Positions 1 through 64,000 of a stretch of DNA of 64,000 nucleotides are shown in pieces. Position 1 is the stretch's first letter; each line of letters begins with the position of its first letter. The DNA comes from a virus: IMG/VR virus record IMGVR_UViG_3300028569_000022, positions 27,441 through 91,440 of that record. The stretch is one strand, 5' to 3'. The notes beneath the pieces are model-generated. The model ran no database searches. It was not told the origin of the DNA and saw only the letters and a list, made by a program, of their open reading frames with translations. The translations under genes were made by a program, and so were the position numbers.

Positions 1-11
1 AGAGTGGGTTA

Positions 12-1922
12 GTGGTCAATATTCCAGGTGATGGTGGCACAACAATACCTCCGCTAACTGTAATTCCTCAGTTTGAGTCTACTAAGGAATTAGTTCCAGT
101 AACGCAACCGGTTCCTGGTGCATTGTTAGAAATACCACTAAGCGGATGGAACTATGAAACAAATAAGTATGACGGAAAATCGTTAGGTGCTGCTCCATAC
201 TGGGCTGAAAAACATGTAAGTAAATCTCCATCAACAAACTTTGGTGGATTATTTGATTGGGGATACTCTACAGAATTTATTGAAAGATATCTTCCGAACG
301 CTACACCTCATATATCTAATTTAACAATAAACTACGGACATGTACTAGAATACAAGTCCTTAAGTTCATCATTTGTGTGGAATCAACCAATTGAATTTCA
401 AACATTTGTAGGAGTTCCACTCTGGTGTAAAATCCAAAGAAATGAAAATAGTTACTCACCTTTGTCTGCTACGTACGATATTCTTCAATATAGAGATACT
501 CACGCCAAGCCTACATTGAGTGCTAGTGATATTTTATTGAGTAACTATATAGATGGCAGTCCACTTGAGGTGTTTTATCAAGCAGCAAACTCTTTTACGT
601 GGACCGTGAAAGTTGATACATTATCAAGTGGGACTGTGAGCAAATATAGTTACACAGCAATAGGGACTGATCAATCTCATAACGTATTATCTAATAGAAA
701 TTATCCAACAATTGCTGTTATACCAATTGCGGAAGATGTTTACAGTAAAAAAGACGTTGGTGGATTTTTTGTGCCAAATAATTTAGGAGCTTCTAATTAC
801 GTAAACAGAAATTATACAGTAAAATTATCAACTGACATAAAAGACGGCTCTGAATTCTTTGCTAGCGAATTAAACCCAGCAGGAGGAAGAGGATTGACAA
901 AACAACAACAACAAGTACCATATTATTGGGAAGATGACAATCAATGGCTAAAAGCTCCTTTTAATTCAGGAGTTTTTGCTGGGTCAGTAAGAAAATCCTT
1001 AACTAAGGATCTCCAAACATTTGTTCCGTATCAAGAATCTTTAGGATTATCCGTAAATGGATTAGTTACTCCTGAAAGTAGAACTTCTCCGTGGGGAGGA
1101 GTTGAAGGCACAGAATGGACAGATACACAAAATTTCCCAAAAACATTCGCTGGTGTTCCTAATGTGCCAGCATGGACAAAAACACAAATTTTAAAGTATA
1201 CCCAACAGGAAGTAGATTGTTGGACTTCCGACATTTACAGTAATCAGTATGGGTTGTATAAGTCCTTATCAGCATCTGTCGTAACAGACAGATCCGAGAC
1301 CACTGGAGAATTATGGGTAAAAACTAAAGAGGGAAATGTTATTACAGGCACCGCAGCACTATCATCGATCTACGAACCGTTTAAAGTCATTAATAGCACC
1401 GTTTATAGTCAATTGACTGGAAGTGGAATTTGTGTAGTTGATTGCTTTGGAGATGTTGTATTTATACAAACTACTAATGCAGTAATTTTTGCTAAAATAT
1501 TATTCGATCCTGAAACTCTGTTAATAAATACTACTCTTGATGATACAAGATTTATTATAACTTCTCTTAACATCGAAAGTGATGAAAGATTAGATGGATA
1601 TCAAAAATTAGGACAAACTTGGTACTCCCCAAAGAACAAAACAGTTGATATTGCTGTAGTTTCAATATACCAAAACCAGCTGTTTCCAGAAATTCATAAA
1701 GTTCACTTGTCTCCAATGTCTCTTGACAAGGCGTTCCCTTCAACTGAAGATCAAACAACAACTTTAACACAAGAGTTGAGTAGCATTTCTGCTAAAAGTG
1801 TAGAGTCTGCCTTGTTAACTTATAATGAACCATTGCGTAAGTATGCAATGACCATAAGTGGAACTACTACAAACGAAAAGCCGTTCGTAGTTAATCTCAT
1901 ACTACAACATGAAAATAGTTAA
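12..1922 (+). CDS. Large virion-type protein of unknown function, probably truncated at the left edge
   Basis: The frame is open from the first bases of the window without a stop. The GTG at 12 is only the first possible start, so the gene may begin upstream. About 636 residues are visible, rich in Ser, Thr, Asn, Tyr and aromatics, with no signal peptide or membrane segment. Runs such as SLSSSF, SLSASVV and STVYSQLTGSG are typical of beta-rich phage adhesins, and similar wording recurs in the proteins at 15226-23231. No catalytic motif is visible. Its last 14 nt overlap the next gene, a Pro/Thr-stalk protein, which points to translational coupling. Role inferred: peripheral tail or fibre component. 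I do not recognise a named family. Confidence 0.7.
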   Translation: MVNIPGDGGTTIPPLTVIPQFESTKELVPVTQPVPGALLEIPLSGWNYETNKYDGKSLGAAPYWAEKHVSKSPSTNFGGLFDWGYSTEFIERYLPNATPHISNLTINYGHVLEYKSLSSSFVWNQPIEFQTFVGVPLWCKIQRNENSYSPLSATYDILQYRDTHAKPTLSASDILLSNYIDGSPLEVFYQAANSFTWTVKVDTLSSGTVSKYSYTAIGTDQSHNVLSNRNYPTIAVIPIAEDVYSKKDVGGFFVPNNLGASNYVNRNYTVKLSTDIKDGSEFFASELNPAGGRGLTKQQQQVPYYWEDDNQWLKAPFNSGVFAGSVRKSLTKDLQTFVPYQESLGLSVNGLVTPESRTSPWGGVEGTEWTDTQNFPKTFAGVPNVPAWTKTQILKYTQQEVDCWTSDIYSNQYGLYKSLSASVVTDRSETTGELWVKTKEGNVITGTAALSSIYEPFKVINSTVYSQLTGSGICVVDCFGDVVFIQTTNAVIFAKILFDPETLLINTTLDDTRFIITSLNIESDERLDGYQKLGQTWYSPKNKTVDIAVVSIYQNQLFPEIHKVHLSPMSLDKAFPSTEDQTTTLTQELSSISAKSVESALLTYNEPLRKYAMTISGTTTNEKPFVVNLILQHENS

Positions 1923-2907
1923 AATTGAAATATTTCAAGAGCAAGTTCTACCAGAACCACCTATAGTCGTTTCTCCGTTTAATGTTATTCCTATAACCAC
2001 AGGCGAACAATTCAGCATCTTCGTTCAAACAATTCCCTTTCCTGTAAACTTTAGATTGTTAAATTTCCTAAACGAGACTGGTAACAAAGGAAGTGTATGG
2101 TCCACATATGATTATGTATCGATCGGTTCTTCTCTTCCGTCTACTACGTTTACTTGGCCTACAACGATTAGTTCAATTTCATCACAAAATCCGGTTGCTA
2201 CATCATCTCAAATTCTATCAGTAGCATGTTGGGAAATTACTAACACTTCTACTAATAAAGCGTACGTCTATTATAATGTAGATGAACTAACATTTACTCC
2301 AACTACTACAGGAATCTATACTGTTTCAGTTAGCGGAATTGATGAAAATAGAGATTTAATAACATTTAATCAAATCCCTTCCATTACAGCCGTTCAATTA
2401 AGCGACATATCAATAGCACAGAGCATAGGAGAGTTTAATGGCGTATTTAACGAAGAAGGATTGTATCAAGTTGCATACGAAGTATACAATGAGTCAGGAG
2501 AAAACAGATATTGTTTGACGTTATCAGCAATTCACCCTCCACCATCTCCAACTCCGTCGGTAACGCCAACATCTACTGTAACTCCAACGCCAACGGTGAC
2601 TCCGTCGCTTATCCCTTCATCAACTCCAACTCCAACTCCAACTCTAACGGTGACTCCTGGATTGTCTCCAACGCCAACATCAACACCAACACCAACGTTA
2701 ACCCCGACAGTAACTCCAACATTAACTCCGACTCCGACACAAACTCCTCCACCGACAATATGGGTGGTTCCTAACGCAACACCTCGGTGGATTTGTGAGA
2801 CTCCTGTATGTGATCCTGTTGTGGATGGAGACATTATCATAAAGACTACTCCGAGACTAGAACCCCCTTGCCCCGAACCTGAACCTGATTGTCCTTGTGA
2901 TAATTAA
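1909..2907 (+). CDS. Virion/fibre protein with Pro/Thr stalk and Cys-rich tail
   Basis: 332 residues. Residues 1-205 are beta-rich and include an Ig-like stretch (TFTPTTTGIYTVSVSGID). Residues about 208-285 are a Pro/Thr/Ser stalk of TPTPT- and TVTPT-type repeats. The C-terminus is a compact Cys/Pro segment containing CETPVCDP and ending CPCDN. Pro/Thr stalks of this kind make extended, mucin-like linkers and are potential O-glycosylation targets (inference). The start ATG overlaps the upstream gene by 14 nt. Similar stalks occur at 7711, 48753 and 63383, so this belongs to a family of stalked proteins in this phage. Exact location on the particle is unknown. Confidence 0.7.
   Translation: MKIVKIEIFQEQVLPEPPIVVSPFNVIPITTGEQFSIFVQTIPFPVNFRLLNFLNETGNKGSVWSTYDYVSIGSSLPSTTFTWPTTISSISSQNPVATSSQILSVACWEITNTSTNKAYVYYNVDELTFTPTTTGIYTVSVSGIDENRDLITFNQIPSITAVQLSDISIAQSIGEFNGVFNEEGLYQVAYEVYNESGENRYCLTLSAIHPPPSPTPSVTPTSTVTPTPTVTPSLIPSSTPTPTPTLTVTPGLSPTPTSTPTPTLTPTVTPTLTPTPTQTPPPTIWVVPNATPRWICETPVCDPVVDGDIIIKTTPRLEPPCPEPEPDCPCDN
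2533..2758 (+). repeat. Pro/Thr-coding low-complexity tandem repeat
   Basis: Degenerate 6-nt period (act/acg cca/ccg) encoding alternating Thr-Pro with Ser, Val and Leu interruptions. It lies inside the preceding gene. The reverse strand is also open and Val/Gly-rich, which is a side effect of the repeat and not a gene. Confidence 0.85.
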
Positions 2908-2942
2908 CAACAAAGAGAATATGATTATATTAAATTAATATT

Positions 2943-3563
2943 ATGGTTAAAGGAACAAAAATAACCGAATTGATTTCTGTAGCAACTATGAATTCCACAA
3001 TGGATGAATTGTTGGCAGGAAGCGACGGAAAAACTGTACTGGTTCCTATTAGTGCAATAGAAAGTGGAATAGCAAAAGTATTACAACTTGAAACTGAGCT
3101 TAAAAGCTTGTCTGCAGATATCATTCATCCAGTTAACTCTTCTACGGTTAATATGTATATAGATTCTGCTGTGCGGGATCTATCTGCCGATTTTACTATT
3201 GTAGTAGATGAGTCTGTATTATTTCCTCAACTTCCTTTAATTTTTACGGAAAGTCTTACTGCAACAAACGGGATGCATAATAGAATGATTGTGCTTAGTT
3301 CCGACGATGACGTAACAGTAACTCTAATGCCGAATCTGTCATCTGGTTTAACGGTAAATTTTCTTCGATATGGATTTGGAGAGGTTAAATTCGTTTCAGG
3401 AGCTGGTGCTAAAGTATACACATATCCTGACAGCTCATATAACTTAATATCACACCAAAACGCATGCGTCACAGCAATAAAAGGAACTGCTGACAAATGG
3501 AATCTGAAAGGTAGTTTGGGATCTCTAAAAGGCGGAAAATTTATTATCGAGCACAATCCGTAA
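2943..3563 (+). CDS. Putative virion protein, unknown family
   Basis: 206 residues. The N-terminus (KGTKITELISVATMNSTMDE) resembles the opening of many phage tail-associated proteins that begin with a KIxEL/KISQL-like motif, and compares with the protein at 62961 ([14 protein letters not shown]). The remainder is beta-rich (TVTLMPNLSSGLTVNFLRYG; FVSGAGAKVYTYPDSS), a pattern common in phage fibre head or decoration domains. No signal peptide. An AT-rich leader with ATTAAATTAATATT lies just upstream. It converges with the minus-strand gene starting 5 nt downstream. Function inferred as structural only. Confidence 0.65.
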   Translation: MVKGTKITELISVATMNSTMDELLAGSDGKTVLVPISAIESGIAKVLQLETELKSLSADIIHPVNSSTVNMYIDSAVRDLSADFTIVVDESVLFPQLPLIFTESLTATNGMHNRMIVLSSDDDVTVTLMPNLSSGLTVNFLRYGFGEVKFVSGAGAKVYTYPDSSYNLISHQNACVTAIKGTADKWNLKGSLGSLKGGKFIIEHNP

Positions 3564-3568
3564 TACTG

Positions 3569-3883
3569 CTACTCTTTTCTGACAGCATCCGCTTCTTTTA
3601 CTATGTCTGTCAACGCAGCAATATAAGGAATCAAATCTACTGCAGTATCATGTTTATATCCTCCCGCAAAGCGAGAATATTTTTGATCTATGAATGATGC
3701 AAGAGCGACTGCTTTAACCGCATTTTCAGACAATTCTTTATCGGTATATTTTTTAATAATAGCCTTTGTGAGATGCCAACATCCATCTTGACCCCAGGTG
3801 TCCGCATACTGTGAACCCCGTTCGTGCATGGTCTTTGCTGCTTCTTTTAGAGTGGTTGATGCTCTTTCAATAAATTCATTCAT
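3569..3883 (-). CDS. DUF6378-like phage protein
   Basis: 104 residues from the ATG at 3883. A TTG two codons upstream would add two residues but is less likely. The layout is that of small phage DUF6378-type proteins: an N-terminal helix (ASTTLKEAAKTMHERGSQYAD), a central WxLTKAIIKKY region, and a C-terminal part with DQKYSRFAGGYKHDTAVDLI, where a conserved K/R-x-x-R...D pattern precedes a helix. All-helical, no membrane segment. Biochemical role is unknown; members lie among phage nucleotide-metabolism or hypothetical genes. Family call is by memory of pattern and moderate. Confidence 0.55.
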   Translation of the reverse strand: MNEFIERASTTLKEAAKTMHERGSQYADTWGQDGCWHLTKAIIKKYTDKELSENAVKAVALASFIDQKYSRFAGGYKHDTAVDLIPYIAALTDIVKEADAVRKE

Positions 3884-3933
3884 ACACAAATATTATACGA
3901 ACAAACAGAACCTTATCAACTACTAAAACTATA

Positions 3934-6000
3934 TTAATATTTTATGCAATACAATAAAGCAACGTTTCTAGGTCGAGCAGATCCTGTGCCGAATCCGCCA
4001 GTATGAAGCTCTATGGCTGATCCTGATGTTACGGTAGTATTTTGGTAACTATTCAAGAGATTTGGCCAAGTGTCTCTCGCATTTACTACGTGATCAACTC
4101 CTATATCTTCACATGAATCATTCAAGTCCAGCCAGTTAGTTGATAAGTTTCCGCCAGATTTATCTACTCTGTTAATTGGAGTACAAACCGTAACAGAACT
4201 TCTATTAGGATCTACAATCACAGCAGTGCCTTTCTGCTTACTTCCAAAGGGTCTTCCCTTATCTACTTCTCTACCATCATCCCAACCCCGAACAAATTCG
4301 CCTCTCAAATCAGGAAGTTTACCTAGCGAGCCAAAGCTTGAACCTACTGCAGCATATAGTAACTCAAAATTTGCTTTTATACCTTGAATAGTATCTTCTC
4401 CATTCGGAACAATATCACCATTACAAACTAGCCATCCGGCCGGAGCAGTTCGTCTAGCAAAAGACATTACAGCACCGACTGGAATTACATTGTTTATTGT
4501 TGTTTGAGCACTGATGGTAATATCGTCGGTTCCGTTATTAACAATAATTCCAGCTCCAGCTTTTATTTTTTTAAACTCCAATATACCGTTTGTGTTTCCC
4601 TTCAGTACTTTTCCAACACCTGTTCCGATGTTTGAATTTACTGCATTTATCAGTGCGTTTCTCGAATCGAACGTAATTGAATTTATATCGCTCGTTACAT
4701 TAATAGCTGAGCCTATCGAACTGAGACTTTTAAATTGCAAGGTTCCAAGTGAAGATTTACCTGAGTAAAGCCCGAATGTTTGACTATTTCCCAAATTTTC
4801 AACATTTATTGTTTTGTATATTACTTCATCTTTTACGGTGATGCTTAATGTTCCGTTGTCATCATTTAACTCGATGCCGTTTCCTGCACTAAGGGTTTTA
4901 AAGTGTAGCTCGAATCCACTTTGTCCAGAGAATACTGTAGTTCCGGTTCCGACATTTATTCCGTTAAACCCAGCCATTGCTGGAATAAATGTATCAATTT
5001 TAATTCCGTCTGCTGTCTCGGTGAGCTCTACGTATTTTCCTGCAGAGAGTGTTTTAAAATGTAATGTGTTGTCAGTTAAATTTGAAAAAACTTTTTTGCC
5101 AAATCCTATATTTTCCCCAGACAATAAATTAACAACGCTTATGTGTATATTATTTAAACGATCTTCAATTATAACGTTTGGACTAGCTGCTGACAGCGTT
5201 TTAAATATTAAGTTGTCATTAATTTTTTCTTTGTAAATAAAAGCTCCTTCAGGATGTGCTCTAACTGCTGAGACTGAATCTGTTGCTGAAATGACTATGT
5301 CAGCGTTGCTCATACCCACAGTAATGTTCTTCCCACTTTTAATTGTTCTAAACTCGAGTGGGTGAGTACTATTGTCGAGAACAACTCCAGTCCCTGTACC
5401 TATATTTTTTCCAGAAACTGTAGACGTTATAGTAACAAAATCATCAGCAGTCAATAAACTAATTCCAGTGCCTGCAACAAGAGTTTTAAAAGGTAAGATC
5501 GTTCCTTGTTTTTCTTTAGCTAATCCCACTCCGCTTCCGACATTGGAAGTTGAATTTGCTTCTCCAAGAGCAAGTCCGCTTGAATCAAGTCCTGTTATTT
5601 TTATAACATCACCAACTGCACTAACAGATATATTTGTGCTTCCAGAAACAATTTTTCTGAATTCTAAACCTCTGTTAGCTTTTTGTTTAAAAATGTCTGC
5701 ACCATAAGCAACACCAACATTTGAAGCAGAAATTAATTCCTGTCCGGAATACGGATTGCCTGCAGATAGTGTCACTGTTCCTATTCCTGTGCTGGGATCG
5801 ATCGTAAGATAATCTCCCACGACTTTAATTTTACTAACACCAAACGCGCTAAATTCTGCTACGTTTGTTTGCAATTGCTGTAACGCAACGTTTACTGAAT
5901 TTACTTCAGATGTTAACGTAACAAAGTTGCTGTTGATTGATGACAGAGAATTTCCAACACACTCATTTTTGTCGATTAAAAGAACATTAGCAAGAGACAT
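3934..6000 (-). CDS. Tail fibre with about seven head-to-tail repeats and C-terminal Tail Collar domain
   Basis: 688 residues. Residues 1-60 form an alpha-helical N-terminus (NSLSSINSNFVTLTSEVNSV). Residues about 75-500 hold about seven degenerate repeats of roughly 45-60 residues with the pattern N-[IV]-G-x-G ... F-[KR]-x-[IL]-x-[AS]-G-x-x-[IV], for example NIGTGTGVVLDN and NVGSGVGLAKEK followed by LPFKTLVAGTGISL. Residues about 515-600 are a Tail Collar (PF07484-type) domain: IPVGAVMSFARRTAPAGWLV, CNGD, LPDLRGEFVRGWDDG. The protein ends PRNVALLYCIKY, the usual collar C-terminus. Such fibres bind the host surface. A TATAAATA box lies just upstream of the start. Confidence 0.85.
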   Translation of the reverse strand: MSLANVLLIDKNECVGNSLSSINSNFVTLTSEVNSVNVALQQLQTNVAEFSAFGVSKIKVVGDYLTIDPSTGIGTVTLSAGNPYSGQELISASNVGVAYGADIFKQKANRGLEFRKIVSGSTNISVSAVGDVIKITGLDSSGLALGEANSTSNVGSGVGLAKEKQGTILPFKTLVAGTGISLLTADDFVTITSTVSGKNIGTGTGVVLDNSTHPLEFRTIKSGKNITVGMSNADIVISATDSVSAVRAHPEGAFIYKEKINDNLIFKTLSAASPNVIIEDRLNNIHISVVNLLSGENIGFGKKVFSNLTDNTLHFKTLSAGKYVELTETADGIKIDTFIPAMAGFNGINVGTGTTVFSGQSGFELHFKTLSAGNGIELNDDNGTLSITVKDEVIYKTINVENLGNSQTFGLYSGKSSLGTLQFKSLSSIGSAINVTSDINSITFDSRNALINAVNSNIGTGVGKVLKGNTNGILEFKKIKAGAGIIVNNGTDDITISAQTTINNVIPVGAVMSFARRTAPAGWLVCNGDIVPNGEDTIQGIKANFELLYAAVGSSFGSLGKLPDLRGEFVRGWDDGREVDKGRPFGSKQKGTAVIVDPNRSSVTVCTPINRVDKSGGNLSTNWLDLNDSCEDIGVDHVVNARDTWPNLLNSYQNTTVTSGSAIELHTGGFGTGSARPRNVALLYCIKY

Positions 6001-6006
6001 ATAAGC

Positions 6007-6014
6007 TATTTATA
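6007..6014 (-). promoter_or_regulatory. T4-like late promoter box
   Basis: Reads TATAAATA on the minus strand, identical to the T4 late promoter consensus, 6 nt before the start codon of the Tail Collar fibre gene. If used as a -10 element the message would be almost leaderless. Confidence 0.5.
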
Positions 6015-6036
6015 ATAAAAGAACGTTTTTTGGTGT

Positions 6037-7689
6037 TTATCCTTTGTTGAATTCAATGACAGCTGAACCGAAATCAGGATTAAACAAATATTCCCAGCGA
6101 CAAAAATTATTTGGATTCGTTCCCCAGCACATTAATGTTTTATCTGATAAGGCAAACCCAATATTGTCGCCTTGCATCGATCCAATTCCAAAATAACCAA
6201 CCAACGTCCATTGTTTAGTGGAATTGTTTCGTCTAACCAACCATCGTTCATTCGAACCCATTACAGCAAATGAATATGACCTCCCATCAAATAACCACAC
6301 ATCAACGAATGTTGTTTGCTCTGTTGCAATAATAAATGGTTTGAGGTAGCCTATTTCCTCAACATCAAACCCAACTTTGATCGAGTTAGCTACTGAGTTT
6401 GTGTTGGTTATGGCTTCATTCGGATTGAAGAACTTGCTGTTAAATGAGCACGAATTAAAGCAATTTCCTTTTGTTATAGTCTTAACGGTCGGAGTTAAGT
6501 TTTTATAACCGTGTTCTATTATTGCTTCTGTGATGACATTAGTTAACTCTTCTTTTGTAAAATTTGCTTGTACCTGTGAGATTTTAAAATTAGCGAGATC
6601 TTTAATGTTGTTCGGGCTTTCAAATTTTCCTTCATCTGTTTTAATTGAGGATAGAAATTTCCAACTCAACTCACTGTTTGTATTATCCTCTGAGTTAATA
6701 AAAAATATTGTTCCAGCTACATTGGTTTGATTGACTGAATTCAACGCGCAAACATCTTCATAATAACGTACGGTTGGCTGATTTGGAGTTTCAGAGAAAA
6801 AGTAACTTGATTCCAAATCGTTACAGAAAACCAAATTAACAAAACGAGAATAGTTGTCGTTACTGTATCCAACAGCATTGAATACTCTATCGAGAGTAAA
6901 TGGAAGTATTTGTACTTTATTCTTTAATACGTCTAAATTGCCTCCAAATAGTGGAAGCAACGCACTAATCAAAGGGTTTGCGTCATCATCATTTAATATA
7001 GTAGAAATTTGTTGAGCTTCAGGAAGTTTTGAATCGAGCCAAATATTAATTTTAGGACTTTCCCAAGGAATAATGGGTTGGGCGTTAGATAACCGTAATC
7101 GAGGATTGTCTGATTTAATTTTAGATGCAAATTGCTTTGAAAGAGGTTCACTAATACTGTAAGTGGCTTTATTTGGATTCATAATATTTGTAGTAGTTGA
7201 CACTGATATTAAGTATGTAATATTTGGATCAAGTGTTGTAAATGCACACACCTTATCATTTGGTGAATATGTGTCAAAGGTTTTGGAATCCAAACTAACT
7301 TTTTGTGCCTTTTTAATTGATGGGTAATCGGATAGGTTAATAGAGGAATTAAACGGAAACTTAATAATGTGCCACGCTTCGGTTATATCACTACAGTCTA
7401 ACGTTAATATGTCTGGTACAAAACCGTTTAATATACCATCAGTCTCTATTGTAAATTGCCTAACTGACCGAATGCAATATCCTCTACCCGGCTTAAGAGA
7501 AGTTACTGATTGTGATTCGGTTGACGCTCCATTAATATAAAAATCAATATTCGAGTTTGATTCTTCGTTTGGAGAAAACGCTGAAATAATATCAGGAAAA
7601 TTACTTAGGTGTCGTTCTGATGTTCCGTCAAATTGGAGTAAAGTAAATCTTGGGCTATTTTTTTCTCCGTTAATGTTAAAAGTTTTCAT
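6037..7689 (-). CDS. Unknown protein, probably virion/fibre associated
   Basis: 550 residues with no recognised domain. The N-terminal half is beta-rich with Ser/Asn/Asp and repeated strands (FNINGEKNSPRFTLLQFDG; DSKTFDTYSPNDKVCAFTTL). The middle is more mixed with charged helices (KFKISQ-type and FTKEELTNVITEAIIEHGY). The end contains VDVWLFDGRSYSFAVMG and WLVRRNNSTKQWTLVGYFG, which read like sugar-binding or beta-sandwich strands. No signal peptide. It lies 36 nt upstream of the Tail Collar fibre on the same strand and 21 nt after a Pro/Thr-stalk protein, so a fibre or fibre-accessory role is inferred from context only. Confidence 0.65.
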   Translation of the reverse strand: MKTFNINGEKNSPRFTLLQFDGTSERHLSNFPDIISAFSPNEESNSNIDFYINGASTESQSVTSLKPGRGYCIRSVRQFTIETDGILNGFVPDILTLDCSDITEAWHIIKFPFNSSINLSDYPSIKKAQKVSLDSKTFDTYSPNDKVCAFTTLDPNITYLISVSTTTNIMNPNKATYSISEPLSKQFASKIKSDNPRLRLSNAQPIIPWESPKINIWLDSKLPEAQQISTILNDDDANPLISALLPLFGGNLDVLKNKVQILPFTLDRVFNAVGYSNDNYSRFVNLVFCNDLESSYFFSETPNQPTVRYYEDVCALNSVNQTNVAGTIFFINSEDNTNSELSWKFLSSIKTDEGKFESPNNIKDLANFKISQVQANFTKEELTNVITEAIIEHGYKNLTPTVKTITKGNCFNSCSFNSKFFNPNEAITNTNSVANSIKVGFDVEEIGYLKPFIIATEQTTFVDVWLFDGRSYSFAVMGSNERWLVRRNNSTKQWTLVGYFGIGSMQGDNIGFALSDKTLMCWGTNPNNFCRWEYLFNPDFGSAVIEFNKG

Positions 7690-7710
7690 TCTTAATTTAT
7701 AATACTTATA

Positions 7711-8814
7711 TTATTTTGCTTGCTGTTTCGACCTGAATAACGCTACAGCCGATACGTCTTTCCAATTTTGATCGTCGTTCCAAATCACAGAGTCATTCCA
7801 TTTAACTTCCGCAGCAAAAATTGTTGTAGCCGTAGGAGTTGGAGTAATAGTTGGAGTTGGGTCCGGAGTGCATGTCGGAGTCGGAGTAAAGGGGAGTGTT
7901 GATGTGGGGGTTGGTGTGACGGATGGTGAGGTCGTCGGAGTAGGAAAAACCGTAGGAGTTGGAGGATTTGGGATTATTATAGCTTTAGGATCATAAATTA
8001 ACTGACGAGAACTTGGTGAAATTCCTAAGACAGTCGAACCTGTAGTGAAATAATAAAACGTAAAGATATCTGTATCAACTACAGATAGTTGAACATTAGA
8101 TGACACGAAAAGTTTGCTAGAAGAAGCACTAATATTGCTGTTTGGGGCAATCGACCAGTGACAATTGTTAAAATCACACGCATCAAAATTATTTGCAAAA
8201 GTAACTCCGTCTATACCGTTAATAGTAAGAGTAAATCGCGAAACTGTAGTTGTGTCTATAATGAAATATGTCTGATCAATTACGCTTGTATTTACTATTG
8301 AATTGTTTTTATCAATAAAAATAGTAGTAACCGGAGTTTGAATTGCTGCTGGAGTTGGGGAAGGAGGCGGTAAATAGTTCTCCGTTTTTGTCAAATCAGC
8401 CACGCCATCTACAAATCTTCCAGTTAACACATCAGATGTAGTAGTTGTAAACGGTTTATATCCAAACACTGAGCCGATACGATCTTCGGAAAATTCTACA
8501 GCTGATCTAAAAAGACCATCTACTGAAACAATCATCGTTTTGAGTAATGCGCTTGTTTGAGCGGCCTCAGCAAAATAAAACGTATCAGAAAAGAAATTCC
8601 GCTTAAATGCTATTTTTTGATGAGCAACAAACGTAGTTTCTGGAGTCAAACCATACTTAAACGATTGTGCTAATTGCTGAGTCAATTTTGGAAATGGAGT
8701 AGAGGTAGGAGTGGGAGTGGGCGTAGGCGTTGGTGAAGTGCGGGGAACGGGGGCTGTGTAACGTATTCTGCCACCAAACGGATTTAAGTTACCTGCTGAA
8801 CGATTCATGATCAT
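7711..8814 (-). CDS. Fibre-type protein with two Pro/Thr stalks and an FGY module
   Basis: About 367 residues from the ATG at 8814; the ATG at 8808 and a TTG at 8823 are alternatives. An early stalk (SPTPTPTPTPTSTPFP, residues about 28-43) is followed by a globular region with RSAVEFSEDRIGSVFGYKP and LTGRFVDGVADL. That module recurs in the proteins at 48753 and 62513. A second stalk (VFPTPTTSPSVTPTPTSTLP region) precedes a C-terminus with KWNDSVIWNDDQNWKDVSAV. Probably a receptor-contacting or decoration protein. It is transcribed with the two following minus-strand genes. Divergent from the gene at 8934. Confidence 0.65.
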   Translation of the reverse strand: MIMNRSAGNLNPFGGRIRYTAPVPRTSPTPTPTPTPTSTPFPKLTQQLAQSFKYGLTPETTFVAHQKIAFKRNFFSDTFYFAEAAQTSALLKTMIVSVDGLFRSAVEFSEDRIGSVFGYKPFTTTTSDVLTGRFVDGVADLTKTENYLPPPSPTPAAIQTPVTTIFIDKNNSIVNTSVIDQTYFIIDTTTVSRFTLTINGIDGVTFANNFDACDFNNCHWSIAPNSNISASSSKLFVSSNVQLSVVDTDIFTFYYFTTGSTVLGISPSSRQLIYDPKAIIIPNPPTPTVFPTPTTSPSVTPTPTSTLPFTPTPTCTPDPTPTITPTPTATTIFAAEVKWNDSVIWNDDQNWKDVSAVALFRSKQQAK

Positions 8815-8918
8815 AATTATCAATTAAACTTATCAAAAAGCGTAAATGAAGCGTTCGTTTAATTTTGAGATGCAATTTTTGAAAATTTTCTTGAGTATAT
8901 AGTTTTTTATTTGAGTTT

Positions 8919-8928
8919 GATTAAATAA
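8919..8928 (+). promoter_or_regulatory. Late-promoter-like box
   Basis: GATTAAATAA ending 5 nt before the ATG at 8934. One of a recurring set of TTAAATAA/GATAAATAA boxes directly preceding start codons in this window. Confidence 0.45.
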
Positions 8929-8933
8929 CCTTA

Positions 8934-9470
8934 ATGAAGAATTTTGATACATTATTCGAAAAAGAGTTAGAGCGCTTTCAGCTAGGAGGAATAATTGTAG
9001 GGGATCGCATCCGCTTTACAAAAGATTGCCTCAAATTAGATTACATTAAAAGCAGAGCAGCTTCATATCAAGATATTATCAAAGCTTGCTCTGAACCCAC
9101 ATTTGATCTTAACTTGCGAGTTGGTGCAGTAAAAAGCGTATATCCAACAACTTCACACAATTACACCGGAGGAGTAACTGATGCTCCTGACGGTATCTTT
9201 TTGGACATTTATATCGAATATGCTCCAGGATTATATAGAAATCCAATGACGGTGCCAATCGACGCAGTAGAAGTCATTGATGATGGAAACAATAGAGGAC
9301 CAGTGCCAGATAGTCTCGTAAGAAAAAACAGAGTGCACGGACCTGAGGAAATAAAAACCAAACAATCAGACTTTGCTAATATTAATTTGCCTACAAAAAA
9401 CACCACTCTCCCAAATGCAAATAAGTGGGATGACGGAAAACCAGGCGGAGGAAATTTTTTAAAGGTTTAA
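8934..9470 (+). CDS. Conserved phage hypothetical protein
   Basis: 178 residues. Residues about 18-110 suggest a small beta-barrel with an SH3/KOW flavour: GGIIVGDRIRFTKDCL, then LRVGAVKSVYPTTSH and a C-terminal strand pair (GIFLDIYIEYAPGLYRNPMTV, PIDAVEVIDD). The last 60 residues are polar and low complexity, ending KWDDGKPGGGNFLKV. No catalytic signature. It heads the plus-strand run leading to the ribonucleotide reductase genes and is divergent from the fibre block. I recall similar proteins in aquatic T4-like phages but cannot name a family. Confidence 0.6.
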   Translation: MKNFDTLFEKELERFQLGGIIVGDRIRFTKDCLKLDYIKSRAASYQDIIKACSEPTFDLNLRVGAVKSVYPTTSHNYTGGVTDAPDGIFLDIYIEYAPGLYRNPMTVPIDAVEVIDDGNNRGPVPDSLVRKNRVHGPEEIKTKQSDFANINLPTKNTTLPNANKWDDGKPGGGNFLKV

Positions 9471-9507
9471 GTTTCCTAAAACCATACTACACTAGTATGC
9501 ATGACCT

Positions 9508-9708
9508 ATGTTCAAAAATAAAATGCAAATAATCGTATATAAAATGGCTGTGGTAATATTCTATTGTATAGGGGATATTGCTTCAAAAATTAATTCTGAG
9601 TTTGCATATGAGATTTATCAGAAGTCTATGAAAGCATCTGTTAAATATGACGAGAAAATTGGTTGGTGGTTTTGGAAAGAACCTTTAAATACAAATACGA
9701 CTTTATGA
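9508..9708 (+). CDS. Small hypothetical protein upstream of nrdB
   Basis: 66 residues (MFKNKMQIIVYKMAVVIFYC...). One hydrophobic N-terminal segment is followed by a polar C-terminal half with KYDEKIGWWFWKEP. The stop TGA overlaps the nrdB ATG in an ATGA arrangement, a classic coupled junction that supports its being translated. Start uncertain among three Met codons in the first 13 residues (9508, 9523, 9544). No family recognised. Confidence 0.55.
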   Translation: MFKNKMQIIVYKMAVVIFYCIGDIASKINSEFAYEIYQKSMKASVKYDEKIGWWFWKEPLNTNTTL

Positions 9709-10697
9709 AAAATCAAACAAGATTAAAAATATTCGATGAACAAGTTTCGCGGAAGCCGAACTTATATCCGTGGACAGAACAGTTTATTGAAGCAATACAT
9801 GCTGGATTTTGGACAGATAAAGAATTCAACTTTAAGTCTGACGTGCAAAATTTTAAAGTTAGTTTGACTGAACAAGAAAAAGAAATTGTTATAAGAACGC
9901 TTTCTGCAATAGGACAAATTGAAGTTGCGGTAAAAAGCTTTTGGGCAAATCTTGGAACTAATCTTCCTCATCCATCTTTATCTGACCTTGGATATGTGAT
10001 GGCAAATACTGAAGTAATTCACAACAATGCGTACGAGCGCTTATTAACTGTTCTTGGTCTTGAAGATATATTCGAAGAAAACCTCAAGCTAGAGTGGATT
10101 CAAGGTCGTGTAAAATATCTTAAAAAATATACTCACAAATTTTACAAAGACTCAAAGAAGCAGTACTTGTATGCCTTAATCCTATTTACTTTATTTGTAG
10201 AGAATGTGTCGTTGTTTAGTCAATTCTACGTAGTCAATTGGTTCGCTCGCTTTAAAAACGTTCTCAAAGATACTGACCAGCAAGTCAAGTATACTCGTAA
10301 CGAAGAAAATTTACATGCGTTGATTGGGATGAAAATAGTCAATACAATTCGAGAAGAATATCCAGAATTGTTTGACGAAGAGCTTGAGGAAAAGATCCGG
10401 CAAGAAGCGCAAGAGGCATACAAAGCTGAGGCAAAAATTGTAGATTGGATGGTTAATGGTGTTCAACAGGAAGGACTTACTGCTGAAATTCTTAAAGAAT
10501 TTATTAAAAATCGTATTAATGAATCATTGGCTCAAATTGGATTTAAATCAGCATTTGAAGTTGACAAAGATGTATTACGGTCGACAATGTGGTTCGATGA
10601 AGAATTGCTTGGTAACAACATGTCTGACTTTTTCCACAGCCGGCCTGTAGATTACTCCAAATCAAACCAATCATTTTCTGAAGACGATTTATTTTAA
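9705..10697 (+). CDS. nrdB: Class I ribonucleotide reductase beta subunit
   Basis: 330 residues from the ATG at 9705, which overlaps the upstream stop by 4 nt; an in-frame ATG at 9663 would lengthen it but lies inside the upstream gene. It supplies the radical for ribonucleotide reduction with NrdA. By alignment to E. coli NrdB in memory, ligands are E103 and H106 (TEVIHNNAY), E166 (FVENVS), E201 and H204 (EENLH), with the radical tyrosine at Y110. The first-helix ligand appears to be E73 (IGQIEVAVKSFW) where E. coli has Asp84, resembling a Bacteroidetes-like NrdB sequence pattern. The C-terminus (SFSEDDLF) is the usual acidic tail that docks on NrdA. Four bases separate it from nrdA. Confidence 0.93.
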   Translation: MKNQTRLKIFDEQVSRKPNLYPWTEQFIEAIHAGFWTDKEFNFKSDVQNFKVSLTEQEKEIVIRTLSAIGQIEVAVKSFWANLGTNLPHPSLSDLGYVMANTEVIHNNAYERLLTVLGLEDIFEENLKLEWIQGRVKYLKKYTHKFYKDSKKQYLYALILFTLFVENVSLFSQFYVVNWFARFKNVLKDTDQQVKYTRNEENLHALIGMKIVNTIREEYPELFDEELEEKIRQEAQEAYKAEAKIVDWMVNGVQQEGLTAEILKEFIKNRINESLAQIGFKSAFEVDKDVLRSTMWFDEELLGNNMSDFFHSRPVDYSKSNQSFSEDDLF

Positions 10698-10700
10698 AAT

Positions 10701-11768
10701 ATGACAAACAAATATGAATGGCTTAACAAAGACTCGCGAAAATTTCTCGAAAGAGGATATTTGTTAGAAGGAGAAACTGCTGAGCAACGAATTAGAGATA
10801 TTGCAAATGCTGCAGAAAAATATCTTGATATTAAAGGCTTTGCTGATAAATTCGAGGGGTTCATGGAGAAAGGATTTTTTTCATTATCAAGCCCAATATG
10901 GTCAAATTTTGGACGGACTAGAGGCTTGCCTATAAGTTGTTTTGGCTCCTATATTCCTGATACGATGGAGGGAATCATGGAAAAAGTATCAGAAACTGCT
11001 ATCATGACAAAACACGGAGGCGGCACATCTGCTTATTTTGGAGATGTACGTGGAAGAGGATCAGCAATTTCATGTGGAGGAGAATCTACGGGTTCCGTTC
11101 ATTTTATGGAGCTGTATAACAAACTAATGAATGTTGTCTCTCAAGGAAATGTTCGCAGAGGTTCGTTTGCTGCATATCTTCCAATAGACCACAAAGACAT
11201 TGAGGAATTTTTACAAATTCGTTCAGAGGGACATGATATTCAAGAGTTATCATTTGCGGTGACTGTTTCTGATGAATGGATGAAAGATATGGTTGCTGGT
11301 GACAAAGACAAGCGAAGAATTTGGTCTAAAGTCATTCAAAAACGCTTCGAAACTGGCTATCCTTATATTATGTTTTCGGATACAGTTAACAACAATGCTC
11401 CTCAAGTGTATAAAGATAAAGGATTGAAGATTAATAACTCAAATCTTTGTGTAACAGGAGATACTTTAATCACCATTCTTATTAATAATTCTGAGAAACG
11501 TCAGATACAAATCAAGGACTTGATGTTCTATATGAAGAAGTATGAGGACGTCAAAGTAAAAGGATGCGACACTACCGAAAACAAAGTAGAATTTGAAAAA
11601 ATAGAAGTGTTTGCTCAGACTGGAGAATCTACTGAATTATATGAAATTGAAGACGAGCACGGAAACGTAATTAGATGCACACCAGACCACCAACTATACA
11701 CAAAGAACCGTGGTTATGTAATGGCAAAGGATCTCAAAGAAGACGACATCTTACAAAGCGAAAAATAA
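10701..11768 (+). CDS. nrdA: Ribonucleotide reductase alpha subunit, N-terminal half fused to split-intein N fragment
   Basis: 355 residues. Residues 1-249 are the NrdA N-extein. It lacks an N-terminal ATP-cone, so overall-activity control by dATP is probably absent. C80 (GLPISCFGSYI) corresponds to redox Cys225 of E. coli. Conserved blocks include TKHGGGTSAYFGDVRGRGS and QGNVRRGSFAAYLP. The extein ends NNSNL, giving catalytic Asn (E. coli N437) at N248. Residues 250-355 are intein sequence: block A starts CVTGDTLITI, block B is CTPDHQLYTKNRG, and the reading frame ends KEDDILQSEK-stop. The protein is therefore not a simple truncation; it is completed in trans by the protein at 12692. Spliced length would be 249+300 = 549 residues. 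Confidence 0.92.
   Translation: MTNKYEWLNKDSRKFLERGYLLEGETAEQRIRDIANAAEKYLDIKGFADKFEGFMEKGFFSLSSPIWSNFGRTRGLPISCFGSYIPDTMEGIMEKVSETAIMTKHGGGTSAYFGDVRGRGSAISCGGESTGSVHFMELYNKLMNVVSQGNVRRGSFAAYLPIDHKDIEEFLQIRSEGHDIQELSFAVTVSDEWMKDMVAGDKDKRRIWSKVIQKRFETGYPYIMFSDTVNNNAPQVYKDKGLKINNSNLCVTGDTLITILINNSEKRQIQIKDLMFYMKKYEDVKVKGCDTTENKVEFEKIEVFAQTGESTELYEIEDEHGNVIRCTPDHQLYTKNRGYVMAKDLKEDDILQSEK
11448..11765 (+). other. Split intein N-terminal fragment (IntN)
   Basis: Codes 106 residues, beginning at Cys1 directly after the extein SNL and ending at the gene's stop. Block A (CVTGDTLI) and block B with the conserved Thr-x-x-His (TPDH) are intact. No endonuclease domain is included. Together with the 33-residue IntC at 12692-12790 this is a mini-intein of about 139 residues. 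Confidence 0.9.
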
Positions 11769-11785
11769 CATAATATTAGATAAGT

Positions 11786-11820
11786 AATTACAGAGCATAG
11801 ACCATTTATGCTCTGTAATT
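11786..11820 (+). promoter_or_regulatory. Perfect hairpin abutting the HNH start codon
   Basis: Arms 11786-11799 (aattacagagcata) and 11807-11820 (tatgctctgtaatt) are perfectly complementary over 14 bp with a 7-nt loop. The right arm ends one base before the ATG at 11821, so the whole ribosome-binding region of the HNH gene lies in the stem. There is no U-tract, which argues against a simple terminator. Translational repression of the endonuclease in read-through nrdA message is inferred, by analogy with T4 homing-endonuclease genes. Confidence 0.65.
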
Positions 11821-12699
11821 ATGAACTACAAATTAATACATGATGAGCTAATAAATTATTGTAATGGAGTATCCCCGCAAATGAGACTAAAACATAGAAA
11901 TAAAAACGACGAAAGACTCAATAGTTCTTCTTTGTATGTTGAAATTCATCATATTCTTCCACGGTCTTTAGGAGGCACAGACGAGATTGCAAATTTAGTA
12001 GAAGTATTACCTGAAGAACATATATTTATTCACATGCTTCGATATAAATTATACAAAAAAAGAGAAGATGCATTAGCTGTACGTTTTTGTTTAAATGGAA
12101 TGAAATTTAATAAACAGAAAAAGCATGGGTTATCTTCTCTTATTTTAACAAAAAAACTGCGCATGGGGTATGCATGGATTAGAGCAAATGCTCAAACTGT
12201 TAGACAAACAGAGGGCTGGCATACTCCAGACGGAATTAAAAGAATTTCTGAAGCAAGAAAAGGCAAAATACCAGTAAAAGATATAGATACTAATCAGTTT
12301 ATTGGAGCTGTTTCTAACACTCATCCCAACGTAATTTCAGGTAAGTGGGTGCACCACACCAAAGGTAGACGTATATCCGAAGCTGAAAGACAAAAAAGAA
12401 AAAACATCGGAAAGGGTCAGAGCAATAATAATGCCTCAGGACTTTCGGAAGAGTACTTTATCCAAAAGGGTCTAGAAGCATTCAATGAGTTTGGAATAAT
12501 ATTAACATGGAAAGCAATGTTAATATTGTCTCAAAAAAGAGGCTTTCCGTGGATAAAAAGCACAAAAAGTAGGTTTAACGGTAAAAGCATTAGAGGTTAT
12601 TATTCAATTTTAGAAGAAAAGACAGGAACAAAATTTAATTCTTTTGCTGCTAGATCTTTATCAAAAACCAAGTTAAAATTAAAAGAAATTTATGATTAA
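11821..12699 (+). CDS. Free-standing HNH homing endonuclease between split-intein halves
   Basis: 292 residues. The HNH core is at residues 40-71: EIHHILPRSLGG (H43/H44), NLVEVLPEEH (N58, H67) and H71, the pattern of phage HNH endonucleases. The C-terminal two thirds are basic, with segments such as KRISEARKGKIPVKDIDTNQ and KGRRISEAERQKRKNIGKGQ that resemble NUMOD-type DNA-binding modules. It is expected to cut intein-less nrdA alleles and spread the whole insertion. It is placed exactly between the IntN and IntC coding halves and its stop overlaps the next gene's start by 8 nt. It has its own start and stop and is not fused to the intein. A hairpin covers its start region. Confidence 0.88.
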   Translation: MNYKLIHDELINYCNGVSPQMRLKHRNKNDERLNSSSLYVEIHHILPRSLGGTDEIANLVEVLPEEHIFIHMLRYKLYKKREDALAVRFCLNGMKFNKQKKHGLSSLILTKKLRMGYAWIRANAQTVRQTEGWHTPDGIKRISEARKGKIPVKDIDTNQFIGAVSNTHPNVISGKWVHHTKGRRISEAERQKRKNIGKGQSNNNASGLSEEYFIQKGLEAFNEFGIILTWKAMLILSQKRGFPWIKSTKSRFNGKSIRGYYSILEEKTGTKFNSFAARSLSKTKLKLKEIYD

Positions 12700-12790
12700 A
12701 ATACGCAAAATTACAAAAACTGAACCTGTATATGACATTACAGTAAAAAAAATTAAGAATTTTTTTGCAAATAAAATATTGGTCCACAAC
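12692..12790 (+). other. Split intein C-terminal fragment (IntC)
   Basis: Codes the first 33 residues of the next protein. Block F reads VYDITVKKIKNFFANKILVHN with the conserved Asp, and block G ends with His-Asn directly before the extein Cys+1. All residues for Asn cyclisation are present, so trans-splicing should be functional (inference). Confidence 0.9.
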
Positions 12791-13693
12791 TGTTCTGAAA
12801 TTTGTCTTTCTAATTCTCAGGATGAGTCGTTTGTTTGCGACCTTTCCTCTTTAAATTTAGAGAAATGGGATGAAATAAAAGACACTGATGCTGTAGAAAC
12901 TCTAGTATATTTTTTGGATGCTGTAATGACCGAATTTATTAATAAAACAGAAGGCATGCAGTTTATGGAGGCTCCTAGGAAATTTGCTGTCAACCAACGA
13001 GCCCTTGGAGTGGGTGTTCTTGGCTGGCATTCGCTGCTCCAATCAAAGATGATTGCGTTTGAGTCATTTGATGCAAAGATGCTCAATGTCAATATTTGGA
13101 AGACTATTAGAGAGCGTGCAGATAAAGCTACCGAAGAGTTGGCTTCGCTTTTTGGAGAGCCAGAATTGCTTAAGGGGTATAAAAGAAGGAACTCAACTAC
13201 TCTTGCTGTGGCTCCCACTACATCTTCCAGTTTTATCTTAGGACAAGTATCTCAATCGATAGAGCCAATGAATAGTAATTTTTATTCTAAAGACTTAGCT
13301 AAAGGACGCTTTAGTCACAAAAATCCTCACCTCAAAGAGTTGCTCAAAACTAAAGACAACAATACAGACGAAGTGTGGAAGTCGATTCTTTCAAACGGAG
13401 GATCCGTTCAACATTTAGATTTTCTTTCTGAAGTTGAAAAGGATGTATTTAAAACGTTTGAAGAAATTTCACAAAAAGAAATTGTTATTCAAGCAGCTCA
13501 ACGCCAAAAATACATTGATCAATCACAAAGTTTAAACTTGATGATTCCTCACAACGCGAAACCGAAAGAAGTTAATGAACTTCTCATATTTGGATGGGAA
13601 CAAGGAATTAAAACGTTTTACTACCAAAGATCATCAAATCCTGCACAAAAACTTGCTAGATCCATTATGACTTGTAAATCATGTGAGAGTTAA
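12692..13693 (+). CDS. nrdA: Split-intein C fragment fused to ribonucleotide reductase alpha subunit C-terminal half
   Basis: 333 residues: 33 of IntC then 300 of NrdA. The extein begins C34-S-E36-I, matching E. coli C439-x-E441, the thiyl-radical cysteine and catalytic Glu. C49 (SFVCDLSSLNL) matches redox Cys462. APTTSSSFILGQVSQSIEP is the conserved substrate-site loop, KTFYYQ contains the radical-transfer Tyr pair (E. coli Y730/Y731), and the tail MTCKSCES holds the CxxC that regenerates the active-site disulfide. Every catalytic element is present once the two halves are joined. Without splicing the catalytic Cys would sit on the wrong polypeptide, so activity depends on the intein. It overlaps the HNH stop by 8 nt and the next gene by 1 nt. 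Confidence 0.92.
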   Translation: MIKIRKITKTEPVYDITVKKIKNFFANKILVHNCSEICLSNSQDESFVCDLSSLNLEKWDEIKDTDAVETLVYFLDAVMTEFINKTEGMQFMEAPRKFAVNQRALGVGVLGWHSLLQSKMIAFESFDAKMLNVNIWKTIRERADKATEELASLFGEPELLKGYKRRNSTTLAVAPTTSSSFILGQVSQSIEPMNSNFYSKDLAKGRFSHKNPHLKELLKTKDNNTDEVWKSILSNGGSVQHLDFLSEVEKDVFKTFEEISQKEIVIQAAQRQKYIDQSQSLNLMIPHNAKPKEVNELLIFGWEQGIKTFYYQRSSNPAQKLARSIMTCKSCES

Positions 13694-14145
13694 TGCAATC
13701 AACAAGCCATAGAATTTTTAATACTGTTCTTGCTGGAGATTTATTAACAATATTTTACACCAAATTTCCGTTATTGACTTCAGTTGTTGCTTGTGGAATG
13801 GTGTTGTTCAGTAGTTTTCCTGACAAAATCGAGAAGATAGGATTAAAACACAGAGGAATTAGTCATTCACTAATTCTGTATTTAATTCTCGGTTGGATTT
13901 GTTTACAATTACCTACATTAATCGAAGCTCAACTCATTTGGATTTCGTATATAGGTTGCGGGTTTGTTTGTGGTTGTTTAGGTCATATTCTCGCTGATAT
14001 GTTTAGTAAGAACGGCATTGTTGTTCTTACTAAGAAAATAAGATTCAACCTGTATAGCACAGGAAATTTATCTGAACAAATTTTCTTGTTCAGCTTTGTT
14101 TTATTAAATTGTTTGTTGATATATTGGTTCTTGTTTACTAAATAA
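13693..14145 (+). CDS. YdjM-like membrane-bound metal-dependent hydrolase family protein
   Basis: 150 residues with four predicted membrane segments. The signature residues of the YdjM/DUF457 (PF04307-type) family are visible: THRIFN near the N-terminus, SFPDKIEKIGLKHRGISHS (Asp, and H53/H58) and CLGHILADMFSKNGI (His, Asp). In bacteria the family is annotated as an inner-membrane metal-dependent hydrolase, in some cases SOS-regulated; the substrate is not known. Its ATG shares one base with the nrdA stop (TAATG), so it is translationally coupled to nrdA. Why it sits behind nrdA is unknown. Confidence 0.75.
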   Translation: MQSTSHRIFNTVLAGDLLTIFYTKFPLLTSVVACGMVLFSSFPDKIEKIGLKHRGISHSLILYLILGWICLQLPTLIEAQLIWISYIGCGFVCGCLGHILADMFSKNGIVVLTKKIRFNLYSTGNLSEQIFLFSFVLLNCLLIYWFLFTK

Positions 14146-14196
14146 TCTTTATACACACTTTCCAATGCAGAGGAAATAGAAAGGAGATACACACAC

Positions 14197-14433
14197 ATGT
14201 CACATAATAACAAAAACGCTTACGAAATCCGTTTGGAAGTTCTTCAAATGGCTCACGGGGATATGAATATGAAGTTTATTGAAAAGCTTAATGTTCACAG
14301 AACACAAGATATAAATGGGTTTTTACAAAATCCATCAGAAGAAGTAATTGAAAGCTTGTTTCCAAAACCAGCTGATACTATTATCAGAGCTGAAGAACTC
14401 TATAAATTTGTTGAAGGAACAAAAGGCCTTTAA
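14197..14433 (+). CDS. Small conserved phage protein with strong Shine-Dalgarno
   Basis: 78 residues, all helical and charged (NAYEIRLEVLQMAHGDMNMKFIEKLNVHRT; C-terminus IIRAEELYKFVEGTKGL). It has one of the few good Shine-Dalgarno sequences in the window, AAGGAG at 14181-14186, ten bases before the ATG. A strong terminator follows 18 nt after the stop. Similar short proteins starting NKNAYEIRxEVL occur in cyanophage-type T4-like genomes, as far as I recall. Function unknown. Confidence 0.7.
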   Translation: MSHNNKNAYEIRLEVLQMAHGDMNMKFIEKLNVHRTQDINGFLQNPSEEVIESLFPKPADTIIRAEELYKFVEGTKGL

Positions 14434-14450
14434 TTTTTGAGTCGAACCCG

Positions 14451-14506
14451 AAACCCCTCTAGGCTACCAACCTGGAGGGGTTTTATTTTTTTTTTTTTTT
14501 TTTTTT
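14451..14506 (+). terminator. Rho-independent terminator with long T tract
   Basis: Arms 14451-14463 and 14471-14483 (aaacccctctagg / cctggaggggttt, one G-U pair) close a 7-nt loop, followed by TTTT-A-T21. It ends the nrdB-to-small-protein transcription unit. Confidence 0.9.
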
Positions 14507-14537
14507 AAATTTTTTTAAAATCTTTGATAAATAAAAA

Positions 14538-14564
14538 TGTCTGGTGCTCGAAAGAGGTCAGACA
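14538..14564 (+). promoter_or_regulatory. Small hairpin in the hsp20 leader
   Basis: Arms tgtctg (14538-14543) and cagaca (14559-14564), extendable by two G-U pairs. A GATAAATAA box lies just upstream (14525-14533), so the hairpin would be near the 5' end of the hsp20 message. Leader hairpins can act as thermometers in small heat shock genes, but no sequestered Shine-Dalgarno is obvious here. Confidence 0.3.
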
Positions 14565-14588
14565 AAACATAACATAGATTAATAAATT

Positions 14589-15068
14589 ATGACACAACTA
14601 CAAACATACGTCCCTGGACATTATTCGTCCACTGAACGGGTCTTCCGCCATTTGCCCGCTCTGTTTAATGATAACTGGCTAGAAAACATGTTCGGAGAAG
14701 TCGACAAAGCGTTTGACGTCCCGAATGCAGTATATCCCTACAACGTCTTACAAGTAAGGAACGACAAGCAAGAAGTAACCCAATATGAAGTTGAGGTAGC
14801 ACTTGCAGGAGTCGGAAAAGAACATATTGATGTAAAAGTCCGTGAAGGAAAACTACACATTAATATTCTCAAAGAAAAAGAGGAACCGATTGATACTATT
14901 GCGTATCTAAAACGAGGCATTAGTCAAAGAAAAGGAAGTATGACTTTCAATCTTGACGACAAAGTGAACTCCAAAAAAATTAGTTCAACTTATAAAGACG
15001 GGCTACTCAAGGTAATCATTCCAGTTGTAAAACCGGAAACGATTGATATTGATATTAAAGTAGCATAA
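14589..15068 (+). CDS. hsp20: Hsp20 / alpha-crystallin small heat shock protein
   Basis: 159 residues. Residues 1-45 form a variable N-terminal arm. Residues about 48-155 are an alpha-crystallin domain: YEVEVALAGVGKEHIDVKVREGKLHI, then KRGISQRKGSMTFNLDDKV and the consensus end STYKDGLLKVIIPV (the A/YxxxGxLxxxxP motif). The C-terminal extension is short. It acts as an ATP-independent holdase; hsp20 genes are frequent in T4-like phages of aquatic bacteria, where they may aid capsid protein folding. It is a single-gene unit between two terminators, with a late-promoter-like box and AT-rich leader upstream. Confidence 0.93.
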   Translation: MTQLQTYVPGHYSSTERVFRHLPALFNDNWLENMFGEVDKAFDVPNAVYPYNVLQVRNDKQEVTQYEVEVALAGVGKEHIDVKVREGKLHINILKEKEEPIDTIAYLKRGISQRKGSMTFNLDDKVNSKKISSTYKDGLLKVIIPVVKPETIDIDIKVA

Positions 15069-15085
15069 CTAAACTTAACAAAACT

Positions 15086-15120
15086 AAAGAGGGCTTTCGA
15101 AGAGGAAGCCCTCTTTTTTT
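15086..15120 (+). terminator. Rho-independent terminator after hsp20
   Basis: Perfect 11-bp stem, arms 15086-15096 (aaagagggctt) and 15106-15116 (aagccctcttt), with a 9-nt loop, running into a T tract. Confidence 0.92.
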
Positions 15121-15208
15121 ATCTGCTGATCTCTTCCCAATCCAAAGAAGCAAAGAGCACTGACATAGAAGTTCCAAATAAATGTATTGTGTATTTGAGA
15201 CTTAACAA

Positions 15209-15216
15209 TTAAATAA
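15209..15216 (+). promoter_or_regulatory. Late-promoter-like box
   Basis: TTAAATAA nine bases before the ATG at 15226, ahead of the large adhesin-like operon. Confidence 0.45.
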
Positions 15217-15225
15217 TACTACCAC

Positions 15226-16524
15226 ATGGAAATAACACTTAAAGACTTTGAATGCAAAACAGTCAAAAGCACTTACAGCTGGGACGAAGGAGTGCCTACA
15301 GGTTCACGTGTTGTTCCAGCTGTAAGCTCAACTGATACAGGACGCTATGTAGGATACGCTCCAACAGTTATTGTTTCCCTCAGTGCTTCCATTTCTGATT
15401 TAAATCCAAACCATTATGCTTTTAAGCGAACTGTAGATTTTGGTGATTATTATAATTCTGAAACAAACGTGCAAACAGCTCTAACTCAAACTGATGAGTT
15501 TTTCTGTCACACATACGTAATGCCTGGAGAATATACCTTAAAGATTACACAAACTCAATACTCCGTATTAACATCTGAATTAGAGCAACATACGTACAGG
15601 GAGGACGGAATTGCGGAAAATGATATATTACCTCATGAATGGAAGTGGTATAGTTTCTTTTGTGAGGATCCTGAGCAAACTCCTTTAATAAAATCATATT
15701 CCGTGACGTGGGATGATTGTATTTTTCAATCGACAACTCCAATGACGTGGAATGAATTGTCTAATAGTGCAAGAAGGGATTTTGTTAATTGTCCATGCGT
15801 TCCATCACCGACTGTTTGGAATTGGTATAACTTTTTAAGCGGAAATTTAAGTGATGATCTGGAGATTGATCCTTTAGATCCGAATCGAGACGGGCTCAGA
15901 TGGAAAAGTTATAGCTTGTCGGGTTGTGCTCCTCTTACTTGGAGAAGGTTAATACAAACAACTGATTTAACAGAATGTAGAAGAAAAATACCTCCGTTGA
16001 CTGCAGAAACAATTACCTACACAAAAGAACTCTTTTTAAAAGTGTTGGAAATTCCTCCTGTTGCATACTTAGAAGTCGTTGAAGTGCAATCTAATAAAAT
16101 TTCACCATATACTGTGAAATTGTCTCCAAAAAAAATTCGTTGTGGGAGTTTTCCTATTGAAAGATTAATTTGGGATTTTGGAGATGGTTCTCCGTTGTTA
16201 GAGCAAGTTAGAGGAGAGGTGAAACCAGAATATCCGTTTGTGTTTATGGATGCTTTCGATTATGATTCGGATGATGTTAGAAATTATGACGTATTACATA
16301 CATATCGTAGATCAATTGCTTCAGGTAATTGTTTTTACCCATCAGTAACAGCTATTGCGTTCTCTACAGAAACTCAAGATTGCGCGTCAGCTGTTGTAGG
16401 ACCTCTTCTATACGAACCGCCCAAAAAAGTATCCCTATTACAAAACAAGCTTATGGAGACCGAAGATATTGTGTATACAGGACAAATTGATGATGGAGCT
16501 GTTCTTTGGAAAACTGATAATTAA
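15226..16524 (+). CDS. Virion-type protein with PKD-like domains
   Basis: 432 residues. The region around residues 60-100 reads FKRTVDFGDYYNSE...FCHTYVMPGEYTLKI, a PKD-like beta-sandwich with the usual HTY...PGxYxV ending. A second copy near residue 310-370 has LIWDFGDGSPLLEQ followed by DVLHTYRRSIASG. Between them are two Trp-rich segments, SVTWDDCIFQSTTPMTWNEL and GLRWKSYSLSGCAPLTWRRL, that look like internal repeats; related W-rich wording (KYAWSDLQC, LVWNDNTCINS) appears in the protein at 19986. No signal peptide, so virion assembly and not secretion is assumed. First of four consecutive plus-strand adhesin-like genes. Confidence 0.7.
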   Translation: MEITLKDFECKTVKSTYSWDEGVPTGSRVVPAVSSTDTGRYVGYAPTVIVSLSASISDLNPNHYAFKRTVDFGDYYNSETNVQTALTQTDEFFCHTYVMPGEYTLKITQTQYSVLTSELEQHTYREDGIAENDILPHEWKWYSFFCEDPEQTPLIKSYSVTWDDCIFQSTTPMTWNELSNSARRDFVNCPCVPSPTVWNWYNFLSGNLSDDLEIDPLDPNRDGLRWKSYSLSGCAPLTWRRLIQTTDLTECRRKIPPLTAETITYTKELFLKVLEIPPVAYLEVVEVQSNKISPYTVKLSPKKIRCGSFPIERLIWDFGDGSPLLEQVRGEVKPEYPFVFMDAFDYDSDDVRNYDVLHTYRRSIASGNCFYPSVTAIAFSTETQDCASAVVGPLLYEPPKKVSLLQNKLMETEDIVYTGQIDDGAVLWKTDN

Positions 16525-16539
16525 AGCAACTAACGTAAT

Positions 16540-17445
16540 ATGATAACAAAACACTTATCTTTATCAGCTTTTGACCCAATTAAACTGGCGTATAAATATA
16601 GCACGACTGGAGATCTTAAAGCTGAATATAAAGAGTTTAGAAATGGAATGAGATATTATGATCATGATGCTTTAAAACAGTTTGCTGATGTATCACTCAG
16701 CAACGAAAGCGCTCTAATACTAACTAGAACTCTTTCGTTAAATTCAATTTTTGAAGAACAACAGAAAATATTGTCTGTTAGTGAGTTATGTGGTATGTTT
16801 GTTTTATTTGCAAAAGACACCCCGTTTCTTGGTGGCGATACTGAAGTCAACTACTTTAATGGGCAGTTTTGCATTGGAGGAAAGGGAGAGCAAGCAATTT
16901 TTAATATCGTTCCAGCAAAAGACAATAAAGTATATTTGAAAGTTAATTACAAACGAGTACAAGTAGCTGAACAGTATCCATACGAGGTGTATTTATCTGA
17001 CGACAAATTGCCTGACAACGAGTCAAACAGAGAGTTGTTTGAAGTATCATATAGGAATAAAAAGTTTGCAATAAAAACACAAACTAAAGAAGGAACACGG
17101 TTTTTATCGTTTGGGACAGATCGCATTTTAAGGGGAGTGGGATTGGAGTTAAATAAATCAATAATAAATCCGTATCACTTTGATGTAAAATTTCTCAGCT
17201 TTTCTTCGATTGCATATGGTTCTGATTATGATACAAAGGAAGTGAAATATTATAACACTAACGAATCGTTACTGGAAAAGAAAGCTTTAAATATTAAGGC
17301 ACATAAAGGTCAGAACACAAATATATTATTTGATTTTCCTGTTATTCAAACTCAAACAACAACAAATGTTGGAGTAAACATGGCTGTATTAAAAACAAAC
17401 TTCACATCAACAGGTACATTTAACTCCTCGTTAAGCTCACAATGA
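16540..17445 (+). CDS. Unknown protein of the adhesin-like operon
   Basis: 301 residues, beta-rich, no membrane segment. It starts MITKHLSLSAFDPIKLAYKY and has repeated LSLS/LSVS strands, a YFNGQFCIGGKGEQAIFNI segment and a C-terminal MAVLKTNFTSTGTFNSSLSS. No motif identifies a function. It overlaps the following gene by 4 nt (ATGA) and lies 15 nt after the PKD-domain gene, so it is part of one transcription unit and probably one structural assembly. Confidence 0.65.
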   Translation: MITKHLSLSAFDPIKLAYKYSTTGDLKAEYKEFRNGMRYYDHDALKQFADVSLSNESALILTRTLSLNSIFEEQQKILSVSELCGMFVLFAKDTPFLGGDTEVNYFNGQFCIGGKGEQAIFNIVPAKDNKVYLKVNYKRVQVAEQYPYEVYLSDDKLPDNESNRELFEVSYRNKKFAIKTQTKEGTRFLSFGTDRILRGVGLELNKSIINPYHFDVKFLSFSSIAYGSDYDTKEVKYYNTNESLLEKKALNIKAHKGQNTNILFDFPVIQTQTTTNVGVNMAVLKTNFTSTGTFNSSLSSQ

Positions 17446-19964
17446 AACAGCGCATTTACAACAAATTATACGTAAATAAAAATAGGACCGATGGGTCAGA
17501 AAAGGTACTGTTGGGGTATCGATATAATGAGCGAGAGATCGTATTCAAAAAAGACCAAGAAACGTTTTTTCACGTTCCAGTATATGCTACGCCAATCCGC
17601 TTATCAGAGTCTAGCTTAATAACCAACGGAGCAACTGCTGGGACATTTCCTGCTGCTTCTGATAGAATTTTTAAAAATCTCAAAAGCTATGGAGATGTTA
17701 CTCCTTACGGTAATCCGTCATTTAGCATTGAAGGGGGATATACTCCTTATGATAATCCTACTGGAGGAGGTCCTGCAAACGGTACGTGGTTTTGCAGTTG
17801 GTTAAAATATGATGTAAAAACTGGCCTGGTTGGATGGGTAGATAGATTTTATAATCCAGGACGATTTGTTTATGAACAAGCTGAACAAGATTTAAATAAA
17901 CTTCCTACATATGAGAATCATAACCCAACTTTTGAAGATATTCCTTCAACGTTGGTGTTTGAACCTCAGGTTCTTTATAAATATTTCCACGTAGGCGATC
18001 AAACAGCAGCTGAATTACTAACTTCATTTGAAGGGGTTAGCAGTCAATATCTCGGTCTGCATTTAAAAAATTGGGGAAATGAAAATGTAGATGAGTCTAC
18101 AAATAAAGTCCGCGTTACAGTATCGTCTAAAGCTCCTAATGATACGCTATATTCTCCAGCTTTAACTAATCCTTTGGTGATGGCACCTTCGATAAATTTT
18201 AACCACAACTACAACGTGGTTGCTCAGTCTGAGTGGGCATCTTCATATACTACAGAACAAGAATTTACTTGGTCGTTTTGGGCTCATTCTGAAAATTGGC
18301 AAACAAACGTTAGTACACAATTGTTTGGAAATTATTCTGTAGCAGGAGAAGGAATAGGAATTTTTATTGATACTTTAGAATCGTTTCCGTTTATTGTAAT
18401 ACCTGAAACTACGTATGGTAGATTATTGTTTATTAACGAAGGTTTAGAAGGATATTTGGATAAGGCTGTGTCGGGTGCACAATCAATTTTAGCTCCACCA
18501 AGTTGCTTTGTAATTAATTCTGAACGAGAGTTAATAGTATGTAATAATGACCGAGCTGCTGGAATTTACAAATTTGATCATACAGGAAACGTATTAAGCA
18601 CTACAAAAAATTTAAATAACCGTTCTAACTTTTTTGTATTTCCGGGACAATATGAAAAACCAAAGCAAGTGCTTTGTGGACCAACTGACTCAATATATAT
18701 CATTACAAATGAAGGATACTACCATTTTGATAAAAACTTGAATTTCTTGTGGTCTGTACCAAACAATACGAAAAATGTTGTTGGAGCGTTTAGCTATACG
18801 CTATCAGGAGACGCCAAATTTGAGTTGGTTTCGGATGTTTATGATGTGAAATTTATCGAATCTGATAAATGGTCTCTAGAGAGAAGAGACGGTTGTCTAT
18901 ATAAAAACGATAAGCGAGTCTATGTGTTTGATGATATAGCCACGACTTTAGCAGTAAGTCCGGACGACAAATTGTGGGTCGCTCACGGAGAAAATATTAT
19001 CGATATTATCGATCCAGTAACAATGGAATCATCAACATTTACTGTGGGTACTGTTAAACGAGCATCTGATGCAATAAAAACCATTACGTTTTTTAAAAAA
19101 TATATTAGAGAGAAAAATACGACATCGTGGAGCGGTCTTGTATTATACTCCGATGAGCAAGTATTATACTCATGCGATTTAACTGGATTGGTCAAGAGTA
19201 GAGTTAAGTTGATAGATCTACTTGATTACAACCAATTACAACAACAAAAGCAAACTGAAGAAAATTCGACATTTAATGCATTAGGGGATATGACTGGATA
19301 TGAGCGAAACCGCACAATAAACTCCACTAATCCTATTGCAAATCAACCGCAGTTAAAACTAAAAATTTCACATCGAGATGTCTCTAAACTTATTCCTGTA
19401 TTCGAAACGTCTATATTCTCTACATCGATTACAGACTGGACTTTGAATAGCTGGCAGCATTTTTCAGTAATTTTTAAAAATAAAACATTGCAGCTATTTA
19501 TAAACGCTGAGAAAGTTGGACAAATAGTATTAAAAGGCAATCAACGAATCACAAATATATATCAAAATGCTTTTTTTATAGGAATAGAAGCTGGATATAA
19601 ATTCGGGTTAAATAAAGAGATTGGATATGTATCCGGGATTTTTAACGGGAAGATCAGTGATATCAGAGTGTTTAATTATGCTTTTAATCCATATGATTTA
19701 AAGGCGTTTATTAATGCAAGTGCGGTTGGTGAGGATTTATTTTGGCAAGTTCCGATGCCGATGACTCAATATGTAGAGCAAATAAATCGCTTTTTTAAAC
19801 ACAAGCTTCCTGGAGCAAAATCGCAAATGTTTAACATAAAATTACACGGGACTCAAGTGACTGATCCTACTACTCAACGTTTAATAGAAGAAGAAATCAA
19901 AGCACTCGTAACCGAACAAAAACCTGCATATACTGATTTATTAAATTTTCAGTGGATAAGTTAA
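17442..19964 (+). CDS. Large LamG-type virion protein
   Basis: 840 residues. The middle (residues about 260-330) contains EFTWSFWAHSENWQTNVSTQ and the C-terminal part (about 650-775) has WTLNSWQHFSVIFKNKTLQL, LFINAEKVGQI and IFNGKISDIRVFNYAF. Together these form the hallmark of a concanavalin A-like LamG/laminin-G sandwich, apparently interrupted by about 300 residues of beta-propeller-like sequence (PDDKLWVAHGENIIDIIDP; SCFVINSERELIVCNNDRA). LamG folds often bind glycans, so a host-surface contact role is plausible (inference). Start overlaps the previous gene by 4 nt. Last residues (LLNFQWIS) show no special motif. Confidence 0.72.
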   Translation: MKQRIYNKLYVNKNRTDGSEKVLLGYRYNEREIVFKKDQETFFHVPVYATPIRLSESSLITNGATAGTFPAASDRIFKNLKSYGDVTPYGNPSFSIEGGYTPYDNPTGGGPANGTWFCSWLKYDVKTGLVGWVDRFYNPGRFVYEQAEQDLNKLPTYENHNPTFEDIPSTLVFEPQVLYKYFHVGDQTAAELLTSFEGVSSQYLGLHLKNWGNENVDESTNKVRVTVSSKAPNDTLYSPALTNPLVMAPSINFNHNYNVVAQSEWASSYTTEQEFTWSFWAHSENWQTNVSTQLFGNYSVAGEGIGIFIDTLESFPFIVIPETTYGRLLFINEGLEGYLDKAVSGAQSILAPPSCFVINSERELIVCNNDRAAGIYKFDHTGNVLSTTKNLNNRSNFFVFPGQYEKPKQVLCGPTDSIYIITNEGYYHFDKNLNFLWSVPNNTKNVVGAFSYTLSGDAKFELVSDVYDVKFIESDKWSLERRDGCLYKNDKRVYVFDDIATTLAVSPDDKLWVAHGENIIDIIDPVTMESSTFTVGTVKRASDAIKTITFFKKYIREKNTTSWSGLVLYSDEQVLYSCDLTGLVKSRVKLIDLLDYNQLQQQKQTEENSTFNALGDMTGYERNRTINSTNPIANQPQLKLKISHRDVSKLIPVFETSIFSTSITDWTLNSWQHFSVIFKNKTLQLFINAEKVGQIVLKGNQRITNIYQNAFFIGIEAGYKFGLNKEIGYVSGIFNGKISDIRVFNYAFNPYDLKAFINASAVGEDLFWQVPMPMTQYVEQINRFFKHKLPGAKSQMFNIKLHGTQVTDPTTQRLIEEEIKALVTEQKPAYTDLLNFQWIS

Positions 19965-19985
19965 GCATTTACATAATTACTTTAA

Positions 19986-22900
19986 ATGTCTTTAAATCTT
20001 TTTTTAAACTATGAGCACACAAACAGTGAAGGGCTTTTTTATAGAGAAGTTAGCACTAGCTCTTTTACCGTTTTAGCACAAATCAAGTTTGCTGATACGG
20101 CTCTACCCATTCCCGCTCGGTATTCCGCAACATACAATCTTAATGACGGAAACGATGAATCGTTTAATTTAATTACAGGACAACAATTAACATTTGATAG
20201 AACAAACCCTTGCGTTTCTTCTGTTAATGTAACAATTAAAGACGGAGACGGAACGCTGCTTCACACGTTGAGTTTATCATCTAAGTTCGTGAGTCAATTC
20301 CCGACAGTTTCGTTTATTGCGTATCCTCAACATTATATAGATGAAAATGAAGCTGTATTAAAGACATTGGATGATACTAATTGGTATGCTGATTCTCCTG
20401 GTGTTTATTTTTATGGTGAAGGTCATACTGAAACAATTAAGCTTTCTGCAAAAGCAACAAATGCTCCATCATCATCAACAACTATTACATGGTTGATAGG
20501 TAACAATTTTAGTGATCTGTCAGCAAATTCTCAGATTTCTGCCACAACAATTGGAAATACAAACACCGCCACTGTTGAAATATCTTCTGCGAGTGAAAGT
20601 AATTTGTTAATACCTATTAGCGTATATGCTACCAATGGTGAGATCGAGCAAGGCGGCCCAGTGGTCCAATATGATGACACTACTGGTGAAAAATCTTTTT
20701 ATCCGTTTTTTGCTACTTCTTTAAATACTGACGGCTTACCAGTAAGTGGAGATAGAACTTGTGGATCTATACGTGTAAAACCATATCCTTCAGATAATTT
20801 ATATATATTTAATTCTCCTTTCGTATCTAATGAAATTGCTTTACCGTTAAACCGCACTCATCAAAAATTTAAAGCATCTATAATAAAAAACTCAAACAGT
20901 TCTAAGATTCTTACTTCAACTCTCAGTAGTACTACTTGGGAGATTAAGGAGTTTTCAAAAATTGGTGATTGGTCATACAAGACACGTGCACTAAGTGATA
21001 TTAGTATATATGAGTTTCCGTTAACATATAGTGAAACAGTCGTTGGTGAATCTTTAATGCCACTTTATGTTCCTCTAGGAGAAAAGACTACTGTTACGTT
21101 AGCGGTTTCATCAGCTTCTAGAATAGAATTTATATATCCCCCAGGTGATTGGATTCCACGCAATGCTCACATCGAACAGCACCAAGCAATAACTCAAATA
21201 CTACCTATTCCGTTTGCTGAATTATTCATATCAAATTATTTTGTTGAAAAATCAACGGAACTTGTAATTAACAGTATTAGAATTTATGCTGATGTTGTAT
21301 TGGAATTGAGTTCAATCTCTCTGAGGACTGACGACAATAACAAAAAATATGTGATTGATCCAGAAATGTTAGAATTTCCGCAAAGCATTTCTTTTACAAA
21401 GCTGGGGAAACGTACCATTTTTGTTGAAATGACATTTCTAAATACAAATACAAACGAATTACAAGTAATTGAAAATTCGTTTGAGGGTATTGTTGATGTA
21501 GTAGAATCTATCAATACGATATTCACAGAGGAAAGTCCTCAAGAATACAGAACGGAAAGCTCGCCGGTAACCTTTTCTTATGCATCTTCAGCAGTTCCTC
21601 TGATTGCACCAAATGACTGGACAATTGCAGACAACGTGAATTGCATAATTTCGGAAATTTACAATTTAATTGAAAGCGTATTTAATCACACGACTGTATA
21701 TACTAAGAATGACGTGTTTCTGGGGTGGTTGGGTAGTGATAAGTATGCTTGGAGTGATCTACAGTGTTTTTCGAACATAATTACTACTACTCAGTGGTCA
21801 AAGTATGTCACTGAAGCAACTATTGATCAACCAGAACCCGAACAATTAGTATGGAATGACAATACATGCATAAATTCTGTGGTTGATCCGTTCTGTATTC
21901 AGAAATATTGTATAGAGTGGAAATGGTCATCACGAACCAGAAAAAAATCCGATTTATTTGTAACGTGGCGTTCTGCGTTGTCTGGTGAATCATACAATAA
22001 AAAATGGAAATATGAGCCCTGTGAATTGAATCAAATCACACTAACATGCCCAATTGGTAAATGGCATACATCAACGTTAGATAAAGCATTGTTCCCAAAG
22101 CCTTTTTGTAGTGCAACACCTGAATGTTCAATCATTAGCTTTGCTGTAACAAATCAAGGAAAATATGTGATTGCAAGAGAAACGGAAGTTCTCGTACTAG
22201 ATAATGCAGATGTTCCTGTAACACTAGCAAAACACACTTTTGCAGATGAGATTTTTGTATTTTCTAAAATAGTGAAAATGGAACTGAGCAGAGAGAGTTT
22301 GCTGTATGTATTGGATTCAGGTATTCCGAGAGTATCAGTACTTAGTATAAGACCGAATGACGCTATTTTGTTGTCAGAATCTTGGGGAAAGCTTGGATCA
22401 GCTTCTAATCCATACGGATTTAAAAATCCACAAGATCTACACATAACAGATGATCTAGAGATCATAATTGCTGATACTGGAAACAAGTGTATCAAAACAT
22501 ATACTTCTTCAGGAAAGCATAAAGACACATTTATCGATGAGCGGTTTCAAATAAATCCCCCTTTAAGTATTGCGACTGATAGCCGAGGCGAATTACATGT
22601 TTTAATCCAAGACCGAGTATTGGTATATGACTCAGACAATATATTTGTTCGAGAGTATTTACTGTCGTCTGATGTTCAAAATCCTAAAAAACTTGTATTT
22701 TCTAATAACAGAGAAATTTGTTATATTACCCATGATGTTGGAGTAATAAAATATTTTAGAAACGGTGTATTATTTGGAAATTTAATTAAAGATTTAGTTT
22801 GTAATAATGAGGAGATGCTAACTGGGTTTAATGATGTTATTCACGATATTGAAAATAATGTATACGTTTCTGTTAAAGACAAAGTATTGAAATATGCAGA

Positions 22901-23231
22901 TAGAATGGAAGTTGTTCATAAATCTTCACTCAATACAGAACTGTACTGGAGTCTGTCTGACGTATTAATAGATAAAAACGAATATATTCAGCCGGCAACA
23001 TATATGAAATCGTTTCATAAACTTTGGGATAATACTGAATTATTAAGAAATTCTTTGAGTTTCTCTGGAATAACTGAAGCAACTGAGCTAGGTACAGCAA
23101 CATTCATGAAAGAAGATCTAGTTATTGGACAGAATGAGTTAGTTGTTAATTCAGTTATAAATAGATTGTCTACTCAGATGTGGACAAACTTGAAAACATT
23201 AGTGTCTTATGTTTTACCAAAATCGAGTTAA
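19986..23231 (+). CDS. Giant virion-type protein with NHL-like beta-propeller
   Basis: 1081 residues. The N-terminal 600 residues are Ig/PKD-flavoured strands (TETIKLSAKATNAPSSSTTI; VNVTIKDGDGTLLHTLSLSS). A Trp/Cys-rich segment (about 570-690) repeats the W-[NS]-[DE] theme of the 15226 protein. Residues about 715-980 carry NHL-like blades, best seen in GFKNPQDLHITDDLEIIIAD followed by TGNKCIKTY, and in PPLSIATDSRGELHVL. NHL propellers bind proteins or sugars. It is the largest protein in the window and the last gene of its operon. No protease or glycosidase signature. Peripheral baseplate or fibre role inferred from size, repeats and neighbours. Confidence 0.7.
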   Translation: MSLNLFLNYEHTNSEGLFYREVSTSSFTVLAQIKFADTALPIPARYSATYNLNDGNDESFNLITGQQLTFDRTNPCVSSVNVTIKDGDGTLLHTLSLSSKFVSQFPTVSFIAYPQHYIDENEAVLKTLDDTNWYADSPGVYFYGEGHTETIKLSAKATNAPSSSTTITWLIGNNFSDLSANSQISATTIGNTNTATVEISSASESNLLIPISVYATNGEIEQGGPVVQYDDTTGEKSFYPFFATSLNTDGLPVSGDRTCGSIRVKPYPSDNLYIFNSPFVSNEIALPLNRTHQKFKASIIKNSNSSKILTSTLSSTTWEIKEFSKIGDWSYKTRALSDISIYEFPLTYSETVVGESLMPLYVPLGEKTTVTLAVSSASRIEFIYPPGDWIPRNAHIEQHQAITQILPIPFAELFISNYFVEKSTELVINSIRIYADVVLELSSISLRTDDNNKKYVIDPEMLEFPQSISFTKLGKRTIFVEMTFLNTNTNELQVIENSFEGIVDVVESINTIFTEESPQEYRTESSPVTFSYASSAVPLIAPNDWTIADNVNCIISEIYNLIESVFNHTTVYTKNDVFLGWLGSDKYAWSDLQCFSNIITTTQWSKYVTEATIDQPEPEQLVWNDNTCINSVVDPFCIQKYCIEWKWSSRTRKKSDLFVTWRSALSGESYNKKWKYEPCELNQITLTCPIGKWHTSTLDKALFPKPFCSATPECSIISFAVTNQGKYVIARETEVLVLDNADVPVTLAKHTFADEIFVFSKIVKMELSRESLLYVLDSGIPRVSVLSIRPNDAILLSESWGKLGSASNPYGFKNPQDLHITDDLEIIIADTGNKCIKTYTSSGKHKDTFIDERFQINPPLSIATDSRGELHVLIQDRVLVYDSDNIFVREYLLSSDVQNPKKLVFSNNREICYITHDVGVIKYFRNGVLFGNLIKDLVCNNEEMLTGFNDVIHDIENNVYVSVKDKVLKYADRMEVVHKSSLNTELYWSLSDVLIDKNEYIQPATYMKSFHKLWDNTELLRNSLSFSGITEATELGTATFMKEDLVIGQNELVVNSVINRLSTQMWTNLKTLVSYVLPKSS

Positions 23232-23265
23232 ACTCTCTTATATGGTAGAAAAAAACCGAAAATTA

Positions 23266-23274
23266 GATAAATAA
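23266..23274 (+). promoter_or_regulatory. Late-promoter-like box
   Basis: GATAAATAA seven bases before the ATG at 23282. Confidence 0.45.
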
Positions 23275-23281
23275 AATTAAC

Positions 23282-24268
23282 ATGAAAAATCCGTTGTCGT
23301 CACTATACGAACAAATACTCATTTCTGAAGCTCAGAATAAACAAGATTTAACGAATCCTTCGCAGAGTGAAGTAGGTTCGCTCAAACAAAACCAAGATGC
23401 ATTTGGTTCAAAACCTCAGGTGGTAAGTGGACCGGAAAAAGCCTCTATAGCAAAAGGACCATCATACAAAATTTCAACCAGTTCTGAAACAGCAACTCAA
23501 TATTCCAAAGAAGGAAAATTTAAGGGAAGTGCTCCAGCTAAACCTAAGTCTTCTGACGAGCCAGAAGAGACTGAGACCCCAGAAAGTGCGTTTCCAGAAG
23601 GGGATGACGAAGAAAAATCTAAGGAAGATTCAAAAAAAGAAAAAAACTCAGAATCATCTGAAGAAAAATACACCAAGAAGAATAAATATATTAGACAACA
23701 CGAAAATTTTACTATGAGCGCATTTGAAACACTATTTAAAAAAACCCTTATCGAAGAACTAGAGAATGAAGACGAAGCTACACTTGCTTCTGCACCTGAA
23801 GGTGACTTATCTGATGATGTAATGTCTGACGATGAGCCTCTTGAAGACGAATCTTCCGAAGAAGAGTCTGAAGAGTCTGAGGCTGATTTAGTTTCTGATC
23901 TGAGAGAATTACAATCAAAGCTTGATTCGATCCTATCTAAACTCGAAGGCCTTGAAGAAGAGGAAGAAGATTCTGATGAAGAAAATTCAGACGAAGAATA
24001 TTCAGACGAAGACTTTGATACAGAGTTCTCTACAGAAGAAGAGCCTTCCGTTACTAAAGAGTCAGTCGACAAGCCAAAGGCCCTTTCCGATTCAAAAGGA
24101 AAACAATTAACAAGCAAAAAAAATAAGGTTGGAAAACTTGCTCCAAAAGGTGGTAAAGCATATGTTGGAAAATTCAAAAATAACCCCAACCCAAAAAATC
24201 TTTCCACAAAAGTATCTAAATCAGCAGAAGTAAAATCCACTGTCAAAAAAGGTGATTTTCTTAAATAA
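23282..24268 (+). CDS. Highly acidic, disordered phage protein
   Basis: 328 residues dominated by Glu, Asp, Ser and Lys. Residues 1-20 (MKNPLSSLYEQILISEAQ...) form an amphipathic helix. The centre is long Glu/Ser/Asp runs (EESEESEADLVSDLRELQSK, then LEGLEEEEEDSDEENSDEE). The C-terminal 70 residues switch to basic (KKNKVGKLAPKGGKAYVGKF). A helical LRELQSKLDSILSKLEGLEE segment could be a coiled coil. Composition and charge separation resemble internal head or scaffolding proteins, but there is no direct evidence. It has its own late-type box and terminator, so it is a monocistronic unit directly before neck-type genes. Confidence 0.65.
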   Translation: MKNPLSSLYEQILISEAQNKQDLTNPSQSEVGSLKQNQDAFGSKPQVVSGPEKASIAKGPSYKISTSSETATQYSKEGKFKGSAPAKPKSSDEPEETETPESAFPEGDDEEKSKEDSKKEKNSESSEEKYTKKNKYIRQHENFTMSAFETLFKKTLIEELENEDEATLASAPEGDLSDDVMSDDEPLEDESSEEESEESEADLVSDLRELQSKLDSILSKLEGLEEEEEDSDEENSDEEYSDEDFDTEFSTEEEPSVTKESVDKPKALSDSKGKQLTSKKNKVGKLAPKGGKAYVGKFKNNPNPKNLSTKVSKSAEVKSTVKKGDFLK

Positions 24269-24294
24269 TTTAGAATAACGTTATTTATAAGTTT

Positions 24295-24328
24295 AAAAAG
24301 CCTCGGAGTTTCCGAGGCTTTTTTTTTG
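24295..24328 (+). terminator. Rho-independent terminator
   Basis: Arms 24295-24306 (aaaaagcctcgg) and 24312-24323 (ccgaggcttttt) around a 5-nt loop, followed by more T. It ends the acidic protein gene. Confidence 0.93.
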
Positions 24329-24347
24329 GTTTTTAATAAATAAAGAT

Positions 24348-24839
24348 ATGGAAAAAAAATCCGAACTAAAGCTTAGAGATTATCTGACTTTAGGTAAACC
24401 TACAATTTCTCCGGACAGTTTGGATCCGAATGTCTTTTATTTTCCTGAAACAGGAGAGCCTCCAATATTACATGCGCGAATTAATGCTCAGATTATAAAC
24501 GATCTGGAGTTTTTTTGCGGGGAGCAACAACAGAGAATCGAGAAATACGTATTGGTTGGTGATGCATTAATTCCTGGAAACAAAGACCGAACAAAACCCT
24601 TAAAAGTATTAATAATTCTCAATAAAACAATAATGGATTTGGATATCGAAGGAATGCTCTCTGAAGTGATTTTAAAAACACTTAACAATATAAGTGGAAG
24701 GTTAGCTTCTGGTACGTTACGACCAATTATATACATACCAACAGTAAGAAATATCAAAGATCATCCTGAATATAAAGCAGTTTATGATATTGCTATACAC
24801 AAATGGATTAAGTTACCTTCAGGGTTAAAACATGCTTAA
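24348..24839 (+). CDS. Hypothetical protein upstream of neck-type gene
   Basis: 163 residues. A compact alpha/beta protein: LRDYLTLGKP near the N-terminus, a helix HARINAQIINDLEFFCGEQQ, then KYVLVGDALIPGNKDRTKPL followed by a hydrophobic strand (KVLIILNK) and a C-terminal YDIAIHKWIKLPSG. The order helix, VGDAL turn, charged loop, hydrophobic strand is reminiscent of a nucleotidyltransferase fold, but the second metal-binding Asp is not evident, so no activity is claimed. It has a TTAATAAATAA box just upstream and overlaps the next gene by 8 nt, suggesting a shared head-tail connector operon. Confidence 0.62.
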   Translation: MEKKSELKLRDYLTLGKPTISPDSLDPNVFYFPETGEPPILHARINAQIINDLEFFCGEQQQRIEKYVLVGDALIPGNKDRTKPLKVLIILNKTIMDLDIEGMLSEVILKTLNNISGRLASGTLRPIIYIPTVRNIKDHPEYKAVYDIAIHKWIKLPSGLKHA

Positions 24840-25833
24840 AGTAACTACAGATAAAGTTCGTTATTTAAATAAAAATAACAACGCAAATGAGAGAGAAAAC
24901 TACTCAAAATGGTGGAAAGAACAAATAGAGCATTATGGCACTACTGTTGACTACTATTCTAATGGATATGGATTGACTGCACACAACTTTGTTTATGGTG
25001 AAGATCCAACTTCTTTATTTATAAAAACTCCTGAAGTGGTAATGTTGACAGACATTACAAACGATTCTTTGATGTTGTCTAAGTTTGGTATCATGGCTGA
25101 TTGTGATATGACTGCTGTTATACACATTTCTTCATACTATGAACAGTTTGGTTGTGGTTCTGAACCAAAAGCTGGAGATCTAATAAGACTAACCGAATAC
25201 GGAGCAGATCGTCCTGGCGGAAGAAGTGCTCCTGTATACGAAATAACTGAGAGAGATGATGAGTATTTGCAAATGACCAATGCTTTAATCGGTCATTATG
25301 TGTGGTATTTAAAGTGTAAACGGTATGAATATTCATACGAGCCTGGTGTCGATGTCGGTCCTAATAACAAGCAAGTCAGCGATGGCGGAGATTATGGAAG
25401 ACTTGCAGGAGGAGAGAATCCTGAAGAACTATTCCAACCGTATCCAGATTCCGTTCAAAACTCAGCAAAGTGTATATATGATTACTATGATAAAGATAAC
25501 GCGTTTTTAGACAGAAACTTGAATCACTACGTTGAACCAAACCCTCCTTCCTGTCCAACTGACTTGACAGTTACTTCACTCAGCGCAGTTCCTGGCCCAT
25601 ACTCTTCGACTCAGACAGTGTCAGAAGAAAGTTTTAGGTCATTGTTAGATTTAGCTAAAGCAGCAGTAAAAATTACGCCAGATATAGTGGTTGCACCAAA
25701 TACATATACAGACCCACTAAGTACGAATACCTTTACGGCATCAACGTCGTCAAAACCTGAAGACACAATATTGTTTGCCATTGAAAATAGTAGCTTGCTA
25801 AACTTAAATACAATAGATGGAGGTTTTATATAA
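24832..25833 (+). CDS. T4 gp14-like neck (head-closure) protein
   Basis: 333 residues. Residues about 55-160 show the typical order of T4-type head-closure proteins: DPTSLFIKTPEVVMLTDITN, MLSKFGIMADCDMTAVIHIS, then KAGDLIRLTEYGADRPGGRS and PVYEITERDD, a beta-barrel that seals the portal vertex. The family assignment rests on my recall of cyanophage gp14 sequences. The C-terminal 70 residues end in a motif ...STSSKPEDTILF...NLNTIDGGFI that is repeated almost exactly at the end of the next protein. Start overlaps the previous gene by 8 nt and its stop shares one base with the next ATG. Confidence 0.6.
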   Translation: MLKVTTDKVRYLNKNNNANERENYSKWWKEQIEHYGTTVDYYSNGYGLTAHNFVYGEDPTSLFIKTPEVVMLTDITNDSLMLSKFGIMADCDMTAVIHISSYYEQFGCGSEPKAGDLIRLTEYGADRPGGRSAPVYEITERDDEYLQMTNALIGHYVWYLKCKRYEYSYEPGVDVGPNNKQVSDGGDYGRLAGGENPEELFQPYPDSVQNSAKCIYDYYDKDNAFLDRNLNHYVEPNPPSCPTDLTVTSLSAVPGPYSSTQTVSEESFRSLLDLAKAAVKITPDIVVAPNTYTDPLSTNTFTASTSSKPEDTILFAIENSSLLNLNTIDGGFI

Positions 25834-26174
25834 TGGCTGAAAATAAGTCGTCTGTTTATGGATATTACGGTGGAGCAACAGAGGAAAACCACTATGTCCC
25901 TCCAGAAAGTCAAGAGTTTATTCCCCAACCTCCTCGAGTCGCCTTTACGGAAGCTGATAGAGCTTTAGTTCAACAACTCGTAGATCAAACCAAATTTTAC
26001 GCAGAAAATGCTCCAGATATTTTATTGAGAACGCTTACTTCACGTGTCCCAAATAGTGGAGATAATATCGATACGTTTATGTTGTCTACGTCTGCTAATC
26101 CAGAAGATATGATTGTATATACATCAGATGTAAACGACGTGAATTTAAATCGTATAGACGGAGGATTCTTTTAA
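25833..26174 (+). CDS. Small protein sharing the C-terminal motif of its gp14-like neighbour
   Basis: 113 residues. The N-terminus is Gly/Tyr/Pro-rich (SSVYGYYGGATEENHYVPPE) and the middle is a helix (ADRALVQQLVDQTKFYAENA). The last 36 residues (DTFMLSTSANPEDMIVYTSD...NLNRIDGGFF) align closely with the end of the preceding gp14-like protein, keeping TF, STS, PED, NLN and IDGGF. This looks like partial gene duplication. TAATG overlap with the upstream gene. Probably a virion component that uses the same docking tail. Confidence 0.65.
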   Translation: MAENKSSVYGYYGGATEENHYVPPESQEFIPQPPRVAFTEADRALVQQLVDQTKFYAENAPDILLRTLTSRVPNSGDNIDTFMLSTSANPEDMIVYTSDVNDVNLNRIDGGFF

Positions 26175-26239
26175 TTATTATGAATGCCTCTGTGCAACCT
26201 CTATTCTACCACGCGTAAAATCCCAATTCAAATAACATC

Positions 26240-27106
26240 ATGGCATTTAAAGCTAAGACATGTAATGATACAATACAGCTCTTTTGCAAAGGAGGCAATC
26301 ATGGGTTTTTTTCTAATTGTTCTTTTGTACTAAAGTCAATATTAAACTTTGTTGACACAAACAAAAAATTGCCAAGTTATTTAGACGGATTGGCTCTATT
26401 TCCAGTATACAAACATAACCCCCAGAACCTTAACGAAGACTTAATGAAGGCATGTTTCGAACAAAAGTGTATATCAAACATTCAAATTGATAGTGTTTCG
26501 AAAGGCGGCTGTTATTTTTATCAGAGAGCTCATCAAGCTCAATATAAAAAACTCAACTTAAGTGAACTTAGCTTATATATTGACGCATACCTTACTCCTA
26601 GCGCTACTATAAAAGAGATTATCAACACAATTGAAAAAACCTATTTAATAGACTACGAAAACACATGCACAGTATATTATAGAGGAACCGACAAGAGAAC
26701 TGAAGCTGGACTGGCTAGCTACGAAGAGTTTTTTGATAAAGCTGACGAGATCTCACAAAAAAATCCAAATATACGATTTTTTATACAAACTGATGAGTTG
26801 GAGTTTGCATTAGCATTTAAGCAAAGGTTTAATAACAGTTTTTCCATCAACGAACTTGCTATGATATCTCGTGAGAACAACCTGGGTCCTCATTTTTCCT
26901 TATTGCAATCAGAAAGAACCACGCATGCTTATTGGTTTTTGGCTGCTGTTATTATTATGTCAAAAACAAAACACATAATAACAGCTACTGGAAATGCTGC
27001 TCTCTGGGTAGTTCTTTACAGAGGAAACTACAAAAATGTTCATCAGTATTTACGCCGAATTAATCGCTTTACTCAAGAGACAGTACAAAATTTTGGCTGG
27101 ATTTAA
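26240..27106 (+). CDS. Fucosyltransferase-like (GT23/GT11-type) glycosyltransferase
   Basis: 288 residues, no signal peptide. The motif TVYYRGTDKRTE near residue 147 matches the H-x-R-x-T-D-K nucleotide-sugar (GDP-fucose) binding motif of the alpha-1,6 and O-fucosyltransferase superfamily, with Tyr in place of the usual His. The downstream segments RFFIQTDELEFALAFKQRF and IITATGNAALWVVLYRGN match the superfamily's D-x-x-x-x strand and S/T-x-N-x-S/A-L-W region. It would transfer a deoxysugar or similar from a nucleotide donor; acceptor unknown. It stands alone between the neck-type genes and the convergent fibre block. Other phage glycosyltransferases lie at 28564 and 33887-41621. Confidence 0.65.
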   Translation: MAFKAKTCNDTIQLFCKGGNHGFFSNCSFVLKSILNFVDTNKKLPSYLDGLALFPVYKHNPQNLNEDLMKACFEQKCISNIQIDSVSKGGCYFYQRAHQAQYKKLNLSELSLYIDAYLTPSATIKEIINTIEKTYLIDYENTCTVYYRGTDKRTEAGLASYEEFFDKADEISQKNPNIRFFIQTDELEFALAFKQRFNNSFSINELAMISRENNLGPHFSLLQSERTTHAYWFLAAVIIMSKTKHIITATGNAALWVVLYRGNYKNVHQYLRRINRFTQETVQNFGWI

Positions 27107-27175
27107 ACGATCATTTGTAGCGTCTCTTTGTATTGTTTGACGCTTGTTACATTATTAAATTGAAACTGCTATAAT

Positions 27176-27694
27176 TTAAGGTAAAAATGCAGCTATTTGA
27201 GCACCAACTGCTTCTACTGTCGCACAATTTTTTAATCTACCACCAATTCCTGTAGAAGGAAGACTGTTCACATCAAAAGACCAAAGCGTTGAGGCATCAA
27301 GAATAGCCAAACCAACAGTATCATCGATTGGAACGCTAAAAGAAACGGAACTAGCAGATGGTACGTTGCAACTTCCGGTTACGCTTCCACCAGCATAAGA
27401 AACTCCAAATCTCACGTCACTTGGAATAGGAAAATCATTTGAAGAAAGCGGAACAACAAATGTGGTTGTTAATGTACCAACATTTAAATTAACATTAGAA
27501 GTGACAATAAGCGATCCTCCAGCAGCTGCTGAGTTTTGTGCTTTATTTGAGATATGCAAACAATATATGTCAGAGTCTATTGTTATTGTTTTATTATTAA
27601 GGAAAACCTCGTCATCGGAATTGGGAATTACTCCTCCTACCCATGTTGAAGTATTATACCAATTTCCACTTTGTGATGCTAAAATATTAGCCAT
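27176..27694 (-). CDS. Beta-helix-type virion protein
   Basis: 172 residues. The start MANILASQSGNWYNTSTWVG, followed by GVIPNSDDEVFLNNKTITID, is a well-known opening of phage and bacterial surface proteins with G8-like or right-handed beta-helix folds (SGNWxxxxTWxGGxxPxxxDxVxxxxxxVTI). The remainder is hydrophobic/Ser-rich strands ending VEAVGAQIAAFLP. Fibre tip or decoration function inferred. Its start lies 2 nt after the stop of a 54-residue minus-strand gene. Confidence 0.7.
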   Translation of the reverse strand: MANILASQSGNWYNTSTWVGGVIPNSDDEVFLNNKTITIDSDIYCLHISNKAQNSAAAGGSLIVTSNVNLNVGTLTTTFVVPLSSNDFPIPSDVRFGVSYAGGSVTGSCNVPSASSVSFSVPIDDTVGLAILDASTLWSFDVNSLPSTGIGGRLKNCATVEAVGAQIAAFLP

Positions 27695-27696
27695 GA

Positions 27697-27861
27697 TTAA
27701 AGACCCTTCACCTTAATGTGGTTTTGTAACTCTTCGTAAACATATTTAACTAATCTGCTAAACAACCCCTCTGTCGTTATAAAAGGCTGTAGAACAGCCA
27801 AATAAGCGCAATAAACAGCATATTCTACTTCATGTCGACTATTGAGTGATAAAGATTGCAT
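27697..27861 (-). CDS. Small hypothetical protein (54 residues)
   Basis: ATG at 27861, stop TAA at 27697-27699. The protein starts MQSLSLNSRHEVEYAVYCAY and continues as an amphipathic helical protein with GLFSRLVKYVYEELQNHIKV. It exactly fills the space between two minus-strand virion genes with 2 nt and 11 nt gaps, which supports reality. No family recognised. It could be a fibre-assembly chaperone by position, but this is a guess. Confidence 0.55.
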   Translation of the reverse strand: MQSLSLNSRHEVEYAVYCAYLAVLQPFITTEGLFSRLVKYVYEELQNHIKVKGL

Positions 27862-27872
27862 GTATTGTGTAA

Positions 27873-28313
27873 TTATGTGTAATTGGCAGTTAATCTATCA
27901 TTCCATGACACGGCTGATGCGCTTGTCGTAGATATTACACTTCCTGCTGTATTTAGTGTTATTTTTTTAATATGCCACTCAGACTCGTCTTCCGACGTGC
28001 CTGTCAGGGCTTTTCCTATATAATTTGCATTATTTACAAAATCAGTCTTCCATAAAGCAGAGTCCATATTAACAACAACGTCACTAACTCCATTAATCCA
28101 TGCAGCAGAATTAGTGCGTACAATTGTCATCACATCTTCGTAATAAGAGTGATTATAAAAGGACACTAACTCATTAACGGGATTTTTTAAGAAAATCTTA
28201 CCGTCCGCAATATTGATCGCTAGTTCTCCTTCTCTTATCGAAGATAATGCTGGCGTTCTTCCAGAGACTGATGTCCTAAAGTGTTGAGTTATACTAATAG
28301 TTTCTGGCGGCAT
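27873..28313 (-). CDS. Fibre protein with Mtd-like N-terminal domain
   Basis: 146 residues. The N-terminal 45 residues (ITQHFRTSVSGRTPALSSIR, then EGELAINIADGKIFLKNP) follow the pattern of the major tropism determinant N-terminal domain: R...P....L..GELAIN..D.K.F.K. This domain attaches fibres or trimerises. The C-terminal part is beta-rich and ends SAVSWNDRLTANYT. The same N-terminal pattern opens the proteins at 28333 and 29646, so three neighbouring genes share one adaptor. An AATAAATA box precedes the start. Confidence 0.7.
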   Translation of the reverse strand: MPPETISITQHFRTSVSGRTPALSSIREGELAINIADGKIFLKNPVNELVSFYNHSYYEDVMTIVRTNSAAWINGVSDVVVNMDSALWKTDFVNNANYIGKALTGTSEDESEWHIKKITLNTAGSVISTTSASAVSWNDRLTANYT

Positions 28314-28332
28314 AGTAGTATTTATTGATAAC

Positions 28333-28521
28333 TTAGAATTTTCCTAAATCTGTTACTGTATTTTCTCCGGAAATATTTGTAGTATTCGTTGTCCCAATAT
28401 ATAATGTGTTTGTAGTTTCATCCATAGCTAATTCTCCACTCTTGATCATTGTTGGTGGACCAGGTTCTCCAGAAACTCTTCTTTTAATTAAAATCGTGGT
28501 ATATTTTCTAATTTCTTCCAT
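28333..28521 (-). CDS. Short protein consisting of an Mtd-like N-terminal domain
   Basis: About 62 residues from the ATG at 28521; an upstream start at 28542 would add seven residues. The sequence (YTTILIKRRVSGEPGPPTMI followed by KSGELAMDETTNTLYIG) is nearly the same as the first 50 residues of the long coiled-coil fibre at 29646 (NTILIKRRTTGEAGAPAALS, GGELAFNEVD). It contains nothing beyond that domain, so it may be a free-standing adaptor or a remnant of a larger fibre. Ends TVTDLGKF. Confidence 0.6.
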   Translation of the reverse strand: MEEIRKYTTILIKRRVSGEPGPPTMIKSGELAMDETTNTLYIGTTNTTNISGENTVTDLGKF

Positions 28522-28563
28522 TTGAATACTTATATAACACACAAACCTTTTGTTGTTTTTATG

Positions 28564-29325
28564 TTAAGAATCTTTTGACATCAACAATCTTGCCAGTGAA
28601 CCGTCATCACAACCGTGATGAATTACTGCATTTGAATCAATCGGAAAGTCAAATCTCAATCCATCTGGAAATTCGTTATGGTCCTCTCCTTTAATACAGT
28701 TTGGTGAAAACTCTTTATAATTTTGTGTCCTAAAGCAATGTTGAAACAAATTAGAATGGTGAGTGTTTGGCACTAGCTCGTTTTGGCACAATACGTCAAA
28801 TGCAGTTGCTAATCTGTCGACGTATTTCCAGATTGTACAACACACATCAATGTCAGGCGGATATACAGCAGCTCCAACTAAATGTTTAGTTAACGGAACA
28901 ATAATCCCATCGTCCGTAAGAGTCGTGGTGTCTTGAGTCCACCCTAAGCAGTATTTGCCGCATTGTTTATATTCTTGTTCTAAAATATTTATCCAGTTAC
29001 GTGTTAACGGAGTCATGTCAAGCTCCATCCAAAGCCAAGGCAATTTTGTTTTTCTTTGGTATTTTAAGTGTTTTATTGTTTCTTGCCAATAAAAGTTTGG
29101 ACCTTGAGGCCACCCTGTTTTACCGTCTTCTGGAAAAGCATATATATCAGATGTTTTAAATTTGGTTTTAATTTTATTTAAAAGAGCTACCGCATGGCTA
29201 GCATCTGTCGGCCTGGAAACTACGAGAAGTTCGTGAGTAGAATATGGTCCAAAATGATTAAGACAAGCTGAAAAGTCTTCAATTAATTTTGCGTCAGAAA
29301 CGGAAACGGGTATAACTATTAACAT
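28564..29325 (-). CDS. GT-A-like glycosyltransferase or related phage protein
   Basis: 253 residues. It opens with a Rossmann-type strand (MLIVIPVSVSDAKLIEDFSA), continues HELLVVSRPTDASHAVALLN and reaches WLWMELDMTPLTRNWINILE, where the E-x-D-M-T-P sits at the position of the GT-A D-x-D motif. Later conserved-looking segments are GAAVYPPDIDVCCTIWKYVD and AVIHHGCDDGSLARLL. Acceptor unknown; it is embedded among fibre genes and not in the main glycan cluster, which would fit modification of neighbouring fibres (inference). Related hypothetical proteins occur in marine T4-like phages as far as I recall. Confidence 0.55.
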   Translation of the reverse strand: MLIVIPVSVSDAKLIEDFSACLNHFGPYSTHELLVVSRPTDASHAVALLNKIKTKFKTSDIYAFPEDGKTGWPQGPNFYWQETIKHLKYQRKTKLPWLWMELDMTPLTRNWINILEQEYKQCGKYCLGWTQDTTTLTDDGIIVPLTKHLVGAAVYPPDIDVCCTIWKYVDRLATAFDVLCQNELVPNTHHSNLFQHCFRTQNYKEFSPNCIKGEDHNEFPDGLRFDFPIDSNAVIHHGCDDGSLARLLMSKDS

Positions 29326-29364
29326 ATATTAATAATTATACCCGCCAGGTGTTTTTTTCCGAGT

Positions 29365-29472
29365 TTATGAGTTGTATCCCATAGGATCGAGGAATTTTAC
29401 GTTACCTTGAACTTTGGTGTTTCCTTGAATTTTTGCGCCCGAATAATAACTATTTTCGTTGTTTGTTGGCAT
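29365..29472 (-). CDS. Very small protein (35 residues) with Q-G-N-x-K-V repeat
   Basis: ATG at 29472, stop TAA at 29365. It reads MPTNNENSYYSGAKIQGNTK followed by VQGNVKFLDPMGYNS. The internal repeat KIQGNTKVQGNVKF and the closing DPMGYNS look like a short structural peptide. It begins 6 nt after the next small gene ends, so the two are probably co-transcribed behind the terminator of the long fibre gene. Confidence 0.5.
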   Translation of the reverse strand: MPTNNENSYYSGAKIQGNTKVQGNVKFLDPMGYNS

Positions 29473-29478
29473 AATCTT

Positions 29479-29577
29479 TTATTTTTTCTTTTTGTTTGCA
29501 CCTTTTCTGGAAGATTTAGAACCTTCTTTTTTAGGTTTTTTTGTTTCTTTTTTATGAGCGTTATTTCCTTTAGCCAT
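29479..29577 (-). CDS. Very small Lys-rich protein (32 residues)
   Basis: ATG at 29577, stop at 29479. Begins MAKGNNAHKKETKKPKKEGS and ends GANKKKK. Short MAKGxN..KKE.KKPKK proteins are found in several bacteria and phages, usually unannotated; function unknown, nucleic-acid binding is likely from charge. It lies just downstream of a strong minus-strand terminator and upstream of the 35-residue gene. Confidence 0.55.
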   Translation of the reverse strand: MAKGNNAHKKETKKPKKEGSKSSRKGANKKKK

Positions 29578-29593
29578 ATTTTTTATAGAGTGT

Positions 29594-29629
29594 AGAAAAA
29601 AACCTAGGAGCAGGAGACCTGCTCCTAGG
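29594..29629 (-). terminator. Strong terminator after the coiled-coil fibre gene
   Basis: Perfect 12-bp stem, cctaggagcagg (29603-29614) and cctgctcctagg (29618-29629), 3-nt loop. On the minus strand it is followed by seven T. It ends the 29646-31868 gene. Confidence 0.93.
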
Positions 29630-29645
29630 CTTAATTTGATTTTTC

Positions 29646-31868
29646 TTAGAACGTTCCGCCATCCAAAATTAACATGAGATTATCAATGTAATTTTTGGTT
29701 GCAACGTGAGAAGCTAATGTAGGTTCAGCTGCTTCGACTGTGCCAGAAAACTTACCGTTACCGATTACGTCTAACGCTTCGGTAGGAGCTTCTGTGTTAA
29801 CACCGACTACGCCAGCGCCGACAAACAATGTTGCTGTTTCATCATTGTTTACTGAAATCTCAACGCCGTTAGCAGCAGTAATAGTTCCAGAAACATCTAA
29901 GTTTCCAGAAATACTTCCACCAGTAAGGTTTAAGAAGTTAGTGTCTACATATGTATTGAGATTACTGATTGTTGCTTCAAGAGCATCAACTTCGTTATTA
30001 ATAGTTGTATTGAGAGTGCTTACTTCGTCAGCTAAGTCAGAAGCAATTGCTGCTTCAGCAGCTGTTGCACGGCTAACTTCTGAATCAAGTTGACCTTGGA
30101 GGTCAGATGAAACTGAAGATATTGTCGTTGAACTGTTATTAGCGAGTGTTGTTATTGCACCGTTAAGATCGCTGTCAGCCTGTTGAAACGCACTAACGAT
30201 TTCAGTTAAGGAATCGAGAGCTGCTCCATCAACGTTGCTTAGAACGTTATCAATTTGTGATTGTATGTTGCTTGCAACACCAGAAATCGTTGAATTGAGT
30301 GTTGAAACTTCGCTGTCGATCTTTGAATCGAGAGTAGAAGAAACGGACACCATTAACGAATTGAGGTCTGAATCAGCAGTAGCACGAGCTGAAGCTTCAT
30401 CAGCAATGTCTGAAACCAGACCAGCTGAGATAGAAGCAACAGTTGATGTTAAATCGCTGATAGCAGTGCCACGATTGGTAACTTCGTCAGCTAGGTCAGA
30501 AGCAATTGCTGCTTCAGCAGCCATTGCGCGGCCTTCTTCAGCAGATACAGCAGCAGTAAGAGTGCTTACTTCAGAAGCAATTGATGCTTCAAGTGTAGCA
30601 ACTTCAGAGTCAATTTTTGAATCAAGAACGCCTTCAGCTGTCGTAGCACGGCTAACTTCGTCTGACAAGTCAGATGCGAGACTAGCTTCAGCAGCGATTG
30701 CACGGCCACTTTCTGCAGATACGGCAGTATTGAGAGTGCTTACTTCAGAAGCAATTGATGCTTCAATTGTTGCAACTTCTGAGTCAATTTTTGAATCAAG
30801 ACTAGCAGAAACTGAAGCTAATGATGTTGAAGCAGAGTTTGCGAGACTAGTAATAGCACCATTGATATCGCTGTCAGCAGATTGAAAAGCTGAAACGATT
30901 TCAGTTAAGGAATCAAGCGCAGCAGCGTCAACATTACTAAGAACATTATCAATTTGTGATTGTATGTTGCTAGAAACAGATGCGACTGTTGTGTTGAGAG
31001 TGCTTACTTCAGAAGCAATTGATGCTTCAAGTGTAGCAACTTCTGAGTCAATCTTAGAATCGAGAGTGCTTACTTCAGAAGCAATTGATGCTTCAAGAGT
31101 GCTTACTTCAGAAGCAATCGATGCTTCAAGTGTTGCAACTTCTGAGTCAATTTTTGAGTCAAGAGTGCTTACTTCAGAAGCAATTGATGCTTCAAGTGTA
31201 GCAACTTCTGAGTCAATCTTAGAATCGAGAGTGCTTACTTCAGAATCAATTTTTGAATCAAGCGTAGAAGAGACAGACTCAACTGTAGTAGTTAAGGCTG
31301 AATCGGCAGCTATACGAGCAGCTTCTTCAGTTGAAAGATCGCTTTTGATCTCAGCTGAAAGGCTAACTAATGCTGCGGACGAATCTGAGGCTAAACCGTC
31401 TAAATCCGACTGCAAAGACGATGAGATTGAATCCATCGTGGAATTAACACTATTAATCGTATTAACGAGATTCGTAGCAAAGTTTTCGTCATTGCCTAAA
31501 GCAGAAGCTAATTCATTAAGAGTATTAAGCGCATCTGGAGCCATATCGATAACTGCAGCAATTTGCGCATCGATTTTAGCATCAAGAGTGCTTGATACAG
31601 ATTGAATAGTTGTGTTTAGCGTAGCAACTTCTTGAGTAACTCTTACATCAATAGATGTTATGTCCGTTTGGAGATCGGCTGAGATCGAGCTGACGCTAGC
31701 GTCAGTTGCAAAATGACCGTCGCCTCCAATAGGTATTACGCCATTTTCTGAACCATAGTATAATACTGAGTCTACTTCGTTGAATGCCAATTCACCACCA
31801 GAGAGTGCTGCAGGAGCACCAGCTTCACCAGTAGTACGGCGTTTAATGAGGATTGTGTTGTATGCCAT
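29646..31868 (-). CDS. Long coiled-coil tail fibre with Mtd-like N-terminus
   Basis: 740 residues. Residues 1-50 are the shared adaptor (NTILIKRRTTGEAGAPAALS, then GGELAFNEVD). Residues about 60-620 are one long heptad/hendecad rod made of units such as EVATLEASIAS and EVSTLDSKIDS, with two near-identical 'hinge' blocks (IQSQIDNVLSNVDAAALDSL and IQSQIDNVLSNVDGAALDSL). The C-terminal 100 residues are a fibre tip (NLTGGSISGNLDVSGTITAA; VGVNTEAPTEALDVIGNGKF) ending NYIDNLMLILDGGTF. The tip resembles knob domains of phage fibres that often precede chaperones. Function: extended, probably trimeric, host-binding or whisker fibre. Strong internal repetition predicts length variation between strains. 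Confidence 0.85.
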   Translation of the reverse strand: MAYNTILIKRRTTGEAGAPAALSGGELAFNEVDSVLYYGSENGVIPIGGDGHFATDASVSSISADLQTDITSIDVRVTQEVATLNTTIQSVSSTLDAKIDAQIAAVIDMAPDALNTLNELASALGNDENFATNLVNTINSVNSTMDSISSSLQSDLDGLASDSSAALVSLSAEIKSDLSTEEAARIAADSALTTTVESVSSTLDSKIDSEVSTLDSKIDSEVATLEASIASEVSTLDSKIDSEVATLEASIASEVSTLEASIASEVSTLDSKIDSEVATLEASIASEVSTLNTTVASVSSNIQSQIDNVLSNVDAAALDSLTEIVSAFQSADSDINGAITSLANSASTSLASVSASLDSKIDSEVATIEASIASEVSTLNTAVSAESGRAIAAEASLASDLSDEVSRATTAEGVLDSKIDSEVATLEASIASEVSTLTAAVSAEEGRAMAAEAAIASDLADEVTNRGTAISDLTSTVASISAGLVSDIADEASARATADSDLNSLMVSVSSTLDSKIDSEVSTLNSTISGVASNIQSQIDNVLSNVDGAALDSLTEIVSAFQQADSDLNGAITTLANNSSTTISSVSSDLQGQLDSEVSRATAAEAAIASDLADEVSTLNTTINNEVDALEATISNLNTYVDTNFLNLTGGSISGNLDVSGTITAANGVEISVNNDETATLFVGAGVVGVNTEAPTEALDVIGNGKFSGTVEAAEPTLASHVATKNYIDNLMLILDGGTF
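30540..31270 (-). repeat. 33-bp-period coding repeats (hendecad coiled coil)
   Basis: Eleven-residue units EV[AS]TL[DE][SA][KS]I[DA]S recur back to back, most densely at 31000-31260, with nucleotide identity high enough to read as direct DNA repeats. They lie within the coiled-coil fibre gene. Open frames on the opposite strand here are by-products. Confidence 0.8.
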
Positions 31869-31954
31869 AATTTTAATGTATTTTGTAGTTTGATGTTGCA
31901 GTCATTTGCAACAATATTACTTAATCAAAAACAATTTTTTTTTAGGCGTAAAGA

Positions 31955-32049
31955 CCCTGTAAATATCAGGGGTTGCACCGATTTGCTTAAAAAAACCCTG
32001 TAAATATCAGAGTTTGCACCGACTTGCTTAAAAAACCCTGTAAATATCA
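31955..32049. repeat. Three direct repeats, 40-41 bp period
   Basis: Units begin at 31955, 31996 and 32036 with ccctgtaaatatca. The first two continue with g-g-g/g-a-g-ttgcaccga-t/c-ttgcttaaaaaa; the third is cut after 14 nt. The conserved block includes the small palindrome cctg...cagg in unit 1. Confidence 0.85.
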
Positions 32050-32103
32050 AGGTAGATTGGTTGTTTTTTATTTAAAACGGATTAAAACTACATACAAAAA
32101 AAT

Positions 32104-32138
32104 AATGAAATGAGATATACTTCGGTATATATTTCATT
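32104..32138 (+). other. Hairpin with C(UUCG)G tetraloop
   Basis: Plus strand aatgaaat-gag-atatac / gtatatatttcatt closes a ttcg loop with flanking C-G, the exceptionally stable cUUCGg arrangement, and a 3-nt bulge. The tetraloop form exists only on plus-strand RNA. No coding gene on the plus strand precedes it. Confidence 0.6.
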
Positions 32139-32197
32139 GAAATAACTTAGCGGTTCAAACACAACAAACGTGTAAAAACAATCAGAATATGAACAGA

Positions 32198-32235
32198 CAG
32201 CAAAGTGCTGTTAACTGAGTAACAGCACTTTGCTG
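32198..32235. other. Perfect 16-bp inverted repeat
   Basis: Arms 32198-32213 (cagcaaagtgctgtta) and 32220-32235 (taacagcactttgctg), 6-nt loop. On the minus strand it lies after the stop of the 32271 gene but is followed by mixed sequence and not a T tract; a cttcttttt run lies 17 nt away on the plus strand. It could be a factor-assisted terminator or an RNA element. Confidence 0.7.
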
Positions 32236-32270
32236 AGATTGGTTGAGGTCTTCTTTTTAACTAGATTAAA

Positions 32271-32564
32271 TTAAAGCTCATACCCTTCAGTAACAGAACA
32301 ATAATCAATTATTGAATTAATTCGAAACGAACGAAATGCCTTATTTTCCAAATCCCAAACAGAAAGTACATCTTCATTTTCTGTTCTGTTTTGCTTTTTT
32401 TCTTTCGGATTATGATTGTTTTCTTGAGATGGAAGAAGATCTGTCTTTAACGAGCAACACAACAGACGTTCTGTTCCGTTTATTTTTTTAAATTTGATAT
32501 TGAGGATTTCTTTTTTGAGGAGCGTTTTCAGTTCTGCTTTTGTAATCATGCTTTGATCATACAT
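32271..32564 (-). CDS. DUF2693/WYL_2-like Sm/SH3 beta-barrel protein
   Basis: 97 residues; the ATG at 32549 (MITKAELKTLLKK) is an alternative and perhaps better start. Pattern: FKKINGTERLLCCSLKTDLLP, a charged variable insert (KEKKQNRTENED), then LSVWDLENKAFRSFRINSII. The two blocks [FK]-KK-x-G-[TS]-ER-x-x-x-C-[ST]-L and VWD-[LI]-E-x-x-A-[WF]-RSFR-x-[DN]-SI define this small family, frequent in aquatic T4-like phages. The fold is a small beta-barrel possibly binding RNA or DNA; function unknown. Divergent from the 32615 gene. Confidence 0.75.
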   Translation of the reverse strand: MYDQSMITKAELKTLLKKEILNIKFKKINGTERLLCCSLKTDLLPSQENNHNPKEKKQNRTENEDVLSVWDLENKAFRSFRINSIIDYCSVTEGYEL

Positions 32565-32602
32565 AGTTTCTGTTGGAGTTCAACGAAAATAATTGAAAAC
32601 AA

Positions 32603-32610
32603 TTAAATAA
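32603..32610 (+). promoter_or_regulatory. Late-promoter-like box
   Basis: TTAAATAA four bases before the ATG at 32615. Confidence 0.45.
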
Positions 32611-32614
32611 GAAT

Positions 32615-32815
32615 ATGGCCACTCTTACTCCAATTCTTACAAGCACACCAGGAAATCCTCTAACCTATAATCCAGGAATGGCTGAAACATTCTCCTGGAT
32701 TCCTGTAGAGAACGATGTAGATAGACCGATGTTTGCTAAAGTCGTATATCCAATAGAAATTTCAAAGCAACTTTCTACTATTATCGATCTTCTTTCGGCA
32801 CTTGTGGACAAGTAA
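32615..32815 (+). CDS. Small hypothetical protein
   Basis: 66 residues, starting MATLTPILTSTPGNPLTYNP and ending ISKQLSTIIDLLSALVDK. The first half is Pro/Thr-rich, the second a helix. Late-promoter-like box immediately upstream, convergent with the membrane protein gene 4 nt downstream. Probably a minor virion protein; not recognised. Confidence 0.6.
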   Translation: MATLTPILTSTPGNPLTYNPGMAETFSWIPVENDVDRPMFAKVVYPIEISKQLSTIIDLLSALVDK

Positions 32816-32819
32816 TCCT

Positions 32820-33785
32820 TTAATCTTTATTATTTACTTCTGGCGAGAACCAAATACGAGAAGTTGGCTCTGGCGAGATTTGTGAAGATGATTTAATACC
32901 TTCAGGTAAGACTTCTTCGCTTACGTCTCCAGTTGATAGTTGGTTTTCTGTAGGTATTGAATCTACAGTAGGAACAGGAGTCAGAGCAGGCGTAGAGATT
33001 GGTTGTGTTGCGGATTGTTCTGCTTTAATGGGGTTTAATGCTGTTTCTTTACGTTTTAATGCAATATTAAATGCTAATAAAAGTGTAACAGCTAGCGGGT
33101 CAAACACACAAATTAAAATACAAATAAACGCAATTACCACAAAATCGAGAGGCTTGTTAATTGCTTCTGCTACAAAATTAAATGTTCCTATGTCTTTTGT
33201 TTTGTTAATTTCACTAGAAAGTTGTAAAATATTGCTGTCCTTTTCAGATTTTTGTTGTTGTACTTCTTGATTTCTTTGTGTTAATACTTGAATTTCATTG
33301 TCTGCTTTTTTAATTGCGTCATATGCTTGTTCTCTAGGCAATTTGTAATTTCCAGCCTCCTGCACTCTTTTTTCTTGATCTATTCTGATGCGGTTTAATG
33401 TTTCAATTCGCTGTTGATTTTGATTAATTTCTACATCTAATGTACTTTTTTGACTTTCTATTAGTGTAATTTGCGAATTAATTTGACTAAATTTTGAACT
33501 ATTAATTTGATAGGCAGCTGAAAGATACCCAAATATACCTGCAGACGTAACTACCATTAACGTAAAGATAGCTGTTAACAAATAAGCACGAAGAAAAAAG
33601 GAAGTATTTTTCCAATATCTATACAGAAACGAAGTTGCTACGAGTTTTCCTAGTTCTAAAGAAGATGCCATAACAGCAACTTGAAAAAAACTTCCTGAGA
33701 ATAACGAGGCAATACCAATTACGGAAAAGTAAGCTCCGCACAAAGCAACAAAAAAAGCGCTGAATCCAAGTATAATAGTAAACAT
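32820..33785 (-). CDS. Membrane protein with periplasmic/cytoplasmic coiled coil
   Basis: 321 residues. Three hydrophobic segments lie in residues 1-95 (MFTIILGFSAFFVALCGAYF; FFQVAVMASSLELGKLVATS; AYLLTAIFTLMVVTSAGIFG). They are followed by a coiled coil of about 110 residues (LIESQKSTLDVEINQNQQRI...) and one more membrane segment pair (FVVIAFICILICVFDPLAVT), then a Pro/Thr/Ser tail. The LGKLVATSFLYRYW and DPLAVTLLLAFN elements recur in cyanophage-type hypothetical membrane proteins as far as I recall. No holin or transporter motif is evident, though size and topology differ from a classic holin. Minus strand, convergent with 32615. Confidence 0.7.
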   Translation of the reverse strand: MFTIILGFSAFFVALCGAYFSVIGIASLFSGSFFQVAVMASSLELGKLVATSFLYRYWKNTSFFLRAYLLTAIFTLMVVTSAGIFGYLSAAYQINSSKFSQINSQITLIESQKSTLDVEINQNQQRIETLNRIRIDQEKRVQEAGNYKLPREQAYDAIKKADNEIQVLTQRNQEVQQQKSEKDSNILQLSSEINKTKDIGTFNFVAEAINKPLDFVVIAFICILICVFDPLAVTLLLAFNIALKRKETALNPIKAEQSATQPISTPALTPVPTVDSIPTENQLSTGDVSEEVLPEGIKSSSQISPEPTSRIWFSPEVNNKD

Positions 33786-33886
33786 ACATTTATACTTATC
33801 AAAAAAGCTTAATTTACCCTGTATTAAAGCGGGTTATTAGTTATGCAGTATTATAGAGATAGCCTGTAAATTAGGGGAACCTCTTG

Positions 33887-36280
33887 TTAATTTTCTCTTC
33901 TTTCCTCTGGCTTATAATATACTATTCTGTTGTGTTCAATAGGACTAGCAAGAAGTACTGCTGGTCGCAAATTGCCTTTTCTGGTCTCTTGAAACATATG
34001 ACTCATCCAAGTTTGTTCATAAGGATGTCCCCACTTTGTGTCCAAAAACATCTTTCTGTTTCCTTCTTTACCTACAATCATAGGCCAATTGGCATAATAA
34101 ATTTCCCCATCAATATAAGCTAGCTCATCAACAACATCAATTTTATTGAAAATTGTTCGTGGGCAATTTAAATCGAGTCCTTGTACTGGTAATTTATCGT
34201 AGTGTGGCCACAATTCTGTTCTAACATGCTGAGGAACATTATACCATGAAACTTGCAAATGATTGTCCATATAAACCTCAGTGAAGGTCAGCTTTAAAAA
34301 GTCAAATTCATCCTTAAGCATTATCTTATGGATTTTGTCGAACAAATTAGGTACATATTTCCTAAATCCATTTCTGCAAAACCCTGTGTTTTCAGGGGAA
34401 AACATGCCCATGTCATCCTCAAGAAAAATATAGTAATCACTGTCGGTTTGATCGAAATGTTCTGCTGCTCTGAGTCTGCCTCTATTAATCCCTAAATTCT
34501 CTCCAGTAACAATATGTTCAAAACCATACTCTTTACATATCTGCTCGTTTCCTTTTATTGCCTCTTCGTTATTAGAGTTATCAATTAAAAATTTCTTTGT
34601 TTTATCTAAAAACCCAGGATGCTGTTTATATTTTTCAAGTGTATATCTTACTTGTTGAGGAAAATTAAACGTGAGCATATACAGCGACGTTTTTAATTTA
34701 GATGTGTCTAAGCTCTTACGTATAAGAGCAACTCTGTCGTTCGGTATAGACTCTAATGCAACCGCATTATTAATTAACGCTTGGACAAACTTGACAACTA
34801 AGCCGTTACCATCTAAAGCATATCGTCTATATTTCTCTGGCTCAACATATGACATAAGAGTGAAAACGCTCTCTTCAGTACCCATAAACCCTCCTCTAAG
34901 GGTCTTATCTAGCATTGAGTAATACAACCCATTAGCTTGGTTTATTATTTCTTTTCTTCCGCCAAACAATCCGCCTCGACATACATATTCGACTTTTTTC
35001 CCTGCATAACGATTCATTGCATTAAAATCAAATCCATGAATTTCTGTATTTGCTTCATACGGATAGCTTAAAAACAAAAATGTATCGAGATGTGAAATTA
35101 TGTTATCAAGAGCTCTGTGTTCTGAAAAATATGATTTGCCTACAGTATTCGTTATACCAGCGTCTATCCAAATAAAATATTCAGTATTAAACGGATTCCA
35201 AATCGTGACATCGTTGAGTAAAAACATCTTTGATTGAACAATCGGATTGTACCATTCTAAAGATGCTTGAGGACTATTCGATAGCCATCCTCCTTCTCCT
35301 GTTTGATTGTACCATAACGGATTAGTTCTAATCTCTTGAGTCTTATTCCAAAACGGAGCATACATATTCCGTATATCTTCTAGCTCATAAATTTTAACGG
35401 AAGTATTTTCTCTCGAACGTTTTTCCCAAACTAAGTGTTCATATTCTTTAGGAATATAAATAAACATGTTGGCAGGTGTGTCTAGTAAATTTTTAAAATG
35501 TTCTATGTAATGAGAAAAATCTCTTCCTTGACGATTTATATTCCACAGACCTGTAACGATCGTTAGATTTTTATTTTGTATGTTGTTTATTGAAGTTGGC
35601 TCAGGCAACACACAACTTTCTCTAACTTTATTTAAATCCCAAAACGCGAGAACTTTTCTATTTCCGTTTTCGAACCCATCAACTCTTACATCTTCTTCTA
35701 AATAGGCATCAGGTTCAGGAAAATTGAATGGGGAAGCAATTAAATTGACTGGATAAAACCTGCCGTATTCAACACCTTCATTTTCTCTGTGAACCTCTCC
35801 AGATTTGCAAGACGTCCACGTGTGATCATCTATCTTTTTAGCCCATGTAGTGCTTAGTAGGTATTTACAATTTGAATTTAATATATTGTGAATAACCTGC
35901 TTGCTGTTTTCTAACGGAAGATGACCTAACACATCCCGTACTATTAATAAATCCGCATCAGGTATTTTATCTGTAATTAAATCGAACTCAACAAAATTAG
36001 TGGTTTCGTTTCCGTAATTTTGTGTATTAGCTTCCACTGCCTTTTTAACTATATCTCCGCCAACATAACTTTCAAATGAAGAAACTAGTTCTTTCATCCA
36101 ATTAAAATCTCCACACGGAATATCAACTACAGTTTTAATATTTTTTGCCGTAATAAGATCTTTTATTTTTTTTCTTAAAATTTTAGTTTCATCTAATGTG
36201 CTCCCAGGACCTGATCTACTCTCATTACTCCCGAAACCGTAATTTTCGTAGATGTTTGTAAAAACGTTTTTGTAATCCAT
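33887..36280 (-). CDS. Three-domain fusion: methyltransferase, HtrL/YibB-like and GT-A glycosyltransferase
   Basis: 797 residues. Residues 1-220: class I SAM methyltransferase with VVDIPCGDFNWM (motif I) and DLLIVRDVLGHLP. Residues about 230-510: HtrL/YibB-like domain (LTIVTGLWNINRQGRDFSHY; LNDVTIWNPFNTEYFIWIDA; FGGRKEIINQANGLYYSMLD). Residues about 525-790: GT2-like GT-A domain with DSDYYIFLEDDMGMFSPENT (the D-x-D-like EDDM) and a NLGINRGRLRAA nucleotide-binding loop. This suggests one polypeptide that both glycosylates and methylates a glycan. Last gene of the seven-gene minus-strand cluster; a gap of 6 nt separates it from the gene at 36287. Substrate unknown. Confidence 0.78.
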   Translation of the reverse strand: MDYKNVFTNIYENYGFGSNESRSGPGSTLDETKILRKKIKDLITAKNIKTVVDIPCGDFNWMKELVSSFESYVGGDIVKKAVEANTQNYGNETTNFVEFDLITDKIPDADLLIVRDVLGHLPLENSKQVIHNILNSNCKYLLSTTWAKKIDDHTWTSCKSGEVHRENEGVEYGRFYPVNLIASPFNFPEPDAYLEEDVRVDGFENGNRKVLAFWDLNKVRESCVLPEPTSINNIQNKNLTIVTGLWNINRQGRDFSHYIEHFKNLLDTPANMFIYIPKEYEHLVWEKRSRENTSVKIYELEDIRNMYAPFWNKTQEIRTNPLWYNQTGEGGWLSNSPQASLEWYNPIVQSKMFLLNDVTIWNPFNTEYFIWIDAGITNTVGKSYFSEHRALDNIISHLDTFLFLSYPYEANTEIHGFDFNAMNRYAGKKVEYVCRGGLFGGRKEIINQANGLYYSMLDKTLRGGFMGTEESVFTLMSYVEPEKYRRYALDGNGLVVKFVQALINNAVALESIPNDRVALIRKSLDTSKLKTSLYMLTFNFPQQVRYTLEKYKQHPGFLDKTKKFLIDNSNNEEAIKGNEQICKEYGFEHIVTGENLGINRGRLRAAEHFDQTDSDYYIFLEDDMGMFSPENTGFCRNGFRKYVPNLFDKIHKIMLKDEFDFLKLTFTEVYMDNHLQVSWYNVPQHVRTELWPHYDKLPVQGLDLNCPRTIFNKIDVVDELAYIDGEIYYANWPMIVGKEGNRKMFLDTKWGHPYEQTWMSHMFQETRKGNLRPAVLLASPIEHNRIVYYKPEERREN

Positions 36281-36286
36281 ATTGTA

Positions 36287-36916
36287 TTATTTTTTAATCT
36301 TGCATACCCATGCTGCCGGTGTAAATTGTTCTTGCATAAATGAATCTAAACAGTATTTGGCAACTGATTCTTGAATGTCTGAGTCTTGTATTTCATGCCA
36401 ATTCCAAAATTTCATGTAAACAGTTTTTTTAAAATATTCAGGAGTGGAAGCATAATCGTGTGCCATAATTATGTCTCCTTGTTTTATATATCTAGACAAT
36501 AAGTTAAATTCACCAATTTTCCAACCGCCGTCACACAACACTAGCGTTATTCCATCTTGCTGAATATATTCAATTGTTTCAGCTTTAACTTGACTATAAT
36601 CTTCATTAAATAAATTTTCTATTTTAACATGTATACCGTTAGTTTCTAACACTTTATACCCTGGTTGATAATGAATATCATTAGTTAATATAGTCGTAAT
36701 CAAATTCAACTCTTCGCATATTATCTTGAGAAATAAAGTAAAACCTCCCATGGACGTGCCTATTTCTAAAATTCTAGACGGCTTAATGGCTTTTATTAGA
36801 TTGTAAAATGATTCATATGTGTACGGGTTTTGCTGAGCTCCATGATTTAAATAGCACGATATGCTATCGTGTGATTCTAAGTTTGATCGCTTTGTTATAT
36901 TTTGTTCATTAAACAT
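36287..36916 (-). CDS. CmcI-like class I methyltransferase
   Basis: 209 residues. SAM-binding motif I is ILEIGTSMGGFTLFLK; the following acidic strand reads ITTILTNDIHYQPGY, and TLVLCDGGWKIGEFNLLSRY resembles the motif IV region of CmcI/cephalosporin-hydroxylase-type methyltransferases, as does QGDIIMAHDYAS. C-terminal FTPAAWVCKIKK. Small-molecule or sugar O-methylation is the expected activity. Six-nt spacing to both neighbours puts it firmly in the glycan operon. Confidence 0.7.
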   Translation of the reverse strand: MFNEQNITKRSNLESHDSISCYLNHGAQQNPYTYESFYNLIKAIKPSRILEIGTSMGGFTLFLKIICEELNLITTILTNDIHYQPGYKVLETNGIHVKIENLFNEDYSQVKAETIEYIQQDGITLVLCDGGWKIGEFNLLSRYIKQGDIIMAHDYASTPEYFKKTVYMKFWNWHEIQDSDIQESVAKYCLDSFMQEQFTPAAWVCKIKK

Positions 36917-36922
36917 ATTGTT

Positions 36923-37741
36923 TTATATTCTGTTTGCTTTTAGTTTCAAATAATCATTCAAAAATCGTTTAGTGTATCCGACCGCAAATGTGTTATTTGA
37001 ATTGTTGTCTATAGACATGTGTCCTCCCCAAAATGAAAATACATTAAAAATGTCAGCACTTATTATGTTGTAATGCTTGTTATGTAAATATCTAAATACG
37101 TATTGATCGTCAGTACAACCGTGTGGAAATCCGTTTTTGACGTCCCCAGACATGTAATCAAGGCACTCTTTCAATAAATTAAGAATATAATATTTCTCAC
37201 CTAAAAACACACCTGCATTTAATCCAAAAGGAAGAACGTTGCCGTATTTTTCTTTGTTTTTCTCTAAAAAAGATTGATATTGAGAATTGTAGAAATCACT
37301 TAAATAATTTCGATCCAGCGGTTCATACCCCGTGCCAGCATACTGATTTTCTATGTTAAATAAAATTTTGCAGTCATAAAATTCTAAATATTCAGACGGA
37401 TTAATAATATCTTTCAAAATTAATGTATCTAACCCGTCTAGATATAAAATATACTTCGGTAAATTGTCGTAATTATTTTTTATGTGAAAATATAGAGTTT
37501 CTACTTTGGAAATCCACTTGGTGTAGTGTTCAATTTTTAAAAAATTAACTTGATTGTTATTTTTTATCTTTATTGAATTTAAAGTACTTGCGTTTGCTGA
37601 GTGATTATCCGTTACGGTAAAAATTGCTAAATCTTCAGTCAAGTAAACGGACGTGTTTTGTAGTTCGTTTTTAAAATCAGTTAAAATTGACCCACAAAGA
37701 TATCTGCCATGCAGAACATTGAATTGGAAAAAATCTTTCAA
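36923..37741 (-). CDS. PLOD-like glycosyltransferase
   Basis: 272 residues. The sequence YILYLDGLDTLILKDI carries the D-x-x-D metal/nucleotide site of the procollagen-galactosyl/glucosyltransferase (PLOD GT) family. FGLNAGVFLGEKYYILNLLK is the next family hallmark (LN-[AS]-G-x-[FW]-[IL]-G) and HGCTDDQYVFRYLHNKHY is the third (DDQ). In animals this domain adds glucose to hydroxylysine-linked galactose; in phages the acceptor is unknown. No signal peptide. Member of the cluster, 27 nt after the next upstream gene. Confidence 0.72.
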   Translation of the reverse strand: MKDFFQFNVLHGRYLCGSILTDFKNELQNTSVYLTEDLAIFTVTDNHSANASTLNSIKIKNNNQVNFLKIEHYTKWISKVETLYFHIKNNYDNLPKYILYLDGLDTLILKDIINPSEYLEFYDCKILFNIENQYAGTGYEPLDRNYLSDFYNSQYQSFLEKNKEKYGNVLPFGLNAGVFLGEKYYILNLLKECLDYMSGDVKNGFPHGCTDDQYVFRYLHNKHYNIISADIFNVFSFWGGHMSIDNNSNNTFAVGYTKRFLNDYLKLKANRI

Positions 37742-37768
37742 ATTGTTAATTTAATTAAAACGTTTAAC

Positions 37769-38572
37769 TTAAGCTAACCAAAATCTTTCTACCTGTGGAT
37801 TGTGATTTACTATTAAAATTTTGGGGCTTAAATTTAAATCTGCTGGTTGGTTTATTCCTAATACATTATATACAGCACCTAATAAATATTCATCATTTAT
37901 TGCATACCATCCTCTGAAACAATTCATTTTATTTTGATCGTATAAATCGAATACTACATCGTTCCACATAGTAAACAGCTCCATCATTTTAGTTGAATCA
38001 CAAAAAACATATAAACGAGCTGCCTCATCAAATACTTTAATTTTAGAGCTTGTCGTTAAATTGTATTTTTCGTTCAGTAAATTTACGACTACTTTCATTT
38101 TAACATCCTCGGATTCAACATCCCAACGGGAAACCATATTATATAATATATTTTTATTGTTGAGATGTTCTTGTTTTAATACATCAAAGTTAATATGTGA
38201 GTCAGTTCCGAGCATGGCTATGTTATGCACGTTAAATGCAGCGGCTTGTAAAAGATGGAAACGAGTAGTTGAAAAAGGAAATTTATAATCTGTTTCTACA
38301 AATTTTCTTGCGTAATCATCAACGTCATAACTTTCTAAAAACGATTCATATTGCTCTAATTTTGGATATGTGTCATAAAAATCTTTAAGCTCGTGTACTA
38401 TAAGATTTTTGCGCTGCACATCTGCAAAGTATTTTTTATCATCTGTTAATATAAAATAATATAAATTGGGATGGTCAAAATACAAATTGGTTATTTTTTC
38501 TAAAGCTGTTTTTCTGTATGTCGGTCCGCAACACGTATAGCAAATAGCTAGTTTTTCGTTAAACTGTAACAT
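37769..38572 (-). CDS. Putative GT-A-type glycosyltransferase
   Basis: 267 residues. N-terminal strand-helix pattern EKLAICYTCCGPTYRKTALE, then a strand LYYFILTDDKKYFADVQRKN, followed by AAAFNVHNIAMLGTDSHINF where the D-x-H at LGTDSH takes the place of a D-x-D. FRGWYAINDEYLLGAVYNVL near the C-terminus resembles the acidic catalytic region of GT-A enzymes (N-D-E). The family is not identifiable by eye and the assignment leans on operon context between a PLOD-like GT and an FkbM methyltransferase. Confidence 0.5.
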   Translation of the reverse strand: MLQFNEKLAICYTCCGPTYRKTALEKITNLYFDHPNLYYFILTDDKKYFADVQRKNLIVHELKDFYDTYPKLEQYESFLESYDVDDYARKFVETDYKFPFSTTRFHLLQAAAFNVHNIAMLGTDSHINFDVLKQEHLNNKNILYNMVSRWDVESEDVKMKVVVNLLNEKYNLTTSSKIKVFDEAARLYVFCDSTKMMELFTMWNDVVFDLYDQNKMNCFRGWYAINDEYLLGAVYNVLGINQPADLNLSPKILIVNHNPQVERFWLA

Positions 38573-38598
38573 TATTTTAATTATTCGAAGTTTGGATT

Positions 38599-39111
38599 TT
38601 ATTTACAACAAAATAACACACCCATGAAATCTGGAGTTTGTTTGAAATTAGCTTTAACCTTTATCGTGAATCCCCATTCTTTTGTCTTTTTAATAAAGGA
38701 TTGCTTTAAATCTTCTGAATGAAATTCTATAGCTAATTCTGTTATATTGGTTAGATCTTCTGCAGTTAAATCTAAAAGTAACACTTCTCCGCCTTCTATA
38801 TCACACTTTAAAGCTGTTATTGAATGATCTTTTATTAAATTTCTAACTTGATCGGCTGAAGATAATATAACAGAATTAAAAGTAAATTTTGAGTTATTTT
38901 TAGTTTCGTTTATATAAAATGTGATATCGTTGCTGTAAGAATCTATTCCAACAACCTTATTAGCTGTTTTGCCAAAATATATAGGACTGCACTCTTCTAT
39001 GTTTGTTGTGTGCCATCTGCCGCATCCCAGATCTAAAACATTGTGACCACTGACGTTAAAGTGAATCCAATGGTCAGTCGAGTTCTCAGAATTTATAGTG
39101 TAATCAACCAT
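38599..39111 (-). CDS. FkbM-family methyltransferase
   Basis: 170 residues, compact. VLDLGCGRWHTTNIEE is motif I, KVVGIDSYSNDITFYI the acidic strand, and ITALKCDIEGGEVLLLDLTA the diagnostic FkbM 'DIEGGE' motif. C-terminal strand FTIKVKANFKQTPDFMGVLF. Shorter than most FkbM proteins (about 220-260), with a minimal N-terminus. Likely O-methylates a sugar. Sits 16 nt after the GlcNAc-transferase-family gene stop. Confidence 0.8.
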   Translation of the reverse strand: MVDYTINSENSTDHWIHFNVSGHNVLDLGCGRWHTTNIEECSPIYFGKTANKVVGIDSYSNDITFYINETKNNSKFTFNSVILSSADQVRNLIKDHSITALKCDIEGGEVLLLDLTAEDLTNITELAIEFHSEDLKQSFIKKTKEWGFTIKVKANFKQTPDFMGVLFCCK

Positions 39112-39127
39112 CTTTATAAACTATTAG

Positions 39128-40390
39128 TTAATGTGTTATTTCCAATTTATGTTCTACTCTTTCTGCCCACCCTTTATCTTTATGAACTGCCCAAGCAACC
39201 ATTTTTACTGGTTTTTTACCAGTGTAAGTAAAAAATTCTTCGAAATGGATAGGTTTGCCAGTGCTAATGAAATCATGCAATTCTTTTCCTTGTATGCTTC
39301 TAGATTTCACCCCAACTCCATCTTCGTCATCAAAGGCTATAAGAATTGATGAATAATTACTGCCTGGTAACTCATGTCTGTGAACAGTAACTAAATTATA
39401 GAATGAGTTAACCCACGGACTGTCGTTTGGAGTTGGTGGATATTGATTTGATAAGGCATATTCCTGTACTTTCTTCTCTTTAAAATTAACTCCAGCAAAC
39501 ACCTCATATTCAGCTAAAGTTCTAGATGTCCCTAATCCATAGTCACCAAAGACAATAGAATCATCTTGTTCAACTCCGAATAGCACACGGATTTTTTTGC
39601 GAGCAAATTCTTGTTTGTTATACCAATCAATTCCAAACTTTCCGTCATCATCCCATTTTAACATTCCGCTTCTTTCTTCTCTCATTGTAGAATGCCAAAT
39701 TACTAATCTGTGCGGATGGAAAATGTTATAGCCATGTGTAAATGACCTTACGGACAAATTAATCTCTTCGCCGCTAAAATATATGTCTGGATCATGCTTA
39801 ACGTCTCTGGCCCACTGGCTTCTAGCAAAAGAGAAATGACCCGACAAAAACCGAGCGTGAGCTGGTTCTGTCATAGTCTCCCATCCTGAAAGCAATGCTG
39901 GACGTATAAAAATAGTACCATGAGGATAAAAACAAGCGAATTGAGCCTGCCAAGGAACGTCTGCTCTACCTACCGGATCCTTAAATGGGTTATAATGAGG
40001 TAGATATCCAGCAATAATTGGTTTGTACCCTTGCTTCTCCATTTGAGAGTGCATTCCGATTAGAGTTGAATCCCAATTTTTGGTGAATCTGTGATGAGAG
40101 TCTAATTGTAAAACAAAATCCTCGTCTGTTAAAAGCTTTTCGTTTATTTGAGCTCTGGCCCACGGTAGACCCAAAGCCTCCTTATATGGAACATCCATTA
40201 TTTTAAATCTAGAATCTAATCTAAATTCGTCTATGTTATCAAATTGGTCAGCAGGATTATATTGCCTGCAAACCCCGAAATGTATTCGCTCTGGATACTC
40301 AGCGTGTGATAACGCATCTTTGATTGTAGGAATGAGCTCAGGGTCTCTATAGCTCGGTAAGTGTACTAAAATGGTTTCTGTATTACTCAT
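39128..40390 (-). CDS. PF11397-type GlcNAc-transferase family protein, copy 1
   Basis: 420 residues. N-terminal ILVHLPSYRDPELIPTIKDA, then LGLPWARAQINEKLLTDEDF and VLQLDSHHRFTKNWDSTLIG: the family's ASYRD start, W-A-R block and D-S-H metal-binding motif. GHFSFARSQWARDVKHDPDI and YFSGEEINLSVRSFTHGYNI complete the domain. Known eukaryotic members (GT60) add GlcNAc to hydroxyproline (Skp1) or to Thr in mucins. The C-terminal 100 residues (YSSILIAFDDEDGVGVKSRS) are an extra beta domain shared with copy 2. Its start overlaps copy 2 by 8 nt. Confidence 0.85.
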   Translation of the reverse strand: MSNTETILVHLPSYRDPELIPTIKDALSHAEYPERIHFGVCRQYNPADQFDNIDEFRLDSRFKIMDVPYKEALGLPWARAQINEKLLTDEDFVLQLDSHHRFTKNWDSTLIGMHSQMEKQGYKPIIAGYLPHYNPFKDPVGRADVPWQAQFACFYPHGTIFIRPALLSGWETMTEPAHARFLSGHFSFARSQWARDVKHDPDIYFSGEEINLSVRSFTHGYNIFHPHRLVIWHSTMREERSGMLKWDDDGKFGIDWYNKQEFARKKIRVLFGVEQDDSIVFGDYGLGTSRTLAEYEVFAGVNFKEKKVQEYALSNQYPPTPNDSPWVNSFYNLVTVHRHELPGSNYSSILIAFDDEDGVGVKSRSIQGKELHDFISTGKPIHFEEFFTYTGKKPVKMVAWAVHKDKGWAERVEHKLEITH

Positions 40391-41621
40391 ATTTTATAAT
40401 TTGTTCAATCTTATCGCACCATCCTTTAGAAATACTGTGAGGCCAAAATCTTGACGAGTATGGTAACTTGTTGTCATCATAATCTACCCACACGTGGATA
40501 AATTTGTCGTTTGGATCTTTGTTTAATAAAGTTTTAATTTCTGGCTCTCCGACATCTCTTCTAAATAAATCCTCTCCTGCTGTATTCAGCATAGCTACCA
40601 CAAAAACATTATAATCAGTTTCTGTAAGAGATTCTTTAAAAATACTTACACAGGTTTTAACTTTATTTTTTAACCCTTTTTCATAATCTCCTTTTATTGG
40701 TGGTCTCTCATTATTTAAAGTTTCTTCGTGAATTTGACGTTTGCTGAAATTCAATCCAGCATATCTTTCATAATCTTGTAGTGTTCTTTCCTCACCAAAT
40801 CCAAACCCATTTAAATCTTCATTACTGTTTCCCATTCCAAACAAAGCCCTGAACCGAGCATAAGATTTTTTATCTTTATCAGACCATCCTGAATGATCTC
40901 CCCAATGTTTAGGTTTGCTCTCTCTGCCATAAAAATGCCAAGCAAGTATTTTATGAGGACTAAATAGATCGTATCCGTGAGTGAATGCTCGTACTGCAAG
41001 TGAGGTTTCTTCTCCGTGAAAATAAAAGTCTGGATCGTAAGGTACTTCTACAACAAACTTGCCTAATGTAAAAATGTAATGACCAGATATGAATCTTGAT
41101 GGAAAGGGTTTTTCCTGATTTTGCCAATCAGGTAATGCAGATGGTCTCAAGAAAGCTGGACCTTCCGGCAAGAAACGTTCTATTCCCATAATCCAAGGGT
41201 GAGTTATTCTATCTAACGGGTCTTTGTCAGGAAAGTAACATGGTAAATATGAAGAAAGAATAGGTTTTTTATATCCATCAACTTGCAAATCCTTAAGCAT
41301 ATTGATAGACTCTGTATCCCAATTTTTAATAAATCGGTGATGACTGTCTAATTGCAATGTAAACTCCTCGCCTTTGTAATGTTGTTGAATTTGACTCCTA
41401 GCCCAACAAGCGCCGTTACTTTGTTCAAAAGGAATGTCTAGTATGTTAAATCTGGAGTCGTTTTTATACTTGTCTATATTTTCGTCTAAGCCATGTTGCC
41501 ACGCGATGCAGAAGACTAAATTTTCCGGAAATTCAGCATTTGCAACACAATCATCAATAGTTGGGATTAACTCAGCATCTCTATAAGATGCTATTTGAAT
41601 GAAAATTTTTGATTTAATCAT
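40383..41621 (-). CDS. PF11397-type GlcNAc-transferase family protein, copy 2
   Basis: 412 residues, clearly paralogous to the 39128 protein. IFIQIASYRDAELIPTIDDC, ACWARSQIQQHYKGEEFTLQ, LDSHHRFIKNWDTESINMLK and FYFHGEETSLAVRAFTHGYD match it block by block. The C-terminal part (YNVFVVAMLNTAGEDLFRRD) is the same extra domain with a different loop. The two tandem copies differ enough to act on different acceptors or positions. First gene of the minus-strand glycan cluster; a small unknown gene lies 9 nt upstream. Confidence 0.87.
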   Translation of the reverse strand: MIKSKIFIQIASYRDAELIPTIDDCVANAEFPENLVFCIAWQHGLDENIDKYKNDSRFNILDIPFEQSNGACWARSQIQQHYKGEEFTLQLDSHHRFIKNWDTESINMLKDLQVDGYKKPILSSYLPCYFPDKDPLDRITHPWIMGIERFLPEGPAFLRPSALPDWQNQEKPFPSRFISGHYIFTLGKFVVEVPYDPDFYFHGEETSLAVRAFTHGYDLFSPHKILAWHFYGRESKPKHWGDHSGWSDKDKKSYARFRALFGMGNSNEDLNGFGFGEERTLQDYERYAGLNFSKRQIHEETLNNERPPIKGDYEKGLKNKVKTCVSIFKESLTETDYNVFVVAMLNTAGEDLFRRDVGEPEIKTLLNKDPNDKFIHVWVDYDDNKLPYSSRFWPHSISKGWCDKIEQIIKYE

Positions 41622-41630
41622 AAAGGCTGA

Positions 41631-41891
41631 TCAAGCTACCCAATCAACAGTCTTTATGTCTGTCACGTCGAAATAAATTGCGTGACCAATTGAATTGCCT
41701 TCATTAATCAAAAATCCTCTAAGTTTTCTGGGAGTTTCTGAGTAAGGAGTTCGTTTTTCTAAAATCTCTTCTTTTGTAACGAAGTATTCCTTATTTTCAA
41801 ACTGTTTTTGAATCGCTTTTCTTAAGAATTCTTGCAAATCTCCTCTGCCGACTTGTTCTTGAGTTACTGTGTAATAAGTTGGTTGTGACAT
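41631..41891 (-). CDS. Small hypothetical protein
   Basis: 86 residues. Starts MSQPTYYTVTQEQVGRGDLQ, with a helix (EFLRKAIQKQFENKEYFVTK) and a beta C-terminus (KLRGFLINEGNSIGHAIYFD). Resembles small phage proteins that accompany fibre or DNA-metabolism genes, no family named. Sits 9 nt upstream of the GlcNAc-transferase operon on the same strand. Confidence 0.6.
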   Translation of the reverse strand: MSQPTYYTVTQEQVGRGDLQEFLRKAIQKQFENKEYFVTKEEILEKRTPYSETPRKLRGFLINEGNSIGHAIYFDVTDIKTVDWVA

Positions 41892-41945
41892 TAGACCGGT
41901 AATTATCCCATCAATCTAATGTTTTACAACAAGTAATTTTAAAGC

Positions 41946-42233
41946 TTAAAACCAAAGCTCAGCAGAGGTATTTGAAATATCTTTTAATAGCTTCATACAA
42001 GTTTTAGTCTTGTACATTAACGAATTAATTCGTTTTTTTCTAGCAGGAGTATCGTTAATTGGATTAAGCTGAGCAATTCTCAGCTTTTGGTAGAGTCTGT
42101 CGGTAAGAGAATAACACGTTGCTATATCTTCCTCGACGTTTTCAAGCGGATAAGGGAGAGGTTTTCTCTCTTTCGGCTGGAGCATATCGGGATTAATCTG
42201 ATTAAAAATTGAATGATCTTTAAAAGAATTCAT
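41946..42233 (-). CDS. Small helical hypothetical protein
   Basis: 95 residues, mostly helix with basic segments (KPRKPLP-like start ERKPLPYPLENVEEDIATCY and PARKKRINSLMYKTKTCMKL). Six nt from the upstream gene at 42240, so co-transcribed. No family recognised. Confidence 0.6.
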   Translation of the reverse strand: MNSFKDHSIFNQINPDMLQPKERKPLPYPLENVEEDIATCYSLTDRLYQKLRIAQLNPINDTPARKKRINSLMYKTKTCMKLLKDISNTSAELWF

Positions 42234-42239
42234 TAGAGT

Positions 42240-42734
42240 TTAATAATGACTTGCTGTACTAAATTTTTGGAAATCCATTAGATCATTTGGCAGTAGTTTA
42301 CGATCAGGATCTTTAGGAATCTCGCGTGGAACAACAGGATAGCAAATTGTAAAAATGTCAGGATAATCTTTAAAATATCGTTTAGCAAAATAAACGTCAA
42401 ACCAATCATATGGGTTTGTTTCCATTTCTTCTGGAGTAATTAATTGTTTTTGACCTCGCATTTTTAATTCATGATTTGCGTGTCTTGCGTATTCTACAGC
42501 TCTCGCTCTAAACTTATTGAGTTCAATAGCAAGTTTAGCTTGTAAAGCTCGTTTTTTTTCTCGATCAGGTTCTGCCTGTCTGTATTGAGTGTATTGTTTT
42601 CTTATGCTGGCAGCATCTTTACATATTTGAAGTATTTGAGAAATAGCTTCTTGTAACAACTGACTAGGATCAGATTCAGTCTGAATTTCGGTAAAAACGC
42701 GCTCACACAACAATAAAAAGTTAATATTACTCAC
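42240..42734 (-). CDS. Helical hypothetical protein
   Basis: 164 residues. Long N-terminal helical region (LLLCERVFTEIQTESDPSQL...SIRKQYTQYRQAEPDREKKR), then TPEEMETNPYDWFDVYFAKR and a Pro-rich end (CYPVVPREIPKDPDRKLLP). No catalytic motif. TTAAATAA and ATATAAATAA boxes lie upstream of the start on the minus strand. Function unknown. Confidence 0.6.
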   Translation of the reverse strand: MSNINFLLLCERVFTEIQTESDPSQLLQEAISQILQICKDAASIRKQYTQYRQAEPDREKKRALQAKLAIELNKFRARAVEYARHANHELKMRGQKQLITPEEMETNPYDWFDVYFAKRYFKDYPDIFTICYPVVPREIPKDPDRKLLPNDLMDFQKFSTASHY

Positions 42735-42798
42735 TCTTTTATTTAATCTAACTCAGCAAAGTTATTTATATAATATACCGCTCCTACACAAAATTGTG

Positions 42799-42993
42799 CT
42801 ATTTACGGCAAAATAGTCTGTGAATCCAACTATACCAGTCGGACCACTCGACTGCAAATACGAGTTTAGTCCAGCAAATACTAACCAAAAACATAATATT
42901 GTTAATAAAATAACCGTATTTTGGTTTGGTGTGTGCCATTGCTTCAGTAACTAATTTTTCTGTTTGTTCTGGAGTGAGATTTATTGTTTTCAT
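42799..42993 (-). CDS. Small protein with one hydrophobic segment
   Basis: 64 residues. A helical N-terminus (MKTINLTPEQTEKLVTEAMA) is followed by a hydrophobic stretch (YGYFINNIMFLVSICWTKLV) and a Trp-rich end (WSDWYSWIHRLFCRK). It could be a membrane-anchored peptide. Not recognised. Confidence 0.55.
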   Translation of the reverse strand: MKTINLTPEQTEKLVTEAMAHTKPKYGYFINNIMFLVSICWTKLVFAVEWSDWYSWIHRLFCRK

Positions 42994-43034
42994 TTCATCT
43001 ATAATACTACTTAACTATTGTGGACAGCTCAACG

Positions 43035-43466
43035 TTATTCCGCTTGCTTTTCAAATGTTGATCCAGCTAGACCAACTGGAGTAGTTAATGTGGTTGCTGT
43101 GAATTGCATATACACTCCGTTGGTTTGATTACAAGACTCGCATTTAAATGTGTTTTTTTGATTCAGTTTGATGAAAGTTGTGTTCGGTTGCTGACAATAC
43201 GCACACGACAATTGAACCGTAAAGTTAGCTAACTTGTCTAATGCTTCAAGCTCAACAAATTCTCGTGAAATTCTTTCTCTTTGAGCAAGAAACGTATTTA
43301 TTGCAAAAAAACATACAATTTGAACTAGAATTGCTAGCCAAAACCAAGAAAAAAAGTTTCCAGCAATTGATGGTCCAACAAATCCACAAATCGTAGCCAC
43401 ACAAGCTGTGGCTAGAACGGAAATACCTATTACTATTAAATCAAATTTGCTTAAAAATTTATTCAT
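43035..43466 (-). CDS. Membrane protein with C4 zinc ribbon
   Basis: 143 residues. Two hydrophobic segments (LIVIGISVLATACVATICGF and SWFWLAILVQIVCFFAINTF) precede a cytoplasmic part with CAYC and CESC pairs 24 residues apart (LSCAYCQQPNTTF...FKCESCNQTNG), a zinc-ribbon pattern. Its start overlaps the upstream gene's stop by 4 nt. Role unknown; phage membrane zinc-ribbon proteins are rarely characterised. Confidence 0.65.
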   Translation of the reverse strand: MNKFLSKFDLIVIGISVLATACVATICGFVGPSIAGNFFSWFWLAILVQIVCFFAINTFLAQRERISREFVELEALDKLANFTVQLSCAYCQQPNTTFIKLNQKNTFKCESCNQTNGVYMQFTATTLTTPVGLAGSTFEKQAE

Positions 43467-43696
43467 TTCTCTGTAACCTTATTGTAAAGAATGTCTGTTG
43501 CTGAATCCACGTATTTTTGAATTTTTAATGGTTCGAGGTCAAAGCTATCAAATGGGATTTTTTTATCTTCGCACTTGTCCCCAATAATGTCAATAGCGTC
43601 TTTAAGTGCAGCCCAGCGACACAACTCATATAAAGACATATCAGCAATAATAACTTCTTTTTTAGGGTACTCTTGTTGTTTGGTGTTTTTCTTCAT
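43463..43696 (-). CDS. Small hypothetical protein
   Basis: 77 residues, charged, helical (IADMSLYELCRWAALKDAID; DSATDILYNKVTEK). Overlaps both neighbours by 4 nt (ATGA), so it is translationally coupled in a three-gene unit. No family recognised. Confidence 0.6.
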   Translation of the reverse strand: MKKNTKQQEYPKKEVIIADMSLYELCRWAALKDAIDIIGDKCEDKKIPFDSFDLEPLKIQKYVDSATDILYNKVTEK

Positions 43697-43971
43697 CGAG
43701 AGGGAGTATACTCTACTTTCTTCATTGAAGACAACGAGAATTTTACCGTTTCCTCAAATATTTCTTCTGGAAGCTGCTCAACAAACGTTAAAATACCCGT
43801 GTTGACTGCGTTGTTGAAATCTTCTATTGTTAGATAGAATGGTTCTGCCCCAGGAATATACAAAAATTGATAATAATCCTTAGATTCTTCTAAAAAAATT
43901 AAAAAATCTCCAGCTCTGATTTTATCAAAACTATAAAAACCTCGTTTGATGGGTAAAAAATCTTTCTGCAT
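43693..43971 (-). CDS. Small hypothetical protein
   Basis: 92 residues. Beta-rich start (IKRGFYSFDKIRAGDFLIFL), then YQFLYIPGAEPFYLTIEDFN, a small barrel-like pattern, with a C-terminal LSSMKKVEYTPSR. First gene of the coupled minus-strand trio, divergent from the portal gene. Unknown function. Confidence 0.6.
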   Translation of the reverse strand: MQKDFLPIKRGFYSFDKIRAGDFLIFLEESKDYYQFLYIPGAEPFYLTIEDFNNAVNTGILTFVEQLPEEIFEETVKFSLSSMKKVEYTPSR

Positions 43972-44045
43972 TCATTAATAATTACACAAAAAATTAAATA
44001 AATAAACCTTTCGATCACTATATCATTGAAATAAATCAAATGGCC

Positions 44046-44053
44046 TTTAAATA
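44046..44053 (+). promoter_or_regulatory. Late-promoter-like box before the portal gene
   Basis: TTTAAATA five bases before the ATG at 44059; a second, ATTAAATAAATAA, lies at about 43993-44005. Confidence 0.45.
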
Positions 44054-44058
44054 CTAAT

Positions 44059-45936
44059 ATGACCTATAGACCCTATACAAATAATGCTGGGGTACCTGGA
44101 AGTTCTACTGCATCAGTAAAACCTCAACCGTATCCACAAACTTCATTATTAGGAGCCTTCGTATCTCGTTTGCCGTATGCATATCAAATCATTGATACGA
44201 TGGTAAAAAATAACCCAAAGTTCTATGAGTTCAAGAACCAATCCTCTAAAAAAGAGGAGATGTTACAAGATCAGTCTGTATTTTTAAATCAAACACAAAC
44301 GTTAGATAACTACGGTAACGGAACTCCGGGATCATTTGCAATAAACAAAGATTATCAAGCATTTGTATATGCAACCGTCGATAAAGACAAACAACGTAGA
44401 TTGTCTGACTACAGAAGAATGGCAGCGTATGCTGAGCTTGCTGATTGTTTAGATGAAATATGTGACGAGTGTATAGTAACGGACGAAAACGGAGATATTA
44501 TTAAATTTCAAGTCAAAGGATCATACAGCAAAAATATTCAAGACTCTCTTAAAAAAGAATTTGATAATTTTATACAAATATATGATTTGGAGCATAATGG
44601 TTGGGAAAAATTCCGTCAATTGCTCGTCGAAGGTGAAATTTTTTACGAAACTTTAATTAAAAACAAAAGAGAGGATCTTGGCGTTATTGGGTTAGTTTCT
44701 ATACCGTCAGATTTAGTAAATCCAGTATATCACAACGTACAAAACGAAATTATTAAAGGATACTTGTTGCGTAAACCAATAATAGGACCAACACAGTCAA
44801 TTAATACTGAAGATCAAGAAGAGCTGATTTTTCTTCAAAAAGCTCAGGTCAGCTATGTTAACTCTGGTTGTTGGAATGAATTCAAAACTATGAGAATTCC
44901 CTTCATTGAGAATTCTAAAAGAGCATATCGCCAGTTAAGTCTTATAGAAGATTCAGTTGTAATTTATCGTTTGGTCCGAGCACCTGAGAGGTTGGTATTT
45001 AAAGTTTATACAGGAAACATGCCTCCACCAAAAGCTGAATCATATATTAAAAGTTTAATGATGAAATATTGGTCTAAAAAGACCTTTAATGGAGCAGAGG
45101 GCAAAACAGCTAACGTATATGATCCCCAATCCATGTTAGATTCTTATTGGTTTCCAGTCGATGCTCAAGGACACGGAACGGATGTTAACCCAATTACTAC
45201 TTCTACAAATTTAGGTGAAATTAAAGATTTGGATTATTTTCTAACAAAGTTGTACAAGAGTTTAAAGGTTCCAATTTCCAGATTCATGACTCCTGGCGAT
45301 CCATTCAAGGATGGAACAGAAATAACTAGAGACGAATTACGTTTTGCTAGGTTTATTATTAGAATTCAATCTCAGTTTGCTTCGGGCATCAAACAAACTT
45401 TTATTACCCATTTAAAGTTAAAAGGATTGTGGAAAGACTATAATTTAAAAGAGCAATCAATAAAAATTAAATTTAATGAACCAACGTCGTTTATGACGAT
45501 GCGGAATCAACAAATTTTAAGTTTGAGGTTTGAAAATTATAATGCTGCTACTCAAGGAGATGCTATATCGAAGTCGTATGCCCAAAAATATTATTTAGAC
45601 ATGACTGCTGAGTTAATGACAGAAAACAGAGAATGGCTCAGAAAAGATGCGGCTCTTAAGTGGGAGTTGGGTCAGATCGAAGCATCAGGACCAAATTTCA
45701 GAGAACAATTAGCATCACAACAAGGTGGTGGAGAAGCTGCTCTTGATGATGGTGGCGGAGAAGCTCCTGCTCCTGATCTCGGAGGTGGAGGAGCGCCTGA
45801 ATCTTCAGATATTCCTGAATTTGGCGGCGGAGAAGCTCCTGATGCTGGTGGCGGAGAAGCTCCTGCTCCTGAGGCGGGTGGCGGAGAAGCTCTTGCTCCT
45901 AATGCGGGTGGCGGAGAAGCTCCTGCTTCAGTGTAA
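44059..45936 (+). CDS. Portal vertex protein (T4 gp20-like)
   Basis: 625 residues. Portal hallmarks of the T4 family are plain: RLSDYRRMAAYAELADCLDE followed by ICDECIVTDENGDIIKFQVK; EKFRQLLVEGEIFYETLIKN; YRLVRAPERLVFKVYTGNMP; KSLKVPISRFMTPGDPFKDG and TEITRDELRFARFIIRIQSQ. It forms the dodecameric channel through which DNA enters the head. Unusual: the last 65 residues are a low-complexity Gly/Ala/Pro/Glu tail with repeated GGGEAPAP units, absent from T4 gp20. Encoded before gp13, an unknown and gp4, so this is the head-vertex gene group. Confidence 0.93.
   Translation: MTYRPYTNNAGVPGSSTASVKPQPYPQTSLLGAFVSRLPYAYQIIDTMVKNNPKFYEFKNQSSKKEEMLQDQSVFLNQTQTLDNYGNGTPGSFAINKDYQAFVYATVDKDKQRRLSDYRRMAAYAELADCLDEICDECIVTDENGDIIKFQVKGSYSKNIQDSLKKEFDNFIQIYDLEHNGWEKFRQLLVEGEIFYETLIKNKREDLGVIGLVSIPSDLVNPVYHNVQNEIIKGYLLRKPIIGPTQSINTEDQEELIFLQKAQVSYVNSGCWNEFKTMRIPFIENSKRAYRQLSLIEDSVVIYRLVRAPERLVFKVYTGNMPPPKAESYIKSLMMKYWSKKTFNGAEGKTANVYDPQSMLDSYWFPVDAQGHGTDVNPITTSTNLGEIKDLDYFLTKLYKSLKVPISRFMTPGDPFKDGTEITRDELRFARFIIRIQSQFASGIKQTFITHLKLKGLWKDYNLKEQSIKIKFNEPTSFMTMRNQQILSLRFENYNAATQGDAISKSYAQKYYLDMTAELMTENREWLRKDAALKWELGQIEASGPNFREQLASQQGGGEAALDDGGGEAPAPDLGGGGAPESSDIPEFGGGEAPDAGGGEAPAPEAGGGEALAPNAGGGEAPASV
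45724..45933 (+). repeat. GGGEAPAP-coding repeats in the portal C-terminus
   Basis: Imperfect 24-30 bp repeats of ggtggcggagaagctcctgc. The unit is used about six times, with GGGEAP variants, just before the portal stop. Confidence 0.8.
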
Positions 45937-45979
45937 TGTTAATGAGTTAATACTCACTTGTGCTTATTCGGGTAACTTT

Positions 45980-45988
45980 GATAAATAA
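45980..45988 (+). promoter_or_regulatory. Late-promoter-like box
   Basis: GATAAATAA five bases before the ATG at 45994. Confidence 0.45.
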
Positions 45989-45993
45989 TAAAC

Positions 45994-46860
45994 ATGCCTG
46001 GACCAGTAATACCAATCGGTTATAAAGGAGGAACTAATTACAATCCCTCTATTACAACATACGAAGAGCTCTCAATACGTTTACAACGACAGCTTGGTGC
46101 TCCGTTAATCAACTTAGAGATATCAGACGAACAAGTTTATGATTGTATTACAGATGCAATTGAATATTTTACGAAATGGGCAGGATATACGGAGGAGTAT
46201 CTAATATTCAGTTCTAAGCTCTACACTACTGGTTATGGAATTAAAATAGAAAACCTTGTAAATAACACTCCTGAATTAACCTCAAGTAATACTCCAAGTC
46301 TTTCGACGTCTTATGATTACGATTTGGCAAGCTATAGAAAGGTAATAGATTGCTTTGAGTTTTCTAAAGGAGAAGATACTGGTATTAATACGCTGTTTAC
46401 AATGGAACAATCAATGGCGCAACAAGTTTATTCGAGTTATATGGTGGGTAACTTTGGGTTTGACTTAGTAACTTGGGAAGTACTTAAAGGATTTATTGAT
46501 ACTAGAAATAAAGTACTTGCAATGGTTCCTCACTTTAGATTTGATGCTAGAGAACAACTGTTAAGGATTATTCCTGAACCTACTTCTAATCACACGTATT
46601 TAGGTATAGTTGGATGTTATATAGAGCGTCCCATCAAACATTTAATTAGTGAAAGATATGTACAAAAATTAGCATTAGCAAAAATGAAGATTGCTATTGC
46701 TAGAGTCAGAGAAAAATATAGCGGAACAAATTTATTTGGAGGTGGATCAGTAAACAGTCAAAGCTTGCTTTCAGAAGGTATTGCAGAAGTAGAAAAGTTC
46801 GAACAAGAAATCAGAGAGTCTTATATCGATAACACACCACCAACATTCTTTATTGGATAA
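45994..46860 (+). CDS. Neck protein (T4 gp13-like)
   Basis: 288 residues. The N-terminal region (TYEELSIRLQRQLGAPLINL, then EISDEQVYDCITDAIEYFTKWAGY) is the conserved gp13 opening. Other family blocks are DLASYRKVIDCFEFSKGEDT, FTMEQSMAQQVYSSYMVGNF and RFDAREQLLRIIPEPTS. It joins the portal vertex to the tail as part of the neck. Ends DNTPPTFFIG. Located between portal and gp4 genes with a late-type box upstream. Confidence 0.85.
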   Translation: MPGPVIPIGYKGGTNYNPSITTYEELSIRLQRQLGAPLINLEISDEQVYDCITDAIEYFTKWAGYTEEYLIFSSKLYTTGYGIKIENLVNNTPELTSSNTPSLSTSYDYDLASYRKVIDCFEFSKGEDTGINTLFTMEQSMAQQVYSSYMVGNFGFDLVTWEVLKGFIDTRNKVLAMVPHFRFDAREQLLRIIPEPTSNHTYLGIVGCYIERPIKHLISERYVQKLALAKMKIAIARVREKYSGTNLFGGGSVNSQSLLSEGIAEVEKFEQEIRESYIDNTPPTFFIG

Positions 46861-46877
46861 CAATTAAATATATTTAT

Positions 46878-47375
46878 ATGCAAGACAAAAAAGCAGTAGG
46901 TTCTACAGGATCCGTTAAAAAATACTCAGCAACATTACAAGCCAATGTAAATGAATCTAAATCTTCTTGGTTTGATAAAAATTTTAAATTTAAATCCGTA
47001 GCAGCTTTCGACAAAGCAACAACGGTAACATACGGAATTGTATGTGAGCCTAGCATTAATTTATCAGCAAAGTTTACAAAAGATCAATTAGACTCAATTG
47101 AAATTAAGGATAGTGCTGATTTTAAAGGACAACACCATCTTTTATTTCAACTTAAAGATAATCTTATTAGCAAGAGCGATATTATGAATGCTGAAAAAGT
47201 TATTCGAAAACTGGCTTCAAGATTGTATAAAAAAGTTACAAGCACTGAAGACATTAAAGAGATTGCAATACAAATTCAGCAAAGAGGGGTTAATAAATAT
47301 AGAGAAGATATTCATTCATTAGAAGAATCTCGTTTTGAATTTGATGCACTTTTTTTAAAAGTTATTAACTCTTGA
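46878..47375 (+). CDS. Hypothetical protein between gp13 and gp4
   Basis: 165 residues, charged and mixed alpha/beta (SSWFDKNFKFKSVAAFDKAT; SADFKGQHHLLFQLKDNLIS; AEKVIRKLASRLYKKVTSTE). No recognised motif. TTAAATAT box 6 nt before its start; the stop overlaps the TTG start of gp4 by 4 nt, so the pair is coupled. Position implies a head-completion or packaging accessory, but this is context only. Confidence 0.65.
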   Translation: MQDKKAVGSTGSVKKYSATLQANVNESKSSWFDKNFKFKSVAAFDKATTVTYGIVCEPSINLSAKFTKDQLDSIEIKDSADFKGQHHLLFQLKDNLISKSDIMNAEKVIRKLASRLYKKVTSTEDIKEIAIQIQQRGVNKYREDIHSLEESRFEFDALFLKVINS

Positions 47376-47818
47376 AAAAAAACTCAAAATATAGACAAGG
47401 CGTCTTCAGACCAAACTTTCCTGAAAAATATAAAGGAACGTTTCCAATATATTTTAGAAGCTCATATGAGTTAAAATTTCAAAAATGGGCTGACAACAAC
47501 TCCAACGTATTAACATGGGGATCTGAAACTATAATAATTCCTTACCCAAATCCACTAACGGGACGAGTATCTAGATATTTTACTGATTTTAACATAACCC
47601 TTAAAGATAAACGCGGAGAAATAAAAAGTTATATCATAGAAATTAAACCGTCCAGCCAACTTCTTCCGCCTTCACAAAAAGGAAAGAGCACCAAATCTTT
47701 AATTAGACAACAAACAGATTACGTTAAAAATCAAGCAAAATGGAAAGCTGCTGCTGAGTATGCTGAGCGCAAGGGAATGATTTTTACTATAATAACAGAA
47801 AAACACTTAGGGATTTGA
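47372..47818 (+). CDS. Head-completion nuclease (T4 gp4-like)
   Basis: 148 residues from a TTG start that overlaps the upstream stop. The family pattern is clear: YRQGVFRPNFPEKYKGTFPI, then YFRSSYELKFQKWADNNSNV, ETIIIPYPNPLTGRVSRYFT and DFNITLKDKRGEIKSYIIEI followed by KPSSQLLPP. D-x-N and E-x-K residues fit a PD-(D/E)xK-type nuclease, as established for T4 gp4/gp50. It completes heads before tail joining. It converges with, and overlaps by 12 nt, the S74 fibre gene on the minus strand. Confidence 0.85.
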   Translation: MKKNSKYRQGVFRPNFPEKYKGTFPIYFRSSYELKFQKWADNNSNVLTWGSETIIIPYPNPLTGRVSRYFTDFNITLKDKRGEIKSYIIEIKPSSQLLPPSQKGKSTKSLIRQQTDYVKNQAKWKAAAEYAERKGMIFTIITEKHLGI

Positions 47819-48712
47819 TGTGTTATTTAATTTAAGACAATCTATTTCTGCTTTTAATTCTTTTATTGCCTCTATTAGTACGCCAACTAAATTGCCATAC
47901 GCTACGGTTTTAATTCCGCTTACTTCGCTAACTACTTGAGGAACAATAGACTCGACCTCTTGAGCAATTACTCCAACGTGAGAGCTTTCGTCATCTTTTC
48001 TCTGGAATTCTACTCCACGCAACAGCATTACTTTTGATAACGCATTATCAATCGTGTTAACATTCTTTTTAATACTAGCGTCAGAAAAAGAAGCAATATC
48101 ACCAGAAGTTGTTAATCTTCCGTCTGAATCCAAATTCATTCGAACGGATCCTGAATGATGCCATCGGAGATTTGGAAGTTGATCTGATCCAAAAGTATCA
48201 TTGTGCCAGAATTGAGATCCATCCAAAGCTTTTGAAAAAGTAATTTTCCCACCGTTTATTTTATCATTCTGTCTTGATAGGACGAGATTGTCAACTTCTG
48301 TCTCTCCACTAAGTGTTGCTCCATTCTTAATGGTTACGTTTCCTGTACACAAGTTGAAACTTAATGGTCTTAATTCATTACTTTGACTTAATGTCTCTCC
48401 GTCCTTTGTTATTTTAAATGAGTGAGTTTCACCATCGTTCTGTTCAATGACACTAGCTTTTTCGTTGAAATGTATTACTTGATCTTTAAACGCAACGTCC
48501 GATAAAAAATTTGCATGTTTAGAGACGTTTATCCTAAGAAAATTCACACAAGAATCATCAATGGTACTTACAAATCCATCCGCATTTGTTGTAACAAATT
48601 GGTCAAGATTAAATCTAGCCTCTTTATTAACCGTTGAATCAAATCCCAATATCCATTTGTTGTGTTTATTATCCGAAACGGTCAGCTTTGATATTTGTTG
48701 TATGTCAGTCAT
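47807..48712 (-). CDS. Tail fibre/spike with C-terminal S74 chaperone domain
   Basis: 301 residues. N-terminal strands (KLTVSDNKHNKWILGFDSTV) lead to a Ser/Asp-rich beta rod (GNVTIKNGATLSGETEVDNL). Residues about 205-300 are an intramolecular chaperone auto-processing domain (peptidase S74): SDASIKKNVNTIDNALSKVM, LLRGVEFQRKD, VGVIAQEVESIVPQVVSEV and AYGNLVGVLIEAIKELKAEI. The Ser-Asp at the start of the domain is the autocleavage site in characterised relatives. Overlaps the gp4 gene by 12 nt tail to tail. Confidence 0.85.
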   Translation of the reverse strand: MTDIQQISKLTVSDNKHNKWILGFDSTVNKEARFNLDQFVTTNADGFVSTIDDSCVNFLRINVSKHANFLSDVAFKDQVIHFNEKASVIEQNDGETHSFKITKDGETLSQSNELRPLSFNLCTGNVTIKNGATLSGETEVDNLVLSRQNDKINGGKITFSKALDGSQFWHNDTFGSDQLPNLRWHHSGSVRMNLDSDGRLTTSGDIASFSDASIKKNVNTIDNALSKVMLLRGVEFQRKDDESSHVGVIAQEVESIVPQVVSEVSGIKTVAYGNLVGVLIEAIKELKAEIDCLKLNNTSNP

Positions 48713-48752
48713 TTCTATGATTATTTTAAATTGTATTGGGTTTCCTTAACCA

Positions 48753-50210
48753 TTAGTGGCGAGGACAATGAGGTGTTGGTGTAGGAGTGCGAAATGGGCA
48801 CGGAGATGGAGTTGGTGAAGGGGCACAACGTGGTGACGGGAGTGGTTCTGGAGTTGATGAAGGTGTTGGTATTGGAACCGGAGCACATTCAACTATTACG
48901 GGATTTAGTATAGCATTTACAGACATGAAATTTACTCTTCCTTCAGTAAAGACTCCAGTAAAGCGCGCGCCATGTACGTTGTCTCCTTGCAATGAATATC
49001 CAAACGGCATTCCTAATCTGCTCTTGTGGAATATAACATCCGCTCTTATTATGTTATTAACCGACACGTACATAACTAGTCTGTTCGAATCAGTTTCAAA
49101 ACCAGACCCATCAGTGTAGTATAGAGTATCATTATATATAGCATCTAAATACACCACACTTTGGTGATCTGCTTCACAACCCATCAGGCAATATTTGATT
49201 ACCTTAGGAGGTAATGAAGGAGTTGGAGTAGGTGAAGCGATTATTGCAATAGTTGGAGTTGGAGTAACAGTTACGGTCGGAGTTACAGTCGGAGTTACGG
49301 TCGGAGTTACGGTCGGAGTTGGCGTAGGTGAAGGAGTAACTCTCATTGGTACACACGGTTGACGTTTGTCAATAATCGTGGTTTTATATAACTCATAAAA
49401 ATCTGCAGCTTGCTGTTGAGTAAGTCCTTTAAGAATTGCCACAAACGAGAGATGTTGCTCAGAAAAAAACGAATTTTGCAGAAGATTATTTGAATTATAT
49501 CCACCGATGTATAAATTTATGTTTGGAAGAACGTCTAGTGTTGGATGTGGAGTTGGAGTTTCGTTAGTAACTACAGATTGAGCTATTCCGTTCTTGTGAA
49601 TGAATGCCTCGTTGGCTCCTGAACGTGATGCTAACCAAAACCCTGGAGAGCCGCTTATTTCTGTAGTTAGTGTCTCGGATTTATATGAACTAAAAAATCT
49701 TACTGGACCAATTTCGCTTATATCTAGTCCTAATTTAGCCTGTTGGCTTTCATAGGCTCCAACCGTACCGTATTCTGTAGTAGAAGGTCGATATTGAGGA
49801 TCAATTACTTCAACAACTAATGAAACATTGTTTGGAGAAAAGCCAGCAGATAGCGGATTTAATGTTGTATCAATAAAACTTGTTGAATTTCCGGAAAAAT
49901 TAGCTCCGCACAAATTCCAACTAACGCCATAAGCAACAGCATCAAAATACCCTAGTTGTTCTTCTTGTGCACAGAGACACGGATGCTCCGTGTATCCCAG
50001 ACCGCCGATTGAATATACGGTTGGAGAAATTCCTACATTTTTATCAGTAGTTAAGAACCAACACGCAACATCATTCCATAATCCTAAGTCATATAGACCT
50101 TCCACAAATCTGAACACCATTCTACGATTTTTAGATTGAGGAGTTAAAGAAGAAATTCTATTAAAGTACTCCTGGACTTTTAAAAATGAAATATTGGATG
50201 TTATAAACAT
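48753..50210 (-). CDS. Fibre-type protein with Pro/Thr stalk, FGY module and Cys/Pro tail
   Basis: 485 residues. Residues 1-290 are a globular beta region with FVGLYDLGLWNDVACWF-like and LYIGGYNSNN wording, which resembles LamG/concanavalin-like folds (FFSSYKSETL, GFWLASRSGANEAFIHKNGI). Residues about 295-330 are a TPTVTPTVTPTV stalk. Then comes the shared FGY module: IIRADVIFHKSRLGMPFGYS and RFTGVFTEGRVNFMSV. The C-terminus is Pro/Cys-rich (SPRCAPSPTPSPCPFRTPTP). Three proteins in this window use the same module after or near a Pro/Thr stalk. Receptor contact inferred. Confidence 0.72.
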   Translation of the reverse strand: MFITSNISFLKVQEYFNRISSLTPQSKNRRMVFRFVEGLYDLGLWNDVACWFLTTDKNVGISPTVYSIGGLGYTEHPCLCAQEEQLGYFDAVAYGVSWNLCGANFSGNSTSFIDTTLNPLSAGFSPNNVSLVVEVIDPQYRPSTTEYGTVGAYESQQAKLGLDISEIGPVRFFSSYKSETLTTEISGSPGFWLASRSGANEAFIHKNGIAQSVVTNETPTPHPTLDVLPNINLYIGGYNSNNLLQNSFFSEQHLSFVAILKGLTQQQAADFYELYKTTIIDKRQPCVPMRVTPSPTPTPTVTPTVTPTVTPTVTVTPTPTIAIIASPTPTPSLPPKVIKYCLMGCEADHQSVVYLDAIYNDTLYYTDGSGFETDSNRLVMYVSVNNIIRADVIFHKSRLGMPFGYSLQGDNVHGARFTGVFTEGRVNFMSVNAILNPVIVECAPVPIPTPSSTPEPLPSPRCAPSPTPSPCPFRTPTPTPHCPRH

Positions 50211-50214
50211 AAAA

Positions 50215-51369
50215 TTACCATATAGAAGACTTGTTTTTGTAGTCCCATCTCAGAGAGCATGAATAGTTTGAAGACAGGATTATGTATTGTGATGAAGTGC
50301 AATCGTTTCTTACGAAGTTGAAGTCAGAACTCGTAATAGTTATTACTGACGTACTTTTATTTGTTAGAGTATAAAGCGTGCCTTTAACTCCGTTTACAAA
50401 TCTTTCTATTGTTACATCTGAGTCTGAATGTAACTCTACATCATTTCCTTTTCTTGGTAGTTCTGTGCATTCTGAAGCTATTGTGGTTGCTGTATCGAAT
50501 ACGACAAGAGAAGGATCAGTTGAGGCAAATGAACTACCAAAATCAGTTTTTTTAGTCCAAATGCTTCCTTTAACTAAAACGTCTGCTCCAAATGTAGCAA
50601 GATCTTCACAGCAAAGAGTGTGGACTGTAGTCTGATTTGCTGAGAGTATATTTGAAGTAGTGTGATGAGAGGATAACCTATCAGTTGTAGCAAATCCTGC
50701 TGATAAAATATTTGATCTCGTATTATATGCGGACAGAGAAACTATTGAAGCATTAGTAGCAGTCAACGAACCTGTTTTAAGTGTTGTTGAAAAAATTTCT
50801 CCAGAAGCACTAATATTTCCTAAAACGGTAAATCTTTCATTCGGTTCTGTTGTGTTTACTCCAATGAATCCAGGACGCTCTTGTGTGCCTTCTATATAAA
50901 ATACGCTATTTCCACTATCTGTAAAATTTGCAATAGCATTATTCCCTGTCTGATCTACATTTAAAGCGGGTCCGTCTCCAGTATTTGTAATGGTTACTGC
51001 TGATGTAGCATAAACAAGAGTTTCAATACGAGAGAATTCTCCATCAATTTGAATGTTGCCTTTAACTCTTAAGTCTCGCTCTACTGTCACGTCTCTACCA
51101 AAATATACATCATGTACAACCGAAAGATTGTGTGCAACCGTTAAGTCGTTTCCAACTAGTACGTTGTTTCCAAACGTTCCGTTTATATCTGCTGTCAGGC
51201 TTTGTGTTGTGATTAGATCACCTTGTGAATAAAACTCTCCTGTGAAGGGAGAATCAAACGAAGCAATAGGATCGTATCCTTTATCTGGATACTTTGCATC
51301 TCTAATCTCATTCGCAGGCACAGAATGGTGATTAAATCTGTGAAATTTTTGATGGAGTCTGTTGCTCAT
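50215..51369 (-). CDS. Beta-rod virion protein
   Basis: 384 residues with repeated short strands: SLTADINGTFGNNVLVGNDL, TVAHNLSVVHDVYFGRDVTV and ERDLRVKGNIQIDGEFSRIE, a pattern of stacked 8-12 residue repeats typical of phage fibre shafts. Then GTQERPGFIGVNTTEPNERF, close to the VGVNTEAPTEALDV of the long coiled-coil fibre tip. C-terminal part (CTSSQYIILSSNYSCSLRWD) is a small beta domain. A TTAAATAA box lies upstream on the minus strand. Directly upstream of the 48753 gene, 4 nt apart. Confidence 0.72.
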   Translation of the reverse strand: MSNRLHQKFHRFNHHSVPANEIRDAKYPDKGYDPIASFDSPFTGEFYSQGDLITTQSLTADINGTFGNNVLVGNDLTVAHNLSVVHDVYFGRDVTVERDLRVKGNIQIDGEFSRIETLVYATSAVTITNTGDGPALNVDQTGNNAIANFTDSGNSVFYIEGTQERPGFIGVNTTEPNERFTVLGNISASGEIFSTTLKTGSLTATNASIVSLSAYNTRSNILSAGFATTDRLSSHHTTSNILSANQTTVHTLCCEDLATFGADVLVKGSIWTKKTDFGSSFASTDPSLVVFDTATTIASECTELPRKGNDVELHSDSDVTIERFVNGVKGTLYTLTNKSTSVITITSSDFNFVRNDCTSSQYIILSSNYSCSLRWDYKNKSSIW

Positions 51370-51378
51370 TGTCGAAGA

Positions 51379-51386
51379 TTATTTAA
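51379..51386 (-). promoter_or_regulatory. Late-promoter-like box
   Basis: TTAAATAA on the minus strand, nine bases before the start codon of the gene ending at 51369. Confidence 0.45.
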
Positions 51387-51559
51387 TCGAACCAGGACTT
51401 AAAAACCGACAAATCCAATTCTTCTAATTGGGTTATCAGCATTTCGATAGCAACTTCGCACTCCTTAGTCGAATTTAAACTACTTGCCAGCACGTCTATG
51501 ATATTGTTTTCTATTAAATCTTCAACTATTGCTTCTATCTCGTTGTTTTTGCTGTGCAT
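51383..51559 (-). CDS. Small acidic hypothetical protein (58 residues)
   Basis: Start chosen at the ATG at 51559 (MHSKNNEIEAIVEDLIENNI); a TTG at 51580 would add seven residues but would place the GATAAATA box at 51571-51578 inside the gene. Helical, acidic, ends VFKSWFD. It is divergent from the Gly-rich gene, and the two boxes for the divergent genes lie 10 bases apart. Confidence 0.55.
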   Translation of the reverse strand: MHSKNNEIEAIVEDLIENNIIDVLASSLNSTKECEVAIEMLITQLEELDLSVFKSWFD

Positions 51560-51570
51560 AAATGTATTGC

Positions 51571-51596
51571 TATTTATCAACTTGCAGCTTAAATAA
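51571..51596. promoter_or_regulatory. Divergent pair of late-promoter-like boxes
   Basis: GATAAATA on the minus strand (51571-51578) and TTAAATAA on the plus strand (51589-51596), each immediately upstream of a start codon (51559 minus, 51601 plus). Confidence 0.5.
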
Positions 51597-51600
51597 ATTT

Positions 51601-53748
51601 ATGGCAACAATTGAAGAAATCGGAAGGCTAGCTAGAGACTCACAAGTCATAAAAAGAGCTGTCAATACAAGCATGACATCTAACAAAGCAGTTCCTTCTA
51701 AAAAAGCGGCGTCTGACTGGTTTTTTGAGCACATGGGTGTTATGGACGGACAGACAAACCCCCAAACAACAGAAGGAACTACGATTGATAGATATTCAAG
51801 ACTACATTTACAAAAAACCGCTTCAAGTTATTTTGCTGCAGAAGGAGCAGCAGAGGCTCCTACTAAAATTGGTCCTGATACCGTTAAGCCAACTGCATTA
51901 CCTACTGAAGGGTTTGCTGCAAGAATAGCTGAAACTGCTCAAACCGCGAGAACCAATATCAGTCAAGTATTAAAGCCTATATCATCTTCTACTGGCTCCA
52001 CTTTAGGTACAAACACATTGATGACAACTAGTCCACTGGGGTCTCCACAAGCCATATCACACTCCATGGCAGCACTTTCTAACAGCGTCAATCCTTCATT
52101 TACACAAAAGTTGGATTCTACTTTTAAAAAATATAAAGTTGATGGTTTAACTCACATGCCAGGAAAAATGATGGGATCAATTCAGCATCTAGCAAATGCT
52201 GCAAGCAAATTGTTGTCCGTTCCTTTAGAATTTATGTCTGATATGTATAGAGGAGTAATGAAGCTAGCAAAATCAATAGCTAAAATTGCAGATTCCATTA
52301 TAACCATGGTGACTAAGTTTTTCATTGGACCTGGAGGCCTAATGGATAGCCTTATGGGATCAGGTTTAGTTAAGGGGTTTTTAAGTATCGTTAAACAAAT
52401 AGGAGCAAAAGCTTTAACATTAGTTCAATCATTTGGTGGAGCCAACCTCATAGGTAGTTTGACAGGCTCTCTTGGAAATTTTGCGTCAATGGGTTCTAAA
52501 TTTTTAAGCAATCCTATGGCTTTAGCTCAAAGTTACTTACCACAGATGCCTGGTGGGCTCGGAGGATTAGTTGGCTCTTTAGGAGGTGGGCTCGGAGGAT
52601 TAGCTGGCTCTTTTGGAGGCTTAGCAGGAGGTCTAGGAGGAGGCGGCCTTGGAGGAGCAATTGGAGGACTGGGAGGCGGTCTTGGAGGAGCTATTGGAGG
52701 GTTGACCGGCTCTTTAGGAGGCGGACTTGGAGGCTTAGCAGGAGGTCTGGGAGGTAAACTTGGAGGCTTAGCTGGTTCTCTGGGAGGCGGACTTGGAGGC
52801 GGTCTTGGAGGAGCCATTGGAGGCTTAACTAGTTCTTTTGGAGGTGGACTCGGAGGCATAGCTGGTTCTTTGGGAAGTAGTCTGGGAGGTGGACTTGGAG
52901 GCATGGCAGGCGGTCTCAGAGGTTTAACTGGTAGTTTAGGAGGTGGACTTGGAGGCATGGCAGGCGGTCTTGGAGGTTTAACTGGTGGACTTGGAGGCAT
53001 GGCAGGCGGTCTCGGAGGTTTAACTGGTGGACTTGGAGGTGGAATTAATAATGCAATTGGTTCAACAATAAGTGGATTTGGCGGAGGAAAGGCACTCGGA
53101 GGCGGAGGCATTGGAGGGGCCTTAACAGGCCTAGCAGGTTCCGTAGGAGGTAGTTTAGGAGGGTTGGGTGGAGGAGCTATTGGTGGAATAACTGGAATGC
53201 TTGGATCTTTTAAAGGCGGAGGAGGCATGGTCGGCAACTTAACTGGAGCTTTTGGTGGTAATATAGGAGGCATTGCAAGTGGAGTTGCTTCCGCTCTCAT
53301 GTCTGGAGGAGGAGGTGGAATATTCAGTAAAATTACTGCTCTTGCTGGAAATCTTTCTTCTATGGCTGATCCGTCCCGAATTATGTCTATGCTGGTTCCA
53401 CCTCAACTTGGAAGTCAGTTAGGTGGTCTGTCTAAAGCACCAGGATTAGGATTTCAGGGAAATCTTGGATATGGTGTTGGAAATAAATTCGACGCAGTTA
53501 AGGGAATGGCTATGCAAGGTGCTCTATCGACTCTTGGAGGTCAAGCTGGAATTTTAGCTCCTTTATTGGGACTTGCAACAAGCAAACCAAATTTAACAGA
53601 CAAAGCAGCAAATGGTCCGTTAGCTGCAACAGAGTGTAGTTTCAGTCCAGGACAAATTGCAGCACACGGACATATACAAGAAACTGATAGTTCTGCAAGA
53701 GCAATATTTTTCCAAAAGGGTGAGTTTGCTGATCAAAGAAAAATTTAA
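51601..53748 (+). CDS. Gly-rich protein upstream of gp5-like hub
   Basis: 715 residues from the ATG at 51601, which follows a TTAAATAA box; an in-frame ATG/TTG-type start further upstream (51562) lies in the divergent promoter. Residues 1-180 are mixed helix (IGRLARDSQVIKRAVNTSMT; SDWFFEHMGVMDG). About 195-300 is hydrophobic helix (LEFMSDMYRGVMKLAKSIAK, IADSIITMVTKFFIGPGGLM). About 320-580 is an extreme Gly/Leu/Ala repeat (LGGGLGGLAGG units). The last 50 residues read TECSFSPGQIAAHGHIQETD and end FADQRKI. Adjacent to the hub gene (8 nt), so a baseplate or tail-core part is inferred. Function unknown. Confidence 0.68.
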   Translation: MATIEEIGRLARDSQVIKRAVNTSMTSNKAVPSKKAASDWFFEHMGVMDGQTNPQTTEGTTIDRYSRLHLQKTASSYFAAEGAAEAPTKIGPDTVKPTALPTEGFAARIAETAQTARTNISQVLKPISSSTGSTLGTNTLMTTSPLGSPQAISHSMAALSNSVNPSFTQKLDSTFKKYKVDGLTHMPGKMMGSIQHLANAASKLLSVPLEFMSDMYRGVMKLAKSIAKIADSIITMVTKFFIGPGGLMDSLMGSGLVKGFLSIVKQIGAKALTLVQSFGGANLIGSLTGSLGNFASMGSKFLSNPMALAQSYLPQMPGGLGGLVGSLGGGLGGLAGSFGGLAGGLGGGGLGGAIGGLGGGLGGAIGGLTGSLGGGLGGLAGGLGGKLGGLAGSLGGGLGGGLGGAIGGLTSSFGGGLGGIAGSLGSSLGGGLGGMAGGLRGLTGSLGGGLGGMAGGLGGLTGGLGGMAGGLGGLTGGLGGGINNAIGSTISGFGGGKALGGGGIGGALTGLAGSVGGSLGGLGGGAIGGITGMLGSFKGGGGMVGNLTGAFGGNIGGIASGVASALMSGGGGGIFSKITALAGNLSSMADPSRIMSMLVPPQLGSQLGGLSKAPGLGFQGNLGYGVGNKFDAVKGMAMQGALSTLGGQAGILAPLLGLATSKPNLTDKAANGPLAATECSFSPGQIAAHGHIQETDSSARAIFFQKGEFADQRKI
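52549..53310 (+). repeat. Gly-Gly-Leu coding tandem repeat
   Basis: Degenerate units of ggaggc/ggtctt/ggagg about 12-42 nt long, dense from 52549 to 53055 and looser to 53310. Encodes LGGxLGG, AGGLGG and TGGLGG. The antisense Pro-rich open frame is a by-product. Confidence 0.88.
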
Positions 53749-53756
53749 TAATAAAT

Positions 53757-56276
53757 ATGAGACAACACTGGGGAAACCACTTGGGAATCTGCGTTAATAA
53801 TGCAGATCCAGAAAAAAGAGGAAGAATTCAAGTATTCGTTCCTCATATTATGCCGGCATTATTCGAGGAATGGAATGAAGACGGGAAAGATATTACTATG
53901 GAGTGTGTCGGAGATAATATTCCTAATGGGCTAAGTTCTAGTATCGTTGAGCGGTTAATAAAAATACTTCCATGGGCAGAGGCAGCTTCACCCATCGTTG
54001 GTATGTCTGGTGGAGGAGGAAGTGTTACGTCAGGTGCATCTATAGGAGAGGCAATTGCTGCTCAAACAGGAAATCCCGTTCCTGGAGTTGACTCCTCAGC
54101 AGGAGTTCCAGGAGCACCTACACAAGGTACTGTATTAGATCAATCTCCAACAACAGTAGATCCTGGTAATGCTCAGCCTCCACCAAGCTCACCAGGAGGA
54201 CCGATAAAATTTTCTGATAAAGCTAGTGAGGGAAAGGGAATGAGCACTATGCCTGGAGGAACCAATGGAAATTGGGGAGGAAGTATTCAAGTGTTAAGTG
54301 ATTTACTGCCTGAAGGATACAATTATCAACCATCTAGCACTAAACGGAAATATCCGCCACCAGATAACTCATATACAAACAACCCGAATTCTGATCACAA
54401 CTGGGCTTGGGATAATGCTTATGGTATTGATTTGGCTGCAAGAACATTTGGTTCAGGATTAACTACAAGAGGATCAGCAGCATTTAACAAAGCTAGTGAA
54501 TGTGCATTGGGAATTTGGAATAACATTCGTGCTCAAGTAGGTAAAGCTCCTTACCCGCCAGGCACTCCGTGGACTGCTCAACTGGCAGCTGAAGCTAAAG
54601 CAAGCGTAGTGCTTCCAAGTGGGTATCGAACTCAATTGATATGGTGGGCTGACTCGGGTCATAAAAACCATATACATTTTGGAGTAAAGTATCAAGGGCC
54701 TACAAAATCAACAATGAGCGAAAGTGCAAAACCTCCTCCTGTTGCTCCTTCAAGTTCAAAAGACGGCGGGTTAAAAGCTAGTGACAAAACGGTGCCTGCC
54801 AACCAGCCATCTTTAGTAGGTACCAAATCAGAAATGGGAGATTGTCCTCCGCCTGCTCCATCTACATTACAAAGTTTAGGAGGAAGCCCTGCTCCTCCAG
54901 GAATTTTACCTGGAGGAGAAGGGATTGCAAGTACGACTGGAGGAAAACAGACCGCTCCTGCTGGAGTCTCGCCTGAAGCAGTGCACTATGCTATGAGAAT
55001 GGCGGCTGGTGAAACTGGAGCAACAGGCAATCCAGGTTCAGGAAAATCTACTGCAAATTACATCAGTCAAGTGAATAACACGATTGCAATGTCTCAAGGA
55101 ATTAAAAACGGAATGGAAGTAAGAGGAGTTTCATTCAAAAGAATTGATGAAATTGCTGAAACTCTTAAAGCTCAAGGTAAAGTAGACGGGACCGTATTAG
55201 ATATTGGTTACACTCAGCATAACGCAAGAGATGCAAAAGCATACGGCATTAAAAATAGTGGTGGTTATAAAGAGCAAATACTATCAGTAGCAGCACACGT
55301 TCAAAAGCAAATAAACAAAAATCCAGCTTTTGCTGCACAATTAGCTAAAGGAGACTATGTAAATGCTGAATACGTGGGGAAAACGGGACCGGTTCCTGGA
55401 TGGAATACTTCAATTTACAAAGACACCCATAAAGCTAATAAAGCTACGTTGACTAACCGCATTAACAAAGAATACGGAGGAGATCCAATGGCTGCTTTAG
55501 ATGCTTTTGATAAAATATATCCAGCAACTGATAGCATAGAGACAATGATGGGACCTGGATACAAGCCTCCTGCTGGAGGTGGTGGTGGCGGTTCAGACCC
55601 TCTTGCTTGTCCTGCAGATCCGAATGCTCCTCCGTCTGAGACTAATTTGGCAAACAGAACAAGTGATCACGGTCCTCTTGTAGTAAAAAACACAAACGAT
55701 ACTCCAAACGGGTTGTTTGCGTATCCTTCTGTAGGAGCTATGATTTGGGTATTCTTTAGAGAAGGAAATCCTCTATTTCCAGTCTACTTTGCCGCAAGCT
55801 TTGGTAAATCGGAATGGTCAGGAGCATATAAGCAAGGATCGCCAGCACCCGGAATTGCATACAATGGAGAGGGCCCAGGTGGAGGATTCTCTCATGGCAC
55901 AGAATTTAAACCCACACCAGCTGGAGGAATATCTACTGTATATACAGTGAATCCCACAGATCCATCAAAAGACCAAAAAAGCATTATGTTGTATGCTGAC
56001 GATGGATCTAATGTCTTTTTAGGAACTGGATATAATCAGTATTTTTCTCAGCATGATAGAATTGATTACGTCACAGAAGACAGATTCAACACAACAATGG
56101 GGTATAAAGAACAATGGGTTCAAGGAGATACTAATACTGTAATCATGGGTGATTGTTATATTAAAATAGGAGACGTATCTCAACGGGCTGTTGATGCTAT
56201 GGAACAAATTAAAAAATATACAGAGGAAATTCAAGCTCCGCTGCTGAAGTCAAATAGTCCTGGTGGTGGTGGTTGA
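53757..56276 (+). CDS. gp5-like baseplate hub/spike protein with inserted lytic-type domains
   Basis: 839 residues. Residues 1-95: gp5 OB-fold start (HLGICVNNADPEKRGRIQVF; LPWAEAASPIVGMSGGGGSV, matching T4 gp5 wording). About 160-310: a zinc-peptidase-like domain with NSDHNWAWDNAYGIDLAART and HKNHIHFGVKYQG, similar to the SxHxxG/A-x-D and H-x-H motifs of M15 enzymes. About 400-590: a helical domain with AMRMAAGETGATGNPGSGKS and DIGYTQHNARDAKAYGIKNS, possibly lysozyme-like, not identified. About 620-690: the rest of the OB fold (GLFAYPSVGAMIWVFFREGN, PLFPVYFAASF). After that a beta-rich C-terminus. It should puncture the cell wall. It begins 8 nt after the Gly-rich gene. Confidence 0.75.
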   Translation: MRQHWGNHLGICVNNADPEKRGRIQVFVPHIMPALFEEWNEDGKDITMECVGDNIPNGLSSSIVERLIKILPWAEAASPIVGMSGGGGSVTSGASIGEAIAAQTGNPVPGVDSSAGVPGAPTQGTVLDQSPTTVDPGNAQPPPSSPGGPIKFSDKASEGKGMSTMPGGTNGNWGGSIQVLSDLLPEGYNYQPSSTKRKYPPPDNSYTNNPNSDHNWAWDNAYGIDLAARTFGSGLTTRGSAAFNKASECALGIWNNIRAQVGKAPYPPGTPWTAQLAAEAKASVVLPSGYRTQLIWWADSGHKNHIHFGVKYQGPTKSTMSESAKPPPVAPSSSKDGGLKASDKTVPANQPSLVGTKSEMGDCPPPAPSTLQSLGGSPAPPGILPGGEGIASTTGGKQTAPAGVSPEAVHYAMRMAAGETGATGNPGSGKSTANYISQVNNTIAMSQGIKNGMEVRGVSFKRIDEIAETLKAQGKVDGTVLDIGYTQHNARDAKAYGIKNSGGYKEQILSVAAHVQKQINKNPAFAAQLAKGDYVNAEYVGKTGPVPGWNTSIYKDTHKANKATLTNRINKEYGGDPMAALDAFDKIYPATDSIETMMGPGYKPPAGGGGGGSDPLACPADPNAPPSETNLANRTSDHGPLVVKNTNDTPNGLFAYPSVGAMIWVFFREGNPLFPVYFAASFGKSEWSGAYKQGSPAPGIAYNGEGPGGGFSHGTEFKPTPAGGISTVYTVNPTDPSKDQKSIMLYADDGSNVFLGTGYNQYFSQHDRIDYVTEDRFNTTMGYKEQWVQGDTNTVIMGDCYIKIGDVSQRAVDAMEQIKKYTEEIQAPLLKSNSPGGGG

Positions 56277-56397
56277 GAACCTGCTAAGCCTAATGCAGCA
56301 ACACCTAATATGGCTGTAACTATTCCGGAAAACATGAGATTTAATCCCAAACATGTAAAATATTTGAAAAATAAAATTTTATACATAAGATAACTAT

Positions 56398-57840
56398 ATG
56401 GCACAACGTCAAATTACATGTCCTTTCTGTACAGGAAGTGTGTTAACAAAAGATACAGGAAAGGCTACGTCAACTATGCCGCTAATGAAAGCGAGGTTTG
56501 CAGTAAAAATGCCTTTAATGAGTGTAGCGTCAAAAATTTTTGAAGATCCTGAAAAATCAAAAAAAAGTTTATTAACAGGACCATGCAAAGCATGTGGTGG
56601 AAAAGGAACCATTCCAGATCCACAAGACGATACTGACAAATATGATCAATCAGCAAAAGCAGCGAAAGGTGCTGCACCCAAAATATTAGAAGAGGAGAAC
56701 AAACTGGGACAACCTGGCGGCAACAGATATACAATAATAAGAGGAAGTGATTTGCTTGAAGTTGGGTTGGGATTTAACGACAAACCTTCATATAGAGTGG
56801 ATAAAGGCACATCTGTAGCAAACGGTGGGATAGGTAACTCAAAGGTTCCTATGCTTCCTGCAGGAGCTAAAAGAAACACAGTTGTAGGAATACAATCAAT
56901 GTGGCCAGAAGATTCTGGAAACTATATGATAAAATGTGCTAACAATTTTCAGGTGTTAGTTGGGTCTGGAGGAATAAAAATGACAACAGGAGGCCCTATA
57001 GTTATAAGTGGCGGCATTACACAAATTACTGGTCCTGAAATTACAATTGGATCGGGCACTGGAGGGGTAACTATAGAAGGAGAGACTGTTCATTTAAGAG
57101 GAAAGAGTATAGAAGCCGCTCCTTCTGAAGGGCACTTCTTTGTAAAGGGAACAATAAGCAATACAGGTAACGTATCTGTTGGGGGACACATGCATGCTGA
57201 AAGTACTTCGTTTGTTAATGCTATGTGTGCTGGTAGAAATGACTCTACAGTTTGTAAACCGTCAGCTTCCTCTGATGGTTATACGGGACCGGCAGTATGG
57301 GGAGGAATTGCTGTCAAAGGACTTACTGCTGCAATGAAGGATTTGGTAGCTTATGTAACCACTCCGTTTTCAGAACCAGAAGGAAAAGGAAATTTACTCA
57401 CGTCTCCAAGAGGACAAGCTGGACTGAAGGACAAAATGAAGGCTATAACATATCAAATGCGGCCATGGGAGCAGAAAGAAACAGGATATATCTTACCAGG
57501 AACTAGTATAAAACTAGTTGGGACTTGTCCTTGTAATTATGGTGGAACTGCTGCTGGTTCATTTAACTGTATAGCTACCAATTTTATTAAATTAAATAAT
57601 TTTCCTCACAATCACGGAATATTTGATGGGATGCATACACATGATATTCGAGTGCCAGATATGGACTTTACTGCTGATAATGCTGAAGAGCTAAGAAATA
57701 AAGTATTGCCTAGCTTGGATCAAAATAGTCCTGCTCACATAGATAATTCATCTAAGACCAAGCAAGATTTGATGACAGTAGTTAAGGCTAAGGTATCAGG
57801 TTTTATAGTAAGCAAGATTATAGGAAAAGCAATTGCTTGA
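56398..57840 (+). CDS. Zinc-motif protein with beta-helical spike-like region
   Basis: 480 residues. N-terminal CPFCTGSV and CKACGGKGTIP (about 60 residues apart) make a DnaJ-type/treble-clef zinc pair. Residues about 175-275 repeat short strands (IKMTTGGPIVISGGITQITG; PEITIGSGTGGVTIEGETVH; LRGKSIEAAPSEGHFFVKGT), like the triple-stranded beta-helix of gp5 C-terminal spikes. His-rich segments (VGGHMHAEST; FPHNHGIFDGMHTHDIRVPD) could bind metal at the tip. Located just after the gp5-like hub gene; candidate tail tip or central spike extension. A 121-nt spacer separates the two. Confidence 0.65.
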   Translation: MAQRQITCPFCTGSVLTKDTGKATSTMPLMKARFAVKMPLMSVASKIFEDPEKSKKSLLTGPCKACGGKGTIPDPQDDTDKYDQSAKAAKGAAPKILEEENKLGQPGGNRYTIIRGSDLLEVGLGFNDKPSYRVDKGTSVANGGIGNSKVPMLPAGAKRNTVVGIQSMWPEDSGNYMIKCANNFQVLVGSGGIKMTTGGPIVISGGITQITGPEITIGSGTGGVTIEGETVHLRGKSIEAAPSEGHFFVKGTISNTGNVSVGGHMHAESTSFVNAMCAGRNDSTVCKPSASSDGYTGPAVWGGIAVKGLTAAMKDLVAYVTTPFSEPEGKGNLLTSPRGQAGLKDKMKAITYQMRPWEQKETGYILPGTSIKLVGTCPCNYGGTAAGSFNCIATNFIKLNNFPHNHGIFDGMHTHDIRVPDMDFTADNAEELRNKVLPSLDQNSPAHIDNSSKTKQDLMTVVKAKVSGFIVSKIIGKAIA

Positions 57841-58596
57841 TTACTTGTTTATTTTAACGTAATGTGATACTAATTTGTTTGCCACTCCAAGAGGATCTAC
57901 ATCAAGCATTTCCAAAGGCAAGTTTCTTACCAGCTCCGCAAATTTTATAAAATCTACAGCTCTTGGTTTGTCTAATATAAATTCGTCTCCAGACAATACT
58001 GTAAACACATTACCTATATAATCTGTTCTGTCACAATTTTTTTCAAACTCTTGAAGGTGTAAATCTGCCATTTGATCGAACTTTTCTCCAATGGCGGTAA
58101 TTAACGGAACATAAGTAGTTGGGCAAAAATCATCAGCAACCTCTAAGTCTTGAATAGTAAGCGGAACATAAGTGTCGTCTACACATTCTAACACAAATCT
58201 ATCCCAAGGGTGATCAGGGATACTCGCAATTTCTTCTTGTATAGCATCATTTAATTGTTCTGCTTCTAGTGCTAACTCATCAATTGCTTGAGTGGTTCTT
58301 CTAATATCTTCATCAACAAGATCACCAAGCGAATATGGAGCCGAATAAGGGTCTGTAAGATCAACCGTTGATAAGGGTGGTAAAACTATAGTCTGAGCTT
58401 GAATAATTTCTTCAATTGGCCAATCAAGAGAAGAAATGTCCGAAATTGTTAAGTTTGGATTTTCAATTGGAATTACTACTTCATCAAAAGAAATGTCCAA
58501 AGACATTTCTGGAATTTTTGTAGTTTCCAGCGGAAATGTATCATCGACTACGTCAATTCCTTCGCCAGGAAGAGGAGAAGATTCAGGTATACTCAT
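57841..58596 (-). CDS. Acidic hypothetical protein
   Basis: 251 residues. First 75 residues are Pro/Asp/Glu/Ile-rich (EGIDVVDDTFPLETTKIPEM...LPPLSTVDLTDPYSAPYSLG) and likely extended. The rest is helical (DEDIRRTTQAIDELALEAEQ; ELVRNLPLEMLDVDPLGVAN). It abuts the spike-like gene tail to tail with no gap and lies between it and the gene at 58628. A baseplate assembly role is possible by position, unproven. No family recognised. Confidence 0.6.
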   Translation of the reverse strand: MSIPESSPLPGEGIDVVDDTFPLETTKIPEMSLDISFDEVVIPIENPNLTISDISSLDWPIEEIIQAQTIVLPPLSTVDLTDPYSAPYSLGDLVDEDIRRTTQAIDELALEAEQLNDAIQEEIASIPDHPWDRFVLECVDDTYVPLTIQDLEVADDFCPTTYVPLITAIGEKFDQMADLHLQEFEKNCDRTDYIGNVFTVLSGDEFILDKPRAVDFIKFAELVRNLPLEMLDVDPLGVANKLVSHYVKINK

Positions 58597-58627
58597 GCAT
58601 ATAATTTATGTAACTACCCACATAAAA

Positions 58628-59116
58628 TCAAATAAAAAATTCACTCAAGAAGTTTTCCCATTGCTCGTGATGTTCTGCTAGATCTTCTTGCCCGTAAATG
58701 CAAAACACGGTTTTGGAAAGTTGTCTGTAATAATCAGGTGAAGGAGCTCCGTGAAATTCCCATCTTTTTTTAAGAGCAGGTAAATGGAACGATAGCGATA
58801 TTAACGTTTTTGTGGCAAAAGATAACCCTTTGTCTTCAGACATCATAGGAAGAATATTTTTAGTCTTATTAAAGTGTTGAAAGATTGAAACGGCTACTCT
58901 AAAACACTCATCTTCAGATGAGGCAAATTTCGACATTAAACACACTATATAAATGATATCAATGGGTTTGGATAATAAAATTTTATGCTTATCTAAAAAA
59001 ACCTTTGACCCAATTGCATCCAAAATGCTTTTTTTGAGATCAGTGTCTTCTGAAAACAAACTTTTGATAGACGAACCTTCTTTTGCTGTATACAGTTCGT
59101 CTATCAAATTGACCAT
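58628..59116 (-). CDS. Helical hypothetical protein next to phoH
   Basis: 162 residues, all-helical: LIDELYTAKEGSSIKSLFSE, KPIDIIYIVCLMSKFASSED, TLISLSFHLPALKKRWEFHG and a C-terminus ending HEQWENFLSEFFI. No motif I can name. Four nt separate it from the phoH stop, and TAAATAAATG precedes its ATG. Function unknown. Confidence 0.6.
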   Translation of the reverse strand: MVNLIDELYTAKEGSSIKSLFSEDTDLKKSILDAIGSKVFLDKHKILLSKPIDIIYIVCLMSKFASSEDECFRVAVSIFQHFNKTKNILPMMSEDKGLSFATKTLISLSFHLPALKKRWEFHGAPSPDYYRQLSKTVFCIYGQEDLAEHHEQWENFLSEFFI

Positions 59117-59120
59117 TTAT

Positions 59121-59909
59121 TTACTTAGGTTTATTGGCCTGATAATTTTCGATCTGTTCGATAATAAATTTTAATATTTCCGATCTCATGATATCCTCTT
59201 TACCAAACTCAACACAATAAATTCCTTGATTACAAGATTCTTCTGTATTAAAAATGTCAAACATCGGCTTGAACCCTGAATGTTCTCTGTGTTTAAGATC
59301 TGTTTGCATTGGATCTCCTAAAATAAAATATTTCGTAAATTTACCAATTCTTGTCAGTGATGTTAAAAGTTCTTGAAAATTTGCATTCTGAGCTTCATCT
59401 ACAATTACTGCTTTTGCATTATATGATGCGCCTCTCAAGTAATTTACAGGCATTCCTTTAACTCTCTCGTCAGCAAAAAGACGTTTAATGTCACTCGAAC
59501 ATAATAGTTCTTCTAACTTGTCGTTTAACACTGCAGTAAAAAACTGTAATTTTTCGTTTGCATCTCCTGGAAGAGTTCCCATCGAATTGGATGCACTTTC
59601 CACAATAGTTCTCACGTAAATGATATCACTAACACGCCGTGTATTCAATAAAAACAAGGAGCAATACACAGCAAGAATGGATTTACTAGTCCCAGCGGGA
59701 CCACTTAAAAATATTACTTTGGTATCTTTATGGGTTGCTAATTCTATAAATGCTTTTTGTTTTTCTGACCAATCCAATCCTCTTAAATTCAGGGTAAAAT
59801 CTATTTTTTCTCTCTGAAAAACTCTCGGTGAAGTATCTGTTATTACTTCATTTGATTGTTGTGTTGTGCTTTTACTTTTTGTTTGGCTTTTCTTTGGTTT
59901 GGTTTTCAT
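59121..59909 (-). CDS. phoH: PhoH-like ATPase
   Basis: 262 residues. Residues 1-40 are a low-complexity Lys/Ser/Thr/Gln tail. Then LRGLDWSEKQKAFIELATHK, Walker A SGPAGTSKSILAVYC, RTIVESASNSMGTLPGDANE, Walker B AVIVDEAQNANFQELLTSLT and ILGDPMQTDLKHREHSG, all standard PhoH blocks with KS of the P-loop and DEAQ intact. PhoH is an auxiliary gene of marine phages; its molecular role in phage is unproven, though it is a predicted RNA helicase/ATPase. A 110-nt intergenic region with an aacgat/atcgtt inverted repeat separates it from the divergent plus-strand gene. Confidence 0.92.
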   Translation of the reverse strand: MKTKPKKSQTKSKSTTQQSNEVITDTSPRVFQREKIDFTLNLRGLDWSEKQKAFIELATHKDTKVIFLSGPAGTSKSILAVYCSLFLLNTRRVSDIIYVRTIVESASNSMGTLPGDANEKLQFFTAVLNDKLEELLCSSDIKRLFADERVKGMPVNYLRGASYNAKAVIVDEAQNANFQELLTSLTRIGKFTKYFILGDPMQTDLKHREHSGFKPMFDIFNTEESCNQGIYCVEFGKEDIMRSEILKFIIEQIENYQANKPK

Positions 59910-60019
59910 GTTGTTGAAAAGAACGATTTAACTCATCGTTAAATTTATAAATCTACTTAAGGCGGATGTAAAATTAAATTAGGTTTAACAAAAAAGTTGA
60001 AACCAGATAAGTAAATGAA

Positions 60020-60274
60020 ATGAGATCACCATTTAATATTACCAATCTTGGATTAGAGGAAGAAGCTCGTATAAAGTTTTCTTATACTTCTCCGACGTTG
60101 CATCAAAACATCGAAATTTCTATTGATGGTGATGAGACTTCAGTAGAAGATTTACTTGATTCGTTTCATCGCTTCTTAAATGCTCTTGGTGTATCTACTC
60201 CTGAAAATGTGGTATTAGTATTTATGGAATTGAATGATGGAGAGAACGGGGACGGAGAAGAAGAGTCAAAATAA
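60020..60274 (+). CDS. Small acidic hypothetical protein
   Basis: 84 residues (MRSPFNITNLGLEEEARIKF...). Beta-rich core with SYTSPTLHQNIEISIDGDET, then a helix (VEDLLDSFHRFLNALGVSTP) and an acidic tail ending GDGEEESK. The layout is similar to small phage proteins of unknown function near phoH. Divergent from phoH. Confidence 0.65.
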   Translation: MRSPFNITNLGLEEEARIKFSYTSPTLHQNIEISIDGDETSVEDLLDSFHRFLNALGVSTPENVVLVFMELNDGENGDGEEESK

Positions 60275-60318
60275 CGAAGCAGAATTTTTTTGAGATTATG
60301 ACTTTTAAAAAATATAGG

Positions 60319-60326
60319 TTAAATAA
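60319..60326 (+). promoter_or_regulatory. Late-promoter-like box
   Basis: TTAAATAA (with a further AATAA) eight bases before the ATG at 60335. Confidence 0.45.
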
Positions 60327-60334
60327 ATAACATT

Positions 60335-61264
60335 ATGACAAATAAATTCGATACATTACTAGACAATCTGTTATCAGAGATGGCTGCTACTACAAATTAT
60401 GATCCATCTTCAATGGGAGACAAAATTGCACAAAAAGTTTCAGATCTCCCAGGAAGTTCTCAACATTGGAAATATTTACAGCAATTAAGCGCAGATGTGA
60501 GAAAAGACATTGTTAAAAAAATTATTCAAAACGTTTTTACTGATAATGAAGATAATACGTATTCATTGAGCATTGATAACGTAGGAGATCTTAAAACTGC
60601 CATCGTTGCTGCAATTAAGCGTGTATCTGAAACTAATCCAGAATTTAAGGCAACAAGCGGTACTATTATTAAATTTTTAGCTGATAGACTTGCAAACAAA
60701 GACCTTTTAGGCAACGTTAAATATACCACAGCAAGAGGAGAAGACATTGTATTGGATAAAGATGTAACTCAACAAGACGTTAAGAATGCATTAAAACGCG
60801 CATTATCTCCTGACTCTCTTGAAGATGGTGACTCTATTGAGGATAGCGATCCAACCGAATCCAATCAAGAGGAGCCAAGTGAGGTTTCTGCCTCCAAACA
60901 ATCTTATGATCCTTCAAGAGATTATTATTTAAAAAAATACGAAGAGATTAAATCAGGAACACTAAAAGGTGACTTGCAGGTTGCTTATGATAGAATCGAA
61001 CCATTCTCAGGAGAAGTTCATTCAGGCAGTGAATTTGCCAAACTTTTAAAAAATAGTAATTTGCCAATTAGTTTTCTCAGACAATTGTTTGAGTTAGATG
61101 TATTAGAACTTGCTGATGGTGATGATTTACCAGATGTTGGAGACACAAAGGGCTTCGATGAAACTGAGAGAGATTATATGGAACGTATTACAAAAGGAGC
61201 TAGAGAAGATTATGACCGATCTTCTCCTGCTGGGCGCTTTGGTGGAGAAGACGTCTTTGGTTAA
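60335..61264 (+). CDS. Unknown phage protein with disordered central linker
   Basis: 309 residues. N-terminal helix MTNKFDTLLDNLLSEMAATT is of the short amphipathic type seen at the start of the 23282 protein (NPLSSLYEQILISEA). About 70-155 is a helical domain (ADVRKDIVKKIIQNVFTDNE; LKTAIVAAIKRVSETNPEFK). About 160-190 is a Ser/Asp/Glu linker. About 195-309 is a second helical part (LPISFLRQLFELDVLELADG) ending GRFGGEDVFG. No recognised motif. Own late-type box. A head-internal or assembly protein is conceivable, not shown. Confidence 0.62.
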   Translation: MTNKFDTLLDNLLSEMAATTNYDPSSMGDKIAQKVSDLPGSSQHWKYLQQLSADVRKDIVKKIIQNVFTDNEDNTYSLSIDNVGDLKTAIVAAIKRVSETNPEFKATSGTIIKFLADRLANKDLLGNVKYTTARGEDIVLDKDVTQQDVKNALKRALSPDSLEDGDSIEDSDPTESNQEEPSEVSASKQSYDPSRDYYLKKYEEIKSGTLKGDLQVAYDRIEPFSGEVHSGSEFAKLLKNSNLPISFLRQLFELDVLELADGDDLPDVGDTKGFDETERDYMERITKGAREDYDRSSPAGRFGGEDVFG

Positions 61265-61342
61265 TTCCGCATAAAGCTAAAATACAAGAAACATATATTA
61301 GTTTGTTTCTCTTTGCTGAGCGTTTGTAATAAGTAGTGTTCA

Positions 61343-62497
61343 ATGAATATATACACTTACGATTTTGAAGTACAAACGATGGTTACTATGTTCGTCAATG
61401 CGATGAGCGATATCGTAATTAAACGTTTTAATGTAAATAAACAATCAAGAGATCAAATAAAAACAAGAATTGTATATGCTCCAAAACAAAGAGTGCTGAA
61501 CGATTTACTAAACCGAGATCAAAATTTAATTTTGCCTGTAATTGCTTGCAATATTGCTGGAATGACGAGAGACAACACCAGAGTTTATAATAAAATATTA
61601 GGAACATTCCAGCAAACAAACCGTGGAACAACGACTCACGAAGAAACTCCTCTTCCAATTGACCTTGCTATTAATATTTCAATCATGACTCGGTATCAAG
61701 CCGATATGGACCAAATATTAACTCATTTAATTCCATATATCAATCCATATTTTGTGGTGTCTTGGAGAACTCCAGCAAGACCTGATTTTGAGATTCGCTC
61801 AAAAGTTGAGTGGAACGGAAATACTAATATTACATATCCAACAGATTTAAATGCAACACAAGTAGCAAGAGTTGTTGCTGACTTATCGTTTGTATTTAAA
61901 GGTTGGATTTTTAAAGCAAAATCAGACGAAGATGTAGGCACTATATACACAATTCACACAACGTACAACGAAAGTATACCAGGTATTCCGGCTGAATTCC
62001 TACTTCCTGATGAAATTAGAACTTCTACGGAACAGATGGATTATCGATTTATAAATGGAGCAAAACCTCAACCAACAATGGTTGAACCGTATATAACCAA
62101 AGTTGCTAAGTCAGAAAAATTTCGAGTAGTTGGGTCTGGATTTACTGTACTAACAAATGTATATTTGTCTGGAATCCCATTTGCTGTTGATTCTACTGAA
62201 TGGAATCCTTTATCTGGTATTCCGAGTCTGTCTGCAGATTATCCTCCGTTTACCGCAATAAAGTTATTAACTTCAGATTGGTGGTATGACAAAGACCACA
62301 TGGTCACGTTTATTATGCCATCAGCATCTACTGCAGGAATGTTTGATGTTGTTATAGAGGGTCCTGTTGGATATGGATCTTTGACAGCTAACGTAAGAAA
62401 CAACACATTTAACCCACATGTTGTCGGAACTCCTCAATATGATTCGTATGTTCCGTACAACCCTCCTTATTTATCCGGGATTGAAATTATCCCTTAA
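61343..62497 (+). CDS. Tail sheath stabiliser (T4 gp15-like) with IPT/TIG-like C-terminal domain
   Basis: 384 residues. Residues 1-240 match the T4-type gp15 plan as I recall it: VTMFVNAMSDIVIKRFNVNK, TRIVYAPKQRVLNDLLNRDQ, NLILPVIACNIAGMTRDNTR and VYNKILGTFQ, then LPIDLAINISIMTRYQADMD and WRTPARPDFEIRSKVEWNGN. Such proteins cap the sheath at the neck end. The C-terminal 120 residues (EPYITKVAKSEKFRVVGSGF...GMFDVVIEGPVGYGSLTANV) read like an IPT/TIG Ig-fold, an addition absent from T4 gp15. Followed by two fibre-like genes. Confidence 0.68.
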   Translation: MNIYTYDFEVQTMVTMFVNAMSDIVIKRFNVNKQSRDQIKTRIVYAPKQRVLNDLLNRDQNLILPVIACNIAGMTRDNTRVYNKILGTFQQTNRGTTTHEETPLPIDLAINISIMTRYQADMDQILTHLIPYINPYFVVSWRTPARPDFEIRSKVEWNGNTNITYPTDLNATQVARVVADLSFVFKGWIFKAKSDEDVGTIYTIHTTYNESIPGIPAEFLLPDEIRTSTEQMDYRFINGAKPQPTMVEPYITKVAKSEKFRVVGSGFTVLTNVYLSGIPFAVDSTEWNPLSGIPSLSADYPPFTAIKLLTSDWWYDKDHMVTFIMPSASTAGMFDVVIEGPVGYGSLTANVRNNTFNPHVVGTPQYDSYVPYNPPYLSGIEIIP

Positions 62498-62512
62498 TTT
62501 ATATAAAAACAT

Positions 62513-62911
62513 ATGTCTGACGCACTCAATACTTCCGTTCAAGAACTAAGCTCCGAAGAAGCTGACCGAACAGTTTTAACCTTTGTTACTGATGAATCAG
62601 TTCTTCCAACTTTAACGTATTTTGCATATGGCATGGTTGGAAGTTCATTTGATGAAGCTGGAGAAATTTCTGCTGATATTATAAACCAAACCGATCTGCT
62701 TATGTATAACAGGCTTCTTTCTCGTAATTCTAAGCCTAAAACAATGAAAATCTATATAAACCGATCAATTAGAGCTGTTGTGACGTTTGGATCTGTGCGA
62801 ACTGGAACAACTTTCGGTTATAAGCCTGATGAGTTAGTTAATACTGACAAGTTTCTTGTTGGGGCGTTTACATCCGGTTCGATAAATTTTACTTTATCAG
62901 TTACTTCGTGA
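62513..62911 (+). CDS. Fibre-type protein with FGY module
   Basis: 132 residues. Helical/acidic N-terminus (DALNTSVQELSSEEADRTVL), then a beta part with MKIYINRSIRAVVTFGSVRT, GTTFGYKPDELVNTDKFLVG and AFTSGSINFTLSV. The block I-x-x-x-[IF]-R-A-x-V-x-F-x-x-x-R-x-G-x-x-FGY...G-x-F-x-x-G-x-x-[DN] is shared with the 7711 and 48753 proteins. In this protein the module stands at the C-terminus without a stalk. Probably virion. Confidence 0.65.
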   Translation: MSDALNTSVQELSSEEADRTVLTFVTDESVLPTLTYFAYGMVGSSFDEAGEISADIINQTDLLMYNRLLSRNSKPKTMKIYINRSIRAVVTFGSVRTGTTFGYKPDELVNTDKFLVGAFTSGSINFTLSVTS

Positions 62912-62945
62912 AATAATTTCTATATCACAAAATATATTAACTGAT

Positions 62946-62955
62946 TTAATAAATA
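62946..62955 (+). promoter_or_regulatory. Late-promoter-like box
   Basis: TTAATAAATA five bases before the ATG at 62961. Confidence 0.4.
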
Positions 62956-62960
62956 CTAAT

Positions 62961-63383
62961 ATGTCAGATAGAAAAATTTCTCAATTACGAAGTGTCGCTA
63001 ATATTGAGTACAATGATGTAATTCCAATTGTACAGAACGGAACTACATATAAAGTTTCTATTGATCAACTAGTAGCCTTAGGCAGCAAAAAGATACTGAT
63101 GCAAGAGAGTTTTAATGCTATTAGTAGAATGTCGTATTTGGTTAGTACTGCAGTTGTAGATATAACTGCAACTCTTCCGGCTGAACCGTTGGTAGGCGAT
63201 TATATTACGTTTGCTGATCCGTTTGTTACATGGAATTCTAGCCCCTTTACCATAAATAATAATAATAAAATGATACATGGACTTTCAGAACCTTTGATAT
63301 GTAACGTTAAAGGATTAACGTTTACATTAACATATGTTGGTGAATCTGTTGGTGGAACCAACATGGGATGGAGGGTAGATTAA
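62961..63383 (+). CDS. Small tail/fibre protein
   Basis: 140 residues. Opens with [20 protein letters not shown] followed by [20 protein letters not shown], the KISQL...D.IPIV.....KVS...L adaptor pattern that starts many phage tail fibre and decoration proteins. The remainder is beta-rich ([40 protein letters not shown]) and comparable in layout to the end of the 2943 protein. The stop shares a base with the next ATG. Confidence 0.68.
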
Positions 63384-64000
63384 TGTTATTATCAAATCTA
63401 TTTCATCCGCTTTCTGTTACAATACACAACAATATACCTGAAGCTTGTTGTGATGGACAAACGTCTCCTGAATTGTTGACGGATATTTTAGTTCGAAACC
63501 CTCTTGGAATTTATCATTATGGAGAAGTTATTCCTCCTGGAACAAAATTAGAAACAATTTTAAGAAACATATTGAGCGAAGAATGTAGAGGATGTTGTGA
63601 AGAGCCAACACCTACTCCAACGATTACTCCAACTGTTACAATTACTCCTACTCCAACGATTACGATTACTCCTACTCCAACGATTACAATTACTCCTACA
63701 CCGACGATTACTCCAACGGTTACAATTACTCCTACTCCAACGATTACTCCAACGGTTACAATTACTCCTACACCGACTAAGACTGTAACTCCTACACCGA
63801 CGATTACTCCAACGGTTACAATTACTCCTACTCCAACGATTACTCCAACGATTACTCCTACTCCGACTAAGACTCCAGCTGGTTCAGTAACTCCTACACC
63901 GACGATTACTCCAACGGTTACAATTACACCTACACCGACTAAGACTGTAACTCCTACACCGACGATTACTCCAGCGGTTACAATTACACCTACACCGAGT
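63383..64000 (+). CDS. Fibre-type protein with Pro/Thr/Ile/Val stalk, truncated at right edge
   Basis: 206 codons open to the last base, so the gene continues beyond the window. ATG overlaps the previous stop by one base (TAATG). Residues 1-73 are a globular N-terminus ([40 protein letters not shown]) with Cys pairs (EACCDG and ECRGCC). From residue 74 the rest is a [12 protein letters not shown]-type repeat. Overall plan matches the stalked proteins at 1909, 7711 and 48753. Confidence 0.8.
63605..64000 (+). repeat. Tandem Pro/Thr-coding repeat
   Basis: Nested units of attactcctac(t/a)cc(a/g)acg and attactccaacggttaca in variable order, about 18-36 nt, with larger blocks repeated nearly exactly (63770-63810 against 63890-63930 and 63945-63985). 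Runs off the right edge, so its length is unknown and assembly may be uncertain. Confidence 0.9.

What the first reader, a model, noticed from the sequence alone, without database searches (positions are those of the whole stretch)
10701..13693. Fractured nrdA: a split intein inserted directly before the catalytic cysteine, with a free-standing HNH gene between the halves
Seen: NrdA-N plus IntN (Cys1, block B TPDH) ends in a stop; then a complete HNH gene; then IntC (ending His-Asn) plus NrdA-C starting with Cys. Joining gives SNL-CSEI, the exact active-site motif of NrdA with Asn437, Cys439 and Glu441 equivalents, so the intein splits the enzyme at its thiyl-radical cysteine. Known: 'fractured genes' with split inteins and intervening endonuclease genes have been described from marine metagenomes. 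Inference: here the endonuclease is HNH-type and is expressed separately, giving a genetic element whose endonuclease and protein-splicing parts are independent genes within one essential locus.
Basis: partly seen in the sequence, partly recalled or inferred. Interest (0 to 1): 0.85.

Follow-up and report, generated by a model that had tools for sequence, protein, structure and literature searches.

The report
Phage enzyme gene split by mobile element
A bacterial virus carries its DNA-building-block enzyme as two separate genes that should be stitched together as proteins exactly at the catalytic cysteine, with a DNA-cutting gene parked between them; this is a real member of a known but little-studied kind of mobile element, and its relatives show the whole block moving between viruses as a unit.

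Summary
nrdA is two ORFs: NrdA-N + IntN (10701-11768) and IntC + NrdA-C (12692-13693), with a separate HNH gene (11821-12699) between them. Joining the exteins gives SNL|CSEI, 549 aa, with the catalytic cysteine as the +1 splicing nucleophile. 94 of 103 related IMG/VR loci have the uninterrupted motif. Eighteen other complete loci, including the isolate Yersinia phage TG1, have the same IntN / HNH / IntC order, so the stops are not sequencing errors. The HNH gene is PHROG 655, the family of the T4 mobE-position nuclease. It tracks the intein, not the enzyme (partial r 0.76 vs 0.06). In L117/L118 the whole block is 97% identical between flanks only 87% identical, the footprint of recent homing.

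Not in the finding: a strong hairpin lies at the HNH start codon. Relatives add a T4-type late promoter and, 20-21 nt upstream, a copy of the target codons (TGTnnnGAAAT), resembling the I-TevI operator. The window has the hairpin, no late promoter, and only a weak target copy.

The arrangement itself is known (fractured nrdA, Dassa 2009; HNH split intein in PolB of phage MIJ3). Verdict: new member of a known kind. Splicing, cutting and repression are inferred.

The parts
10701..11447 (+). NrdA N-extein (249 aa), ends ...SNL
   Evidence: ORF; Pfam PF02867 5.7e-40 for the ORF; split point
11448..11768 (+). IntN, N-half of split intein (106 aa, Cys1, TPDH) plus stop TAA
   Evidence: Pfam PF14890 positions 5-92; NrdJ-1 intein 8ubs best solved match for IntN+IntC, 1.3e-17; aligned in 19 loci
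11784..11822 (+). RNA hairpin (18 bp, 3-nt loop) ending inside the HNH start codon
   Evidence: -21.7 kcal/mol, z = -7.3 against dinucleotide shuffles; hairpin-like leader in 17 of 19 loci, control region median z -0.24
11809..11819 (+). degenerate homing-site-like sequence TGCTCTGTAAT (7/8 to TG[TC]NNNGA[AG]AT), possible operator relic
   Evidence: weak in the window itself (p 0.15), but 15 of 19 loci have 8/8 (shuffles mean 0.15, max 2)
11821..12699 (+). free-standing HNH homing endonuclease gene (292 aa, PHROG 655, MobE-like)
   Evidence: PHROG 655 4.9e-20; H43, H44, N58, H67, H71 invariant in 10 loci; dN/dS 0.06-0.19 where synonymous change is not saturated
12692..12790 (+). IntC, C-half of split intein (33 aa, VYDITV...VHN), own ATG overlapping the HNH stop by 8 nt
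   Evidence: Pfam PF14890 positions 124-155; alignment of 19 loci
12791..13693 (+). NrdA C-extein (300 aa), starts with the catalytic Cys (CSEI)
   Evidence: Pfam PF02867 6.1e-53; Cys aligned to human RRM1 C429 by counting in the alignment
9663..10697 (+). nrdB, upstream neighbouring gene (context)
   Evidence: Pfam PF00268 9e-48

Best explanation
A mobile 'fractured gene' element sits in nrdA. The locus yields three proteins: NrdA-N-IntN, the HNH nuclease and IntC-NrdA-C. The intein halves associate and trans-splice; the C-extein's first residue, the catalytic (thiyl-radical) cysteine, is also the +1 splicing nucleophile, so active NrdA should arise only by splicing. The nuclease cuts intein-less nrdA alleles around the Cys-X-Glu-Ile codons during co-infection, and repair copies the whole IntN-HNH-IntC block; the insertion itself splits the target and protects the carrier. 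Nuclease expression is held down by a hairpin at its start codon, and in relatives probably delayed to late infection. Shown by sequence: the anatomy, empty sites, common descent of IntN/IntC/HNH apart from the exteins, purifying selection on HNH, and recent block transfer in relatives. Inferred: splicing, cutting, the exact recognition sequence, and regulation.
For: Anatomy and motifs. Contiguous active-site motif in 94/103 related loci, 64 distinct regions. Nineteen complete loci with the same order, among them isolate TG1. IntN and HNH distances agree (Mantel r 0.79; 0.76 after removing extein distance), extein-HNH does not (0.06 after removing IntN). Extein data reject the clade that HNH supports, p-AU 1.8e-67. 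L117/L118: block 97.2% vs flanks 86.9% nt identity, p 4.6e-26, nearest flank differences 19 and 14 nt outside the junctions; dS 0.04-0.13 in the block vs 0.72-1.01 in exteins. Closest solved intein is NrdJ-1, a split intein shown to trans-splice fast (PMC7090010). Hairpins at the HNH start.
Against: No biochemical evidence for this locus. Block transfer is shown in relatives, not for the window itself. The window lacks the late promoter and has only a weak target copy. The HNH fold model is moderate (pTM 0.36) and its Foldseek hits are not significant (best E 0.28, although the top hits are HNH proteins). Intein_splicing on the C-half is just under the Pfam cut-off (35.4 vs 35.8).
Confidence: 0.9

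Rival explanations
1. Genes in pieces as in phage Aeh1: the two NrdA fragments assemble without splicing and the intein halves are inert tails.
For: Aeh1 nrdA, split by an HNH gene (mobE), works without splicing (PMC2988022).
Against: Cys1, T-x-x-H, the IntC Asp, His-Asn and +1 Cys/Ser are kept in all 19 loci, which inert tails would not need. The active site is divided by the break: Asn on one chain; Cys and Glu on the other.
Confidence: 0.06
2. Decaying or frameshifted pseudogene of a formerly continuous intein and enzyme.
For: Campylobacter phage nrdA genes with inteins were read as degenerating (PMC3653736). L112 in our set has a frame break in NrdA-N.
Against: dN/dS of 0.02-0.19 in unsaturated comparisons (one 36-codon IntC comparison 0.54, few changes); independent loci keep the same three-ORF order; an own start codon for IntC in every complete locus.
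Confidence: 0.02
3. Group I intron or RNA-level removal of the insert.
For: Introns are common in phage RNR genes (PMC3653736).
Against: No Rfam intron match in 9400-14600; the insert boundaries carry intein coding sequence.
Confidence: 0.01
4. A rival to the regulatory part only: the homing-site copy in the leader is a relic of how the nuclease gene first inserted, with no regulatory role.
For: The loci share descent; the window's own copy is degenerate; the copy does not follow each locus's own extein codons.
Against: Kept in 15 of 19 leaders although HNH proteins are as little as about 27% identical; fixed 20-21 nt spacing to TATAAATA; different serine codon families (TCT/TCA, AGT/AGC) are used.
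Confidence: 0.4

Closest known systems
Fractured genes with split inteins (Dassa et al. 2009; seven nrdA cases cited in PMC3653736)
   Same: Enzyme gene broken by a split intein with a free-standing endonuclease gene between the halves; nrdA among the hosts.
   Different: The paper is not in the library, so insertion site and nuclease family of its nrdA cases could not be compared. From memory, half of its loci have Vsr-like nucleases, and its NrdA-2 intein resembles this one.
PolB split intein with HNH gene, phage MIJ3 (PMC6892783)
   Same: Split intein with a separate HNH gene between the halves.
   Different: Host gene is DNA polymerase B, one genome, +1 Ser.
Aeh1 nrdA split by mobE (Friedrich 2007, described in PMC2988022)
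   Same: HNH gene of the Mob group inside nrdA; hairpin and late-promoter control of mobE.
   Different: No intein; fragments assemble without ligation.
I-TevI of the T4 td intron (PMC2988022)
   Same: Late promoter, start-site hairpin, and an operator resembling the homing site next to the promoter, as in the relatives of this locus.
   Different: GIY-YIG nuclease in a group I intron; there the operator is proven.
Continuous LAGLIDADG inteins at the same NrdA site (Staphylococcus phage V1SA22, Salicola phage SCTP-2, IMG/VR L044)
   Same: Same insertion point SNL|C.
   Different: One ORF, LAGLIDADG domain inside the intein.

Membership tests
Fractured gene (split intein + free-standing endonuclease) | Host enzyme gene in two ORFs, interrupted in an otherwise conserved region | tested here: met
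Fractured gene (split intein + free-standing endonuclease) | Complementary intein halves fused to the two host fragments | tested here: met
   PF14890 positions 5-92 and 124-155; alignment of 19 loci
Fractured gene (split intein + free-standing endonuclease) | Separate endonuclease gene between the halves | tested here: met
Fractured gene (split intein + free-standing endonuclease) | Trans-splicing yields the ligated enzyme | not testable with these tools
   needs co-expression
Class 1 intein | Cys1, block B T-x-x-H, terminal His-Asn, +1 Cys/Ser/Thr | tested here: met
MobE-like HNH homing endonuclease (PHROG 655) | Sequence family and HNH residues | tested here: met
   PHROG 655 for window and for the HNH gene between nrdA and nrdB of LF82-1
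MobE-like HNH homing endonuclease (PHROG 655) | Located between nrdA and nrdB as in T4 | tested here: not met
   here it lies inside nrdA, between intein halves
MobE-like HNH homing endonuclease (PHROG 655) | Cuts or nicks an nrd target | not testable with these tools
   needs protein
Aeh1-type genes in pieces | Split without any splicing element | tested here: not met
   intein halves present
I-TevI-type control of the nuclease gene | Hairpin burying the translation start | tested here: met
   window z -7.3
I-TevI-type control of the nuclease gene | Late promoter TATAAATA in the leader | tested here: not met
   absent in the window leader; present in 9 of 19 loci, 0 of 19 control regions
I-TevI-type control of the nuclease gene | Operator resembling the homing site | tested here: inconclusive
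   window 7/8, p 0.15; 15 of 19 loci 8/8

The most novel reading that the evidence does not exclude
In this family of fractured nrdA elements the HNH nuclease recognises TGT-NNN-GAAAT, the codons of the catalytic Cys and the Glu-Ile that follow. It also binds a copy of that sequence placed 20-21 nt upstream of its own late promoter, repressing itself as I-TevI does. Target codon mimicry, hairpin and late promoter together time a nuclease that lives inside a split intein.
Probability: 0.4. Interest if true: 0.65.

Novelty: new member of a known kind. Interest (0 to 1): 0.5.

Why it matters
It gives an aligned set of nineteen complete loci, one of them in a cultured isolate (TG1), in which the step from mobile intein to split intein can be studied. 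The L117/L118 pair shows the nuclease and both intein halves moving as one block although they are three genes. Because the splicing nucleophile is also the catalytic cysteine, the carrier virus should have active enzyme only if splicing is exact, which would explain retention. If the target copy in the leader is an operator, it gives a concrete guess at the recognition sequence of the nuclease, and makes it testable.

Tried and rejected
Group I intron: no Rfam hit. Sequencing-error stops: rejected by independent loci. A second nrdA copy in the same 91-kb record: none found, but the record may be partial. HNH fold by AlphaFold2/Foldseek: only non-significant hits, topped by HNH proteins. Late-promoter motif TATAAATA in the window at large: 11 against 7.0 expected, not informative. 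Scan of GTDB genomes: one further double-fractured locus in a Prevotella MAG contig (L205) and one short hit not followed up. dN/dS for window pairs is mostly saturated at synonymous sites and was used only where finite. Dassa 2009 could not be read.

Full report
Observation. The sequence shows three consecutive ORFs in three different frames. The first encodes the N-terminal 249 residues of a ribonucleotide reductase large subunit followed by 106 residues of an intein N-half. The second is a 292-residue HNH gene. The third starts 8 nt inside the end of the second and encodes 33 residues of an intein C-half followed by 300 residues of NrdA. Pfam places the two intein pieces on positions 5-92 and 124-155 of one model, and the enzyme pieces on the RNR barrel. 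The joined protein reads SNL|CSEI and matches solved NrdA chains over its full length (6dqw, 8e-205); its Cys aligns with the human RRM1 residue that I count as C429, the known radical cysteine.

Empty sites and occupied sites. In 94 of 103 NrdA loci fetched from IMG/VR the motif is contiguous, SNLCSEI in 77. At the same point some phages carry a continuous intein with a LAGLIDADG domain: Staphylococcus phage V1SA22, Salicola phage SCTP-2 and L044. A profile search then gave nineteen complete fractured loci including the window, one of them the cultured Yersinia phage TG1, whose record lists only two RNR genes and an HNH gene. A motif scan (below) added L240, L241, L255, L309 and L327. In L119, L120 and L255 the insertion lies one codon downstream, SNIC|S, so the intein can sit on either side of the catalytic Cys. 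In L191 and Klebsiella phage KP13-7 the gene between the halves is a GIY-YIG nuclease instead.

The block is one mobile unit. Across nineteen loci the distances of IntN and HNH agree (Mantel r 0.79, and 0.76 after removing extein distance), while HNH and exteins do not once IntN is accounted for (0.06). The window and L130 share 23% of extein residues but 48% of IntN, 73% of IntC and 53% of HNH. Trees say the same: the extein data reject a clade of window, L042, L112, L129 and L130 that HNH supports (p-AU 1.8e-67; the clade was chosen after seeing the distances). The clearest case is L117/L118: the whole IntN-HNH-IntC block is 97.2% identical, the enzyme flanks 86.9% (p 4.6e-26), with the nearest flank differences 19 and 14 nt outside the junctions. 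Synonymous divergence is 0.04-0.13 in the block against 0.72-1.01 in the flanks. This is what homing of a recent date should leave.

Control region. The 35-87 nt between IntN stop and HNH start fold into a hairpin ending at the start codon. Seventeen of nineteen loci have z below -2, median -4.6, against -0.24 for the region before IntC; the window has z -7.3. Nine of nineteen leaders contain TATAAATA, the T4-type late promoter, and none of the nineteen control regions does. Fifteen of nineteen contain TG[TC]NNNGA[AG]AT, which is the DNA of the C-extein start (Cys-X-Glu-Ile); shuffles give a mean of 0.15 and at most 2. This pattern was relaxed after looking at the leaders; the stricter form with Ser or Thr codons was in 11 of 19 (shuffles at most 1). 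In the loci where the strict copy and TATAAATA occur together, the copy starts 20-21 nt before TATAAATA. A scan of IMG/VR with this composite DNA pattern alone, without reference to protein, found 116 stretches, and about twenty of the loci examined place it between IntN and HNH of a fractured nrdA, several being repeat contigs of the same locus. The copy mostly has a serine codon even where the locus's own enzyme has Asn, Thr or Ile, so it follows the commonest target and not the host gene. The published design of I-TevI has the same parts: hairpin over the ribosome site, late promoter, and an operator similar to the homing site (PMC2988022). The window itself keeps the hairpin but lacks TATAAATA, and its copy is degenerate (7/8, p 0.15), so this layer is a statement about the family, not about the window.

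Placement. The arrangement is known: fractured genes, with seven nrdA cases, from marine metagenomes (Dassa 2009, cited in PMC3653736), and a split intein with an HNH gene in PolB of phage MIJ3 (PMC6892783). The nearest solved intein is NrdJ-1, from memory one of those early fractured genes. The HNH protein belongs to PHROG 655, as does the HNH gene between nrdA and nrdB of a T4-like phage, so the element combines a Mob-type nuclease with a split intein; in Aeh1 the same kind of nuclease split nrdA without an intein. I therefore call it a new member of a known kind, with an untested and possibly new regulatory feature in its relatives.

Limits. No splicing, cutting or binding has been measured here. 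The Dassa paper could not be read. Loci are related by descent, so counts are not independent trials. The contig is a 91-kb virus record, possibly partial, without host assignment.

Noticed in passing
L120:1459-5945: nrdA appears split into three ORFs by two split inteins: one at LPIS|C with an HNH gene on the opposite strand (1871-2830), one at SNIC|S with a + strand HNH gene. The close relative L119 lacks the first.
   Followed up: partly
L205:2124-4937: Contig binned as a Prevotella MAG carries a similar double fracture of nrdA with a minus-strand HNH gene; possibly a phage contig.
   Followed up: partly
L207 (OP617745 29849-36145): Klebsiella jumbo phage KP13-7 nrdA is in several pieces with split-intein halves, a GIY-YIG gene and HNH-like genes, annotated mostly as hypothetical proteins.
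   Followed up: partly
L208 and L209 (Campylobacter phages IBB_35 and CP20): nrdA genes described in the literature as degenerating have IntN and IntC halves at the NLC|C site in separate ORFs with unknown genes between; they may be working fractured genes.
   Followed up: partly
L105 (LR756511) and L093: nrdA with two continuous inteins, one at LPIS|C and one at SNL|C.
   Followed up: no
L110 (Staphylococcus phage Koomba-kaat_1): Intein at a different nrdA site (SQG|C) while the SNLCSEI site is empty, unlike its relative V1SA22.
   Followed up: no
L042:3391-5109: A 572-aa zinc-ribbon protein that looks like a Vsr-type nuclease directly upstream of the fractured nrdA.
   Followed up: no
window 9663-13693: NrdA is short, without an ATP cone, and closest to 6dqw/6dqx, which from memory are class Id RNRs; the nrdAB pair may be class Id.
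   Followed up: no
window 33887-41621: Cluster of minus-strand ORFs that look, by eye, like glycosyltransferases and methyltransferases.
   Followed up: no
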